Source: Morinoia aosen
Lineage: Eukaryota > Arthropoda > Malacostraca > Amphipoda > Talitridae
Direction: 5' to 3'
DNA: 64,000 bases
Assembly (NCBI GenBank): GCA_030386875.1
Contig: CM059577.1
Coordinates: 23,819,038-23,883,037 of the forward strand
Positions 1-64,000 of this stretch are shown here, one piece after another (the stretch's first letter is position 1; each line of letters opens with the position of its first letter). The notes below the pieces were generated by a model. It had not been told where the DNA came from, searched no databases, and saw nothing but the letters and a program-made list of their open reading frames with translations. Both the position numbers and the translations under genes were made by a program.

Positions 1-60
1 TCTGATGCTTTCACTGCAATCCAGTCGTTGGAAGACCGCGTCACGGTCTTCCCAAACTAG
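1..60 (+). CDS. possible 3' end of an unidentified coding sequence (partial)
   Basis: The window opens in a frame that reads 19 codons (SDAFTAIQSLEDRVTVFPN) and then TAG at 58-60. The following 240 bases are AT-rich and contain AATAAA near 237, as a 3' untranslated region would. The piece is too short to identify. It could be the last exon of a host gene, the end of a retroelement reading frame, or chance. Nineteen open codons are not significant on their own. Confidence 0.25.
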   Translation, partial: SDAFTAIQSLEDRVTVFPN

Positions 61-1617
61 AATTAATACAATTTTTATATATTGAAATAGCCATTCCTAT
101 TGATATCTTGTATTATTACTTTGAAATACTTCTAGCTAAATCTATTGTACCTTTTTCTTGTTGCAGACCATTCTCACAATAATTTGAAACTAATTTACGA
201 GTAATGTACGAGTAATTAACTGCTACCTGTTGCTAAATAAAACCAGTGTGAACCTTGAAGAGAAAACTAATGGTGTTTGATTCTTCGTTCAACACTACTA
301 TCCTCAATAAGGAAGGAAGTGGAATTCACTCGAGCATCAAATTATTGACCTATAACTATGAAGGCAAAACTCAAATTTCGAGCCTTCAGTTAGAAAAATA
401 TATGCTGTAATCCGCTTGCATTTATTGAGACACTTTTCAAACATTTATTGACTTCCAAAATGTTGGCCGTAAGGGTGCTACATGAGGTATTCAACATCAC
501 AGTCTAGTAGACACATGACATACAGAGATTCAATATTCTGGTCAAGCGTTAAATTCAATATCCCAATTAAGTAGATACTGTAAGTCACATTCAACAGTGG
601 GTTGTCATATGCATTAAAATTAACACAAAGACGCAACTGGTGTTATTACACGCGTGTGTTATAACACCATTCATGTATAACCTTCATATTTGTCCCCCAC
701 TTACGAGCGGTCGAGCAGCTCGATAAGCATTTTTCCTTAACGGATGGCCCAAATGTACTTTAAAGAGATGCTTTCGTTATAAATTTGCGTAACAAATATA
801 CCGGACGTATTCTAGACTAATCAAAACAAGCTGATAAGAATAGTGGATTTTCTTGAATAATCATAGCATCTCAAATAAGAGCACTGAGATTATTGGTGAT
901 TTAAATCATATGTAACTTTTAGATACTATATATAGTGTACAGATTTTGATGCCAAGTTCGTTCGATACTGTACTGTCAGTCTAGAATAAATTCTAGCATG
1001 ATCACTAATTTTATGATAAGCAAAAGCTGTATCTGTCTTCTGTCATGCGTAGGAATACGACCTCAGAAGCAGGAGGACATAAAGGCACTTTTTTATTATT
1101 TCACGCCTAAAAAAAGGATCCCTCTATAGTTTTTTTTGAGGGGGGGAGGGAGGTATTACCAGTGACTTGACATATAATGTGTCAGTAATCATCTCCTTGA
1201 AATATTAATTAAGCTTCATGCTAAATATAATTTCCCTATGCGTTAAGGCACAACTGCGCACTGAAATTGCATCGAATATTTTATGCGCGATTGAAAAAAC
1301 ATCCGCATAAAGAAGGTCATCAATTTTTTGCACAAGTAACTACAGGTGTTCGACCTGAGAGATGCATGAATGAGCACTCTTGAGGTGTGCAATCTTAAAT
1401 AAACAATCTCATTTAAATTAGTCACGCCAACTCAATCAAATTTCGTTATTAAATAAGTTACGCTGTTGAAATTGATCACTCATCTACTGGAACATAAGCG
1501 CTTATTTATCCATTACAATTGTGTAATTAAACCATTTATACGTCCGGTAAGGTGAGCTTTCTTGTTGAAATTAAAAACAGACAGGACCAAAGATTGTTAT
1601 TTTTTGGCAATAAATAT
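61..1617. other. unrecognised AT-rich intergenic DNA
   Basis: There is no reading frame longer than about 60 codons that resembles a protein. An AATAAA lies near 237 and could serve the fragment at 1-60. A short oligo-T/oligo-G tract lies at about 1130-1152. Nothing else is recognised. Confidence 0.5.
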
Positions 1618-1875
1618 ACACAACACAAGTCAAGGTAGTGGCAGTAAGCACAACGCAGGGCAGGGGCAGTAAAACACAACCAAATAGCCTCAACAAAAGC
1701 CAAGGCAGTTGTAGAATACAACAAAATAGACACAACACAAGTCAAGGTAGTGGCAGTAAGCACAACGCAGGGCAGGGGCAGTAAAACACAACCAAATAGC
1801 CTCAACAAAAGCCAAGGCAGTGGTAGTAAAATACAACAAAATAGACACAACACTAGGTAGTGGCAGTAAAACACT
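1618..1875. repeat. 112-bp tandem repeat, about 2.3 copies
   Basis: The word CAACACAAGTCAAGGTAGTG starts at 1621 and again at 1733, a period of 112. A shortened third unit follows from about 1845. Each unit contains smaller echoes of CAAGGCAGTGGCAGTAA, so it probably grew from a shorter motif. A 139-codon open frame on the minus strand across this block is a consequence of the repeat and not a likely gene. Confidence 0.9.
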
Positions 1876-1879
1876 TGTT

Positions 1880-2688
1880 TCGACCTACATTGATTTTCAA
1901 ATGATGCGTTTTCTGAACGTGAACAATTTACCAGCACCTGAACGCCAAAAAACATGAGTGTTTACTTGCAAACGGAAACTCGCTTTCGAGTTTCACAGAA
2001 ATTGGTACGAGTAGCGACCAATTTTCTAACGTGAGAACAACACGAAAATGTATTATATCATCTTTTCCCCCCTCTCAAGCGGCGGAATTGCTCCAATTGA
2101 TCACGTATTGAACAACGAAGAAAACGATCTTGTCATAACAAAACGAAAGGGCATGCTAAACTCATTTTATTCATGTCTTACCTCACGCTGTGGAAATCAT
2201 ACTCATAGTGGAGACAGAAAATAAGAGAGGTAGAGATTCAAAGTAAGAAAATGAATGTCATAACTGGAAAATATATTGACCGAGGGAAAATGATTTGAAA
2301 AAAGCATGGAAATGGAAGCAGAACACAAACGAATTAGAAAACGAAAAGTAGTCTGTTTAAATTTAGCATCAAAAAGACGATAAGTAGATTTATTTTGTGG
2401 AGCGTTGCGGAATACAGATCAGGAGTGCAGCAATATTATAGTTAATGCTCACCAGTAGGTACATTAATTCGAGTAAGGAAATATTAATGACTGTAATAAA
2501 AGCATAAATAACAATAGAAAGCTCCATAAAATCAATATCGATAAATATTGGTTTCAATCCCTACAAGCAAAAAATGAAAGTAAAAATTGAAGTATTAACG
2601 ATAGCATCGGCAGCAATATTGATTCATGAGTGATAGAAAAACATCAATAACTGGAGTGAACATATTAAGAGCAATACAATAGAGTATC
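1880..2688. other. unrecognised AT-rich DNA
   Basis: No gene, RNA or mobile-element signature was seen on either strand. Confidence 0.5.
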
Positions 2689-3866
2689 CATGGAAGCAAC
2701 AACTAGAAAACCACAGCTGGCAACACATTAACAGCAATGTACATAAGCAACAACAGCAAAAGAACAGCAGGAAACATACTAACAACAATATATAAAAGCA
2801 ACAGCACTAGAACAGCAGGCAACACACTAACAGCAACATATAGAAGCACCTATGGAAGCAACAACAGCACAACAACAGCAGGCAGCACACTAACAGCAAT
2901 ATATATAGAAGCACCTATGGAAGGAACAACAGCACAACAACAGCAGGCAGCACACTAACAGCAATATATAGAAGCACCTATTGGAAGCATCAACAGCACA
3001 ACAACAGCAGGCAGCTTACCAACAGCAATATATAGAAGCACCTATGGAAGCAACAACAGCACAACAACAGCAGGCAGCACACTAACAGCAACATATAGAA
3101 GCACCTATGGAAGCAACAACAGCACAACAACAGCAGGCAGCACACTAACAGCAACATATAGAAGCACCTATGGAAGCAACAACAGCACAACAACAGCAGG
3201 CAGCACACTAACAGCAACATATAGAAGCACCTATGGAAGCAACAACAGCACAACAACAGCAGGCAGCACACTAACAGCAATATATAGAAGCACCTATGGA
3301 AGCAACAACAGCACAACAACAGCAGGCAGCACACTAACAGCAACATATAGAAGCACCTATGGAAGCAACAACAGCATAACAACAGCAGGCAGCACACTAA
3401 CAGCAACATATAGAAGCACCTATGGAAGCAACAATAGCACAACAACAGCAGGCAGCACACTAACAGCAACATATAGAAGCACCTATGGAAGCAACAACAG
3501 CATAACAACAGCAGGCAGCACACTAACAGCAACATATAGAAGCACCTATGGAAGCAACAACAGCACAACAACAGCAGGCAGCACACTAACAGCAATATAT
3601 AGAAGCACCTATGGAAGCAACAACAGCACAACAACAGCAGGCAGCACACTAACAGCAATATATAGAAGCACCTATGGAATCAACAACAGCACAACAACAG
3701 CAGGCAGCACACTAACAACAATATATAGAAGCACCAATGGAAGCAACAACAGCAGGCAGCACACTAACAGCAATATATAGAAGCACCTATGGAAGGAACA
3801 ACAGCACAACAACAGCAGGCATCACACTAACAGCAATATATAGAAGCACCAATGGAAGCAACAGCA
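2689..3866. repeat. 63-bp minisatellite, about 18 copies
   Basis: The unit runs from GAAGCACCTATGGAAGCAAC through a CAACAACAGCACAACAACAG stretch to TAACAGCAACATATA. GCACCTATGG occurs at 3101 and recurs every 63 bases. Units at the left edge (2690-2820) and right edge (3700-3866) are degenerate and shortened, while the centre is nearly uniform. Because 63 is divisible by three, frames stay open: 222 codons on the minus strand (a Cys/Leu-rich 21-residue repeat) and Ser/Thr-rich frames on the plus strand. A secreted mucin-like protein is conceivable on the plus strand, but no signal peptide, unique flank or continuous start was found. Confidence 0.95.
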
Positions 3867-3869
3867 GTC

Positions 3870-6040
3870 GTTGGTGGTCGGGCAAAAAGCTCTCACTCAA
3901 TAGCCGCAGTATCGAGCCAAGTATGTTCAAGTTAGTCAAACCTTGCATAAGCAGACATGATGCTCCTATGTGCAAGTATGTCTCGCCATGTTTTGTTCCA
4001 TGTGGGGCGTGATGGCCGCATAGTCGACATAGCTGCATAAGTGATGCGTAATTTAAGCCCTATAAATTTGGCCAGGAATCTAACAGCGTTCTGCCGATGA
4101 CGCTAACTGGTTCGGCGCCCAGTTGAGGAGGCCAGTTAAGGCTTCGCTCTGCTAGCTAATCTTTGCACCGCACATTTGCACGTATAACGAAATATAAAAA
4201 CGAGAGGAAACAGGTATTTTCTCAGTGCTTATAGATTGAGTTTTTGGGATGGAAAATATATGTCTTTTTCTAAGCTTGCGTGATTATTTTTCAAAAATTT
4301 TTTTATTTCAAGATATTGTTGACCATTTCTCCAGAAATTGTGTGTTATTTAAAATTATGAAATGACGTGTTTTTGACAAGCGTGTGAGTTTATTTTTTGG
4401 AGGCAATTTTTTAAATATGTTAAATGAAAATGGATTTCGTGTTTTTCTGGAGGAAAGATGGACAATTGTTTCGTCTCGATTTTTCTTCATTTGTTGTTAC
4501 TTGACTTTTTTGGGATTGAAGATCGTAGCATAGAACTACAAGAATATATAAATGCAAATTAGCTCCTCCTGCACAGACCAACAATGTACGAAATAAGAAG
4601 ATTGGTGGAGCCTGCAAAGCTTGTCTGCAATCTCCAGCCACGCTTTTTGAAGATTGCTGATAACTTTTGCAATTTCCATCAACAGGTGTCCCCAAAAAAA
4701 TTCACTCGCTCTTTGCCTGCCTATTGCTAATGTATTTTGTTGTAATGTAGGTCTACCTTGACTTAGATACAAGTCTAAAGAGTTAAAAAAATTACACAAA
4801 TTGAAGAAAATAAACATCATAATTGAGAACTCAGTTCAAGCTTAAACCAGAACAAAAACATACAAATAATATTCATTCAAAGGATGAGAGCATTTTTTGC
4901 GACACCCTATTTCTATGTATATGCTTCGATGGTATTATTTAGTGTAATAAAGCTAAGCTAATCAACTGAAAATATGCTCTATTTTTTCCTTCATGCATGT
5001 TGCTTCATCTGGACGATAACGCAATTGTCTCAAAGGTGTGCACCCAGAGGATTTTAACTGTGACATAGCCCTTTGAAAATGTATACACTCGGTGTCGGTT
5101 ACGATGTACTTATATATATAGTTTACCAGGTATAGGATCTGGCAGTCACTCCTGCATTTCCGAGAAACCTGTGGAAGCCTAAAACTGCAGTATTGACTGG
5201 CGTACACTGTAAATATTTTTATAATCGCACGATTTCTTATACGTCTAATTTCAACTATAAAAAATACCAACGTTGCTACAAATATTTTAAAATATAAAAT
5301 GTGTAGCCTATAAAAGTTCATAATCACCTAAAATATGATAGGAATATACAAAAAAAATGTTTCGGATATGGAATTTAATAATGAAAAAATCATTCGCTTT
5401 GAGGTATAAAATTCAGTATTTTATGTACCTTCCGTGAGTAGTACTGGTCAACTCGGGATTTTAGAATCTTTATACACATTTAAGCCCTCCTGTCAGTAAT
5501 GCTTGGGTTTTCCTTTTAAATAAGCTGTCGTAAGGTAACATTGTCGTAAGGTACTTGATCAATACGATATAAAATGAGTTTTACTAATACTTTTTCAAAC
5601 AGAAAGTTTTCTATTTATGGGGTAAATTCCACAACCGCGGAAATTTTCTGATATTGGCCGGCAATTTCAATAACGTTCTCGAAATTTTTTGCAGTACAAA
5701 TTAATGAAATCGGAAAAACACATTTTTTATAACAATCAGGCAGAAAATTTAACCGAATAGGAATACACTCCTTTAGGGCTAAAAAACTCTTTCTTCAAAA
5801 AGCACTTCTTTAAAAAATATTTCTTTATTCTTACTGCAGTACAACAAAAAAAAATTTGCTCTCGATTCTCGTAAAATACAGAGGGTTTTTAAGAAATATG
5901 CTTATCTTTTTATGACGATAACTTACGTATTTTTTGTTTTTGTTTCAGGTACTGCTGAGTTATCTTTCGTGGCGTTTAATTTTCTTAGATTGAGTGTTAT
6001 TTTCATTGATTTAACTACCTAGACTTGTATACTTGTAACT
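3870..6040. other. unrecognised AT-rich DNA
   Basis: About 2.2 kb without a recognisable gene. Short open frames on the minus strand (for example 4420-4820 and 4962-5327) have no family resemblance and no repeat structure. The stretch at 4020-4160 is somewhat GC-richer but gives no identifiable feature. Confidence 0.45.
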
Positions 6041-6044
6041 ACCT

Positions 6045-6345
6045 AGACTAGCTCGCGATAGCCATGTCCTAGAGGTTCTGCCGCCGTGCGGCAGAGGCCC
6101 TGGTTCGAAACTCGGCGCTGGCGGTGGCGATTTTCTCTGTTGGGTATAGGAGAAAAATTCCAAGCACAATACCCCACTCTACCCAGGTGTCTGAAATGGG
6201 TACCGGTCTTGACCGGGGGAAAGCGTCATGGCGTCCTGGCGTTAGTTATAAGGCATTTGAAAATCCAATGTACAAGGTGATATGTATCAGGCTTGATTGG
6301 AAATAAAGCATCCGTAGATGCCTTCATTATTATTTATGTCAACTA
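6045..6345 (+). mobile_element. tRNA-derived SINE
   Basis: An RNA polymerase III type promoter is visible: an A-box-like TAGCCATGTCCTAGAGG at about 6059-6075 and a B box GGTTCGAAACT at 6102-6112. The tRNA-like head is followed by a roughly 200-bp body with GGTGTCTGAAATGGGTACC, and a tail with ATTGGAAATAAAG (about 6296-6308), a small hairpin GCATC-CGTA-GATGC and TTATT repeats. A functional tRNA is unlikely because the anticodon arm is abnormal and the body continues past the T arm. I see no clear target-site duplication. A related 3' fragment lies at 21843-21980. Confidence 0.75.
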
Positions 6346-6999
6346 ACACCCATGTACATCAAAACAAACTACATGAGGACTGGACAGTCAATGAGTGAGC
6401 ACAAGATTTTAATAGTATTTCTGAAATTCAAAATGTATGGAGCATATCCCAGAAGTCTCGCACCGTCCAGGTTCTTATAAAAATACATATCAACATATAT
6501 ATATAATTCTTGACCGACAGAGCCGGATGTTGCCCCCATCTCTTCTAGACATAAAACCAATTAAACTTTTTTTTGTACCGATACTTTCTCATCCATATCA
6601 GTTCTAATCTGAAACATAAAAAAGGAATAAAATTATTCTATGGTGTGTGATTTGTGGGACCCCCTGTACAAAAATTTTCGTACACTTCCTTCTTTGATGC
6701 AAGACACGATCGACGGCCACCGCAACACACACGCTGTTCTCCGCAGTCAACTGCGGCCAAACTCTACCAAATGTGACCGAACGACGTACGATGGTTGTCG
6801 AACTTCAGAAGTGAATCTGGGCAGTTTTTTGTTTGAAATTTCTAACTGAAACTCGTCAACAGTGCGTGAAAGATTGTCAAGTTTCATTTCTTTTTATCAA
6901 ACATTTTTTTAAATAAAATATGTAAAATGAAAAAAAATGTTGAAGGGCTTCATCTTGAAGATTCATGTTTCATATTACTACAACTTTCATAAGAAAGAA
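6346..6999. other. unrecognised DNA
   Basis: A 69-codon open frame at 6640-6849 (plus strand) matches nothing I recognise. Its 6650-6800 stretch is locally GC-rich and may be an old repeat. Otherwise nothing is supported. Confidence 0.4.
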
Positions 7000-7454
7000 A
7001 GAAAAACTTTTGAAAGAAAGAAAAACTTTATTTCCAATAGAGATTGTACAATATTACAATCATTGGTTTTTAAATATCTTAAAGTTAATACACTTAGATG
7101 ATACACACACATGAGTCTTGTAATACCCATGTCACTAGTCGAAAAGAAATGATTGAGGGCAATGTACTCCTAATCTTGCTTTAATCTACATTTGATAATA
7201 CATGTAATGATAATTATAAGAGATAACACAATTTCATGGACGATGCATTTTCATTGTGGGGTGAAAACACTTTTGACAGTTTACATGTACATGACGTAAA
7301 ACTTCGCAATTATTGATGCCAGGAAATAATATATGAATCGCTTGTTTCGGCCAATGTTCAAAAGTGTCATGTTAAGGAAGCATGAAAAAAAATATATAGA
7401 TACATATCCATATACATATATATACGTACATATACATATATATATTGTACATAC
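7000..7454 (-). mobile_element. LINE-like 3' untranslated tail, minus strand
   Basis: Read on the minus strand this ends in ATTGGAAATAAAG (complement at about 7025-7037) followed by TTTTTCTTTCTTTC repeats, a typical non-LTR retrotransposon end with polyadenylation signal and short microsatellite tail. The high-coordinate end (7388-7450) is an ATAC/ATATAC microsatellite abutting the LTR of the gypsy fossil. A similar microsatellite lies on the other side of that fossil at 10200-10290. This suggests one LINE 3' UTR split by the gypsy insertion. The assignment to the LINE at 10463-11670 is inference. Confidence 0.45.
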
Positions 7455-7859
7455 TGTAATATCGCTATTTTCAGGACGACATTAGGTTCGTATAGCAGGA
7501 AGCTTTAACTTCAATTCGCCTAGCCGAATACCAGGCAGGAGCACATGAAACGCGCAGCAGGACTTCTAGTAATGTACTGACTCTCAAAGGGACACACATG
7601 CCTTAAGACTAGAGCGCCCCCGGAAGTTAAACGAAGCCCTTCCGATAAGAGCACAACACGGCGGCATCCATCGGTTGCGTTTATGACACTTCCGCCGGTG
7701 ACCGCGATATCCCAAACCAAGCACGATAAGGACATCCTGTGAGCCTGCCATGCCAGGCCCACAACAATGATCTTCCGGGACTCGTAAACCTAGGCCTCCG
7801 GAACTCTTACTTACAAAACCAGTGTCACACTATAACGATGCATATTTTAATATATAACA
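7455..7859 (-). repeat. LTR (3' LTR) of the gypsy fossil
   Basis: The boundaries are inferred from the canonical TG...CA ends (TGTTATATATT... at 7859 descending to ...GATATTACA at 7455) and from the purine-rich tract directly upstream on the minus strand. The length of about 405 bp is ordinary for Ty3/gypsy. There is no partner LTR in the window to confirm the ends. Confidence 0.6.
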
Positions 7860-7917
7860 ATTTCCCTCCCTTTTCGATGAATATATGACACAAAGAAGGA
7901 AGAACTCAGCAACCTAT

Positions 7918-10165
7918 TCACGTAACAGGTTTAGTTAATCTACCTGATCTACGAGGTTCATTTTGCACAGGTGAGCTGCCAACAGGCTGAAAAGCAGGAG
8001 TCTCTGCTGCCCCACTCCCGGCAGATTCCAAACTACTGTGCAACAGCTGATTTGAATGTCTCTTCCAGATTACATATAATGCTAATATTTGAACATGAAA
8101 GATATTAACAGCAACTTTACTAACAATAATTACCTTCAACCACTTGGGACCATTTCTTAAATTCAGAGCAAGAACATGATCACCGACATCAAATTGAGTT
8201 ACATACATAGGCTTAGACCTGGACACAGAAAATTTAGGATGAACTCTATCTTTGAAAGTAACAAATTTACGATTGTTCAGGGCAACAGAGGGAGCAATTT
8301 TTTTAACACTATGCGGAATACAATGCGATTGAAATAATGCTTTTGCTAGACAGGATTTGAACGATTCGGAAGAAGAGAGTTTTTTCAACAAGTCCGTAAT
8401 GACTCTTACCCCCCTCTCAGCTTGACCATTGCTTGCTGGAGAGTAGGGCGGAGGTGTGAGCTGCTCAATGCAGTTGGAAATAAGAAAATCTTTAAAGTCT
8501 TGAGATGAAAAGTTAAGTTAGAAGCATTGTCACTTACGAGCACATCACACAACCCGTTTCTGCTGAAAATCATTCTCAACGCATCGACAGTATCTGACAC
8601 ACTCGTGGATGGTATCACTTCGCATTCAATATATTTAGATAATGCATCTACAGCAATGAAAACAATTTTATTCTCGTAGAAAAAGTGATCGACATGAATG
8701 CGTTCAAAAGGACGAGAAGGAGTGGGCCATTCTACATTTCTAGACTAAGGTTTTGCTCGATTTAATTGACATTGGGGACAACATTTTACGATGTCTTCAA
8801 TAGTTTTGAAATCAAATAACAGATCTGGCCAACGATTTCATGCCACAAATGCCAGGATGTCCATCATGAAATGTTTCAAGGACTAAACTACGCAATGACT
8901 TGGGGATAAAAACCCCTTCCTTATAAAGTATACAACCTTTCATGATGGTCATCTGAGGTAGCAGGTTCTTAAATTTAGACAAATTAGGATTAGGTTTAGG
9001 AGGCATGCCAAACTTTATGTATTGTTTAAGTTGGCATAGTTCGCTATCCATATCAGTATGAGTTTTTATGTTTTCACACGTGACAGGAATTTTATCAAGA
9101 GAGTTCACAGCAAAAATCATTTCGTACGGTTCTAGCTCTTTTACAGTCGTGGGTAGTGGCAGCCTACTGAGACAATCGCTATTGACGTTACATTTACCTT
9201 TCGAATAGCTGAAAACATAGTCAAACTGGGAAAGTCTGAGAGCCCATCTTTGAATTCGAGCGGAACAGTTGAGAGGTACACCCTTGTTATGTGCAAAAAG
9301 TTTACAAAAAGGTTTTTGATCATTATGGATAATGAACTTAGCACCAAGTAGAAATTTTTTGAATTTCTCCACGCCAAAAACAACACTAAGGCTCTCTCTT
9401 TCAATTTTAGAGTTGTTTTGTTCTGCATTATTTAGAGATCTCGAAGCAAATTGAACAGGACACAAATCATGAGAAGGACTAGCGCGTTGCATGAGTATGG
9501 CAGCAACTCCATAACCCGAACTATCAGTTTCAAGAAGAGTTTCATGGTTGGGATCAAACAACTTTAGAGGTTTATGCGAACGAAAGATGCCTTTGATTTT
9601 CTGGACACTTTTATCCTGTTCTGGAGTCCACCGGAACTGTACATTTTTAAGCAGCGAATACAGAGGATGCATGACATTAGAAAAGTTGGGTACAAAACGA
9701 CTATAGAAATTACACAATCCGATGAAAGCTTGTAACTGTTTGAGGTTTTCAGGAACAGGAGCATTGAGAATAGCTTCTACTTTCTCAGAGTTAGGGTGAA
9801 CACCCTTTTTATCGAAAACGTACCTTAGATAAAACACACGATCAGTTAGAGAGGCCCATTTAGATAGATTTAAGCGAATTCCAGCATTTTTAAGGATAGA
9901 CAGGACTTTGTCAAGAACTTCCAAATGAGCATCATATGGAGAGGTCAAAATGAGTAGATCATCCTGGTACACAATGATGTTATCGATGCCAGAAAGAGTC
10001 CTATTCATGAACGCTTGAAAAATGCCGGAGCTTGCACGTAAACCATAGGGTAAGTAATTGTACTTAAATAGACCTTCAGAGGTGTTAATGGTCGTAACTT
10101 TCTTTGATTCTTCGTCCAACGGAATTTGCAAAAACGCGTTAGACAAATCAATTTTTGAGAAAAAC
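7918..10165 (-). pseudogene. gypsy pol relic: reverse transcriptase, RNase H, integrase
   Basis: Reverse transcriptase and RNase H occupy roughly 9100-10165 and integrase roughly 7950-8900. Family motifs seen are SKIDLSNAFLQIPL, LPYGL and YQDDLLI in reverse transcriptase. The integrase zinc-binding region begins around FHDGHPGICG, and a basic RRSGRLTK tail is present at the end. In life the polyprotein copies the element's RNA to DNA and integrates it. This copy is a defective fossil and is reported only as such. Family assignment to Ty3/gypsy is firm; the lineage within it is not determined. Confidence 0.9.
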
Positions 10166-10170
10166 TTAGC

Positions 10171-10462
10171 GTCTCCTTTATTACTCTAGTGCATCTTTAT
10201 CTACTCTAGTGCACACAGGTGTACGTGCACATATACACACCCATATGCGCACATACACCTATATACGTATACACATATACAAGTAAGCATGTTTGCAAAT
10301 GACAACGTATAGGCGGTCAAATCATAATACCTACGCATACTTCAAAACTGTTGTGTGATGTCTTGAATTTCAAGACAATGATCGGGGGAGATTGTTCAGT
10401 AATGGAGATACCTGGCAAATGAGATTCATCAATACTTATTCAGTATTTTCTGTAACTAAGAA
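10171..10462 (-). other. probable LINE 3' UTR start with CA/TA microsatellite
   Basis: The sequence follows the LINE stop codon on the minus strand. At 10200-10290 there is an imperfect CA/TA microsatellite (CACATATACACACC and variants). It ends where gypsy homology begins. Confidence 0.4.
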
Positions 10463-11670
10463 TTATTTTTGAGACACAAGATGACGAGTTATTTTGGCTT
10501 TAAATTCTCTCGGTCTTTGAGGGATTTTAATACTCAGTGGAAGTTTGTTCCACAATAAGGCGCCTGATATGGACAGAGCTTTCTGTCCTAAGTGAGATGA
10601 AGGATAGTTGACTAAGACATTATTGTTTCTGTTCGGTTTTTGATTGGTTACAGTGGGTGGATGGAAACGCACTATCTCAGCATTGCTCTGAGGAAGATAT
10701 AACGAGGAGAATACGTATTGGGCCTTCTGCATGAGGAGCCTTTCTTGGATAGGAATCCAGCCGGGTATATTGAGGAGAGGGGTTACGTGATCACGTCTTT
10801 TGAAATTACCGTTGCATACCACCTTCGCTGCAAATTTCATGCACTTTTGTAAGTCCCTTTGAAGGTATTGAGGTAGGTCTCCCCATACTAGGTTGCAGTA
10901 GTCAATGCGCGATAACACCAGCGATTGAATGGCTAATAATCTGGACTTTTCGTCTAGCATACTCTTTATGCGATAAAATAACATCAAAGTTCCATAAATT
11001 TTGTTGCAAGTATTCTCAACATGAAATTTGAAGGACATGTTTCTATCGAACCAGATACCTAGATTTTTAACTTTTTCTGATGCATTAATTTTATCATTTC
11101 CAACTGCAAGAGTAAGATCTGAAGTTTTTTAATTGCATCTTTTGATCCAAAAATAATGCATTGTGTTTTATTAGCATTTAATTTGAGACCATTTCGGTCG
11201 TACCATGATTTCAGGCTAGTCAGTAAAGCTTCGGCTTTAATTTGCGTCTGTGGTATTTCCGATACAGAACTTGTTATTGCGATTTGAACATCATCTGCAT
11301 ACATTGAGATCCATGTGTTTGAAGGCATTGGAGGGAAATCATTAATGAAAATAGAAAACAATAGCGGACCAAGAATGGATCCTTGGAGAACGCCAAAATT
11401 GTTTTGAATGAATGGGGACAATCTGTTTTCTATGCGGACTGCATGAGATCAATTTGACAAGTAACTTTCAAACCATTGCGTGTCTATTCCCAAGTTCAGT
11501 ATTTTACGTAGAAGTCTATTATGTTCGACGCTATCGAACGCCTTAGAGAGATCGAGTAGCAGCAAGAGTGTTACATTCTTTTGATCGATGTCACTGTATA
11601 TTTTTTCAGAGGTAAAAACTGTGTCTTGACGAGAAGTTCTACCGTGCAAAGACAGGCTCTGAAAATGTTT
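10463..11670 (-). pseudogene. CR1/L2-group non-LTR retrotransposon reverse transcriptase, 5'-truncated
   Basis: The minus-strand frame begins around SLHGRTSRQDTVF and then shows LDLSKAFDSVEHNRLL, QGSILGPLLFSIFINDFP and the catalytic YADDVQIA, with NGLKLNANKTQCIIFGS (fingers/palm) after it. It continues into a roughly 190-residue C-terminal domain ending FKAKITRHLVSQK. Motif order and the C-terminal block with LGQKALSISGALLWNKLP are typical of CR1/L2/Rex1-like LINEs. The endonuclease and ORF1 are missing, as in most 5'-truncated copies. One in-frame stop (TGA near 11447, after YLSN) and one frame change near 11120, in a run of T, separate otherwise collinear sequence. It is dead but not very old. 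Confidence 0.88.
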
Positions 11671-11675
11671 TTAAA

Positions 11676-12335
11676 ATCATGAGAAGAGAATGGAACAACT
11701 TTTATAAGAAGAAAAGTAAATTGTTTAAAAACATATCAGCGGTAAAAATTAATCAGCGTTATGAATGATTCAACACCAAATAAGATGAATTAAATAATCG
11801 AAGAAGTCAACATCCTGTTAAAAGTAGTCGTAGTAGCAAAAATGTCAATGTAATAAATATCAAAAAGCAATTTTTGTAGTAGCACTTAGTACTGTAGCAA
11901 TCCATTTGCAATTATTATTTTAGCTATTTTCATTTCTCACATTTTCTTTAACTCCATAACGCTTCTTTCATTTTTACCAGTACAATTATTTTTTCAATAT
12001 TTATTTATGTATGGTCACTATTTTTATTCGTGTGTACTTTTAAGTCTGAGTCTAATGTTGCAGTACTTTTCAAAAAGTAATGTTAAATAAACTTTTTTTT
12101 TAATTTCAATTAAATACGTGCTTCCTATACGACTACAGGAAATCGTGCGTGTGTGCTGTATTGGCGTGCTTGTTAAAAGACATGTATGAACACTTTATAA
12201 GTCCTGACGCTCGTATATAATCGTACGTCGGCCTCCTTTAACATCAGTTATAATGTTTCCCACTACGCGGGAAAAAAGGGCCAACAAACAACGACATTCT
12301 ACCTCAGCCAATGTTGCTTCTATGCGTTGAAATGA
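11676..12335. other. unrecognised AT-rich DNA
   Basis: No supported feature. A TACTTTTCAAAAAGTA palindrome at about 12064-12079 is short enough to be chance. Confidence 0.45.
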
Positions 12336-12715
12336 CCCCTCAGATGGATAAAACTATTGTGTTTATAGGAATTATTGCACCCAGAAGGAAAATGTGGGGT
12401 CCCGAGTTAGAGGTTAGGTAGGCCAACCTTTTATTGAAATAAAATATTTTTTTCGTTTGTTACGGTTTATTTTTTTCGGTTCACTGTACCCCTGTTTTGC
12501 AGCACCTATTACTTCCTTCTTCAAAGGCAATCTCGTCCCATAAACTTGTTTCTTTACTTGCAATTTCTATGCGCAGGGTATCTTGTGTAGAACACACCTT
12601 GAGCACAAATTCCGTGTTCCCTTACCTCCACGCTAATTTGTGCCTTCCTCTTTCTTCTCTTTGGAACATCTTTGTTGTGTTTATGGGGGTTTAAACCAAT
12701 TTCTTTCATTTAATC
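12336..12715. mobile_element. unclassified dispersed repeat, copy 1 (about 380 bp)
   Basis: The block aligns along its whole length with 31156-31515. It shares the start CCCCTCAG, an early ACTATTGT, a GGTTAGGTAGGC block, TTTGTTACGG, TTCACTG, TTCTATGC, and a TCTCTTTGGA block near the end. The two copies differ at perhaps a third of positions by eye. No protein frame is conserved. No clear polymerase III promoter was found, so it may be a truncated LINE end, a SINE of unknown type or a short DNA element. The other copy has a target-site duplication. Confidence 0.65.
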
Positions 12716-13128
12716 TGTGTTAAAACGAACGTGCTGGTGCCCGTACGGGAAGATTAATGGATGCGACTGCGGGTATACGTTTACCATCATTACTGTGTTG
12801 CCTGTAGAAGACTGGTGTCAGACGGCACGGGACGTGGGTAGCGACCAACCTATAAGCCCCTCGATGGGCTCGCTCTTTTTGCTTTATTCTTTTTACTCTA
12901 CCGTCTAAAAATAGAAAAAAAATTTTCTTCAGAAAATCAAAAACCACGTTTCAGAAACACGTTCACCGGTAAAAACACACTCAAATAAAAAAGTACGACT
13001 TGAATAGCATGCTTTTTAAAACGGCAAAAATCAATGGTAATATCTAGAAACAATTCAAAACTCCAAACGGTCATTTCGTCCTACCCAGCGCAGGTGTGTG
13101 ATAGCCTCAGCGAGGGGAGTGCGTGGTG
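12716..13128. other. unrecognised DNA
   Basis: No supported feature before the 12-bp array. Short frames on both strands do not resemble proteins. Confidence 0.45.
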
Positions 13129-13757
13129 TGCTCAGTGACAGCCCACCTCCCAGCACGGCTCCCAGCACGGCTCCCAGCACAGCTCCCAGCACGGCTCCCA
13201 GCACGGCTCCCAGCACAGCTCCCAGCACGGCTTCCAGCACGGATCCCAGCACGGCTCCCAGCACAGCTCCCAGCAGAGCTCCCAGCACAGCTCCCAGCAC
13301 AGCTCCTAGCACGGCTCCCATCACGGCTCCCAGCACGGCTCCCAGCACAGCTCCCAGCACGGCTCCCAGCACAGCTCCTAGCATGGCTCCCAGCACAGTT
13401 CCCAGCACGGCTCCCAGCACGGCTCCCAACACGGCTCCCAGCACGGCTCACAGCACGGCTCCCAGCACGGCTCCCAGCACGGTGCCCAGTACGGTGCCCA
13501 GAACGGCTCCCAGCACGGCTCCCAGCACGGCTCCCTGCACGGCTACCTGCACGGCTACCAGCACGGTGCCCAGCACGGCTCCCAGCACGGCTCCCAGCAC
13601 AGCTCCCTGCACGGCTACCAGCACGGTGCCCAGCACAGCTCCGAGCACGGCTCCCAGCACGGCTCCCTGCACGGCTACCAGCACGGTGCCCAGAACGGCT
13701 CCCAGCACGGCTCCCAGCACGGATCCCAGCACGGCTCCCTGCACGGTGCCCAGCACG
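13129..13757. repeat. 12-bp array CAGCACGGCTCC, about 50 copies
   Basis: A near-perfect dodecamer array with variants AGCACAGCTCC, GGTGCCC and TGCACGGCTA. The variants cluster in the second half, where a longer block (CTGCACGGCTACCAGCACGG) recurs three times, an early higher-order pattern. Its length keeps three frames open: a Pro-Ser-Thr-Ala repeat and a Leu-Pro-Ala-Arg repeat on plus, and a Gly-Ala-Val-Leu repeat on minus. All are low-complexity by-products. Confidence 0.95.
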
Positions 13758-14228
13758 GGATCACCACCCCATCACCACCTCCATCATCACCCCCATCACC
13801 ACCCCCATCTTCCCCCCATCACCACCCCCATCACCAATCCCATCACCACCACATCACCACCCCCATCATCACCCCATCACCACCCCATCACTACCCCCAT
13901 CATCACCCCATCACTACCCCCATCACCACCCCATCACCACCCCCATCACCACCCCATCACCACCCCATCACCACCCCATCACCACCCCATCAACACCCCA
14001 TCACCACCTCATCACCACCCCATCACCACCCCATCACCACCCCATCACCACCCCATCACCACCCCATCACCACCCCATCACCACCTCATCACCTCATCAC
14101 CACCCCCATCACCACCCCCATCACCACCCTCATCATCACCACCCCCATCACCACCCCCATTACCACCCCATCACCACCCCTATCACTACCCCCATCACCA
14201 CCCCCATCACCACCCCAATCACCACCCG
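13758..14228. repeat. CATCACCACCCC array (11-12 bp)
   Basis: This directly continues the previous array with a junction at GGGATCACCACCCC. The unit is CATCACCACCCC with one-base shortenings, nearly free of G on the plus strand. It would form a strongly strand-asymmetric pyrimidine/A tract. The shared junction suggests both arrays sit at one slippage-prone site. Confidence 0.92.
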
Positions 14229-14759
14229 GACTAATTTACCACCATGACCGCCACTTTCTCGCGCGTCACACCCGGCCGTAGCGCTCTGACCTTTTCATTA
14301 GCCGCGCTGTTCACCTTCAATGCCAGTATTGAGATGGACTCTTTAATGTATTCGCCTCTTGCTTAACTTTGTTTGCTCCCAAAGCTGTCGCGTAGCTCTT
14401 CAAAAACATGTGTGCGAGCTTCATTGAAGACTTTTCTTGCAAGTGTTACTTGTGAAGGTATATAGCATTCATTACCTCCGATAGCACTACTGTTATGTAT
14501 GGTTATTGACTCGGTTACCTGATGGCATCGCACACTCGCATTGATGATAAGGCTTTTGAAAGCTCGGTGTGGCGTGTGTCTTCATCTAAGGGGACCATCC
14601 GGATTTGTGAACTTTTTTCGTCCGATTCGTTTGAAAATTGGCCAGTATATGTATTTTGTAAAAGGAAACACGTTTTACTCATGTCAATTTTTCGATTTAG
14701 GCAAATTTTTTTTTGCGGAAAATAGGTTTTTATTACATTTTTACGTGTATTTCAAAACC
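14229..14759. other. unrecognised DNA
   Basis: No supported gene. Frames at 14522-14786 overlap in two registers and show no family resemblance. Confidence 0.4.
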
Positions 14760-15051
14760 TATGAACTCATTGAGTTTTTATGCTAGAACAAAACTAAAGA
14801 CAGTTTTAGAATCCTTGAAGCATTCCTAAAAAAAAGTATGTTGAGACATTTTAACATTTTGGAATTAAAATTTTGCGATAGGCGATATTGATCATAACCT
14901 AAAAGATAAACAATTTTTGGGTTTTGAGCTACATAAATTTTTATTTCTCTCAAATTTGGAAGAAAACTCAACATACTTTCGTTAGAAATGTTCCAAGGGT
15001 TCTAAAACTGTCTTTGGTTTTGTTCTAGCATCAAAACTCAATGAGTTCATA
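14760..15051. mobile_element. foldback MITE with about 85-bp terminal inverted repeats
   Basis: The left arm 14760-14845 (TATGAACTCATTGAGTTTTT...) is inverted at 14967-15051 (...CTCAATGAGTTCATA) with a handful of mismatches. The 120-bp interior is AT-rich and noncoding. The outermost TA/TA could be a TA target duplication of the Tc1/mariner type, or part of the inverted repeat. Superfamily is uncertain. Confidence 0.8.
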
Positions 15052-15689
15052 CCGTTTGAATGGTAAAAATCTATGATTTTACAGGAGAGCCCAAAAACAA
15101 AAATATACTATTGAATTGCAATATCATGAAAATTTTGTGCACATAAATGCAGTTTCCATTATCTATTTTTATGTACGAATAATGTGCAACATACTGCTTT
15201 CGAATTTCAATGCAGCATAAGAAATATCGAGCAGAATATATGATATTTAGGAATATACGATATATAGAAATATTCGATATTATTTGAGTACTCACCATGT
15301 AGCTGTTTTGCGTTTTCCAGTTGGGCACAATTCATGACGTGGATTTTCGTCCGAGCTTGATGTGTGCAGGAATCCAGACATACATGCATTACGCATTTCC
15401 TCAATGCATTACGCAATACTCAATGTAAAAGTAAGGATCATTTTCCAACCAAAGAGAATTGGGAAACATTGGATGATTTTTGACCCCCTTTGATCCCCCC
15501 TGGGGGGGGGGGGGTCTAGCGTCCGTGGCGCCATAAAATTTCATGGCACAATAACCCATCCCCTAAAGAACCTTTTTCGACAAAAAAAAAGTCATGTGAG
15601 CCCCGGGGGCCAAATTTGGCCTCGGATGGTCTCCTTAAGTATTTAATATGTCACGTATTAACTTAATTGACATGTTGAATGTCAAATAT
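15052..15689. other. unrecognised DNA with a G homopolymer
   Basis: There is a run of 12 G at about 15503-15514, and a GC-rich patch with CCCCGGGGG at 15600-15612. No gene is supported. Confidence 0.45.
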
Positions 15690-15830
15690 CAACCAGGGTT
15701 GCTCAGTCGGAAGAATAAGTTTGCGACTCCGACTCCACCTTTTCAGAATTTGGCAATTCCGGCTCCAACTCCGACTCCACTTTTTAAAATTTTGGGACTC
15801 CAACACAGACTCCAACTCCCCCTATTCACA
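15690..15830. repeat. degenerate GACTCC-rich repeat
   Basis: The words CCGACTCCACC, CCAACTCCGACTCC and CCAACACAGACTCC recur across about 140 bp, following CAGGGTTGCTCAGTCGGAAG at 15694. The opening sequence resembles an hAT-type terminal repeat joined to a subterminal GACTCC array, but no inverted partner was found. Confidence 0.5.
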
Positions 15831-17370
15831 CTTTTTAAGATCAATATTTTGTTTACGAATGTTACATGTATCGAGACCTGCCTATATGTTTTTTATATTC
15901 TTTACTTAGAAATGACATTTTAACTGGTAACAGATTGTTAAAAATAAATGTTTATTATATATACATATACTACAGAAGAATTGATCAGCAGCATAAATTT
16001 CTTTCTAAAACAAAGCGTCAAAGTATGAGCCAAATCCAACGAAATTATAATAGGTGATCCAATCACAGTACTCGAAATACTAAAAATTTTGATATATGTG
16101 TAGCTATGGTAGGCACGATTGCCGCTGCCTAACATTCTCTGTCTCTACACTATGCAGGGTAACAATAAAGTACAGGTGCCACACCATTGCTCAACACTGC
16201 GTTATATTACAGCCTTAATAGACTAAAGTCGTTCTGCTTTCGTCTCAGCGGGCCTGACGTTTCTGGTACATTTCGTATACGAATGAAAGTCCCTTTTAGC
16301 TTCTTGGTATGTAATATGGTACTATTTTTAAAATTATATTCTAACTTTGTAGCATGTATTTGATAATTTCCTGTCATGATAAACGCCCATTTTCTTTTTT
16401 TTATATTTTTGGTGCAATTTGGAACGTTTTCAGTAAGAAATTTTGTGCTATTGCGTAAATGCAACACTCATAGCAGCTGAGGCGGTATACTCGTATTGCT
16501 CTCAGTTACAACACGTGTGTGTAATTAAGTTAAGTTTTTGCTAGTCTTGTGTTATTTCTTTCACTGCAGCTCGTTTACATTGTATTTTCATTTCTTCATA
16601 TATCTCAAAATCGATATTGATTATCTTATAACGATTTAAACTCTTCCTTATCAAGAAGTGATTATTATACAATGTCGAAAAGCATATTCTATTTGAGCGT
16701 TTAAAATTATAAAAACATAATTATAAAAATCTTCATATGCTTACTGGCTTAAAATCTAAGAAGTGATCAGAAGATAAAAAAAGTCACGATAATGATATAG
16801 TGGGTGACAACATAACTCTGAATGAACCAAACAACATTCAGGGTATAGCATTATAGAAATGCAAAAATTTTTGTTTTTATTACATGTTAACTTGACATAA
16901 AGACCAGGAAGTAAACAAAACAAAGAGATCAATACGCAGTACATAAATACTGCGTATTGTTGAAAAAATTAACTAATATTCCAGTTATTAATATTAGAAT
17001 AAGCTAATTAAATTTCCATCATCAATAGTAACAACATAACCTGAAGACTAGAAGTCATTATGTATCAGAACAAAGCTTTAGGTTTTGACAAACATTAGTC
17101 ATTATCAATGTATCATAACCTAACGACTATAAATATTTATGATCACAGCATTAATTTAAGTTTCTGCAAAGACGAGTCATTATCAATCAATAAATCATAG
17201 TATAACCTAAGGACAAAAAATATCGTTATAGGAACCACTGGTAATAGAGTATAGACACATTAGGAGCGTTACTGTTGCCTCTCTGTGTGTGAGTAACATG
17301 TATTACATCAGCTGAGCTGCCCTGCAAGTAACTTGCAACGCGTTTATAACTAGTTTCTACTTCCTATACA
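15831..17370. other. unrecognised AT-rich DNA
   Basis: About 1.5 kb with no recognisable gene. Scattered ATCATAACCTAA-like words at 17035-17215 recur loosely three times (around 17039, 17115 and 17205), each followed by GACTA or GGACA. Confidence 0.45.
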
Positions 17371-17375
17371 GTATG

Positions 17376-17545
17376 TCCCACAAAAATGCGAACCGGGTAT
17401 TTATTTTCCCGTATCAGTAATACCATCATAAGAATGCCATAAGCATTTAATTTCAAGGAAAATAAAGATGGTATAACTGGTACGGGTTCTCTTATGATGG
17501 TATTACAGATACGGGTATAAATACTCGGTTTGGGTTTTTGTGGAC
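17376..17545. mobile_element. 170-bp MITE with 56-58 bp terminal inverted repeats
   Basis: The left arm 17376-17433 (TCCCACAAAAATGCGAACCG... to CCATCATAAGA) is inverted at 17490-17545 (TCTTATGATGG... to TTTTTGTGGAC). GTATG at 17371-17375 is repeated at 17546-17550, a candidate 5-bp target duplication. There is no coding capacity. Both arms contain a GTATC/AATAC dyad resembling the one in the repeats at 37-43 kb. Confidence 0.8.
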
Positions 17546-17764
17546 GTATGGTATATTTATTAATTGGGAAATAAACAAGACAAAATAAAAAAATGGATTT
17601 GAAACGCATTCAAAGACCAATTCCTGCTTTTTAACTGTAAAATATTCCATATTCTCATGTGCGAAAATATATTTCTTACTCGTAGGTATCATATATACAA
17701 AGTGTCTCAAATAAATGTACTCACACTATAATAGTCGCTAAAATGCTGCCTCTTAAAATTACAG

Positions 17765-17986
17765 ATGTATTTAAATCATCCCAGCGTAGTAGTAAACCAA
17801 TTTAGATTGGAAGAGAGGAAGTTTGTCTTGAAATGTTATTGGAAGACCGTTGCATTGAAATTAGAATTTGAAAGACAATGTCGGGATATTCCTCATGACC
17901 TGTTTCGTGACGTTTGCAATTCCCTTGGTGCGCGCTATCAGCGTTGCCGGGTTGTCTCCGATTCTGCAACTCTGATATCAACTTGA
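17765..17986 (+). pseudogene. internally deleted mariner-type transposase (73 codons)
   Basis: The frame starts with a segment like the N-terminal helix-turn-helix (DUF4817) of arthropod mariner-type transposases (LEERKFVLKCYWKT). After about 12 residues it jumps to what looks like the extreme C-terminus of the same family (FERQCRDIPHDLFRDVCNSL, then GARYQRC). The central DDE catalytic domain, normally about 250 residues, is absent. No break in the frame accompanies the deletion. The sequence upstream (AAGTGTCTCAAATAAATGTAC at about 17700) may be the terminal repeat. No matching right end was identified. It cannot encode an active transposase. Recognition is by eye from family patterns. Confidence 0.55.
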
Positions 17987-18095
17987 TCGGAATATTGGAT
18001 ACGTCACGTGCCAACTTGATCGCATTATTGGAAAAGCTTTGTAACAAATTGATTGATATGTTAAATGTCGTGGTTCAACTTGGTTGAAATGTTGA
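17970..18095. repeat. degenerate repeat of about 33 bp, four units
   Basis: ATCAACTTGATCGGAATATT, CCAACTTGATCGCATTATTG, AAATTGATTGATATGTTAAA and TCAACTTGGTTGAAATGTTG follow in succession. Similar words occur alone near 15655, 22015 and 24870. Confidence 0.65.
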
Positions 18096-18556
18096 AAGGT
18101 AGAGTAAACGTTAGGTATATGAAATATACAATGAAGTAAACCACAAAGTTATATTCGATTAAGAGAAAGCATATGGGAAATGGATTGGTGATACCAATGG
18201 TTATTGGTACATTTTTTATTACCTTCAGTGTTGTTTAAGCCCCGAGGGTTTTACACATAAAAGCATTTTAATGCTAGGTAGAGTTATACAGCAAAAACTA
18301 AGAAATTTATTTGATTCGATTTAAAATGAGAGTTTAAATGAAAGGATGCCGATGCAAGAACTTCTAAATGCTCACTAACTACAAAATTGTGACACATTGA
18401 CGGTAAAACTTCAGCCTGAACTCTTTATTGACTGAATAAATGACTGAGGAAATTTAATGTCTGAGGAAATAAAAATAATCGGTGAGAGTTAGATATTTAG
18501 ACTCGCATATACTGATGAGCAGATGCACGCACAAATTTCATGGCTTTGGCATTCGC
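18096..18556. other. unrecognised DNA
   Basis: No supported feature. Confidence 0.45.
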
Positions 18557-21128
18557 TAAAAAGTCCTCTACTATTACTATATTAAGTCCTCTACTATTAC
18601 TATATTAAGTCCTCTACTATTACTATATCAAGTCCTCTGCTATTACTATATCAAGTCCTCTACTATTACTATATTAAGTCCTCTACTATTACTATATTAA
18701 GTCCTCTACTATTACTATATCAAGTCCTCTGCTATTACTATATCAAGTCCTCTACTATTTCTATATTTAGTCCTTTACTATTACTATATTTAGTCCTCTA
18801 CTATTACTATACTAAGTCCTCTACTATTACTATATTAAGTCCTTTACTATTACTATATTATGTCCTCTACTATTACTATATTAAGTCCTCTACTATTACT
18901 ATATTAAGTCCTCTACTATTACTATATCAAGTCCTCTGCTATTACTATATCAAGTCCTCTACTATTACTATATTTAGTCCTTTACTATTACTATATTTAG
19001 TCCTCTACTATTACTATATTAAGTCCTCTACTGTTACTATATTAAGTCCTTCACTATTACTATATTATGTCCTCTACTATTACTATATTAAGTCCTCTAC
19101 TATTACTATATCAAGTCCTCTACTATTACTATATTTAGTCCTTTACTATTACTCTATTTAGTCCTCTACTATTACTATATTAAGTCCTCTACTATTACTA
19201 TATTAAGTCCTTTACTATTACTATATTATGTCCTCTACTATTACTATATTAATTCCTCTACTATTACTTTATTAAGTCCTCTACTATTACTATACTAAGT
19301 CCTCTACTATTACTATATTAAGTCCTCTACAATTACTATATCAAGTCCTCTGCTATTACTATATCAAGTCCTCTGCTATTACTATATCAAGTCCTCCACT
19401 ATTACTACATTAAGTCCTCTACTATTACTATATTAAGTCCTCTACTATTACTACATTAAGTCCTCTACTATTACTATATCAAGTCCTCTACTATGACTAT
19501 ATTATGTCCTCTACTATTACTATATTAAGTCCTTTACTATTACTATATTATGTCCTCTACTATTACTATATTAAGTCCTTTACTATTACTATATTATGTC
19601 CTCTACCATTACTATATTATGTTCTCTACTATTACTATATCAAGTCCTCTGCTATTACTATATCAAGTCCTCTACTATTACTATATTTAGTCCTTTACTA
19701 TTACTATATCAAGTCCTCTACTATTTCTATATAAAGTCCTCTACTATTACTATATCAAGTCCTCTACTATTACTATGTCAAGTCCTCTACTATTACTATA
19801 TCAAGTCCTCTACTATTACTATATCAAGTCCTTTACTATTACTATATTTAGTCCTCTACTATTACTATATTAAGTCCTCTACTATTACTATATCAAGTCC
19901 TCTACTATTACTATATCAAGTCCTCTGCTATTACTATATCAAGTCCTCCACTATTACTACATTAAGTCCTCTACTATTACTACATTAAGTCCTCTACTAT
20001 TACTATATCAAGTCCTCTACTATTACTATATCAAGTCCTCTGCTATTACTATATCAAGTCCTCCACTTTTACTACATTAAGTCCTCTACTATTACTACAT
20101 TAAGTCCTCTACTATTACTATATCAAGTCCTCTACTATGACTATATTATGTCCTCTACTATTATTATATTAAGTCCTTTACTATTACTATATTATGTCCT
20201 CTATTATTACTATATTTAGTCCATTACTATTACTATATTATGTCCTCTACTATTACTACATTAAGTACTCTACTATTACTATATTAAGTCTTCTACTATT
20301 ACTATATTAAATCCTCCACTATTACTATATTAAGTCCTCTACTATTGCTATATTAAGTCCTTTACTATTACTATATTATGTCCTCTACTATTACTATGTT
20401 TAGTCCTTTACTATTACTATATTATGTTCTCTACTATTACTATATTTAGTCCTCTACTATTAATATATTAAGTCCTCTACTATTACTATATTAAGTCCTT
20501 TACTATTACTATATTATGCCCTCTACTATTACTATATTTAATCCTCTACTATTACTATATTAAGTCCTCTACTATTACTATATTAAGCCCTCTACTATTA
20601 CTATATTAAGTCCTCTACTATTACTATATTTAGTCCTTTACTGTTACTATATTATGTATTATGTCCTCTACTATTACTATATTAAGTCCTCTACTATTAC
20701 TATATAATTTCCTCTACTATTACTATATTAAGTACTCTACTATTACTACATTAAGTCCTTTACTATTACTATATTAAGTCCTCTACTATTACTATATTAA
20801 GTCCTCTACTATTACTATATTAAGTCCTCTACTATTACTATATTAAGTCCTCTACTATTACTATATTAATTCCTTTACTATTACTATATTATGTCCTCTA
20901 CTATTACTACATTAAGTCCTTTACTATTACTATATTAAGTCCTCTACTATTACTATATTAAGTCCTCTACTATTAATATATTAAGTCCTCTACCATTACT
21001 CTATTAAGTCCTCTACTATTACTATATTAATTCCTTTACTATTACTATATTATGTCCTCTACTATTACTATATTTAGTCCTTTACTACTACTATATTATG
21101 TCCTCTACTATTACTATCTTAAGGCCTC
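18557..21128. repeat. 23-bp satellite, about 112 copies (2.6 kb)
   Basis: The unit is TAAGTCCTCTACTATTACTATAT. Variants at fixed positions (TCAAG, TTTAG or TTATG for TTAAG; CTTT for CTCT; GCTATT for ACTATT; CTACAT for CTATAT) recur in multi-unit groups, evidence of block duplication. Because 23 is not divisible by three, open frames (130 codons at 19596-19988) rotate through all registers and are not genes. Confidence 0.97.
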
Positions 21129-21842
21129 CACTACAATTATTTCAAAAACAGTCCCGGTAAAATTAATGTTAGCTTTGCTAAAGGTTATGTCTGCACCGAC
21201 AACTGGTAGCATTATTTACCATTTGTGGCCATAAGCTGGGCACTACAGCAGGGAGCCCCCCAGCAAAAAATGTACTCATCCTTTGACAAACGATTACTGA
21301 TACATAGTATCTGTTCTTGTTTTTTCATGTGAAGCAAAGTTTCTATCATGGCATTAAATTCTCTAAGTTTCATGCCATTTTTATGAACTTATTAAACTTT
21401 TATTTGTGCAAATAAATACCCACATCAAAACAGAATCAAATATACTGAGCGGTCAAAGAATAAGTATATGTTTTTTGTCATATTCTGTACATTATCAACA
21501 TTTTAGCCTCTAAAATTTTTCGACGACATCTACGTTTCTTGGCGACACTACTCGTAAAAAGAACTTATGTCCTTTTATTATAACTGAAAGTAATGAAGAG
21601 TGACTTTCTAACATTTTTCCTACTTGAATTAGGAGATGAGAGGATTATTAGAGAAGCCATTGCATTTTGTTCCTCTCCCTCACGTACCTCCATACAATTT
21701 TTCTTCTTATGCGACATGGGCCTGAAAATTCTACGCCACCAAACCCAGTCTCGCTTTTTCGCTGAGGCATCGATGAATTTAGCCGCCCAGTGCAGAGGTT
21801 ATATTTGGGCGGCTGAAATTATAGATGCCCGGGCGAATAAGC
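21129..21842. other. unrecognised DNA
   Basis: An 85-codon frame at 21593-21850 shows no family resemblance. It overlaps the start of an old SINE fragment, so coding is doubtful. Confidence 0.4.
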
Positions 21843-21980
21843 TGAAGTAAAGTGTATGAACGGGCACCCGCTCGACCGGAGACATTAAGCACTGCCTCCA
21901 GCCTTTAATTATAAGGCATTTGAAAGTGTAACGTAGATTATTCTGTGCAGCATCTTTATTAAGAAGCTAAATGAGCCGGG
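21843..21980 (+). mobile_element. degraded 3' half of the tRNA-SINE family
   Basis: It aligns with the body of the SINE at 6045-6345. The block ATTATAAGGCATTTGAAA (about 21908-21925) matches TTATAAGGCATTTGAAAA near 6247. Upstream, GGGCACCCGCTCGACCGG matches GGGTACCGGTCTTGACCGG with gaps. The promoter-bearing head is missing or unrecognisable. It is much more diverged than the 6-kb copy. Confidence 0.6.
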
Positions 21981-22555
21981 TATCTGTTATACCAGAATGT
22001 TAAATACTTCTTCTATCAACTTCATTGGGATGTTATGGACCATCTCTTCGACACAGTTCAACATGAAATTTATAAATTTTTGTTACCATATATAAAAATA
22101 AACATAGTAACATTGTCTCACGAAATATTCATTTTGAATTCATCAATACAACGGAAGTCATAAAATTATTGGCTCCTTAGTCATTGATCATCTGATCGAA
22201 GGTATAGCATTCAAACGATGTATTATACAGAGCGTAAATTCATAAGAATAATATTATTTGTTCTACCTATTGTACTTGATATATTGTTCAGTCAATATGT
22301 CTCTGTACAAAATTATATATTTTACATAATGCGTGATATTGCTAAAAATCTATTTCCCTTTATATTTCCACGAGTGATAAAGTCAAAATTCACGGGAACA
22401 AATCAGACTGCAAGTTCTATACAGAGACAAGGCAGTTAGAGCTACGGTTTGCGTTTCTCCTTTGTTTGTGTTAGGAGGGTGCCTTTATTAGCTTTATTTT
22501 AACCTTTAATCATCCTTTATCGCCTTTACGTAAGAATGAAACTAAGGCTTCCTCA
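21981..22555. other. unrecognised AT-rich DNA
   Basis: No supported feature; a 73-codon frame at 22218-22439 has no recognisable domain. Confidence 0.45.
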
Positions 22556-22559
22556 TTTT

Positions 22560-23095
22560 GGTTGGGCGGCCATGATAGGCATTTTTCAATATCAGTGTTG
22601 GGCAAGGATTTGGCCTTTGGTCTCTCCTTGAGACCATGATCTTACCTTCAACCGTTTCTTTTTGAGACCATGAGTTGATATTTACCCTTTTCTAAGCCTG
22701 CGTCTTGATCTTTGTTGTGTTTGAGGGGAAAAATAACATTTAGCGCTATCATTTTGGTTTGAGAGCCTAACTTTTCCTTTGAAACCATGGCTTGGAGACT
22801 TGACGGCTCTGTCGCCTTAGTCTGGGTCCTTGAGTCGGCCTTTCTTACCCTGGTTCGGAATCATGACTTTACCTTTATCGACTTAGTTCGAAGCCAGGAC
22901 TTGCCCTTTATCACCTCGATTCATGACCATGCCTTGGTCTTTGCCACCAGCTCGATTCATGACCATGATTTGGCCATAATCATCTGTGTTCAGAATCATG
23001 TCATGGCCTTTATCACCTTGATTCAGGACCATGACATGACCTTTATCATTGTGATTCGGGACTATGCATTGGCCTTTACAACAATATTTTGAGAT
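22560..23095. repeat. highly degenerate minisatellite of about 30-36 bp
   Basis: Words like GATTCAGGACCATGACATGA and CCTTTATCACC recur at irregular 30-36 base spacing, becoming clearer from 22780 to 23095. Units differ at many positions, so the array is old. The 101-codon frame at 22787-23092 follows the repeat. Confidence 0.75.
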
Positions 23096-23189
23096 CATGA
23101 AAATCTTTCATCTAATTTTATTTTCCAGCTAAGACTCAGAAATCTTTCAGAACGCCTTTGGAAGCATGAAGTCTAAGTGAGGCACAGCG

Positions 23190-23400
23190 CCATCTGGTGG
23201 AGGCAGGAAGCAAAGACACGAAGTGCGACAGACGTCTGGTGTGGTAGGGAGAGTGGGAATGTGAGAAAGGGAATGAGAGAAAGAGGCATGAAGAGAAAGG
23301 AATGGAGGCATAGGAAATGGAGGGGAAAGAAAAAAATGAAAGGGATGGGAAAAAAGCGAAAGAGAAAAAAGGAATAAAAGAGGCCGGAGGAGGAGGGAAG
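23190..23400. repeat. purine-rich tract (GAAA/GGAA-rich)
   Basis: The plus strand is dominated by A and G over about 200 bp (GAGAAAGGGAATGAGAGAAA and similar). No clean period. Confidence 0.7.
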
Positions 23401-23655
23401 GGGGCAGGTACAAGACGACGAAGGTGCAGTAGAGGCGTAGAGCTATAAGCGGCGGTAACAGAGTTTAGTGCAGCTAAGTGAGAAGTAATAGCGGTGGCAG
23501 TGGTGAGGTAGGAAGGAGAAGAGAAATATTCTACGTGTTGTTTTGTGTGTTGGGTGTTGAGTTATATGTTGTGTGTCTGTTCTTATTCGTATTTTTTATA
23601 GATACAAGGGAAATGAAAAAGGCATAGCGACGAGGAGATCAAGGGTATTGTCAAT
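23401..23655. other. unrecognised G-rich flank
   Basis: Nothing recognised between the purine tract and the G-rich array. Confidence 0.4.
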
Positions 23656-23659
23656 GAGG

Positions 23660-24136
23660 GGCCAGATGGGCAGGAGGGGCAGGAGGGGCAGGAAGAGCAG
23701 GAGGAGTAGGAGGGGCAGGAGGGGCAGGAGGGGTAGGAGGGGCAGGAGGGGCAGGAGGGGCAGGAAGGGTAGGAGGGGCAGGAGGGGGCAGGAGGGGGCA
23801 GGAAGGGACAAGAGAGGCAGGAGGGGCACGAGGAGCAGGAGGGGCAAGAGAAGCAGGGGGGCAAGAGGGCAGGAGAGGCAAGACGGGCAGGAGGAGGCAG
23901 GAAGGGATAGGAGGGGCAGGAGAGACAAGAGGGACAGGAGGGGCAGGAGGGGCAGAAGGGGTAGGAGGGGCAAGAAGGGGTAGGAGGGGCAGGAGGAGCA
24001 GGAGAGGCAGGAGGGGCAGGAGAGGCAAGAGGGCAGGAAGGGCAGGAGAGACAAGGGGGGCAGGAGGGGGTAGGAGGGGCAGGAGGGGCAGGAGAGACAA
24101 GAGGGGCAGGAGGGGCGGGAGGGGCAGGAGGGGCCG
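23660..24136. repeat. G-rich 9-bp array GGGGCAGGA
   Basis: About 50 units of GGGGCAGGA with variants GGGTAGGA, AGAGGCAGGA and GGGACAGGA. G runs of 3-5 spaced by 4-6 bases could form G-quadruplexes on the plus strand. Arg-rich (plus) and Pro/Leu/Cys-rich (minus) frames are artefacts. Confidence 0.93.
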
Positions 24137-24212
24137 TGTTGACACACACCGCCACAACACCACTTTAGCCGTCACTGGCTCCCTCGCGCGGCATTCATCG
24201 GGCACTGCACAG

Positions 24213-24712
24213 GGGCTGTGTGTTGTGTTGTATGTTGTGTTATGTTGTGTGTTGTGTTGTGTGTTGTGTTGTGTGTGTTGTGTGTTGTGTTGTGTTGCGT
24301 TGTGTGTTGTGTTGTGTGTTGTGTTGGGTGTTGTGTTGTGTGTTGTGTTGTGTTGTGTGTTGTGTTGTGTGTTGTGTGTTGTGTGTTGTGTGTTGTGTGT
24401 TGTATTGTGTGTTGTGTGTTGTGTTGTGTATTGTGTTGTGTGTTGTGGGCTGTGTGCTGTGTGTTGTGTGTTGTGTGTGTGTTGTGTACTGTGGTTTGTG
24501 TTTTGTTTTGTGTTGTGTTGGGTTGTGTGTTGTGAGTTGTGTTGCGTGTTGTGCGTTGTGTGTTGTGTTGTGTGTTGTATTGGGTTGTGTGTTGTGAGTT
24601 GCGTTGCGAGTTGTGTGTTGTGTGTTGTGGGTTGTGTTGTGTGTTGTGTGTTGTGTTGTGTATTCTGTTGTGTGTTATGAGCTGTGTGGTGTGTATTGTG
24701 TGTTGTGTTGTG
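24213..24712. repeat. GTGTT/GTGTGTT microsatellite block
   Basis: About 500 bp built from TGTGTTG with alternating 5- and 7-base subunits. The plus strand has almost no A or C. A related block lies at 27550-28085. Confidence 0.93.
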
Positions 24713-25849
24713 GGAAAAATTTCCCCACTACCGCTGGGGTGTCTTTGAGGTGGTGCTCTCTCAGCCTTTCGGCGTAGGTGCCAGGTTGCCGTTGTTGTTC
24801 AAATGTTTGGGTAGGTACGTGATTTGCAAAGGTAGACTTGGTTTTGATCTGATATAGAGCTGGAGTTAACTTAATGTGTGACGTGCTATTGACTTGATGT
24901 CAAATTAAGAAGCTTCCAAGCTTAGTGCCCTGAACGGGGAATTATATCAGTCCGTTCATGCCTCTACAAGAGCGTTCTGTAGCGTGTTGCAGTGTCGGCC
25001 TTCGTTACGGTGATGTGGCTCGCGGCTAGTTCCGCTGGACCCAGTTCAGGCTAAGATCCTCTACCCTCAGCTGACTGCTGTTTCTCTGTTTATGATTTTG
25101 TGTGCCTGTGCTTTTATCTCATTACATTTATTTTGTAGACTATCGTGTCAAGTTTCCTACGGTGCTTCAAGCAACTAAATTACTATTAAGAAATCAACAT
25201 TGAAACTTAAACGTATTGATAATTAACAAGTCATTGAGACGTCAATTACTATAGAAGTCGTTCGTTTTCTTGATGGCCTAAGAAGCCTGGATCAGAACGA
25301 TCTTCGAACTCTACCTACTTTCTCGAGTATCGAAATCTCTTAACTGCCTGTCAGGCCGCACAGGGGTTGCCGAGCCTTTTGTGTTAGTTACCCCTAATCC
25401 CAAGTATTTTCTTTATGTGTCCAGCTCCCTGAATGCCGACTTGTCTGTTTCTCGGCGCTGATGTTGCGTCTGTGCATTTACTTTAGTTAGCCCTTAAATA
25501 TCATTTGTATTACATGTCGATATTCCAATGTTTCTTTGATTACCTAGCTAAATAAAACTAATATTTTAAATGCAATTTTGAGTGTTGTACCTTGTTATGC
25601 AGTAGCTCATGTGTGTACGCACTATTTTTGCAACAGAAAATAAATCACTATCTTTGTTAAAATATATCAGTGTATGTGATAGGGACTTCAAAGAGATTCA
25701 GCATTAAAGAAGTCACACCCTAAGGTCAAAAGATTTCCCTTCCTCCTTATTGACACAGGCTTGTCTCATACGACACCTCGCCTAATAAGGGGTTTAAGGA
25801 GCCATCTTGGTAGGACGAACTGTATTGCATAGTTGGTCGATTAGGAAGA
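24713..25849. other. unrecognised mixed-composition DNA
   Basis: About 1.1 kb without a supported gene. AAATAAAACTAA near 25550 could be a polyadenylation signal but has no associated frame. Confidence 0.4.
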
Positions 25850-26215
25850 CGTTGTCGCAGTTCGGCACTAACAGAGTTCACTTCTGTTGCCCTAGCGGTT
25901 TCATACGGCGCAGGCAGTTGCTCGTCTTCCTAACGGTACCGCCGTAGTTCGGCACAAAATGGAATTTACTTCTGTTGCCCTAGCGGACTGAACACGGCGT
26001 AGGCGGTACCCACACTCACACATCAGTCTAGCGGTGCCAACGTAGTTCGGCACAAAACAGAAATAACCTCTGTTGCCCTAGCGGACTGAATACGGCGCAG
26101 GTGGTACCCACACAAACCTCACCCCACACACACGACGGTAACGCCGTAGTTCGGCACTAACAGAAATTACTTCTGTTGCCCTAGCGGACTGATTACGGCG
26201 TAGGCGGTACCCACA
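25850..26215. repeat. four-copy structured repeat with nested dyads
   Basis: A core of about 70 bp (GTAGTTCGGCAC ... TTCTGTTGCCCTAGCGG ... TACGGCG) begins near 25856, 25942, 26040 and 26142. Within the core, GGCACTAACAGAA pairs with TTCTGTTGCC (best in copy 4). Outside it, each copy is enclosed by its own inverted arms: AGGAAGACG/CGTCTTCCT around copy 1, GGTACCGCC/GGCGGTACC around copy 2, and GGTGCCA/TGGTACC around copy 3 (with one G-U pair). Spacers differ, so the dyads outlast the sequence. No protein frame. Confidence 0.8.
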
Positions 26216-26353
26216 CGAACCTCAGGAAAGGCAGCTGCGAAGAAAAGCTAGCGCCCCGGACAAAGGTAGCTGCACAGAAGACAGCCCCCTTTTCCACGAA
26301 CCCTTACGTCGACCGCACGACGGTATTCGACACTGTCCTTCCTATTTTTTCGC
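26216..26353. other. spacer between the structured repeats and the MITE
   Basis: Short GC-richer stretch; nothing recognised. Confidence 0.4.
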
Positions 26354-26357
26354 TTAA

Positions 26358-26579
26358 CCCTTTAACGTCCGAATTTTTGTACTCATATTACCGTTAACAC
26401 AACCACCGTCACTAAACTGGCGCTGGCATCTGGCAGTCACCGATATCAGGATGGGATAAGAACTGCCACTCGGCAGAGAACTTCAAAGAACACATTAGGG
26501 AACTAATTGAATAAGAAATAAAATATATTGAAGGGGAATTTTGAAAGAGGACACTGGTGTCCTCTGGGGCGTTAAAGGG
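26358..26579. mobile_element. piggyBac-type MITE (222 bp)
   Basis: TTAA flanks both ends (26354-26357 and 26580-26583). The termini are inverted: CCCTTTAACG at the left, CGTTAAAGGG at the right. TTAA duplications with CCC-starting termini are the hallmark of the piggyBac superfamily. A 16-bp near-palindrome AGGACACTGGTGTCCT lies just inside the right end. No coding capacity. Confidence 0.8.
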
Positions 26580-26583
26580 TTAA

Positions 26584-27549
26584 AGCACCTGTCTCCTACT
26601 GGTTTCTTCTAATTTCCTCAATGAACCTTCCGTCTAAACGTATCGTCACTGAGTGCATTGAAAACTCGGGCTTGTGGTGTTCTAGTACTCGTATTGTCAT
26701 TGTCATTGGTGTTGGTTCATAGCGGAATATTGTTTTTATCCAATTCATAGTTTAATAGGCGTCTAAGGTTGTACGATTTTTTATAGTAAACTCCAGAGGA
26801 GGCTTTTGCTGGTGCTGCCGTTGTCGCAGCCATGTTTCAGCTGTTCCAGCTAATTTCTAACAAGATAGCCTCTGCGTTCCGTTAAGGTCTCTATCTTTCA
26901 AAACATACGATATTAGGTAGGGGTTTGCTTAATATACTGGATTTGAAGTTGCCTAGTTAGTTGTCATATCCTTTACTTTCTGGTTTTTCCGTCTCATAGC
27001 AGTTGAGGGGTGGAGCGAGTGCCACAGGTGTTGGAGCGCTGTAATACCGAATTATCCAGCCCTTCATTGCGACTTGGTGTTGCTCGCCCTCCGTCAGCCG
27101 CCGCTCGAGGCGCCGCCCGTGAACGGAGCTGGCTCTTCTTCTCGCTTCCTAAATTCCGATTTTTGATTGGAGCCGACTGTGCCAGCTAACTAACTGTATT
27201 ACTGCCTGCGTCCGTCAACGTCTCGAGCTCGCCACGTCTGCGCCCTGGACTGCGGTCTCTGGCGGCGCCGGCTAACGTTTTAACACCAAAGCCATAAACA
27301 GTCTTTTTAGCAGTCCCTAACTTTTAATGTGAAATTAATAAAGTAGATTTTAGTAATTAACTAACCGGATAGCGACAGCTAACCGTTACCGTAAGATTTT
27401 TGTCAAATTTAAGTATTCAAAGTTTGTGTTCGTTCGTTGAATCACTCTTGATAATAAAGTGAAATTACTTAATTAATTAAAACCTCAACTGGCGACCTTG
27501 CTTCTGTTTCTATAATCCTTCCTTAGCAAACGATTACATGGGAATTGTT
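26584..27549. other. unrecognised DNA with GC-rich centre
   Basis: A GC-rich patch at 27060-27290 (GCCGCCGCTCGAGGCGCCGC) is followed by AT-rich DNA with AATAAA at 27340 and again near 27452, and AACTGGCGACCTT at 27487. The last resembles a retroelement primer-binding site beside an LTR edge, but no paired LTR or coding region was found. Confidence 0.35.
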
Positions 27550-28085
27550 TTCCATAGTGTGTTGCATTGTGTGATGTGTTGTGTATTGTTGTGTTGTGTA
27601 TTGTGTTGTGTTGTGTATTGTGTGTGTCGTGAGTCGTGTATTGGTGTTGTGTGGTGTTGTGTGTTGTGTGTTATGTGTGTTGGTGCTGTGTGTTGGTGCT
27701 GTGTGTTGGTGTTGTGTGTTGTGTATTGTGTTGTGTTGTGAATCGTGTGTGTCGTGTGTTGTGTATTGGTGTTGTGTGGTGTTGAGTGTTGTGTTGTGTG
27801 CTGTGTTTTGTTGTGTGTTATGTGTGTTGGTGTTATGTGTTGGTGTTGTGTGTTGTGTTGTGTGTTGTGTATTGTGTTATGCAGTGTATTGTGTTGTGTC
27901 GTGTGTCGTGTATTGTGTGTTATGTGTTGCGTATCGTATGTTGTTTGTTGTGCTGTGTGTTGTGTTGCGTATTTTTTTGTGTCGTGTTGCATGTTGTGTG
28001 TTGCGTTCTGTGTGGTTTTATGCGTTGTATTCTGTGTTGTATTGTTTTCTGTGTTATTTGATGCGTTTTGGCGTGTATTGTGTTC
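27550..28085. repeat. GTGTTGTGTATTG microsatellite block
   Basis: TGTGTTGTGTATTG words with TTGGTGTTGTG insertions at about 27640-27860. It becomes progressively degenerate towards 28085. It is the same composition class as 24213-24712, with 2.8 kb between. Confidence 0.9.
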
Positions 28086-28214
28086 ATCATTCCAATGTTT
28101 TGTTCGGTGTGCAGTAAGCAACAGACATAAGGGATCAGTCATACATCGTGCCTGATGACCGCTCAACGCCGCAACTCCCAGCCAAAGTTCCTTCCAACGC
28201 TGGGCTACGCAGAC

Positions 28215-29303
28215 CGTTGACTGCCGACCTGCAGCTGTTGATGACTTCTGACCTGCAGCTGTTGATGACATCTGAGCTGCAGCTGTTGATGACATCTGAC
28301 CTGCAGCTGTTGATGACATCTGACCTGTAGCTGTTGATGACATCTGACCTGCAGCTGTAGATGACATCTGAGTTGCAGCTGTGGATGACATCTGACCTGC
28401 AGCTGTAGATATCATCTGTCCTGCAGCTGTAGATGACATCTGAGTTGCAGCTGTAAATGACATCTGACCTGCAGCTGTTGATGTCATCTGAGTTGCAGCT
28501 GTTGATGACATCTAAGCTGCAGCTGTTGATGACATCTGACCTGTAGCTGTAGATGACATCTGAGTTGCAGCTGTTGATGACATCTGACCTGCAGCTGTTG
28601 ATGACATCTGACCTGCAGCTGTTGATGACATCTGACCTGCAGCTGTAGATGACATCTGACCTGCAGCTGTTGATGACATCTGACCTGCAGCTGTTGATGA
28701 CATCTGACCTGCAGCTGTTGATGACATCTGACCTGCAGCTGTTGATGACATCTGAACTGCGGCTGTTGATGACATCTAACTTGCAGCTGTTGATGACATC
28801 TGACCTGCAGCTGTTGATGTCACCTGAGTTGCAGCTGTTGATGACATCTGAGCTGCAGCTGTTGATGACATCTGACCTGTAGCTGTAGATGACATCTGAG
28901 TTGCAGCTGTTGATGACATCTGACCTGCAGCTGTAGATGTCATCTGACCTGCAGCTGTAGATGACATCTGAGTTGCAGCTGTAAATGACATCTGACCTGC
29001 AGCTGTTGATGACATCTGACCTGCAGCTGTTGATGACATCTGACCTGCAGCTGTTGATGACATCTGACCTGCTGCTGTTGATGACATCTGACCTGCAGCT
29101 GTTGATGACATCTGACCTGCAGCTGTAGATGACATCTGAGTTGCAGCTGTTGATGACATCTGACCTGCAGCTGTAGATATCATCTGACCTGCAGCTGTAG
29201 ATGACATCTGAGTTGCAGCTGTAAATGACATCTGACCTGCAGCTGTTGATGACATCTGACCTGCAGCTGTAGATGACATCTGAGTGGCAGCTGTAGATGA
29301 CAT
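28215..29303. repeat. 24-bp minisatellite, about 45 copies
   Basis: The unit is GATGACATCTGACCTGCAGCTGTT. The core CTGCAGCTG holds overlapping palindromes CTGCAG and CAGCTG, the latter a bHLH-type E-box sequence. Variants (GAGTTGCAGCTG, TGTAGATG, GTAAATGAC) recur in the same order around 28370-28460, 28900-28990 and 29130-29230, showing multi-unit duplication. Frames are open on both strands (MSSTAAGQ repeat on minus) because 24 is divisible by three. Confidence 0.96.
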
Positions 29304-29354
29304 GGACAGCTACATATGTGATCTGAACGCTTCATTTATCTGACTTTCATATTT

Positions 29355-29575
29355 TCAAGCAACATTGCGTGATGTTCAGGCAACATTGCGTGATGTTCAG
29401 GCTACATTGCGTGATGTTCAGGCAACATTGCGTGATGTTCAGGCAACATTGCGTGATGTTCAGGCAACATTGCGTGATGTTTAGGCAACATTGCGTGATG
29501 TTCAGGCAACATTGCGTGATGTTCAGGCAACATTGCGTGATGTTCAGGCAACATTGCGTGATGTTCAGGAACATT
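29355..29575. repeat. 21-bp minisatellite, about 10.5 copies
   Basis: CAGGCAACATTGCGTGATGTT repeated almost perfectly, with single variants at 29400 and 29482. It follows the 24-bp array after a 50-bp spacer, and merges into the degenerate ACATTC-rich region. Confidence 0.95.
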
Positions 29576-29599
29576 CGCAGAGTTATCATGTAAAATTTA

Positions 29600-30480
29600 T
29601 CCATTGTGTGAGAAATGTTTTTGTATTCATCATGTGTTCTTCATGTAACATTTTTGATACATTCATTCATTTGAAGCATTCATGCAGGGTTGGTTCGAAT
29701 TCATACAACATTCAAGCAACATTCACAGAACATTCATGTCACATTGATACAACATGTACGTACAATTCATACTACATCAATGTAACATTCGTACAATATC
29801 GAACAGTATTATTGAAATATTTATACAACATTCTTATAACATTCGCTCAATATTCGCCCCAGATTCTGTAATATTCATGAAACTTTCATGTGACATTCAG
29901 CAACATTCATACAATATTCCAGGGGTCTTCATGTAGTCAGCAAACGATACATATTCACCATTGATAGTTATCCATTCGACCTTCATGAAACATTTTTATG
30001 GTAAGCATCCAACATTATCGTAACATACATGAAATTATTAAAAGATATTCATGCGACATTCATATAACATTGACAATCATGCTGCTCATGCAACTTTTGG
30101 GGCAAAATATATCTTTCATGAATTCAAAATTCGTGCAAAATTCATACAGCATTCATGTACAGTCAGCCAACATTCATGTAAGGTTTCAACATATTGTTCC
30201 GAAAAAATTGATATAATAATAACAAAGTGTTTACAGATAATGTTTGTTACATTCATGGAAGGTTCATGAAATGCTCCGGTAACATTCACTTTACATTGTC
30301 ACAACTTGTGAAACATGTTGCAAGTTTCTTGCAACATTCGTATAATATTCAATATAATTTGTTTAATCCTTTGCTCAATATTCAAGATAATATTCAAATT
30401 ACATTAATATATCCTCCAAACTCATTCAAACAACATTCAACCAGCTTTCGAGCAACATTTGTACAATTTTCTTAAAATCA
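29600..30480. repeat. degenerate ACATTCATG-rich quasi-repeat
   Basis: Words CAACATTCATG, TAACATTCG, ACATTCATAC recur every 10-22 bases for nearly 900 bp without a fixed period. The composition resembles the 21-bp unit next to it, so it may be an old, decayed extension of that array. A similar region is at 34380-34770. Confidence 0.7.
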
Positions 30481-30641
30481 TACTTGTAAATTTTTCCCTC
30501 TCGCAAAATTATGTACGTACCTAAATTGATAGCACTTTAATATTTGTGAAAGTCCGCCCTCGAAGTTGACCTAAGAGAAAAACCATAGCGAGCGGGCAGC
30601 TCTTATTCTTCGTACGCCTGATGTGTCGCAACGCACCTTAT
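30481..30641. other. unique flank of the Harbinger element
   Basis: Nothing recognised. Confidence 0.4.
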
Positions 30642-30674
30642 TAAAGCTGGCCACACACTAGCATATCTGATCGG

Positions 30675-31083
30675 TCAGTTTCTGCCGATTTGATCTGTAC
30701 AGACCAAATCGCTCAAATATCTGCCAGTGTGTGGGGTGATACAGATAAAGTCTTGCATATCAAATCGCTCATTTTGATCTTCCATCATATGTTGGAATTC
30801 CTTACCCGCCTCCAGATATCGCCCAGTGTACGGGCAAATGTGACAGTTCTTTCCCTCCACCACAGAACTTATTGCCTTTCTGAGCATCGTATTTTGCTTT
30901 TGTATGAATGGGGCAATGGTGGCATGTATTTCTTGGAATACCTCATTGGACATTCGCAAATAATTTCTAAAATCGTATGGGTTATTTTCTTTTGATTCTT
31001 TTAGAAGTGTCATATGAAAAAATTATTTTTTTAAGCCATTCCTTTGACCGACGCGATCGTTTCCGCTTTCCGGGCTTCTTCAT
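30675..31083 (-). pseudogene. Harbinger transposase, N-terminal remnant
   Basis: From ATG at 31083 the frame reads a basic MKKPGKRKRSRRSKEWLKK segment, then shifts by one base near 31015 into TLLKESKENNPYDFRNYLRM and SNEVFQEIHATIAPFIQKQN, then TMLRKAIS. The phrases DFRNYLRM and IQKQNTMLRKAIS are diagnostic of the region before the catalytic DDE domain in PIF/Harbinger transposases. After that the frame runs into subterminal sequence (CPYTGRYLEAG, then TPHTGRYL) rather than transposase. An internal deletion has therefore removed the catalytic part, and the product cannot transpose. Confidence 0.75.
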
Positions 31084-31155
31084 AACACTTAATAGCACAA
31101 AGCTTGCTAAAATTTTTTTTTCTTATCGTCCATGGCTGGTTATCTCACATCCGCC

Positions 31156-31515
31156 CCCCTCAGGGTGATACAACTATTGTATCTATGGGAATTAGCGCTC
31201 CAAGGGGTACAATGTGAGGGCCTGAGCTTAAGGTTAGGTAGGCTTTCTATTCATTAAAATAACATAGGTTTTTGCTTTGTTACGGACCCTCTTTTTTCCG
31301 TTCACTGCGGTCCTGTTTTTCAGAACCTCCTGCTTTCTTCTTCAACTTTTTCGTGTTTCATGATTTTCTTTCTTAGCTTTCTGTTTCTATGCACCTTGTG
31401 CATAGATTCTGCGTTCCCTCAACTCCATACTAAATGGTGCTTGCTTCCTTCCTCTCTTTGGATCTCATTTGTTGAGGATAGGGAGGCTTAACCTAACTAA
31501 TAATCTAATTTCATC
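31156..31515. mobile_element. unclassified dispersed repeat, copy 2 (360 bp), nested
   Basis: It is inserted in the Harbinger element and flanked by a perfect 15-bp target duplication TATCTCACATCCGCC (31141-31155 and 31516-31530). A duplication this long points to target-primed retroposition, not cut-and-paste. It is homologous along its length to 12336-12715. Termini: CCCCTCAGGG at the left and AATCTAATTTCATC at the right. There is no poly-A at either end and no clear promoter, so its class is unknown. Confidence 0.75.
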
Positions 31516-31670
31516 TATCTCACATCCGCCTGCTACCACTGCTGAACACGCACTGGAGTTGCAGTTATGGTCGCTGCAGTTTGTGGCGATTAGAGCGACA
31601 GATTTCATCTGTAGCATTCCATATCTGTTGGTCATGACCGATCAGATATGCTAGTGTGTGGCCAGCTTAA

Positions 31671-32550
31671 TAAAGTCTTTCTCGGCTCTCCCTGCCGTTA
31701 CCGCAGTGCATGGGTACGCACGCAATCGTGGACCCTTAGTTACCGTCATCTAACTATCTTATCGGTATGACACCTCAGCCGAATTCTCCATATTTGTTAC
31801 AAGCAACTATCATCCTCATGCGTTGCTGCTAAACCTTAGGCCAGCATGGGTCAGCGTGGAGCTTCGGCGCGGGAGTAACTTGGGCAGCAGAAGGATTTAA
31901 CGCCAACGGCCTTATTTATTTGGTATGTCGACTGGTACTATGTGCCATTCTTCGCAGTTGGTCCTCAGGACGCGTTCTCACCGTGTTCCTTATCCGGAGG
32001 GAAAAGATCCCCTAACTTCTGTGTACTTTCCGGGACCGTGGGACTCTTGTCCATTCCTTTTAACAAATCACTCCTAGGAGTTATGTGGATAGTTAGCCAC
32101 ATGTGTGCGTATTCCACTATTTTCATCGATTTGTTTCCTAGTGTCCTGAATGTATACCGCTTTCTTTTCTTTTTTATCTTCCGATAGGTTTTTTGAAGTA
32201 GGTGGCAGAAAGCGATTTAGAGTATATTTGTCAATTACTATAATAAATGTAAACGTAATTTTCTTAATTCTCCTTTCGCTACCTCTCGATTTCCATCAGC
32301 TTTTCTGGAAACTAGTGAGCTTAACTCACTCCTAAACCTCTATTGGAAAAATTTTGTATAACACTCATGTAACATTAAAGTAGCGCGCAAACTCCATTCA
32401 ATCACTATTCGATAGCGCCACGTGTACAAAATATGTGGGTACATTTCCCCCCAGATTCGTCCGGCGCTTTCACTAGGTTCCGTATTTTGAGGTAGACCGC
32501 TGGGGCGGCGTAGGTGTGAGGGGCGCGCGGCAGCAGCGGGCAGTGGGGGG
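31671..32550. other. unrecognised DNA
   Basis: About 880 bp with no supported gene. An 81-codon frame at 31942-32187 has no family resemblance. Confidence 0.4.
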
Positions 32551-32870
32551 ATGTGGCAGGGTAGCCAGGGGAGATGTGTCAGGGTAGCCAGGGGAGATGT
32601 GGCAGGGTAGCCAGGGGAGATGTGGCAGGGTAGCCAGGGGAGATGTGGCAGGGTAGCCAGGGGGATGTGGCAGGGTAGCCAGGGGAGATGGGGCAGGGTA
32701 GCCAGGGGGGATGTGGCAGGGTAGCCAGGGGAGATGTGGCAGGATAGCCAGGGGGGATGTGGCAGGGTAGCCAGGGGAGATGTGGCAGGGTAGCCAGGGG
32801 GGTTGTGGCAGGGTAGCCAGGGGAGATGTGGCAGAGTAGCCAGGGGGGATGTGGCAGGGTAGCCGGGCAG
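32551..32870. repeat. 23-bp G-rich minisatellite, about 14 copies
   Basis: GTGGCAGGGTAGCCAGGGGAGAT with GGGGGGAT variants, some units a base shorter. It lies in a GC-rich stretch (32500-32930). Confidence 0.95.
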
Positions 32871-33762
32871 CGTCTCGGGCAGCGCCGCTACTCGGCTCGT
32901 GGCGGGCAGCTTGGTGACGACTGCGGTCCCAATTTTCCCAACCTTCCTTCTTACATGTTTAGTTATGCAGTGTTTGATAGTGCGTGTGATTGTGCGTAGT
33001 TTAGGTCTTTTTCTTTATCAATAATTGCATGATTATGACTCGTTTTAAGCATCATTTACTTTCTTCTTAATGACTGACTCATGGCTCTAAAAGCGGGGCT
33101 ACCTTACCCTATCGGAGTGATACTTTGTCATCTTTACTATTAAGTATTAAAAGTTAACCATTAACTTTTAACTATTAAATTACTATTGGGCCTCTGCCTT
33201 CTCTTACTGATATTAAACTTTACTGTGATTGCTACATCGTCATTATACTCGCATCCGCCAGAAATCGCGCCGCACACTGGATTATAAAGTTCTTCAGGTG
33301 CGTGGCCGGGTCGGTAAATTTTTTAATCGCACATTTAACCGGTCTTATTGTGCACATTAGCTCCAGTTTTTACTCTGCGGCTCTCGTATCTTACGGTTAT
33401 TTTCCAGCATCTCGCCCTTCTTGCACTGACGCTGCCATGCGCTACGTACTGCCCGCTTCACGCCCTGTCAAAGGAATTTGAGCTCTCTTCTGTGGGACGA
33501 CTGTCACTGAATTAGGTAAACTAGTCAAATTTTCAACCTAGGTATTTACCCACAACCGTAGAATAGTACTGCAAAATATGCAATTTTCTCTTATCATATG
33601 CGTTTATTTTCCATTTTTCTATATGCAGCTCTGAGGAAACTGGACTTCCCTGGACGCGGTTCGGCTGCTCACGGTGCCTGTGTCTACCTTCTGTCGAGCG
33701 TCGAGTGGCTCCTGTGGCGTGCTTTGTGCTGGCGTGAACTACTGCTCTCTTCCGTCTCTTGG
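32871..33762. other. unrecognised mixed DNA
   Basis: Nothing supported. At 33149-33187 there is a short inverted and repeated AACTATTAAGT/TTAACTTTTAAC cluster. Confidence 0.4.
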
Positions 33763-33770
33763 TACGAGAG

Positions 33771-33983
33771 CAGGGCTTCTCAACCTTTCTATTGTCGTGT
33801 ATGATCTTATAGCTTAATGGTGTACCTTCATGTACCCCTAGCACAGGTAAAGGTTTAAGAAACTATAAAAAATCCACTTAATGGTTAATAATTATTTATG
33901 CTTGTACGATTGTACGTAAATATATGTTGTAAATTTTAAAATATGATGTATGTTAAATTTATACCCTCGGTTGAGAAGCCCAG
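33771..33983. mobile_element. hAT-type MITE (213 bp)
   Basis: The termini CAGGGCTTCTCAACC (left) and GGTTGAGAAGCCCAG (right) are inverted with one mismatch. They are flanked by 8-bp direct repeats TACGAGAG (33763-33770) and TACCAGAG (33984-33991), 7 of 8 identical. An 8-bp duplication and CAGGG-type ends are typical of hAT/Charlie elements, and an internal GTACCCCTAG also fits. Noncoding. Confidence 0.85.
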
Positions 33984-33991
33984 TACCAGAG

Positions 33992-34379
33992 GATAGCGGC
34001 CATGCGTCATTCGTCTGCACCTGACGCTAGTTTTATCTGGCGCCCGAGTGGTGGTCATTGTGCGGCTGCGGTGATCCTTGCGCCTGACACCAACTTCAAA
34101 CCTCAAAAATTATATACGGATTTTAACCTCAATAAAAGAATATTATACAAAGACGAATTGGTCCCTTTTAAATTTTTAATGTGTTTAATTAACAACTGGC
34201 CGCAATAGGAGAGAAAAGTTTGGTTACTAATTGCCCTACTTTTTATTGTTTCTTCCTTGGTGTTGAGAGACGACTTAATAAATTAATATCTGAACCTTTT
34301 TTGTGTCCTTGAACTTTGATTCATCTTTTCCGCTTCGAATTAGAGGGATTAAAAAATATGTGTATTGGAGATTTCTCAC
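33992..34379. other. unrecognised DNA
   Basis: No supported feature. Confidence 0.4.
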
Positions 34380-34770
34380 AAACATTCGTTCCACATCTTC
34401 GTAACTTTCAAGCCTCGTTCGAATGATATTCTTACAAAATTGATGTAACATTCACACAACATCCATTTAACCTTCACGCAATATTAGCACAACATCTGTG
34501 TAACTTTCACACAACATCCGTGCAACATTAACGTTACGCTCAAGTAACATCAATTCAACATTCCCGTAACATCTGCGCAACATCCACGCATCATCCGTGC
34601 ATTCACGCAAGATTCACGCAACATTCACGCAACATCAAATTAACATTTTCGTAACTTCTGTCCAACATTCACGCAATAACTATAGAAAATTCAAGTAAAA
34701 TTATAGCAAAATTCACGAGACATTCACGCAACATCCACGCAATACGCACGAGACGCACAACGCAACATTT
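34380..34770. repeat. degenerate ACATTCACGCAAC quasi-repeat
   Basis: CAACATCCGTGCAACATT, GCAACATTCACGCAAC and similar words repeat irregularly every 11-22 bases. It has the same word family as 29600-30480. A much shorter block (AAGTAACATCCTCCACTA...) is at 35515-35590. Confidence 0.7.
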
Positions 34771-34784
34771 AGAAGCGGTCACCG

Positions 34785-35010
34785 CACGCTATTGGCTAGC
34801 AAATCAACCCAAGCCAAGTGTCTCGCTCTCTCACCCCGTATTGGGCGGCGGTATCTTTTGATTTTTGACTGACGGTTTCCGCAGCCCCTATTGGGCGGCG
34901 GTATCTTTTGATTTTTGACTGACGGTGTCCGCGGTCCCGATTGGCACGCGGTATCTTTAGTTGCTCTCCTAGGCGAAGCCAGCACTTGGATTGGCCAGCG
35001 GTATCTTTTG
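34785..35010. promoter_or_regulatory. 50-bp tandem repeat with five regularly spaced inverted CCAAT boxes
   Basis: ATTGG (CCAAT on the minus strand) occurs at 34791, 34840, 34890, 34940 and 34990, spacing 49-50 bp. Four of them are followed by GCGGTATCTTT, and two units are almost identical (TATTGGGCGGCGGTATCTTT). CCAAT is the core recognised by NF-Y. Being a tandem repeat, the spacing may simply be inherited. No gene was found on either side, so regulatory function is inference. Confidence 0.45.
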
Positions 35011-35015
35011 ATTTC

Positions 35016-37455
35016 GCGCATCTTTACTCGTCCATTGTAAGTCGCCTTCTTTAGGTTTCGAGATCGTGTTTGCATGATGGGTTTCGCTTAGGTTTTTCTT
35101 GCTCACGCAAGTCAGATGGGAAACTTAAAATAGCCTATTTCTGAACGTTGAGGGCTGTCATTTATAATCGATTTATAACGTATTTTAAAACGACGACATA
35201 TTTATATGCGTGATATAAAATTAGCACATCGTCATTACGAGAAATTGTTGCAGGAATTCACAGAATTTTTTATCGTATGAATTTCTTTTAATGATGCACA
35301 AGGTCTCTTATGAAATGTATTCAGTTGAGCATTTCTTTCACAGCTTAGTTTACCATTACAGTTTATGATATAGACGCTTTTATGATGCTACTATATACTG
35401 AAAGTAGTTTTAAGTACTTATAAGCGCTACAAGTTTCCAGAGTTTCAAAACAGACGTTTCAATAAGCATATCTATATTGCTCTGGTCAAGCACAAAAATG
35501 AAAGAATCCCGAGCAATTCAAGTAACATCCTCCACTACATAAGTAACATCTTGCACTATTTAGGTAACATCTTGTTACATCCTATCAGTTCCATGCTACA
35601 AAAGCCCCCCAAGGAAGCGTTCTAAGCCCATTTTATATCATAATCCAAATCAACGTTGTGTGTTGACACAGCAATCATGAGCAAATTCAACAAATTTAAA
35701 GTTAACAACCTTCCCACAGAGAGTTATACCAAACAAGACACAATAAAAACTATTCAAGCACACTTTAATCACCTTATTCGATAAATAAACCTGGCCGGTA
35801 AATGAGAGTCAACATCGACAAATACTCATAACGTACATACAGGAGCGGTATTTCTTACTACAATGAGCGATACTCCACTTACAGTAATACAACAGCGCAA
35901 ATGCCTCACTGTCACAATCACAAAAACAAAAATCTCAACCATGAAGAGAAAATTGGAAAAATGATACGAATGTAGCTGAATTCTGAGATGTGAGCGTAAT
36001 TTTAGTTGAAATGCATAAGATTTTTGACGTAATTTGAGCTACTTCTGATGAAACGCACGGTCTCGATGTTGAAATGTGTTCAGCTGAGCATTTTGTCCAT
36101 CGCTGAATTTTTGCACATAAATTTGTTCACTTGCACGTAACAAATTTAGATTATGCAAGTAAAGAAACACGCGCACTCTCCTACTTTAAAGCAGTCCTCC
36201 TCAGAATTAAGCAGAGCAACTCCCGCCTTCATCCTTACGCTGATGCATAAAAAATAAAGATCTTGAATTCAGCATTTAACAACGAAATTAAATTAGTCCA
36301 CAAGTCCGCGCCCTCAACTCTTGATATTGCGACTCCATGCAAAGGCTCGATCTCATTTCACATTCGCAGAGAAAACAACGACGTCAACTAATTTGCAGAG
36401 ACCTACTATAGCTATATTTGTTACGTTGACGTCAACAGTTTTAGCAGTGGGAAACTTTCGAATTCTCAATAAAATTTCAGTACAGAAATAATAACCAGAC
36501 ATTATCAATAAAGGTTTCAAAACCAGATTTCTTTGCTGTTAAAGTCACGAGAAACTGATATCGGCTAACGGAAAATATCGCACCGATTGACGCAACGGAC
36601 ACGCTCAGAAACCGACTTGACCATGCAGTGTTATAGATAGGAAATTCTCTCTGCTTTCTAAACTTAGAAATCGAAAACTAACCTAACTACGTGGAGATTT
36701 TATAGAGACAGGAATAACAGTACAGGTCCGTAATACATTCACCAACGACAGAATATAACTTTCAACTTACATTCACGACATCCCTTATCTCAGCTCCGTT
36801 CGGTATATATAGTAGCGTCACCACGGCGTTCACGAGAAAAAAACACGTCACGGCTCTAACATGACCGACAATACAGAAAATACAGTCAAATCACGGGACC
36901 ACACACCTGTGAACCCGACGCTTTCTAACATACATTAATTCGAACACACTGGTGGCTGTGTGTGGTGATTAATGATTGTGTGTGCGTGTGACTAAAGTTT
37001 TTTTGTGGTGACTTTTTCTTTCTCCCCATAGTGATGCACAGTGGGGCTGTGATCCATGGTAGTAAAGGTAGAAATGCCAGGAATGCTAGTAATTGTTTCA
37101 ATGCATAAAAAATTAAGAATGAAATGCATGAAAATGAAGAATGAAACACATAATAATGAATAGTTAGTAATAGTAGATTTTGGACTCTCTTGTCTTCTTT
37201 TTACTTCTTTCTTTTCCTGTCATCGCGCTCGGCATGGTACCTATAGCTGTGTGTGATTGGCTCAGACACAACGCAGCAATATTAATGAAGCTACATTTGT
37301 TCGTGCCGACCTGTTGTGTTCTATATAGTGAGCAGAGGAACTGCTGGGAGTCTCAGAGTGTAAAGCACAGGTGGATTCGTATATCTTCTAACCTAATAAT
37401 ACCCGTTGTGTGTTTATTTATTTATTTATTTATATATCTGTTTGGTGTTAGCTTT
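35016..37455. other. unrecognised DNA
   Basis: About 2.4 kb with no gene supported. A 127-codon frame at 37180-37563 on the plus strand is Leu/Ile-rich but runs into a dispersed repeat and has no identifiable domain. Confidence 0.4.
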
Positions 37456-37457
37456 TT

Positions 37458-37660
37458 CCAGTTCTCTGTCACACTCATAATGATAGTCATAGTGACCGTA
37501 TCTGTGATACGAGCTTCACCAGTGCACAAGTACAAGAATATGCTTTATCACGGGTACTGTTAATTAGGATGGATACTTAATTTTGTTTGTCTTCCACATC
37601 TGGAAAAAATTTTCAAGAGAAGCATTGAAACCCGTCATTTTTGATGGGCCGTGCATTCTA
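37458..37660 (+). repeat. GTATC-TGT-GATAC repeat family, left copy of an inverted pair
   Basis: Contains GACCGTATCTGTGATACGAG (about 37495), CCAGTGCACAAGTAC, TAGGATGGATA, TCCACATCTG and GTCATTTTTGATGGGCCGT. The same blocks occur inverted at 39205-39395. The two copies either bound an element of about 1.9 kb or are independent insertions. Confidence 0.8.
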
Positions 37661-38837
37661 GTTAATTAATAAAAACGCATGTAATGAAACTTTGAGGGAA
37701 TAAAACTATAAGGAAAACCACAAATAATAACCAACGAAATATGAGAGCTAATTAATATACAAAAGAACAGGCAGGATTAACATTCATTGCAAAAAATGTT
37801 CATTATTCCATTTAAAAATTCAAATAAGTCAATACAATGCAACGTCTACGGGACACTCACATTTAAAGTATATCAAAAGTGTAATACATATTTGTAACAA
37901 GAGCTGATCTTATTTAAAGTAGCCTTCACCTCACTATAGTCTCCTAAGGCCAAAAGAAAGGTAATCAGTAATTAATCTATTGAACTTCAAATTTATCGGA
38001 GGTAATGGGCGAGACAATTTCAGAGTATCCCTATTATGTACATAAATGTACTAGAGAGAGGATATGAGAATTTTTAACGGCGGCCACAGTCCCCTCACGT
38101 AACCAATAACAAACAGGAAGAACACTAGTAAGACTAAGCTGTTTCAAAATAATAATAAATGACTTGACATTTTCCTTTTTCATGACCCACACGCGTTCAA
38201 GTTTAATGCATCACACACAACTCTGAAGGGCGCTCAGACGTGGCACGGAAGGGCAAGTTACTATATATATATATATATAGGATCTGCCACCGTGGGATTG
38301 AACTTATTTTTTATACGGCTCACTTAATCTATCTCGACAGTTTCAAGAATACTGCCCACTAAAATATACATATATGTATATCTAAAACCACTGTAAAAAA
38401 ACTGTTTACCGCAGTAATTAAAGAGCTAAACATGCAGCTACTGTTCATGTGTGCAGACTATTGTTGCGCGACTGCTGAATTGCAACAGCTCCTGTGTGTG
38501 AGGGTAGACATTTATGGTGTGCTAGTATATAGATAATAATAGATACATGCTCGAGAGAAGACTATCTAGGGTATCATAGTTGATTGAAATTCAATTTGCC
38601 CTTGTGCTGATAATCATAGAAGATAGCTCAGTATCTTAAACGGAAATTAATATTAATAGTACCATCAAAGGAAATTACTATCAATTACTCAAACAGCCCG
38701 ATACAGACCATCATTGATGATCGAGTTCAAATAAACCCGACATAGACAATAATTGGTGTATATTTTATTATCTCGTAGAGAATTGCAATGAATGTCTCGT
38801 ACAGGTCAACATTGGTGCTGATGTGCGCTAAAATCTA
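37661..38837. other. unrecognised AT-rich DNA between the inverted copies
   Basis: No coding sequence is visible. A TATATATATATATAT tract lies near 38264-38279. Confidence 0.45.
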
Positions 38838-38997
38838 TACTATCTTTATATACTATATACTATATATTATAGTATATACTTTATATACTATATATTATAG
38901 TACATAAAGTATATACTTTGACATATAGTATATATTATAGTATATACTATAATATATACTATATATTATAGTATATACTTTATATACTATAATATAC
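38838..38997. repeat. TA-rich palindromic microsatellite
   Basis: Alternating TATACTATATATTATAGTAT words, many self-complementary, over about 160 bp. It directly abuts GTCCGTCCGTCCGTC. Confidence 0.92.
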
Positions 38998-39080
38998 GTC
39001 CGTCCGTCCGTCTGTGTGTCACACCCACCAGCAGAAAGTGTGAGATGAGCGTATCTGTGATACAAGCTTCATCAACTCCA
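38998..39080 (+). repeat. GTATC-TGT-GATAC family, copy with GTCCGTCC head
   Basis: GTCCGTCCGTCCGTC is followed by AGAAAGTGTGAGATGAGCG and then TATCTGTGATACAAGCTTCA. The copy at 42480-42785 has the same order on the opposite strand: a TA-rich edge, GTCC repeats, GAAAGTGTGTGATGAGCG, and the dyad. The consistent order indicates a real dispersed element. Confidence 0.75.
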
Positions 39081-39204
39081 CAATATTTGGTGAATTAATC
39101 CATCAGATTCGGAGTTGGAATGAACATCTCGGGAATTGATAAAAAATAGAAACGTGTGTCATGTGATTTGTTGAACATTGTTGTACACTATAGTGTGTAC
39201 GGCC

Positions 39205-39395
39205 CGTCAAAAATGACGACATTCGATATTTTCTTTAGTTAAATCTTGCAGATGTGGATGACAAATAAATATATCCATCCTAATAGTACCCGCGGTTAAA
39301 TATTCTTGTACTCGTACTTGTGCACTGGTAAAACTCGTATCACAGATACGGTCAATTAAGCATCCTTGTGAGCGTGACACCAATTAAGCAGTAAC
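39205..39395 (-). repeat. GTATC-TGT-GATAC repeat family, right copy of the inverted pair
   Basis: Reverse complement of 37458-37660 with scattered differences. CGTATCACAGATACGGTCAA lies near 39337 and TACGGCCCGTCAAAAATGAC near 39199-39218. Confidence 0.8.
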
Positions 39396-40955
39396 TGTTC
39401 AATAAGATTTCCCTTGTAATGAAACAGAGAAATTATGCACAGAAATAAGTTATTTTATTGCTGTTTTTAACAACTGCAAGATAACAATTTTGCTGGTGTA
39501 AGAAAACCTGATTTGTCTGAGTCACAGAAAAGTTAATTTGAACCTAATAGAGGTCAGTGTGCTTTGTTATTTGCGCAAACGCACATCTCCTAGCAGCAGT
39601 AAAAAATATTTACACATAAATATAATATAACCTACTATTAAACACATACATATGATTAATAGCAATGCATTTATATATGGAAATGAACAGAAATCATAAA
39701 TAGAGCTTTTGTATTTAAAATATTCAGTAACTGTTTTCTGATTCAAAAGACATTGTAATCCATTTCGAAAAATAAGTGATATAATAAAAATAATTAAGCA
39801 ATGTAACCGATTACGTAGCTTGGATACGCAATTACCGCGCCTTTACCAGCGTTGCCAGATTGGCATTTTTTTGACCAAAATTCTCAAGTTTTGAGTTTTT
39901 TCCAGGCAGAAATTAGTGTCAAAGATCTCTCAGCTGTGCAGTGTTGCCAGATGCAGAGCGTTCAAATGGCCAAAATACCATAGAAAAATGCCTAAACTTG
40001 TTGCTTCTCGCCGATAAAAACGGGAATTTATAACCCAGGCGTAAAATATTCCCCCTGGGGGAGAAGGAGGGGGGGAGGTAACTCCTCCCTCAGGAGTGGG
40101 AGGCCTCTGGGACGCCGCCTCCCACCAGGACCTCCCACGGAGTAGGTTTTGTTTTTGCTGTTTTTCTTGTCCTTTCGCGGTGTTGCCACGTCTCACAGAT
40201 ATTTCTGGTGATTTTAAATTCAGCTCCATTTGTGAATATTTTCCTCAATTCAGTTTTTATTTATCATACAGGTGGTTCTTTCTTTTTGTGTAATTCCAGT
40301 GTTTGTGGAACAGCTTCTCAAAATTTTTTCGCAAGAAAATTCGATAAAAACTGCGCTCAATTGAAAAACTCCCCCTTAGCAATTATTTTTATCTTTTGTT
40401 GTAAATGAACGCGTCATTTTGAAAATTTTGTTGAATTCATTGTAAAATGTAAAATTACAGGTAAAGTTAATAAACATAAAATTTCAGTTAGATTCAAACC
40501 CGTAGCAGGAATATTTTCCTCGCTTCACTTGCAAAAGCAAGCTTTCAAGAAACAAACGCCACTCTGCATTTTTTTCAGTTGCAAGTCACCAAATCCGGCA
40601 TTTACTACAGAATAAAATCATATAAAGCTTTAATAATCCCCAATATGTTACTGAAACATCCAAGATTCATTAGCGGGATTTCACAGCCCTCAGTATGAAC
40701 CAGGAGCTTGGCTGTAGAAAGTGGCCGAGACAGAAATATCTGTAAATTTCTCAAGAAATGTCTCGGGAGAGATTTGGGTGGTCATGTGTGCGGTGTGGCA
40801 GTGCTGTGGTGCAGTGGGTGGTGTTGCAGTGCGGTGGTGTAGTGGTTTCGCTTTTCTGCCTTAGAAAACTGAAAAAAAAATCGATTAAGTGAAATTTGTG
40901 AACGACGTATTTTTTAATTTGAAAAAATATATTTTTTCAAAAATTCATGCATATC
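39396..40955. other. unrecognised DNA
   Basis: A GC-rich patch with small hairpins lies at 40045-40140 (CCCCCTGGGGG; GGAGGTAACTCC). AGCGTTGCCAGAT near 39851 and AGTGTTGCCAGAT near 39941 are a direct pair. No gene is supported. Confidence 0.4.
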
Positions 40956-40959
40956 TGTA

Positions 40960-41135
40960 AGATGTAGATAATTTCGAGGACACACAATATTTAGCTATAC
41001 AATGACGCTCGTGTTCGGATTGAAATTACTTCTCATTTGAATATTGGAAAAAAACACCATTTAAGTTTGTCTAAAACAATACGCATCACACGACTGAAGT
41101 TCAGTGACCATAAGCCTCAAAGTTCATCCGGTGCA
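40960..41135 (+). repeat. dispersed repeat Y, copy 1
   Basis: Aligns with 43325-43490: shared AATATTTA near the start, a TGTTC(G/A)GATT word, TTGAATATTG versus CTGAATATTG, TTAAGTTT, TACGCATC and AAAGTTCATC at the end. Confidence 0.65.
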
Positions 41136-41194
41136 GCTGGGAATTTTTGAGGCGCTGCAACTTGATGAACAGAAATAAAACTTCGTTTATGATA

Positions 41195-41395
41195 GTGAAT
41201 CTCACTTGAAATTCATGAGGTGGAATTCATGCTTAGAAATTCAAAGGGTGAAGTACATGAGGAAAATTCATGAGGAGAAATTCATCGGGAAAATTCGTGG
41301 AGTGAAATTGGTGAGGTGAAATTCACTGGGTGAAATTCATGATGAAGAATTCTTGAGGTGAAATTCACAAGGTGAAATTCTCAGGTGAAGCTGAG
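41195..41395. repeat. degenerate 15-17 bp repeat GGTGAAATTCATGA
   Basis: About 12 imperfect units. The same unit appears at 42036-42165. Confidence 0.8.
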
Positions 41396-41439
41396 ATAAA
41401 ACATTAGTTTTCAACGATAAGTTTGTGAATGTTTTGTCC

Positions 41440-41725
41440 TGCATGAACATGTGCATTTGCTGCGTGGTGTGCATGTTGTGGATGTGTGTAAAGCACGCAT
41501 GTTGTGAGTGTGCAGTGTGTATGTTTGTGTGTGTATGCAGTGTGAATGTTGTGTGTGTGCAATGTATATGTTGTGTGCGTGCAGTGTGCATGTCGTGTAT
41601 GTATGCAGTGTGAATGTTGTGTGTGAATGCAGTGTGAATGTTGTGTGTGTATGCAGTGCGAATGTTGTGTGTATGCAGTGTATATGTTGAGTGCGTGCAG
41701 TGTGCATGTCGTGTGTGTGGCACAC
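41440..41725. repeat. GT-rich minisatellite, about 24-28 bp unit
   Basis: TGCAGTGTGAATGTTGTGTG recurs with small length changes. Plus-strand frames (Cys/Val) and minus-strand frames (His/Thr) are artefacts. Confidence 0.9.
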
Positions 41726-42035
41726 TAGAGGCACACTGTAATTAGTACAACAGTGCTCACAAGGACACCCTCTCGCAAAGAGTGACATATATAAATTTCT
41801 CAGCTAATGTTCTTTATTATTTTTTTACTACAATGGAAACACTAGACCACCCGTGCCCCGTTAGGTCAGGCTCTTTTTTGACTAATTTTTTACCTTGAAA
41901 TCGGGGCTGATCTAAATCCTCGTGAAGGTAAATGATTTTTACAATAACGTTTTAAATAATTTGTGTTATTGACATAACTTGCACTAGTTATTGAAAACAT
42001 TTTTTTCAGATTAATTCTAAAATTTCATTTAAAAA
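41726..42035. other. unrecognised AT-rich DNA
   Basis: No supported feature. Confidence 0.4.
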
Positions 42036-42165
42036 TAATGAGGTAGAATTCATGAGTAGAAATTCATGGGGTAAAATTCATGAGTTGGAATTCACGAGGA
42101 CAAATTCATGAGGTAAAATACACGAAGGAAAATTCATGGAGTGAAATTCGTGAGGTAAAATTGTC
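42036..42165. repeat. degenerate 15-17 bp repeat, second block
   Basis: AGAAATTCATGGGGTAAAAT and similar units, matching 41195-41395. A separation of 640 bp suggests a once continuous array or two seeds. Confidence 0.75.
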
Positions 42166-42479
42166 AATAACATTTTTCTCAATAACTTGCACCAGAAGTT
42201 AACGGGAAATATCGTTCCTTACATTTACAATTGTAGCGGGTCGTATCCACAATACAGCGCGGGGGACTTCATATATCTAAGCTGGGCCGAGAAAACCGCG
42301 AATTTCTCCAAGAGGAAATAATCTGTTCAACGAAAACGAAGTTTCCTTCGTCCATCTTGCTTTTAAAGCAGGATGTCGAGTTTTTTACTCAGTGTTAAAT
42401 GGAAACAGAGTATAGACGGTGACAGCCATGCGTACATATAAAGAAGATTATTATGTTTTTGTAAATATACAGATATATT

Positions 42480-42785
42480 AGCTATAAAAGGGCGAGTGAG
42501 ATCCAAACACGAGTAAAATTTTGTGTGCATGGGAAGCTCGCTCTTTTACTATTATTATACACTAGTCCACCCCCCTTTATTTGAAATAAGAATGCAGGTG
42601 AAATGAAAGAAAGGCCGTAAAAAATATAAAAAATCAATCTCTCGAGAGTTGATGAGGCCGCGGGAACACGGCCCGCCAGAATATATAGGGCTGGAGCTCG
42701 TATCACATGCAGATACGCTCATCACACACTTTCGGTTGGCTTCGGACGGACGGACGGACGCGGCTCTTATTATAGTATAGATTAC
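42480..42785 (-). repeat. GTATC-GATAC family, full-looking copy with GTCCGTCC head
   Basis: On the minus strand: TATACTATAATAAGAGCC, CGTCCGTCCGTCCGTCC, GAAAGTGTGTGATGAGCG, TATCTGCATGTGATACGAGC, and then a further 200 bp including GGGCCGTGTTCCCGCGG. The dyad here carries a longer loop than other copies. The 3' limit is uncertain. Confidence 0.65.
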
Positions 42786-43324
42786 ATTTAAAGTATACAG
42801 CAAGCATGCATGTGAACAACATGGACGTAGGTGCACAGCAACTTTGTTGACGCGTAATAAAATGTTGGTGTATAGCCATAGCGTGAGGGTGTATGGATAC
42901 ATTTAAAATAATTTCAGAACGCATTTACAGTATCTCCATATCATTCTCCCTAAAACCTACAATATTTCCAACACTCTTTATCTTTAATACTTATTTTTAA
43001 CGCTCTTTAAGGAAATTACAACTTAACAACATTGTGTTATGCTTTGCTTAGAAAAAATTTCCACCTACAGTACTTGGTCGCTATAGCTTCAGAAACAACG
43101 CTTGTTTTGTTTTTTTGAAAAAATTATTCCTGATCACTACGGGCTTGTTCACGGTGATCATTAAGTCTCGGTCCTCTAGGAACCTTAAGTAACTTTTACA
43201 ATATCGAATGAATTTTAAAAACGAATCATTTATGCAATCCTGAGAAATGCTAGTTTCATTTCGAAGACTTTAGAATCATAATATTTTTCATGTGCCACAA
43301 AACCTGAGCGCAGACTAAAACCGG
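42786..43324. other. unrecognised DNA
   Basis: No supported feature. Confidence 0.4.
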
Positions 43325-43490
43325 CACGATTACGCAGCCATTTCCACATAATATTTAACAATACAAAAACACTTGTGTTCAGATTTAAATTATTGCTCAT
43401 CTGAATATTGAAAAGAAATGTCCCTTAAGTTTACCTACGCATCCCACAAACTTAAGTTCTATGAATGTAAACCTAAAAGTTCATCATGAG
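43325..43490 (+). repeat. dispersed repeat Y, copy 2
   Basis: Homologous to 40960-41135. Its last 82 bases form the left arm of the palindrome described next. Confidence 0.65.
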
Positions 43491-43572
43491 GATGAACTTT
43501 TAGGTTTACATTCATAGAACTTGAGTTTGTGTGATGCGTAGGTAAACTTAAGGGGCATTTCTTTGCAATATT
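43404..43572. repeat. near-perfect palindrome: 82-bp arms, 5-bp loop
   Basis: Left arm 43404-43485, loop ATGAG 43486-43490, right arm 43491-43572. By direct comparison the arms differ at four positions. The left arm belongs to repeat Y; the right arm is an inverted copy of it. Confidence 0.95.
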
Positions 43573-43619
43573 ACTATAGAAAGTTGTGAGACGTTGTACC
43601 TTAACGAACTGAACTAAAA

Positions 43620-43800
43620 TTTGGTTCAATTCGCTGGATTTAAGCCTCGATCGATGGATATCTTGAGTTGGTGTAGATGTGTAGGCTTTTTACGGTAAAC
43701 TTTTCCTTTCAAGTCTCCCTTGACGAAAATATCAAAGGCTGGTAAGGTCAGAGGGCCGAGCCGGCCATTCAACTTCGCCAAACTTTGAGACCAGTTTTCC
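43620..43800 (-). pseudogene. mariner-type (IS630/Tc1) transposase fragment
   Basis: On the minus strand one frame reads VEWPARPSDLTSL, matching the VEWPPRSPDLTPLDF block that contains the third catalytic Asp in mariner-type transposases. A one-base shift then gives DIFVKGDLKGKVYRKKPTHL, aligning with the FLWGYLKSKVY region that follows it, and the frame ends about 15 codons later. Only about 55 codons survive. It lies 50 bp from the palindrome. It probably belongs to the same broad family as the relic at 17765-17986 but covers a different part of the protein. Confidence 0.55.
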
Positions 43801-44815
43801 TTGAAAATTTTCCCACAGAATAAACATAAAATTCAACATTCTTTGAGAATTTTCATGCGAAATATGATCAAATAAAATTAGCACTTCTCGGGATTTCATA
43901 ATTTTTTCCTATAAATCGATCCGATTTTGTGGAGGTTATTGAAGTTTCTTTTAAAACCCAGGTTTACAAAACCCTTTTTGTGTGTTTCTCAACTTCTCTC
44001 CTGTGGAGTCTAATTGCTTGTACATAATCTAATTTATGATAAAATATTTTTCTTGAATTGGACATTCGATAGCAGATCGTATCCACAATACAGAGTGTGG
44101 AAACTAATTCATGCTAAAATATTTCCCGTGACATGGATATTTGATAACAGACCGTATTCACAATTCAGAGCAGGGAAACCATTGCAATTTCTGATAAAAT
44201 ATTATTCGTAAGATCGACACTTGTAGCAGATGGTGGTGTCCACAACAGAGTGTAGAGGTTTTGAATTAGCCCGATGTAGCTACTGAGAGCAGAGCGTGGC
44301 CGCGGTGACATCCAAGCCAGCCAACAAGCAAGATTAGCAGGTCATCCAAGGATGTAGGCAACACATTCTTCGTCATGCATCTAGCATATTTTGTTAACGT
44401 ATCATTGTCTCTTTAAATCTATATTTTCATGAGACCTTCATTTATTTTTATAATAAATATTTATCAAAATTATATATAAATTAGGTTTAACCAAATTTCA
44501 ATTAGGTTTTTGGTAAAAAGTAAGTTTCAATTCACTCCTGTACTACTTTAGATGAGTTCGTTTAGCTGTAAAGTAAGGACTCAAGACTTTTTCGAAATTA
44601 AATACATTTGTTCAGGTATTATCTAAATTTTATTTAGGCTACATTTAAACTATCTTAAATTTAATTTGATATATATTTAATTATTTGTAGAATATTTTAG
44701 GGTGCGTTAAAACTGTGTTAACTCTACGTTTAACTTATTTTTAAACTACCTTCTCACTACGTACTTACTGAGCTAGGAAACATCAATTTTCGGCGTGTTC
44801 CTTGACTGTAATTTT
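43801..44815. other. unrecognised AT-rich DNA with an imperfect internal repeat
   Basis: Around 44035-44210 a block with ATGATAAAATATTTTTCTTG and GATCGTATCCACAATACAGA recurs loosely two to three times at about 85-bp spacing. No gene is supported. Confidence 0.5.
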
Positions 44816-45225
44816 CACCCGAAATATCCCTGTAAAAATAATAACTCAATAAAAACTGCATATTCCCAGTAAAAACACCAATATTCCGGTAAAATGACCA
44901 AAATCAAGTAAAATAAACAATATCCCATTAAAAACAATGATATCACAATAAAAATAACATTATCACAGTGAAAATAATACCTCAATAAAAACTACATACT
45001 CTCAGTAAAAACCCTAATATTCCAGTAAAAATAACAAAACCCGAGTAAAAAAAAACAATATTCCATTAAAAATAATGATATCACATTAACAATAACAATA
45101 ACCCAGTAAAAACATGAATATCCCAGAAAAAGCAACGATATCGCAGTAAAAATAACAATAACGTAATAAAAACAAGAATATCCCAGTAAATAATACAACG
45201 CTATATATATATAGGGCTCAATAAC
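44816..45225. repeat. degenerate 20-21 bp repeat, about 20 units
   Basis: TATCCCAGTAAAAATAACAA with many substitutions. The C(A/C)(A/G)TAAAAA core is best kept. Confidence 0.85.
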
Positions 45226-45744
45226 CCAGTAGAAGCAACACACCCGTGAACACAACTTACACTTGCATCTCACTACGTCCTATCAAACATTAAAAAAATA
45301 AAGAAACCCTTTTCGTACTCGTGTGCAATTAGTCAAAAAATCTCTAATATTGGGTACATATTTTTGCAGATTTTTATATTTAATTCTCATAGAATGCCAA
45401 GTTTTTCTGGTACAATTAAGCACATACAAACACAGAAGTATGTTTTTCCTTAAGGATTGTTCCAAATGTTGGAAAACAAACCAAAAAACTGCAGAGCAGA
45501 AAAAATGACAAAAGCAAAGTTCAAAATCATTTGATGATTTCATGATAAAGGATTTAAAGAGTCAAAATTATTTTTATGATTTTATTTTTATTTACTTTAT
45601 TATAAATTGTTTACACCTTCACTCCACATGTGAAGAGGTATTTAATTCTCTGTGATCGGGATATTCCAGCGCTGGTCATCGCGTCGAGCAGAGCTGAGGG
45701 GCGTCAGTGACACAAGCGGTGTGGCGGGGGAGGCAAAGGTTATT
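45226..45744. other. unrecognised DNA
   Basis: No supported feature; an 86-codon minus frame at 45283-45543 has no family resemblance. Confidence 0.4.
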
Positions 45745-46200
45745 CATCATTTACATTAACTAGTAGTCATTAATCAAATTAATTATTTGTTCACTAACGA
45801 GTAGTTATTAATTTGTTACAATACTTTCCAGAACGAATAGCTATTTCCATAACAAACAATCTTTGTTACGACTGAATAATCAATCATTCCACTGCGACGA
45901 ATTGTTTTCACTTCAAATAATTATTTACAATACGAATAACTATTACTACCTCAAAAAAATTGTCTTCGTAATGCATTATTAAATTTAAAGGGGAAAAAGA
46001 ATTTTCATTAGGAATAATTATTTCCACAAATAAGCTATTATTTCTACGAATGAGGAATTATTTCCGCGAACGAATATATATTTGCAAAATGAATTATTAT
46101 TTCCACAAGGAGTGATCACATTGAATAATTACTTGCACTAGGAACAATTATTTCCGTGAACGAATAATCATTTCTACGAACAAATAATTATACCCCCAAA
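45745..46200. repeat. degenerate repeat ACGAATAATTATTTCC, about 20-30 bp spacing
   Basis: GAATAATTATTTCCACAA and variants recur with uneven spacing over 450 bp. It is one of several decayed quasi-repeats in the window. Confidence 0.7.
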
Positions 46201-48721
46201 TCAGCCAAAAGTTCAGGGACCGTTTAAAAATGCCAAGCTGTCTTAAAAATGAGCCACACATTCGCACTGGTTCTATAAATAAGTTCAAATAGTAGAGAGA
46301 ATTTGAAACAGTTTGGGTGGACGTGACTGAAAACAGAAATGATCCCCAGAAGAACTATATAAAGACTGCGATGCGAAATTAGCGTGAATCGGAGAGGTTT
46401 GTGCGGAGATATCACATCATTTCTGCACATCGGAAGTTCATAAGCTTGGGTGCTAGCACTGTTGTTCAATATAAATCAATTGCTTGAAAAATCAGCAAAA
46501 TAAAGGTCCCTTCATACTGGCGAAGTGCTTTCTAGCAAGAAAATGACCCGAAGCTCGGGTCTAGTGTTCAGTAACTGTCTCCCTGTAGGAAGCCATATCG
46601 CAATTCTTCTGCAAACTTCGATGAGTCCTCACCTGAATCCTATGAAAAAAAGCTAGGTTTAAAAGTTTCACTTAATAGTTAGGCACCAAGAACAAAGAAT
46701 CAATACATGTAACTGCATAAAAATAGAAGAAAACCGCGATGAAACGTGCACAAATCTCATCCATAGTTACGGGGAATGGTTGCTGCAAGCTAAAGAAATG
46801 GGAGGTCGTTCCACTGAATGCTGTTCAAGTTTACATCATGTATGAATATTATTGTCTTGAGATGATTTTTGTGTTTGTCACATCTTTGTTGAATTGAATT
46901 CATGTTCCTATAGCTCAAGGCCTAAACTCTGTTCCATGTACAGTACGTCTTAAAAGGGCAAAGGCTTTGTACCTCAAGAAATTCTACAAAATGATTTGAA
47001 ATATGCATGATGTATCGATGAATAGCTTAGCACTGAACTACACGTTATTGCCTAACGTTTTCTAAAGTGAAACCTAACTTTTAATTACATTGAACAACAA
47101 ATTTAATTCCAGATGATATGAGATGTTGTTTTCCTCACTTAACAACACGTGCAATAATTCTGATACAAATATAAATGCAGTGATTTTTTTCCTCTTAAGC
47201 TCCACATAAAACAATTTTTGCACTACACTTATAGTAGAGATTAACTCCACCTCAAAACTGCATTAATTGTTGTGAAAAATTGTTATCTTGCCTCGAATTT
47301 AAAATGTTATGGAAAATAACTAGAATACAATGATTTCTTGCGAAGATTGAAGGTCTATTCTTCTTGTAAACTGTTGCTGTACATTTACTGCGATCCTACG
47401 ATACATTTGTAGCACAGTTTACATGTAGGTATTTTGCAGCACAGATTACATAAAATAATTATTTACAGATTATAAAATAAGTATTACACACGAGTACCTA
47501 TTTAAGTTTTGGTTCACATTCCGGTGATTTTGTGGCATGTTTTATTTCACTGTACATTTATAACATTATTTTTATTTTGCAACGTATACGGAATGCTGTA
47601 CACTGTTCTATGAGTATATACACATATAAAAATGAATAGCTAGATACTTAGGATATGTTCTACAATGTGGTACATTTACATCATGTTATATACCGAGTAC
47701 ATACCAATAAAAATGATACACTCTACACAGTGATACTATATGACGGTATAATTTACATTGTCATTATTTACATTGTCTTTTGAAAAAGAAATTTATATAT
47801 TATTCAGCAAAATAATTTCCAATGATGATTATTTTTCACTAAGACAAACTATCATGAGTATATTTTTCAAAGTGCAACGTTAATAACGAAGTATGCAAAA
47901 CAATTTACTGTTTTATATTGCACACGGAATCCTATTGCTCATATAGTGGGGAATCTTAGATCACAGCACTGAAAAAATTAGGAATTCTCAGATAATTTTT
48001 CCTTATAGTATGTTCATTTATTCTATTATAATTACTTGGCGACATATGTTTTATATCTTATACTGGCATGACCACATTGTCGTGTAAACATCGAATATCA
48101 TTAACAATAGGTATTTATGTTTACTCAGTAATAACCAAACCGATAAATTAAAATACACAGGAATGTTCATTACACCAAGTATACATACACACACACATGT
48201 GTAAATTAGGATTCTCTGCAGGCCGCTTCAGTAAGTCATTCATATATGTTGCAAAGTAAATATGTACTTATAAGTTTGTGCTGATAAAATGTAGCCTAAT
48301 GTGACATACAGCGTGCTATACCTTTTAAATATCAGATTACAAAAGAAACACTTTCAATTTGTTTTTGTGTAACCAATATTATTATGTGAGAGATACCCTT
48401 TTTGTAACAAAAATGCATTCTATGCATCAACTTGAAACGGACGGCATTGTAAAACATTCAATGCGATGCATTTTGCATTATAAACAATACACCAATACTT
48501 ACTGAATAATGAAATCCACATCAATGTAATACATACGACATTATGTATCGAAAATCAATTCAATACAAGAGTAATTGTAAAATATACACCAATTCAATAC
48601 ACACGACATTGTGACATGTACATCAATTAACAAGTTTGTAAACATCCCCGGACGTGAAATGCTCTACCATGTAAACTACAGCGCAATGTTCATTATAACC
48701 TGCATCCCAGTGTACAGTGCA
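46201..48721. other. unrecognised AT-rich DNA, 2.5 kb
   Basis: Longest stretch in the window without a recognised feature. A CACACACACA tract lies near 48188-48197. No coding frame is convincing on either strand. Confidence 0.45.
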
Positions 48722-48722
48722 C

Positions 48723-48852
48723 CATCTACACACCAAAGTTCCCACACAACACAACATATACACACCAAAGTTCCCACACAACACAACATCTACACACCAA
48801 AGTTCCCACGCAACACAACATCTACACACCAAAGTTCCCACGCAACATACCA
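48723..48852. repeat. 32-bp repeat, four copies
   Basis: CACCAAAGTTCCCACACAAC begins at 48731, 48763, 48795 and 48827. It directly abuts the 30-bp array. Confidence 0.95.
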
Positions 48853-49990
48853 TCAATGACATCTCACCAAGTCACCACTAATCCCCCACCTTCTCACCAA
48901 GTCACCATCAATCCACCACCATCTCACCAAGTCACCATCAATCCACCACCATCTCACCAAGTCACCATCGATCCACCACTTTCTCACCAAGTCACCATCG
49001 ATCCACCACCTTCTCACCAAGTTACCATCAATCCACCGCCTTCTCACCAAGTCACCATCAATCCACCACCACCTCACCAAGTCACCGTAAATCCACCACC
49101 ACCTCACCAAGTCACCATCAATCCACCACCTTCTCACCAAGTCACCATCAATCCACCACCTTCTCACCAAGTCACCATCAATCCACCACCACCTCACCAA
49201 GTCACCGTAAATCCACCACCACCTCACCAAGTCACCATCAATCCACCACCACCTCACCAAGTCACCGTAAATCCACCACCACCTCACCAAGTCACCATCA
49301 ATCCACCACCTTCTCACCAAGTCACCATCAATCCACCACATTCTCACCAAGTCACCATCAATCCACCACCACCTCACCAAGTCACCATTGATCCACCACC
49401 TTCTCACCAAGTCACCATCAATCCACCACCACCTCACCAAGTCACCATCAATCCACCACCACCTCACCAAGTCACCATCAATCCACCACCTTCTCACCAA
49501 GTCACCATCAATCCACCACATTCTCACCAAGTCACCATCAATCCACCACCTCCTCACCAAGTCACCGTAAATCAACCACCTTCTCACCAAGTCACCATTG
49601 ATCCACCACCTTCTCACCAAGTCACCATCAATCCACCACCACCTCACCAAGTCACCATCAATCCACCACCTTCTCACCAAGTCACCATCAATCCACCACA
49701 TTCTCACCAAGTCACCATCAATCCACCACCTCCTCACCAAGTCACCGTAAATCAACCACCTTCTCACCAAGTCACCATTGATCCACCACCTTCTCACCAA
49801 GTCACCATCAATCCACCACCTCCTCACCAAGTCACCATCAATCCACCACCTCCTCACCAAGTCACCATCAATCCACCACCTCCTCACCAAGTCACCATCA
49901 ATCCACCACCACCTCACCAAGTCACCATCAATCCACCACCTCCTCACCAAGTCACCATCAATCCACCACCTCCTCACCAAGTCACCATCA
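48853..49990. repeat. 30-bp minisatellite, about 38 copies
   Basis: The unit TCACCAAGTCACCATCAATC plus CACCACCTTC keeps an exact 30-bp period over 1.1 kb. Variants (ACC/TTC/TCC before TCACC; CCGTAAATC; ATTGATC; CACATTC) recur in order: positions 49501-49620 and 49681-49800 match, a 180-bp (six-unit) duplication. Plus-strand (PPSHQVTINP) and minus-strand (DLVRRWWIDG) frames of about 400 codons stay open because 30 is divisible by three. Confidence 0.97.
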
Positions 49991-50188
49991 GGAGACACTG
50001 TAGGGCAGCTCTGATGTTTGTGAGCTTGAGAAGAAAAATAGAAACTGGTGGTCAGAAATGACACTTGAAACAAACTGAGAACTACAATTCGGAATTGACC
50101 CTTGAAATTTAGAGTAGAAAGTTGAACTAGCGAAAGAAAGAGGGTACTGTGACTTGCAGCTGGAAATTGGTTCAGCTGAAACTGGAAT
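49991..50188. other. unique spacer
   Basis: No supported feature between arrays. Confidence 0.4.
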
Positions 50189-50189
50189 T

Positions 50190-50315
50190 AAAACAAGGAA
50201 ATGAAACTGTAAATTTAAAATTGAAAGAGTACATTGAAAGGCCGGGAAAACAAGGAAATGAAACTGTAAATTTAAAATTGAAAGAGTACATTGAAAAGCC
50301 GGGAAAAATGATTCC
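50190..50315. repeat. 57-bp repeat, two copies
   Basis: CAAGGAAATGAAACTGTAAA starts at 50194 and 50251. The copies are nearly identical. Confidence 0.92.
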
Positions 50316-50509
50316 AGAAAGTGGGGACCTAAAATGAAACAGTAAATTTGTACGTGGGACCATCCGGTAAATAGAACTGAAAATGAAAGGGAAATTGTAA
50401 CAAAATCGGAAGTTAAGTTGGTTCTGTAACTCACTGAGTTAATCAAAGTTGTCAGCGCGCATAGACGGCAATGAAATGAATTTTTATGTTTCAGCTTCTG
50501 AAATAAATT

Positions 50510-53500
50510 GTATCTCTTTACTAGTTAAATGAGTTGTATGCTCTAACTAGTGAAATGAGTTGTATGCTCTAACTAGTGAAGTGAGTTGTATGCTCTAACT
50601 AGTGAAATGAGTTGTATGCTCTAACTAGTGAAATAAGTTGTATGCTCTAACTAGTGAAATGAGTTGTATGCTCTAACTAGTGAAATGAGTTGTATGCTCT
50701 AACTAGTGAAATGAGTTGTATGCTCTAACTAGTGAAATAAGTTGTATGCTCTAACTAGTGAAGTGAGTTGTATGCTCTAACTAGTGAAATGAGTTGTATG
50801 CTCTAACTAGTGAAGTGAGTTCTATGCTCTAACTAGTGAAATGAGTTCTATGCTCTAACTAGTGAAATGAGTTGTATGCTCTAACTAGTGAAGTGAGTTG
50901 TATGCTCTAACTAGTGAAGTGAGTTGTATGCTCTAACTAGTGAAGTGAGTTGTATGCTCTAACTAGTGAAATGAGTTGTATGCTCTAACTAGTGAAATGA
51001 GTTCTATGCTCTAACTAGTGAAATGAGTTCTATGCTCTAACTAGTGAAATGAGTTGTATGCTCTAACTAGTGAAATGAGTTGTATGCTCTAACTAGTGAA
51101 ATGAGTTGTATGCTCTAACTAGTGAAATGAGTTGTATGCTCTAACTAGTGAAATGAGTTGTATGCTCTAACTAGTGAAATGAGTTGTATGCTCTAACTAG
51201 TGAAATGAGTTGTATGCTCTAACTAGTGAAATGAGTTGTATGCTCTAACTAGTGAAGTGAGTTGTATGCTCTAACTAGTGAAATGAGTTGTATGCTCTAA
51301 CTAGTGAAATGAGTTGTATGCTCTAACTAGTGAAATGAGTTGTATGCTCTAACTAGTGAAATAAGTTGTATGCTCTAACTAGTGAAATGAGTTGTATGCT
51401 CTAACTAGTGAAGTGAGTTGTATGCTCTAACTAGTGAAATGAGTTGTATGCTCTAACTAGTGAAATGAGTTGTATGCTCTAACTAGTGAAATGAGTTGTA
51501 TGCTCTAACTAGTGAAATAAGTTGTATGCTCTAACTAGTGAAATGAGTTGTATGCTCTAACTAGTGAAATGAGTTGTATGCTCTAACTAGTGAAATGAGT
51601 TGTATGCTCTAACTAGTGAAATGAGTTGTATGCTCTAACTAGTGAAATGAGTTGTATGCTCTAACTAGTGAAATGAGTTGTATGCTCTAACTAGTGAAAT
51701 GAGTTGTATGCTCTAACTAGTGAAATGAGTTGTATGCTCTAACTAGTGAAATAAGTTGTATGCTCTAACTAGTGAAATGAGTTGTATGCTCTAACTAGTG
51801 AAATGAGTTGTATGCTCTAACTAGTGAAATGAGTTGTATGCTCTAACTAGTGAAATGAGTTGTATGCTCTAACTAGTGAAATGAGTTGTATGCTCTAACT
51901 AGTGAAATGAGTTGTATGCTCTAACTAGTGAAATGAGTTGTATGCTCTAACTAGTGAAGTGAGTTGTATGCTCTAACTAGTGAAATGAGTTGTATGCTCT
52001 AACTAGTGAAATGAGTTCTATGCTCTAACTAGTGAAATGAGTTCTATGCTCTAACTAGTGAAATGAGTTGTATGCTCTAACTAGTGAAATGAGTTCTATG
52101 CTCTAACTAGTGAAATGAGTTCTATGCTCTAACTAGTGAAATGAGTTGTATGCTCTAACTAGTGAAATGAGTTGTATGCTCTAACTAGTGAAATGAGTTG
52201 TATGCTCTAACTAGTGAAATGAGTTCTATGCTCTAACTAGTGAAATGAGTTCTATGCTCTAACTAGTGAAATGAGTTCTATGCTCTAACTAGTGAAATGA
52301 GTTCTATGCTCTAACTAGTGAAATAAGTTGTATGCTCTAACTAGTGAAATGAGTTCTATGCTCTAACTATGGAAATAAGTTGTATGCTTTAACTAGTGAA
52401 ATAAGTTGTATGCTCTAACTAGTGAAATGAGTTCTATGCTCTAACTAGTGAAATAAGTTGTATGCTCTAACTAGTGAAATGAGTTCTATGCTCTAACTAG
52501 TGAAATGAGTTCTATGCTCTAACTAGTGAAATGAGTTCTATGCTCTAACTATGGAAATAAGTTGTATGCTGTAACTAGTGAAATAAGTTGTATGCTCTAA
52601 CTAGTGAAATGAGTTCTATGCTCTAACTAGTGAAATAAGTTGTATGCTCTAACTAGTGAAATAAATTCTATGCTCTAACTAGTGAAATGAGTTGTATGCT
52701 CTAACTAGTGAAATGAGTTGTATGCTCTAACTAGTGAAATAAGTTGTATGCTCTGACTAGTGAAATGAGTTGTATGCTCTAACTAGTGAAATGAGTTCTA
52801 TGCTCTAACTAGTGAAGTGAGTTGTATGCTCTAACTAGTGAAATGAGTTGTATGCTCTAACTAGTGAAATGAGTTCTATGCTCTAACTAGTGAAATGAGT
52901 TGTATGCTCTAACTAGTGAAATGAGTTGTATGCTCTAACTAGTGAAATAAGTTGTATGCTCTAACTAGTGAAATGAGTTGTATGCTCTAACTAGTGAAAT
53001 GAGTTGTATGCTCTAACTAGTGAAATGAGTTGTATGCTCTAACTAGTGAAATAAGTTGTATGCTCTGACTAGTGAAATGAGTTGTATGCTCTAACTAGTG
53101 AAATGAGTTCTATGCTCTAACTAGTGAAATGAGTTGTATGCTCTAACTAGTGAAATAAGTTGTATGCTCTAACTAGTGAAATGAGTTGTATGCTCTAACT
53201 AGTGAAATGAGTTGTATGCTCTAACTAGTGAAATGAGTTGTATGCTCTAACTAGTGAAATAAGTTGTATGCTCTGACTAGTGAAATGAGTTGTATGCTCT
53301 AACTAGTGAAATGAGTTCTATGCTCTAACTAGTGAAATAAGTTGTATGCTCTAACTAGTGAAATAAATTCTATGCTCTAACTAGTGAAATGAGTTGTATG
53401 CTCTAACTAGTGAAATGAGTTGTATGCTCTAACTAGTGAAATAAGTTGTATGCTCTGACTAGTGAAATGAGTTGTATGCTCTAACTAGTGAAATGAGTTG

Positions 53501-53525
53501 TATGCTCTAACTAGTGAAATGAGTT
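50510..53525. repeat. 26-bp satellite, about 116 copies (3.0 kb)
   Basis: The unit AAATGAGTTGTATGCTCTAA plus CTAGTG contains the palindrome ACTAGT. It is very homogeneous, with marker variants. A CTATGGAAATAAG unit occurs twice 182 bp (seven units) apart near 52365 and 52547. A CTCTGACTAG unit occurs at 52751, 53063, 53271 and 53453, spaced by 12, 8 and 7 units. GTTCTATG units cluster at 52010-52680. These patterns point to unequal exchange or replication slippage of multi-unit blocks. Confidence 0.98.
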
Positions 53526-54384
53526 AGTATATTCTTACTTATGTCTACACTCTCTACAAAAATGCTGCTAAAACGGTGTATATGAGTCTTAATTTATTGT
53601 ATAAAACGTAATCATTTAATTGAATTGCTAAATGAATTAATTAAGTAGTTTGCTAAATTTATTTTTAATTAATAACTTGAATTTTACATTAGTTATTTAA
53701 TTCATTATTTTATGTGCGCGCATCAAATAGTTCATGACTGCTCAAGCAGTAGAAAGTCTGAGCTGCTAGCATAATTAATTTAGGCTCCGGTACCTTTCGA
53801 AAACTTTTTATCATAATCTTTCTAATGTGGACAACTCACAAATGTGTATACCTGTCGCAATGTTACCCACGATTTGAATGTTATATTCGTACTCGTGAGG
53901 CGGTCAGGTCTCTGTCACAGGTACGCTCACCAAACATCCGACCATGCGTGCAAAAAAACGAACGACAAAAATGTACTCATAAATAAATCTACGATGCTTA
54001 TTATGAGGTCGTATGAGTATTGGAGGTGTGTTACTGTGTTATAAAGAAGAAGACATGCACGATTTTATCGTCCTAAATGTGAGATTCCTCAAACATTTTG
54101 ATATTATTAAATAATTATTTACTGTAATGTTTATTATCATGAAATAGTTGTTAATTACTCTCACATATTGATCTAATAAGACGAACACCTTCTCTTTTTC
54201 TTTCACTCAATTTTAGCAGCAAAGTTCAAACCCCAAACAATTTAGTTTCTAAATAATTTTGCATTTGTTTTGCTTTAACACGAGTTGTAGCCGATCCTGT
54301 CAATTTCCATCTCCTAGTTGACGTTCAGTCTGAAACAGGAATATCCTTTACTTGGATATTACACTCAGTTTGGTAACTTTCCTC
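53526..54384. other. unrecognised AT-rich DNA
   Basis: CTGTCACAGGTACGCTCACC at about 53917 distantly resembles the GTATC dyad family. No gene is supported. Confidence 0.4.
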
Positions 54385-55085
54385 CCTCAATTTGCAATAT
54401 TTCTCCGTCATTTCCTGTCAATTTTGTAAGATTTTTTCGTCAGAGTCCATCAATTTTGTAATATTTTTCCGTCACTTCCCGGCAATTTCGAAATATTTTT
54501 CCCTCACTTCCCGGCAATTTCGAAATATTTTTCCCTCACTTCCCGGCAATTTCGAAATATTTTTCCCTCACTTCCTTTCAATTTCGAAATATTTTTCCCT
54601 CACTTCCCGGCAATTTCGAAATATTTTTCCCTCACTTCCCGGCAATTTCGAAATATTTTTCCCTCACTTCCCGGCAATTTCGAAATATTTTTCCCTCACT
54701 TCCCGGCAATTTCGAAATATTTTTCCCTCACTTCCTTTCAATTTCGAAATATTTTTCCCTCTCACTTCCCGGCAATTTCGAAATATTTTTCCCTCACTTC
54801 CCGGCAATTTCGAAATATTTTTCCCTCACTTCCTTTCAATTTCGAAATATTTTTCCGTCACTTCCCGGCAATTTCGAAATATTTTTCCCTCCCTTCCCGG
54901 CAATTTCGAAATATTTTTCCGTCACTTCCCGGCAATTTCGAAATATTTTTCCCTCACCTCCTTTCAATTTCGAAATATTTTTCCCTCACTTCCCGGCAAT
55001 TTCGAAATATTTTTCCCTCACTTCCCGGCAATTTCGAAATATTTTTCCCTCACTTCCCGGCAATTTCGAAATATTTCTCCACTAG
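54385..55085. repeat. 32-bp minisatellite, about 21 copies
   Basis: CCCGGCAATTTCGAAATATT plus TTTCCCTCACTT. The unit includes the palindrome TTCGAA. One unit carries a 2-base insertion near 54760. Although 32 is not divisible by three, all three plus frames lack stops, so a 236-codon frame cycles through them. Confidence 0.96.
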
Positions 55086-57145
55086 TTCCGTCAAGCGCGT
55101 AATATTGCTCTGAACGTCAGTACGTTTAGGGCAGCTTTTAAATATTTCCATGAATTCTAGATTATATTTTTCACATTTTAAGTTTCCTCGCTTTCAATTT
55201 TCAAAAAATTTCTGTCAGTATTTGAAAGATTATAATCAATATATCAAATTTCTATCCCTGTACTTCCACCGATTTCCTGCTATTTCCGATTTCCTGCTAC
55301 CGATTTACTGCTATTTTTGCATATTCAAACACTTCGTTTTAAATGCAATATTTATAGCTGCTTAAAAAGTTTTTCTCCTATCTTCGAGAAGATTTATCAA
55401 GTTTCACTTATTGTCCTAATGTACAAAAGAATCACTGTTGACATGACAAAAGAAGAACTTAAACAAACTTTACACGACTGTTGAGGATGTAAAGCCTTTT
55501 TTGCATCCACCAAAACTGCGGCAAACATAAGAAAATGTACCAAGAGAAATTTTTTAATCAAAAGATAACCTTCTGGGCTTGTCTACAAACTCATACATGA
55601 AGTCAAAGTTCATTCTATCATTTAAGTTATTTTCTTCCTTCCATTTGCACGAAGTATCATTCAATTCACACACAAAATGAGTACAATTCAAGATATTGCA
55701 GAGCCTGATAAGAATTTCACTGTCCAAATGTTGTGAGGACTAGGATTGTCCGTGAGCACACAAGTGATACACGCATCATCTACCATATGTAGTTCCTACT
55801 TTCCTGAGTCGCATCTCTGTATAATCCTGGCCGCCTTGTACGGAAGAAAACATGCCAAATCGGCACCCTGATGGACAATAATAATTTCGATAACAACTTC
55901 TGCACTTTATTCTGAACAACTTGTAGAATCGAACTGTGTGCGTTAATGACATGCGGAAATACGGCCTTCTTGGAATCAAATGAAATGGAATGGCGTAGGA
56001 TGCTGAAAATATTCCCAAAAGCCGCTCGACATATTGAATAATGTCACATTTATATCAGTTTCATCATGAAAATAAATGATGATTTTTTTACTTTTTTTTG
56101 TCCTTTAGTGCAATGTTCGTTTAAATTTAGTGTCATTAGAGACTACAAGAGAAGCGGTGTCACAGTCAACCCCGCCACTACCTCCATGCAACCTAACACT
56201 AAAACACGAAAATGCATTCTAAATTAACAGAAAATACATTCCTCTTTGTTACACAACTCAAAAAATTAAATAACCATTGATTCAGTCTACATTTTCAATT
56301 AGTTTAAGGTAGATTATAAAAGCATATTATAACTTTACGGTTTTGTAAAAAGATAGAAGTATTTAGACAACTCCCCAAATATTTCCAGAAATATATTTGC
56401 GTGTGATTGCATGTTGCTCCGCAATATGCGCATGAAAAAACAGACACAAAAATCAATCAGTGTCATATTTCCGTTTTGGCTGTCGCAGCAGACAGCGGAA
56501 TGTCAACACGTGCGTCGGGTCGAGCCTACGCAGCTCCAGATAAGATTTTCCGCACCATGTGCGCAGCTGTTCTGTGCCTTGTGTGGAGTTGTTTACATGT
56601 ACTCGCGCTGGAGCGTAACTGAACGGCATGGAAGAGACAGACAATAAGTGAAATGAGAGAGTTCTTTCTTTTATGCAGCTTTCATTTCCAAATGTATAGG
56701 GTCTAATTCGTCTGAAGATATCAAGAAATCTTTTCAAAATTTTCGCATTCTTCCAAGTTACTTGACTCAAATAAAAATTATGCAATTTAGTAGCCTCAAA
56801 GTTCTTTTTTTGTTAATTTATATCGCCTTCAGTACCTCCTGCACTGCTGCTGCAGTTCACCAAGAGCGTCATCAAAGCGGCACAGCTGGCAGCGAAAGGT
56901 CTTCGATCGGATGACATGGTTAGGCTACGGGCTTCTCCTATTGACTAAATCTTTGAATTTTACTCGAAAAATCTAAAATTTTCATCATTGTAGCCAGAAA
57001 AAAAGTACGTAGCGCTGCCAACTCGACAGGAAAACTTGACCTGCTGGCTGTGCTGCAGAGACAATCTGAGTTCTTTGGTATCCTGGCCCCAGAACATTAA
57101 AGTATGTTGCAACTGCAACATGTTGTTTTGTGACATACAGCTTCG
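55086..57145. other. unrecognised DNA, 2 kb
   Basis: Short frames at 55776-56018 (minus), 56407-56647 (plus) and 56453-56785 (minus) overlap or lack family resemblance. A locally GC-richer segment at 56470-56630 could be an exon, but no splice-consistent frame was recognised. Confidence 0.35.
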
Positions 57146-57149
57146 TGGG

Positions 57150-57640
57150 TCATGGAGCGAATTGTGAGTACATACACTCACACATGCACAACACGCGTGC
57201 TCACACACGCAAAGCACACACACAACACGCATACACACACTCGGACAACACTCGCACAAAGTACACACACACACACAACACACACATTGACATAATACAC
57301 GTACTCACACAACAGACACACTTTCACAACACACCTTGACTCAACACAAATAATACACACCACACTTACCTTGACTCAAATTCACGTATTCACACAATAC
57401 AAAACACATAGATGTATGCAACACTCGCATACACACACTGACACAACACACACACTGACACATGACACACATACTCATTCAACTCACACTTTCGCAACAC
57501 ACACACACACTGACACAACACACACACACTGACACAACTCACACTCGCAATACACACCGCACACTTTGATACAACTCACACACACACACACAATGTTTAC
57601 CACACACACACACACATACCAGCACATGGGTACACACCAG
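57150..57640. repeat. CA-rich microsatellite block
   Basis: ACACACACAACACACACTGACAC words with CTCACAC interruptions over nearly 500 bp. Confidence 0.9.
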
Positions 57641-57674
57641 CGTGGTACTCAGTCAACGCTACTTCTGGAGAGTG

Positions 57675-57880
57675 CGTTCGGACATGTCTCATGTTCTGAC
57701 ATGTCTCATGTTCTGACATGTCTCATGTTCGGACATGTCTCATGTTCTGACATGTCTCATGTTCTGACATGTCTCATGTTCGGACATGTCTCATGTTCTG
57801 ACATGTCTCATGTTCTGACATGTCTCATGTTCTGACATGTCTCATGTTCGGACATGTGTCATGTTCTGACATGTCTCATG
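57675..57880. repeat. 17-bp minisatellite, about 12 copies
   Basis: TTCTGACATGTCTCATG, with TTCGGACATG variants in a loosely regular pattern. It includes the palindrome ACATGT. Confidence 0.96.
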
Positions 57881-58318
57881 TGACCCTCAAAAGCGAGAAA
57901 AATGTGAAGCTTTAAGTGTGATTTTTGCTCATTCCAAACTTCCCGTTTATGGTTTTGAATTTTTTTGGAACATTACGCCAAGTATCTAATTCTGTTTTAT
58001 TTTTAACGCTTGTGGAGAGAAGCGACACTGAGTCAATTAATACAAGAGGGCATACATTGGGCACATATCATATATCTTACATACAATACATATTGACCAA
58101 CACCAGCTTGCTTACATGAACTGTATGATCTCCACAAACCCCTTCCCAACTCAGCCAAAAAAAATTTTAAGAATGCCATTCAATTATATTATCTACATGA
58201 ATTTCATAGTTCAATTACACATTAAGATGAGTAATTGAAAGAGCTGATGTTATTATAGAGGGTGAGGATGAATCACTCTCATCCCACACGGTTCCTGTAT
58301 ATTGGAAGTTTGCTCGTA
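57881..58318. other. unrecognised DNA
   Basis: No supported feature. Confidence 0.4.
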
Positions 58319-58319
58319 T

Positions 58320-59660
58320 GGAATTGGTCGTCTCGTATTACTCGCATAGTATTGCGTGTTTAGTATAGCTCGTATAGTATTGCGTGTTTGTTATAGCTCG
58401 TGTAGTATTGCGTGTTTGTTATAGCTCGTATAGTATTGCGCGTTTGTTATAGCTCGTATAGTATTGCGTGTTTGTTATAGCTCGTATAATATTGCGCATT
58501 TATTATAGGTCGTATAGTATTGCCTGTTTGTTATAGCTCGTATAGTATTGCGTGTTTGTTATAGCTCGTATATTATTGCGCATTTATTATAGGTCGTATA
58601 GTATTGCCTGTTTGTTATAGCTCGTATAGTATTGCCTGTTTGTTATAGCTCGTATAGTATTGCGTGTTTGTTATAGCTCGTATAATATTGCGCATTTATT
58701 ATAGGTCGTATAGTATTGCCTGTTTGTTATAGCTCGTATAGTATTGCGTGTTTGTTATAGCTCGTATAATATTGCGCATTTATTATAGGTCGTATAGTAT
58801 TGCCTGTTTGTTATAGCTCGTATAGTATTGCGTGTTTGTTATAGCTCGTATAATATTGCGCATTTATTATAGGTCGTATAGTATTGCTTGTTTGTTATAG
58901 CTCGTATAGTATTGCGTGTTTGTTATAGCTCGTATAATATTGCGCATTTATTATAGGTCGTATAGTATTGCCTGTTTGTTATAGCTCGTATAGTATTGCG
59001 TGTTTGTTATAGCTCGTATAATATTGCGCATTTATTATAGGTCGTATAGTATTGCTTGTTTGTTATAGCTCGTATAGTATTGCGTGTTTGTCATAGCTCG
59101 TATAATATTGCGCATTTATTATAGGTCGTATAGAATTGCTTGTTTGTTATAGCTCGTATAGTATTGCGTGTTTGTTATAGCTCGTATAATATTGCGCATT
59201 TATTATAGGTCGTATAGTATTGCTTGTTTGTTATAGCTCGTGTAGTATTGCGTGTTTGTTATAGCTCGTATAATATTGCGCATTTATTATAGGTCGTATA
59301 GTATTGCTTGTTTGTTATAGCTCGTGTAGTATTGCGTGTTTGTTATAGCTCGTATAATATTGCGCATTTATTATAGGTCGTATAGTATTGCTTGTTTGTT
59401 ATAGCTCGTGTAGTATTGCGTGTTTGTTATAGCTCGTATAATATTGCGCATTTATTATAGGTCGTATAGTATTGCTTGTTTGTTATAGCTCGTGTAGTAT
59501 TGCGTGTTTGTTATAGCTCGTGTAGTATTGCGTGTTTGTTATAGCTCGTATAATATTGCGCATTTATTATAGGTCGTATAGTATTGCGTGTTTGTTATAG
59601 CTCGTGTAGTATTGCGTGTTTGTTATAGCTCGTATAGTATAGCGTGTTTAACAATGCTCG
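58320..59660. repeat. 28-bp satellite organised in an 84-bp higher-order unit
   Basis: Three monomer types alternate: A ends GTATTGCGTGTTTG, B has ATAATATTGCGCATTTA, C has TTATAGGTCGTATAGTATTG followed by CCTG or CTTG. The order B-C-A repeats every 84 bp from about 58476 to 59590. C changes from CCTG to CTTG along the array and A gains CGTGTAG near the right. Both edges return to plain type-A monomers. Confidence 0.96.
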
Positions 59661-59892
59661 TATAGCATTTCCCGTGCGTGATTTCATTCCGCCACGAAAG
59701 TAAGAACACAACCCGCGGGCTCGCGCTGCTCGAAGAATTCACATAAGTGCTCTGCCCCCTTACCCTCACCTGCCCGACGTACCGTATGCGAAAACTGAGG
59801 AAGTGTTTTATCGAATTTGTGCCCTCGTGTGTTTTTTGAAGTTCACAACTGGGTGGTGGTTCCTTCCTTGGTGACTACCTGGTGCCAGTGCC
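59661..59892. other. unique spacer
   Basis: Mixed composition; nothing recognised. Confidence 0.4.
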
Positions 59893-60290
59893 AGTGTGGT
59901 GACGGTGGTTGTGGTGACAGTGGTTGTGGTGACGGTGGTTGTGGTGACGGTGGTTGTGGTGAGGGTGGTTGTGGTGAGGGTGGTTGTGGTGACGGTGGTT
60001 GTGGTGACGGTGGTTGTGGTGACAGTGGTTGTGGTGACGGTGGTTGTGGTGACGGTGGTCGTGATGACGGTGGTTGTGATGACGGTGTTTGTGGTGACGG
60101 TGGTTGTGGTGACGGTGGTTGTGGTGAGGGTGGTTGGGGTGGTGGTAGTTGTGGTGACGGTGGTTGTGGTGACGGTGGTTGTGGTGACGGTGGTTGTGGT
60201 GACGGTGGTTGTGGTGACGGTAGTTGTGGTGACGGTGGTTGTGGTGACGGTGGTTGTGGTGACGGTGGGTATTATGACGGGGATTTTGAT
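59893..60290. repeat. 15-bp minisatellite, about 26 copies
   Basis: GACGGTGGTTGTGGT. Open frames encode a Cys-Gly-Asp-Gly-Gly repeat and a Val-Thr repeat. The Gly/Cys frame (167 codons, 59817-60320) starts and stops in unique flank, but has no signal peptide and no supporting domain, so it is probably not a gene. Confidence 0.95.
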
Positions 60291-60600
60291 GTTGGTGATG
60301 TGTTAAAGGTTACATCCTAATAAGATAAAAACTAACTTCAAGAAGATTTATGCCTAAAATTACATAATTGTGATTATTTTGATGCGCAACAAGCTTGCGT
60401 GCATGAGAAGAAAGTATTAGAAAGTATTATAGTATCAGATGCTTAGCATACATGTATCAATTGGGAATATTCCAACTCGACTCGAATAGAAATATTAACT
60501 TAAATAGACTGTTTTCTTTCGATAATCTCAGCCTGAAATTTCGTAGTCAAACCGTGAACTCGACCGCGTGTCTATGTTCTAGCTCACCGAGAGGAAGATG
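60291..60600. other. unrecognised AT-rich DNA
   Basis: No supported feature. Confidence 0.4.
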
Positions 60601-60604
60601 AGAG

Positions 60605-60860
60605 GAAAATATAGTAATTTTTAAATTTATTTTTATTTCTTTAAATTTACTTTTCGTTGTTTGATTTTTTCTTTTTTAAGTTATTTTCCCGTCTTTAAAT
60701 TTATTTCATTCTCGTGAAGTTATTTTTTTAAATTAAAAGTTACTTTCCCTATAATTTTTTCCTGTAAAAGTTTTTTTCTTCAGAGTTGTTTTTCATTCTT
60801 TAAAGTTATTTTTCATTTAAATTTTTTTCCTTTTAAGCTCCATTTGGTAGCTGCTATTTT
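60605..60860. repeat. degenerate T-rich repeat (CTTTAAAGTTATTTTTC)
   Basis: Roughly eight imperfect units of about 25-35 bp, TTTAAATTTATTT and TTAAGTTATTTTCC words. Confidence 0.65.
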
Positions 60861-61074
60861 CTAAGTTTTTCAACAATTGTCTCATTGTCGTTCTTTTGAA
60901 TGCTCTTATTTCGTTTTCGCTTAATGTTTTCATCATTGTATTTTCACGTTAGCTGCTATTTTTCTACAATTTTCGTCTTTTTTACGTATATCAAGAATAA
61001 ATATATGTTTTAATCACCTCTATTAAAACTATTTCCATCGACTTCAACTTGTTTTTAAAGCGCCAATACCAATC

Positions 61075-61435
61075 ACTGACTGCTCACTCATCAGTCATTC
61101 ACTAGTCGCTGGCAAATTGCTGACTAGTTGCCAATCAGTTACCTTGTGGTACGCTCACTAATTAGAGCAGCCAAATCATTCTTCTAGTTCATAAAATGGA
61201 TTTTTGGATCAAGTAAACAGTCAATAAATAATGAATAAATTAGGCAATCAACAAATAAAGAGATAAATGACGCAATTGATAAATTTATGAATAACTCCGG
61301 CGGTCAATAAATGACGAGTTAATCAACTAGTCGCCAAATAAACGAAGAAATTAGTCTCCAAATTAATGAATAAATCTAGGAGTCAATGAATAAGTGAATA
61401 AATGAAACAGACAATAAATAAATGAATAAATCTGG
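61075..61435. repeat. degenerate AGTCAATAAATGAATAAAT repeat
   Basis: The first part (61075-61145) repeats CAGTCA/CTAGTCGC/CTGACTAG words. The second part (61215-61435) repeats GTCAATAAATGA and AATGAATAAATC. Confidence 0.65.
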
Positions 61436-61740
61436 AAATTATATGAAAGTTTCTAACCTCTATTCCACAAAGACATCATGCCTAAGATGTCGCACACAAC
61501 AGTTCTCTGTACACAAGGCAACATCCAATGTGGCTCACACTTTCACTATCAACGCCTTTTCCCTCCGTGATGCCTTTTACACATGTATACCAACTCTATT
61601 TTGTAACTTACCATTCCTACAATTTATTAATCTTGACAAAACTGTTATTCAATTCCCAAACGAACTTTTGATGTCGTTATTAATTCTATTTTTGATAACT
61701 TCTACGGCCTGGAAGCCCAGAGAATAGATAAGCAAACCAG
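61436..61740. other. unrecognised DNA
   Basis: A 101-codon frame at 61422-61727 (plus) has no family resemblance and starts inside the degenerate repeat. Confidence 0.4.
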
Positions 61741-61824
61741 GAGGCAAAGCTCACCACTTTGCGCGGCCGTAATCCAGGTGATATGTCTCCAGGCAAAGCT
61801 TGAGATTTAGAGACGCGGCGACAT

Positions 61825-61905
61825 TTACTGTGTTGACACACGTGTAGTGTTGACACGCTGTCGTCGCACCTCCCTGTTGACTAAGTCAACACTGTCCTTC
61901 GGTTG
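61825..61905. repeat. cluster of TGTTGACA words with a 17-bp palindrome
   Basis: GTGTTGACACACGTGTAG, GTGTTGACACGCTG, and then the palindrome TGTTGACTAAGTCAACA (about 61872-61888), within 80 bp. It could be protein-binding dyads or a small hairpin cluster. No adjacent gene was recognised. Confidence 0.5.
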
Positions 61906-62859
61906 AACACACTTCCTCGCTGGAATTTCTCGACATTTCGAGCACATGTTGCGGCGTAAAATGGCAGACCTGCTCGGGCGAGAGCTTTGAGCTCGACAAC
62001 TTCAAACGCACTTCAAGTTCTGAGAATTCAAAATTATGGGAGCCTTTTGCAGCGTAAAGTAACGTATCGTCGCAGGGAAAATGCTTTGGGCATAATATTT
62101 AATGGATTATACCTTATTCGTCGCGGCTTATCGATTCACACCCATCAATGAAGATATCAAGAATACCATTGAGATACGTATCTATGATGTTACGTTTACG
62201 ATGTATTAATCATATCATATAGATTATCCGTACAACATCGTTTGGAAAAACTATTTTCTACCGTTAGTAATTCATGCGTTGCCTTAGACTTGTTTGACAC
62301 AAACAGACGCAGGACACTAAAGCTGTAATTGAAACACGTGTGTTTCGTATGTGTATGTGTATTTCGTGTGTATTCATTATTGGAATGATGCGGACCATTT
62401 ATTCAGTAAGCTAATTACTTTAGTTTTTTAATGGATGATGATTTAAAATCGAATAATATTTATTGCAAAAGAAGAAAGTTCAATGCGATGGTATCAAGAT
62501 TTTACGCCTGCTGTATCCATCTGATGTGTGTTATTATACCACTTCTAGTTACGTCACACCTGCATCCTGCAAAGTATCTTTAAAGAGAATGGTCGTTCTG
62601 TGTGTATTTACAAATGTATGTTTACAACTACAAACTAAACTGGTAATTGGTATTAGATAGGGAAATAGTACATGTCTTTGCAACAGGCTTTGCGCCAACA
62701 TTAACAGTTTTTTTCCTATTACTGACTGTCAATGAGTTTTCAATATTTTGAAGGGGGTCATGTTCGACGTGCCGGGTAAATTTAACTGATGCAGGTAAAA
62801 GTAACCGTAAACGCAATGTGGTAATTTTGTAATGCAGAAACATAAGCTCGAGTCGCCCA
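61906..62859. other. unrecognised DNA
   Basis: The phrase TTTTTAATGGATGATGAT near 62425 recurs near 63954 at the window end, a possible dispersed repeat edge. No gene is supported. Confidence 0.4.
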
Positions 62860-63005
62860 AATTATCATATAGAAAACGTAGTTTCGAGTTACAAGGGTTG
62901 TAAAATAAAGAAACTTATGCTCGATTCATATGGGCTGCAACGTACAGCTAAGTTCGGGCAACACGGGTTGTACTGCAGAGAAACTTAAGTTCAAATCCAG
63001 GTTAA
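62860..63005. repeat. degenerate 75-bp repeat, about two copies
   Basis: GGGTTGTAAAATAAAGAAAC near 62896 and GGGTTGTACTGCAGAGAAAC near 62964. Each is followed by TTATGCTC or TTAAGTTC. Confidence 0.6.
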
Positions 63006-63319
63006 AATGTGTGTATTGTGTGTGGAGTTACATAAGACACGTGCGTACAGGAAATTATGCATTTAATTAGTGTCTGGTACAGAGCTTTCTCTTGGGTTCC
63101 ACATTGTACAAACTGTGGCATAGACTAACTCATGACAATTTCACCACGCACTAAAATAAATTATCCAAATCTCATCTACTACACAATTGAATATTTTAAT
63201 TTATCTCTCGATATTTGTACTTTTATGTTTTGACGGCCTTGTTTACTTAATAGTTTGCTTGCATGTTTGAAAACTTGGTGATTGTCATCGTCCACGCTAG
63301 GCTTTTAAACAACGTTGAG
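63006..63319. other. unrecognised DNA
   Basis: No supported feature. Confidence 0.4.
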
Positions 63320-63480
63320 CAAAATTCAGTGTAATGCATTTAGTATAAAGATAAAGAAAAATGTAGCGTGATGCATTCAGTATTTGAATTGGGATGAAAG
63401 CAAAGTAATGCATTCAGTATTTACATAGGGCAAAATTCAGAGTGAGACATTCAGTATTAAGATAAAGCTGAATTTACTAC
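63320..63480. repeat. degenerate repeat AATGCATTCAGTATT, four units
   Basis: AATGCATTTAGTATAAAG, GATGCATTCAGTATTTG, AATGCATTCAGTATTTAC and GACATTCAGTATTAAG occur at 35-50 base spacing. AAAATTCAG words lie between them. Confidence 0.7.
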
Positions 63481-64000
63481 TCACATTTTTGCATTAGTAT
63501 AAGGAAAAATTTAACATCTCATGCTCTAACGTAGACAAGTCTTTCATAAATGTCGACTTCCGGCAGAATATTTCCCCAAAAAATAGTCAATACAGAATTG
63601 GGAAGAACGCGGCAATGATTTTAGATGATAAAAGAGAAACTAATGATCATGCAAGAAAATATTTCAAACAATGTAGAGTAAAATTAACACAGTTTTCTTC
63701 AGAGAGGTTTTAAAAATTTTATGACTTGAGTTGCGGCTGCAAAGATCGAAGTTTATTTCAAACATTCGGCATAGTCACTTGAATCATGTCCCCAAGACAC
63801 CTTGATTTTGTGAGTTGTTCGGGTCTTTGAAGCTCCTTGAGCGTACAACACGTAGAGCTGGATTCCGAGTAGATGTCGAATTGAATGCAATGTTGAACCA
63901 TCTCGTTGGAACTATCGTATTGAACCATCTTCTTCCTTTATGAATATTATTCGATTTTTAATGGATGATGATCCATTTAAAGCTAAGAAAATTAGCTTAT
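63481..64000. other. unrecognised DNA to window end
   Basis: No supported feature. Confidence 0.4.

Follow-up and report, generated by a model that had tools for sequence, protein, structure and literature searches.

Tandem units with changing stems and conserved internal loops in the LTR of a Gmr1-like Ty3 retrotransposon of Morinoia aosen, a candidate cis-acting RNA array

The repeat array and its host element

The window analyzed here is a 64,000-nucleotide stretch of the genome of the amphipod Morinoia aosen (assembly GCA_030386875.1, contig CM059577.1, positions 23,819,038 to 23,883,037, forward strand). An initial annotation, made from the letters alone, had described a four-copy repeat with inverted outer arms around a conserved core. 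A repeat search of the window found the core in four copies at spacings of 88, 98, and 103, and the arms and cores quoted in the annotation are all in place, confirming that the repeat is real. Genome searches with two unit patterns, allowing at most two mismatches, gave 1,666 and 3,863 matching places, counts that may overlap and of which the first 100 each were listed. Rfam covariance models gave no match to the window at gathering scores and none to the LTR at E values up to 10, and an exact search of viral contigs with one loop motif returned 0 matches. Each copy was also folded singly on both strands, as the annotation had proposed. The folds beat dinucleotide shuffles, though moderately, with z-scores for copies 1 to 4 of -2.59, -1.40, -0.97, and -2.00 on the + strand and -2.03, -1.18, -1.16, and -1.86 on the - strand; the whole four-copy array scored -1.77.

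Table 1. Features of the repeat locus in the window
Feature	Window positions	Strand	Sequence or observation
Solo LTR of Gmr1-like Ty3 retrotransposon	25349-26332	+ (sense)	TGTC...GACA, 984 bp; 54 distinct full-length copies match end to end
Target-site copies flanking the solo LTR	25344-25348 (left); 26333-26337 (right)		CTGCC (left), CTGTC (right); one mismatch
Unit 1	25843-25931	+	P1 AGGAAGACG-TTGTC / GGCAG...CGTCTTCCT; P2 GGC/GCC; P3 AACAGA/TCTGTT
Unit 2	25935-26010	+	P1 GGTACCGCC/GGCGGTACC
Unit 3	26033-26108	+	P1 GGTGCCAAC/GGTGGTACC
Unit 4	26137-26211	+	P1 GGTAACGCC/GGCGGTACC
AATAAA	25639-25644	+	Near LTR 290 (LTR 288-290, 0-based) in about 42 of 54 copies
ATTAAA, candidate poly(A) signal	25703-25708	+	AATAAA/ATTAAA near LTR 354 in about 30 of 54 copies
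ATG-depleted LTR part, putative R/U5 leader	25699-26332	+	Mean of 0.77 ATG per copy (sum of three bins) versus about 8.0 expected from composition

All four units lie inside the solo LTR (Table 1). Copies of this LTR occur elsewhere in the genome: in a search with the repeat region, 40 of 2,263 first-look candidates were scored, and the best 39 apart from the window copy are 93 to 95% identical to it. Three pairs of same-orientation matches among those scored lie 5.0 to 5.6 kb apart. The full sequence of one such pair (L009) has LTRs at 953 to 1948 and 6556 to 7545 with a single open gag-pol frame between them, and a primer-binding site, TGGCGCCCGAACAGGGAC, which is presumably of the tRNA-Lys type, follows five bases after the 5' LTR. 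The domains of the pol frame are, in order, Integrase_H2C2 (616 to 673), rve (689 to 783), RVT_1 (1145 to 1275), and RNase H (1340 to 1469), with a candidate protease motif, judged by eye, ahead of the integrase. In this one element examined, the integrase thus lies upstream of the reverse transcriptase in one pol frame, the order that distinguishes Gmr1-like Ty3 elements. TG...CA LTRs, a primer-binding site after the 5' LTR, and a short target duplication are all present. Perfect 5-bp duplications flank three other solo LTRs (ACTAC at L005, ATGGG at L040, and CTCGG at L041), and one full element (L011) has GACCG at both flanks. Since the predicted integrase precedes the reverse transcriptase and RNase H, the host is classed, by pol domain order, as a Gmr1-like Ty3 LTR retrotransposon, which is very abundant in this genome of ~2 Gb. 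The genome also gave 115 matches to the chitin-binding cuticle family, as befits an arthropod. Gmr1-like elements are reported in crustaceans, according to the portion of the source consulted (PMC3587641). With paired LTRs, a primer-binding site, pol, and target duplications accounted for, the guess that the repeats belong to a mobile element proved correct.

The window holds other repetitive features. A short TTAA-flanked element with inverted ends CCCTTTAACG and CGTTAAAGGG lies at 26354 to 26583, 21 bases past the solo LTR, and we take it to be like a piggyBac-type MITE. Another Ty3-like pol, on the - strand at 7918 to 10185, has the ordinary order of reverse transcriptase/RNase H and then integrase, as judged by eye from the reading frames. 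Minisatellites are very dense (18561 to 21133, 50499 to 53530, 58341 to 59649, and others), for example, 112 copies of 23 bp and 117 copies of 26 bp.

Stems change between unit lineages while most of the loop is kept

Units were collected from 98 non-identical arrays, giving 332 units; a few arrays end with their fetched stretch. In the main family, A, most arrays hold four units, some hold three, and one (L064) holds five. A related LTR family, B, carries the same unit type in two units, B1 and B2, with four in L109; it comprises L077 and L079, whose matched stretches are 70 to 82% identical, and 21 further loci. The number of units per array therefore ranges from 2 to 5. At four places (C20:45453221/45453403, C2:36505866/36506048, C25:32955296/32955476, and C7:18292349/18292534), B1 hairpins were seen about 180 to 185 bases apart, as if the B1-B2 pair itself had been tandemly amplified. 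A tandem array on C1 and C9 (L081 to L101) matched a loose pattern yet gave no unit match in the unit search and was rejected as a homologue. It is a repeated sequence near chromosome ends (C1, about 51.9 to 55.9 Mb; C9, about 85.7 to 85.8 Mb), with some copies at steps of ~2.96 kb, and it holds a 35-base stretch with a loose likeness to the unit core.

After removal of identical rows and of rows with more than 12 gaps, the alignment contained 292 distinct rows, which were compared as six groups (A1, A2, A3, A4, B1, and B2) that are not independent of one another. From the outside inward, each unit has the outer helix P1, a large asymmetric internal loop, the short helix P2 (3 bp, GGC/GCC), and the hairpin P3 at its apex. 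The loop sequence is conserved on both strands, with GTAGTTC opposite CTARCGGA...ACGGCGTA. When the commonest bases of the six groups were compared, identity was 0.95 in the 5' loop strand and 0.95 and 0.93 at the ends of the 3' strand, with 0.70 in its middle, whereas the two P1 arms scored 0.61 and 0.65 and the P3 region 0.61. Relative to B1, the loop values were 0.97 (5' strand), 0.97 and 0.95 (3' strand ends), and 0.63 (middle), and the stem values were 0.40 and 0.49 (P1 arms) and 0.29 (P3). The paired parts thus vary between groups, and the unpaired strands are for the most part kept.

Group A1 departs from the common P1 register, since two of its nine columns are unpaired (C.T in 61 of 68 rows and A.G in 65 of 68). 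By pair count its 5' arm fits the 3' arms of all groups about equally, and its longer arms form a duplex of -18.5 kcal/mol. An additional helix of GTAGTTC with GGACTGA, seen in some single-sequence folds, was dropped, its 3' side being lost in A1 and in most of B1 as judged by eye. The alternative helix CGCCGTA/TACGGCG was rejected as well; 0.859 of its cells are paired, but it has double change at only one of nine pairs.

Compensatory change and tests of covariation

Across the 292 distinct units, double compensatory change (at least 5 rows) was found at seven of the nine P1 pairs, compared with 1 to 3 pairs when the partners were slid by 1 to 3 columns (two of these controls hold 8 and 7 pairs instead of nine). 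The corresponding figures for P2 were one of three pairs and none, and with P2 slid by -3, 0.90 of cells were also paired. Paired cells made up 89.8% of P1, more than in any other 9-bp helix that was scanned between the two arms, versus 27 to 55% in the slid controls. The arms were then exchanged between groups. For P1, no other assignment among the 720 possible by group equaled the true one by pair count, and by duplex energy a single one was as good, the exchange of A2 with A4, whose arms are nearly alike. For P3, 23 other assignments of 720 were as good; this helix was left out of the pair-by-pair count because its register differs between B1 and the other groups.

Individual pairs changed in the same manner. 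Six of the nine P1 pairs differ between B1 and B2, and at all six the commonest pair is Watson-Crick in both groups. In P1, an A-T pair of A2 and A4 is G-C in B2, and in P2 the latter group has AGC/GCT in 20 of 22 rows, an A-T replacing the G-C of the other groups. The initial annotation had reported a G-C pair turned into A-T on both sides between copies 2 and 3, and this holds at the level of groups, the commonest pair being A-T in A3 where A2 and A4 have G-C. The G.U pair that it noted in copy 3 is typical of unit type A3: at one P1 pair G.U predominates in A3 (47 of 56 rows), as it does at one in A1 (65 of 68), and no P1 pair has A.C as its commonest state. The mismatch that it noted in the outer arm of copy 4 is present also (A.G, columns 15 and 82) and is rare, with 2 cases among the 57 distinct last-unit rows.

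The same annotation took significant covariation among many copies as the mark of a selected hairpin. An R-scape-like G-test was run with average-product correction against two tree-based nulls. Across the 292 rows it found none of the pairs in P1 and P2 significant above phylogeny (best P1 pair, E about 27), and the top covarying pair overall, columns 8 and 32 (E about 1), lies outside the structure. Because the changes fall on few deep branches, this tree-aware test cannot separate them from shared descent. The selected hairpin is supported across unit lineages, by stem compensation with the loop kept, and not by the G-test. Within groups, a unit's own arms paired little or no better than those of another copy (0.1 to 0.9 kcal/mol, in mixed directions). 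We read this as neutral decay of copies under little or no pairing constraint after insertion, which gives no support for function.

B1 hairpins were listed at 156 places, merged from 100 among 133 matches and all 91 matches of a second pattern. Over all listed places, partner pairs were supported at three of four free pairs (P = 0.02 to 0.035), and over the 127 distinct strings among them, at two of four; one off-partner pair reached P = 0.005 (0.09 on distinct strings). This listing weakly favors the proposed pairing. P2 was not used here, since the search patterns bias it.

Two explanations without an RNA function bear on these results. The units could be an ordinary tandem repeat whose complementarity arose by chance and whose conservation reflects recent common descent, as the 93 to 95% likeness of the 39 best other copies, the modest single-copy z-scores, and the nonsignificant tree-aware test would allow. 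However, divergence between groups is uneven, with stems changing where most of the loop does not, and double change occurs at 7 of 9 P1 pairs; we regard this explanation as very improbable and already disfavored. Alternatively, a DNA or reverse-transcription process, such as template switching that perfects quasi-palindromes, might maintain the inverted repeats as structure without function. The element does replicate through reverse transcription, and the exchange of most of each arm that sets B1 apart from the other groups would come easily in this way. Such a process leaves unexplained the loop conservation (0.93 to 0.95), the single-pair compensations (G-C to A-T in A3, A-T to G-C in B2, and P2 of B2), and G.U as a common state, and we hold it to be quite unlikely.

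Position in the LTR, strand, and candidate roles

The distribution of ATG divides the LTR. In the 54 distinct full LTRs, which are related and thus represent about one ancestral sequence rather than 54 independent ones, the first 350 bases contain 7.87 ATG per copy versus 6.10 expected, whereas three successive bins after 350 contain 0.35, 0.33, and 0.09 versus 1.93, 5.07, and 1.04 expected. CAT in the same three bins numbers 1.33, 2.28, and 0.07. At 25-base resolution, ATG is kept in most copies in 8 of the first 14 bins, the last being 325 to 350, and in none beyond, while CAT is still kept in most copies at LTR bins 400, 475, and 550. The B loci (n = 21) are more weakly depleted, with 2.76 ATG in 401 bases versus 6.59 expected and 4.10 CAT. 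In L009 the gag ATG lies 106 bases past the 5' LTR. From these sequence features we infer that transcription starts at about LTR 335 to 355 and that R ends soon after. ATG depletion up to the LTR end, the downstream gag ATG, and the poly(A)-like signals would together place the units in U5, within the 5' leader of the sense RNA.

As to strand, the sense fold was better than the antisense fold by energy in A2 (P = 5e-5) and A3 (P = 5e-4; 22 units each), with no difference in A1, A4, B1, or B2; by z-score it was also better in A1 (P = 0.019) and B2 (P = 0.033). Counts of G.U and A.C in P1 and P2 were about equal in A2 (17 and 17), A4 (14 and 16), and B1 (9 and 11). At the three inner G-C pairs of the 156 listed B1 hairpins there were 73 G.U and 25 A.C (57 and 24 in the 127 distinct strings). 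These findings weakly suggest that the sense (+) strand carries the structure.

Enhancer or silencer repeats occur in other LTRs, and the units might likewise be tandem palindromic DNA sites, with the inverted arms as half-sites of a DNA-binding protein. That the copies are tandem in the LTR and vary in number from 2 to 5, that sense and antisense fold alike by energy in four of six groups, and that the R-scape-like test was not significant are consistent with this explanation. Yet the arms change in sequence (P1 identity to B1, 0.40 to 0.49) with pairing kept, which is hard to reconcile with a fixed protein site; conservation falls on the unpaired strands, and ATG depletion suggests that the units lie in the leader. 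DNA sites are therefore an unlikely explanation, if the least unlikely of the three considered. A cruciform in the DNA, as the initial annotation had suggested, would likewise be conceivable.

On balance, we think it probable that the repeated units are structured RNA modules arrayed in tandem in U5 of a Gmr1-like Ty3 LTR and acting in cis. As part of the 5' leader, the array would be transcribed into the genomic, or gag-pol, RNA and would act as RNA, the conserved internal loop being the putative binding site, the part that is recognized. Its most likely task would be to let Gag or a host protein recognize the genomic RNA, for packaging or dimerization, followed by export or translation of the long leader. 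Packaging or dimerization through Gag is our first choice by judgment, a tentative one; translation of the leader seems to us less likely, and its export slightly less so again. A bolder, and doubtful, reading is that of a novel RNA fold: a modular cis-element that duplicates itself would mark the genomic RNA of a major arthropod retrotransposon lineage, its conserved two-strand loop would be the active part (for a ligand, a protein, or catalysis), and tandem duplication would tune the number of modules. To our knowledge, cis-acting RNA signals of Ty3 elements are hardly known outside yeast and flies. With its thousands of natural copies and its clear stem and loop behavior, the repeated module offers a route to leader function (packaging, export, or translation), which could be approached through comparison of related elements together with structure probing.

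The host element shares with Gmr1-like Ty3 elements (Metaviridae) an integrase placed before the reverse transcriptase, TG...CA LTRs, and 5-bp target duplications; our search of the open-access literature turned up no description of structured tandem repeats in Gmr1-like LTRs. Retrozymes likewise have a structured RNA motif in their LTRs, where they carry hammerhead ribozymes, as described in the part of the source consulted (PMC4918200). The LTR described here differs in having neither a hammerhead nor any other Rfam family (E up to 10). The packaging and dimerization stem-loops of retroviruses are multiple hairpins placed between R and gag in the 5' leader, and the array resembles them in its several hairpins and, by its predicted position, in its place in the leader. 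Unlike those stem-loops, it is built of tandem paralogous units that vary in number and have large conserved internal loops, for which binding is putative. The constitutive transport element of simple retroviruses, with repeated conserved internal loops inside variable helices, is similar in its conserved repeated loops and variable helices, but it lies near the 3' end, whereas the array lies in what is probably U5.
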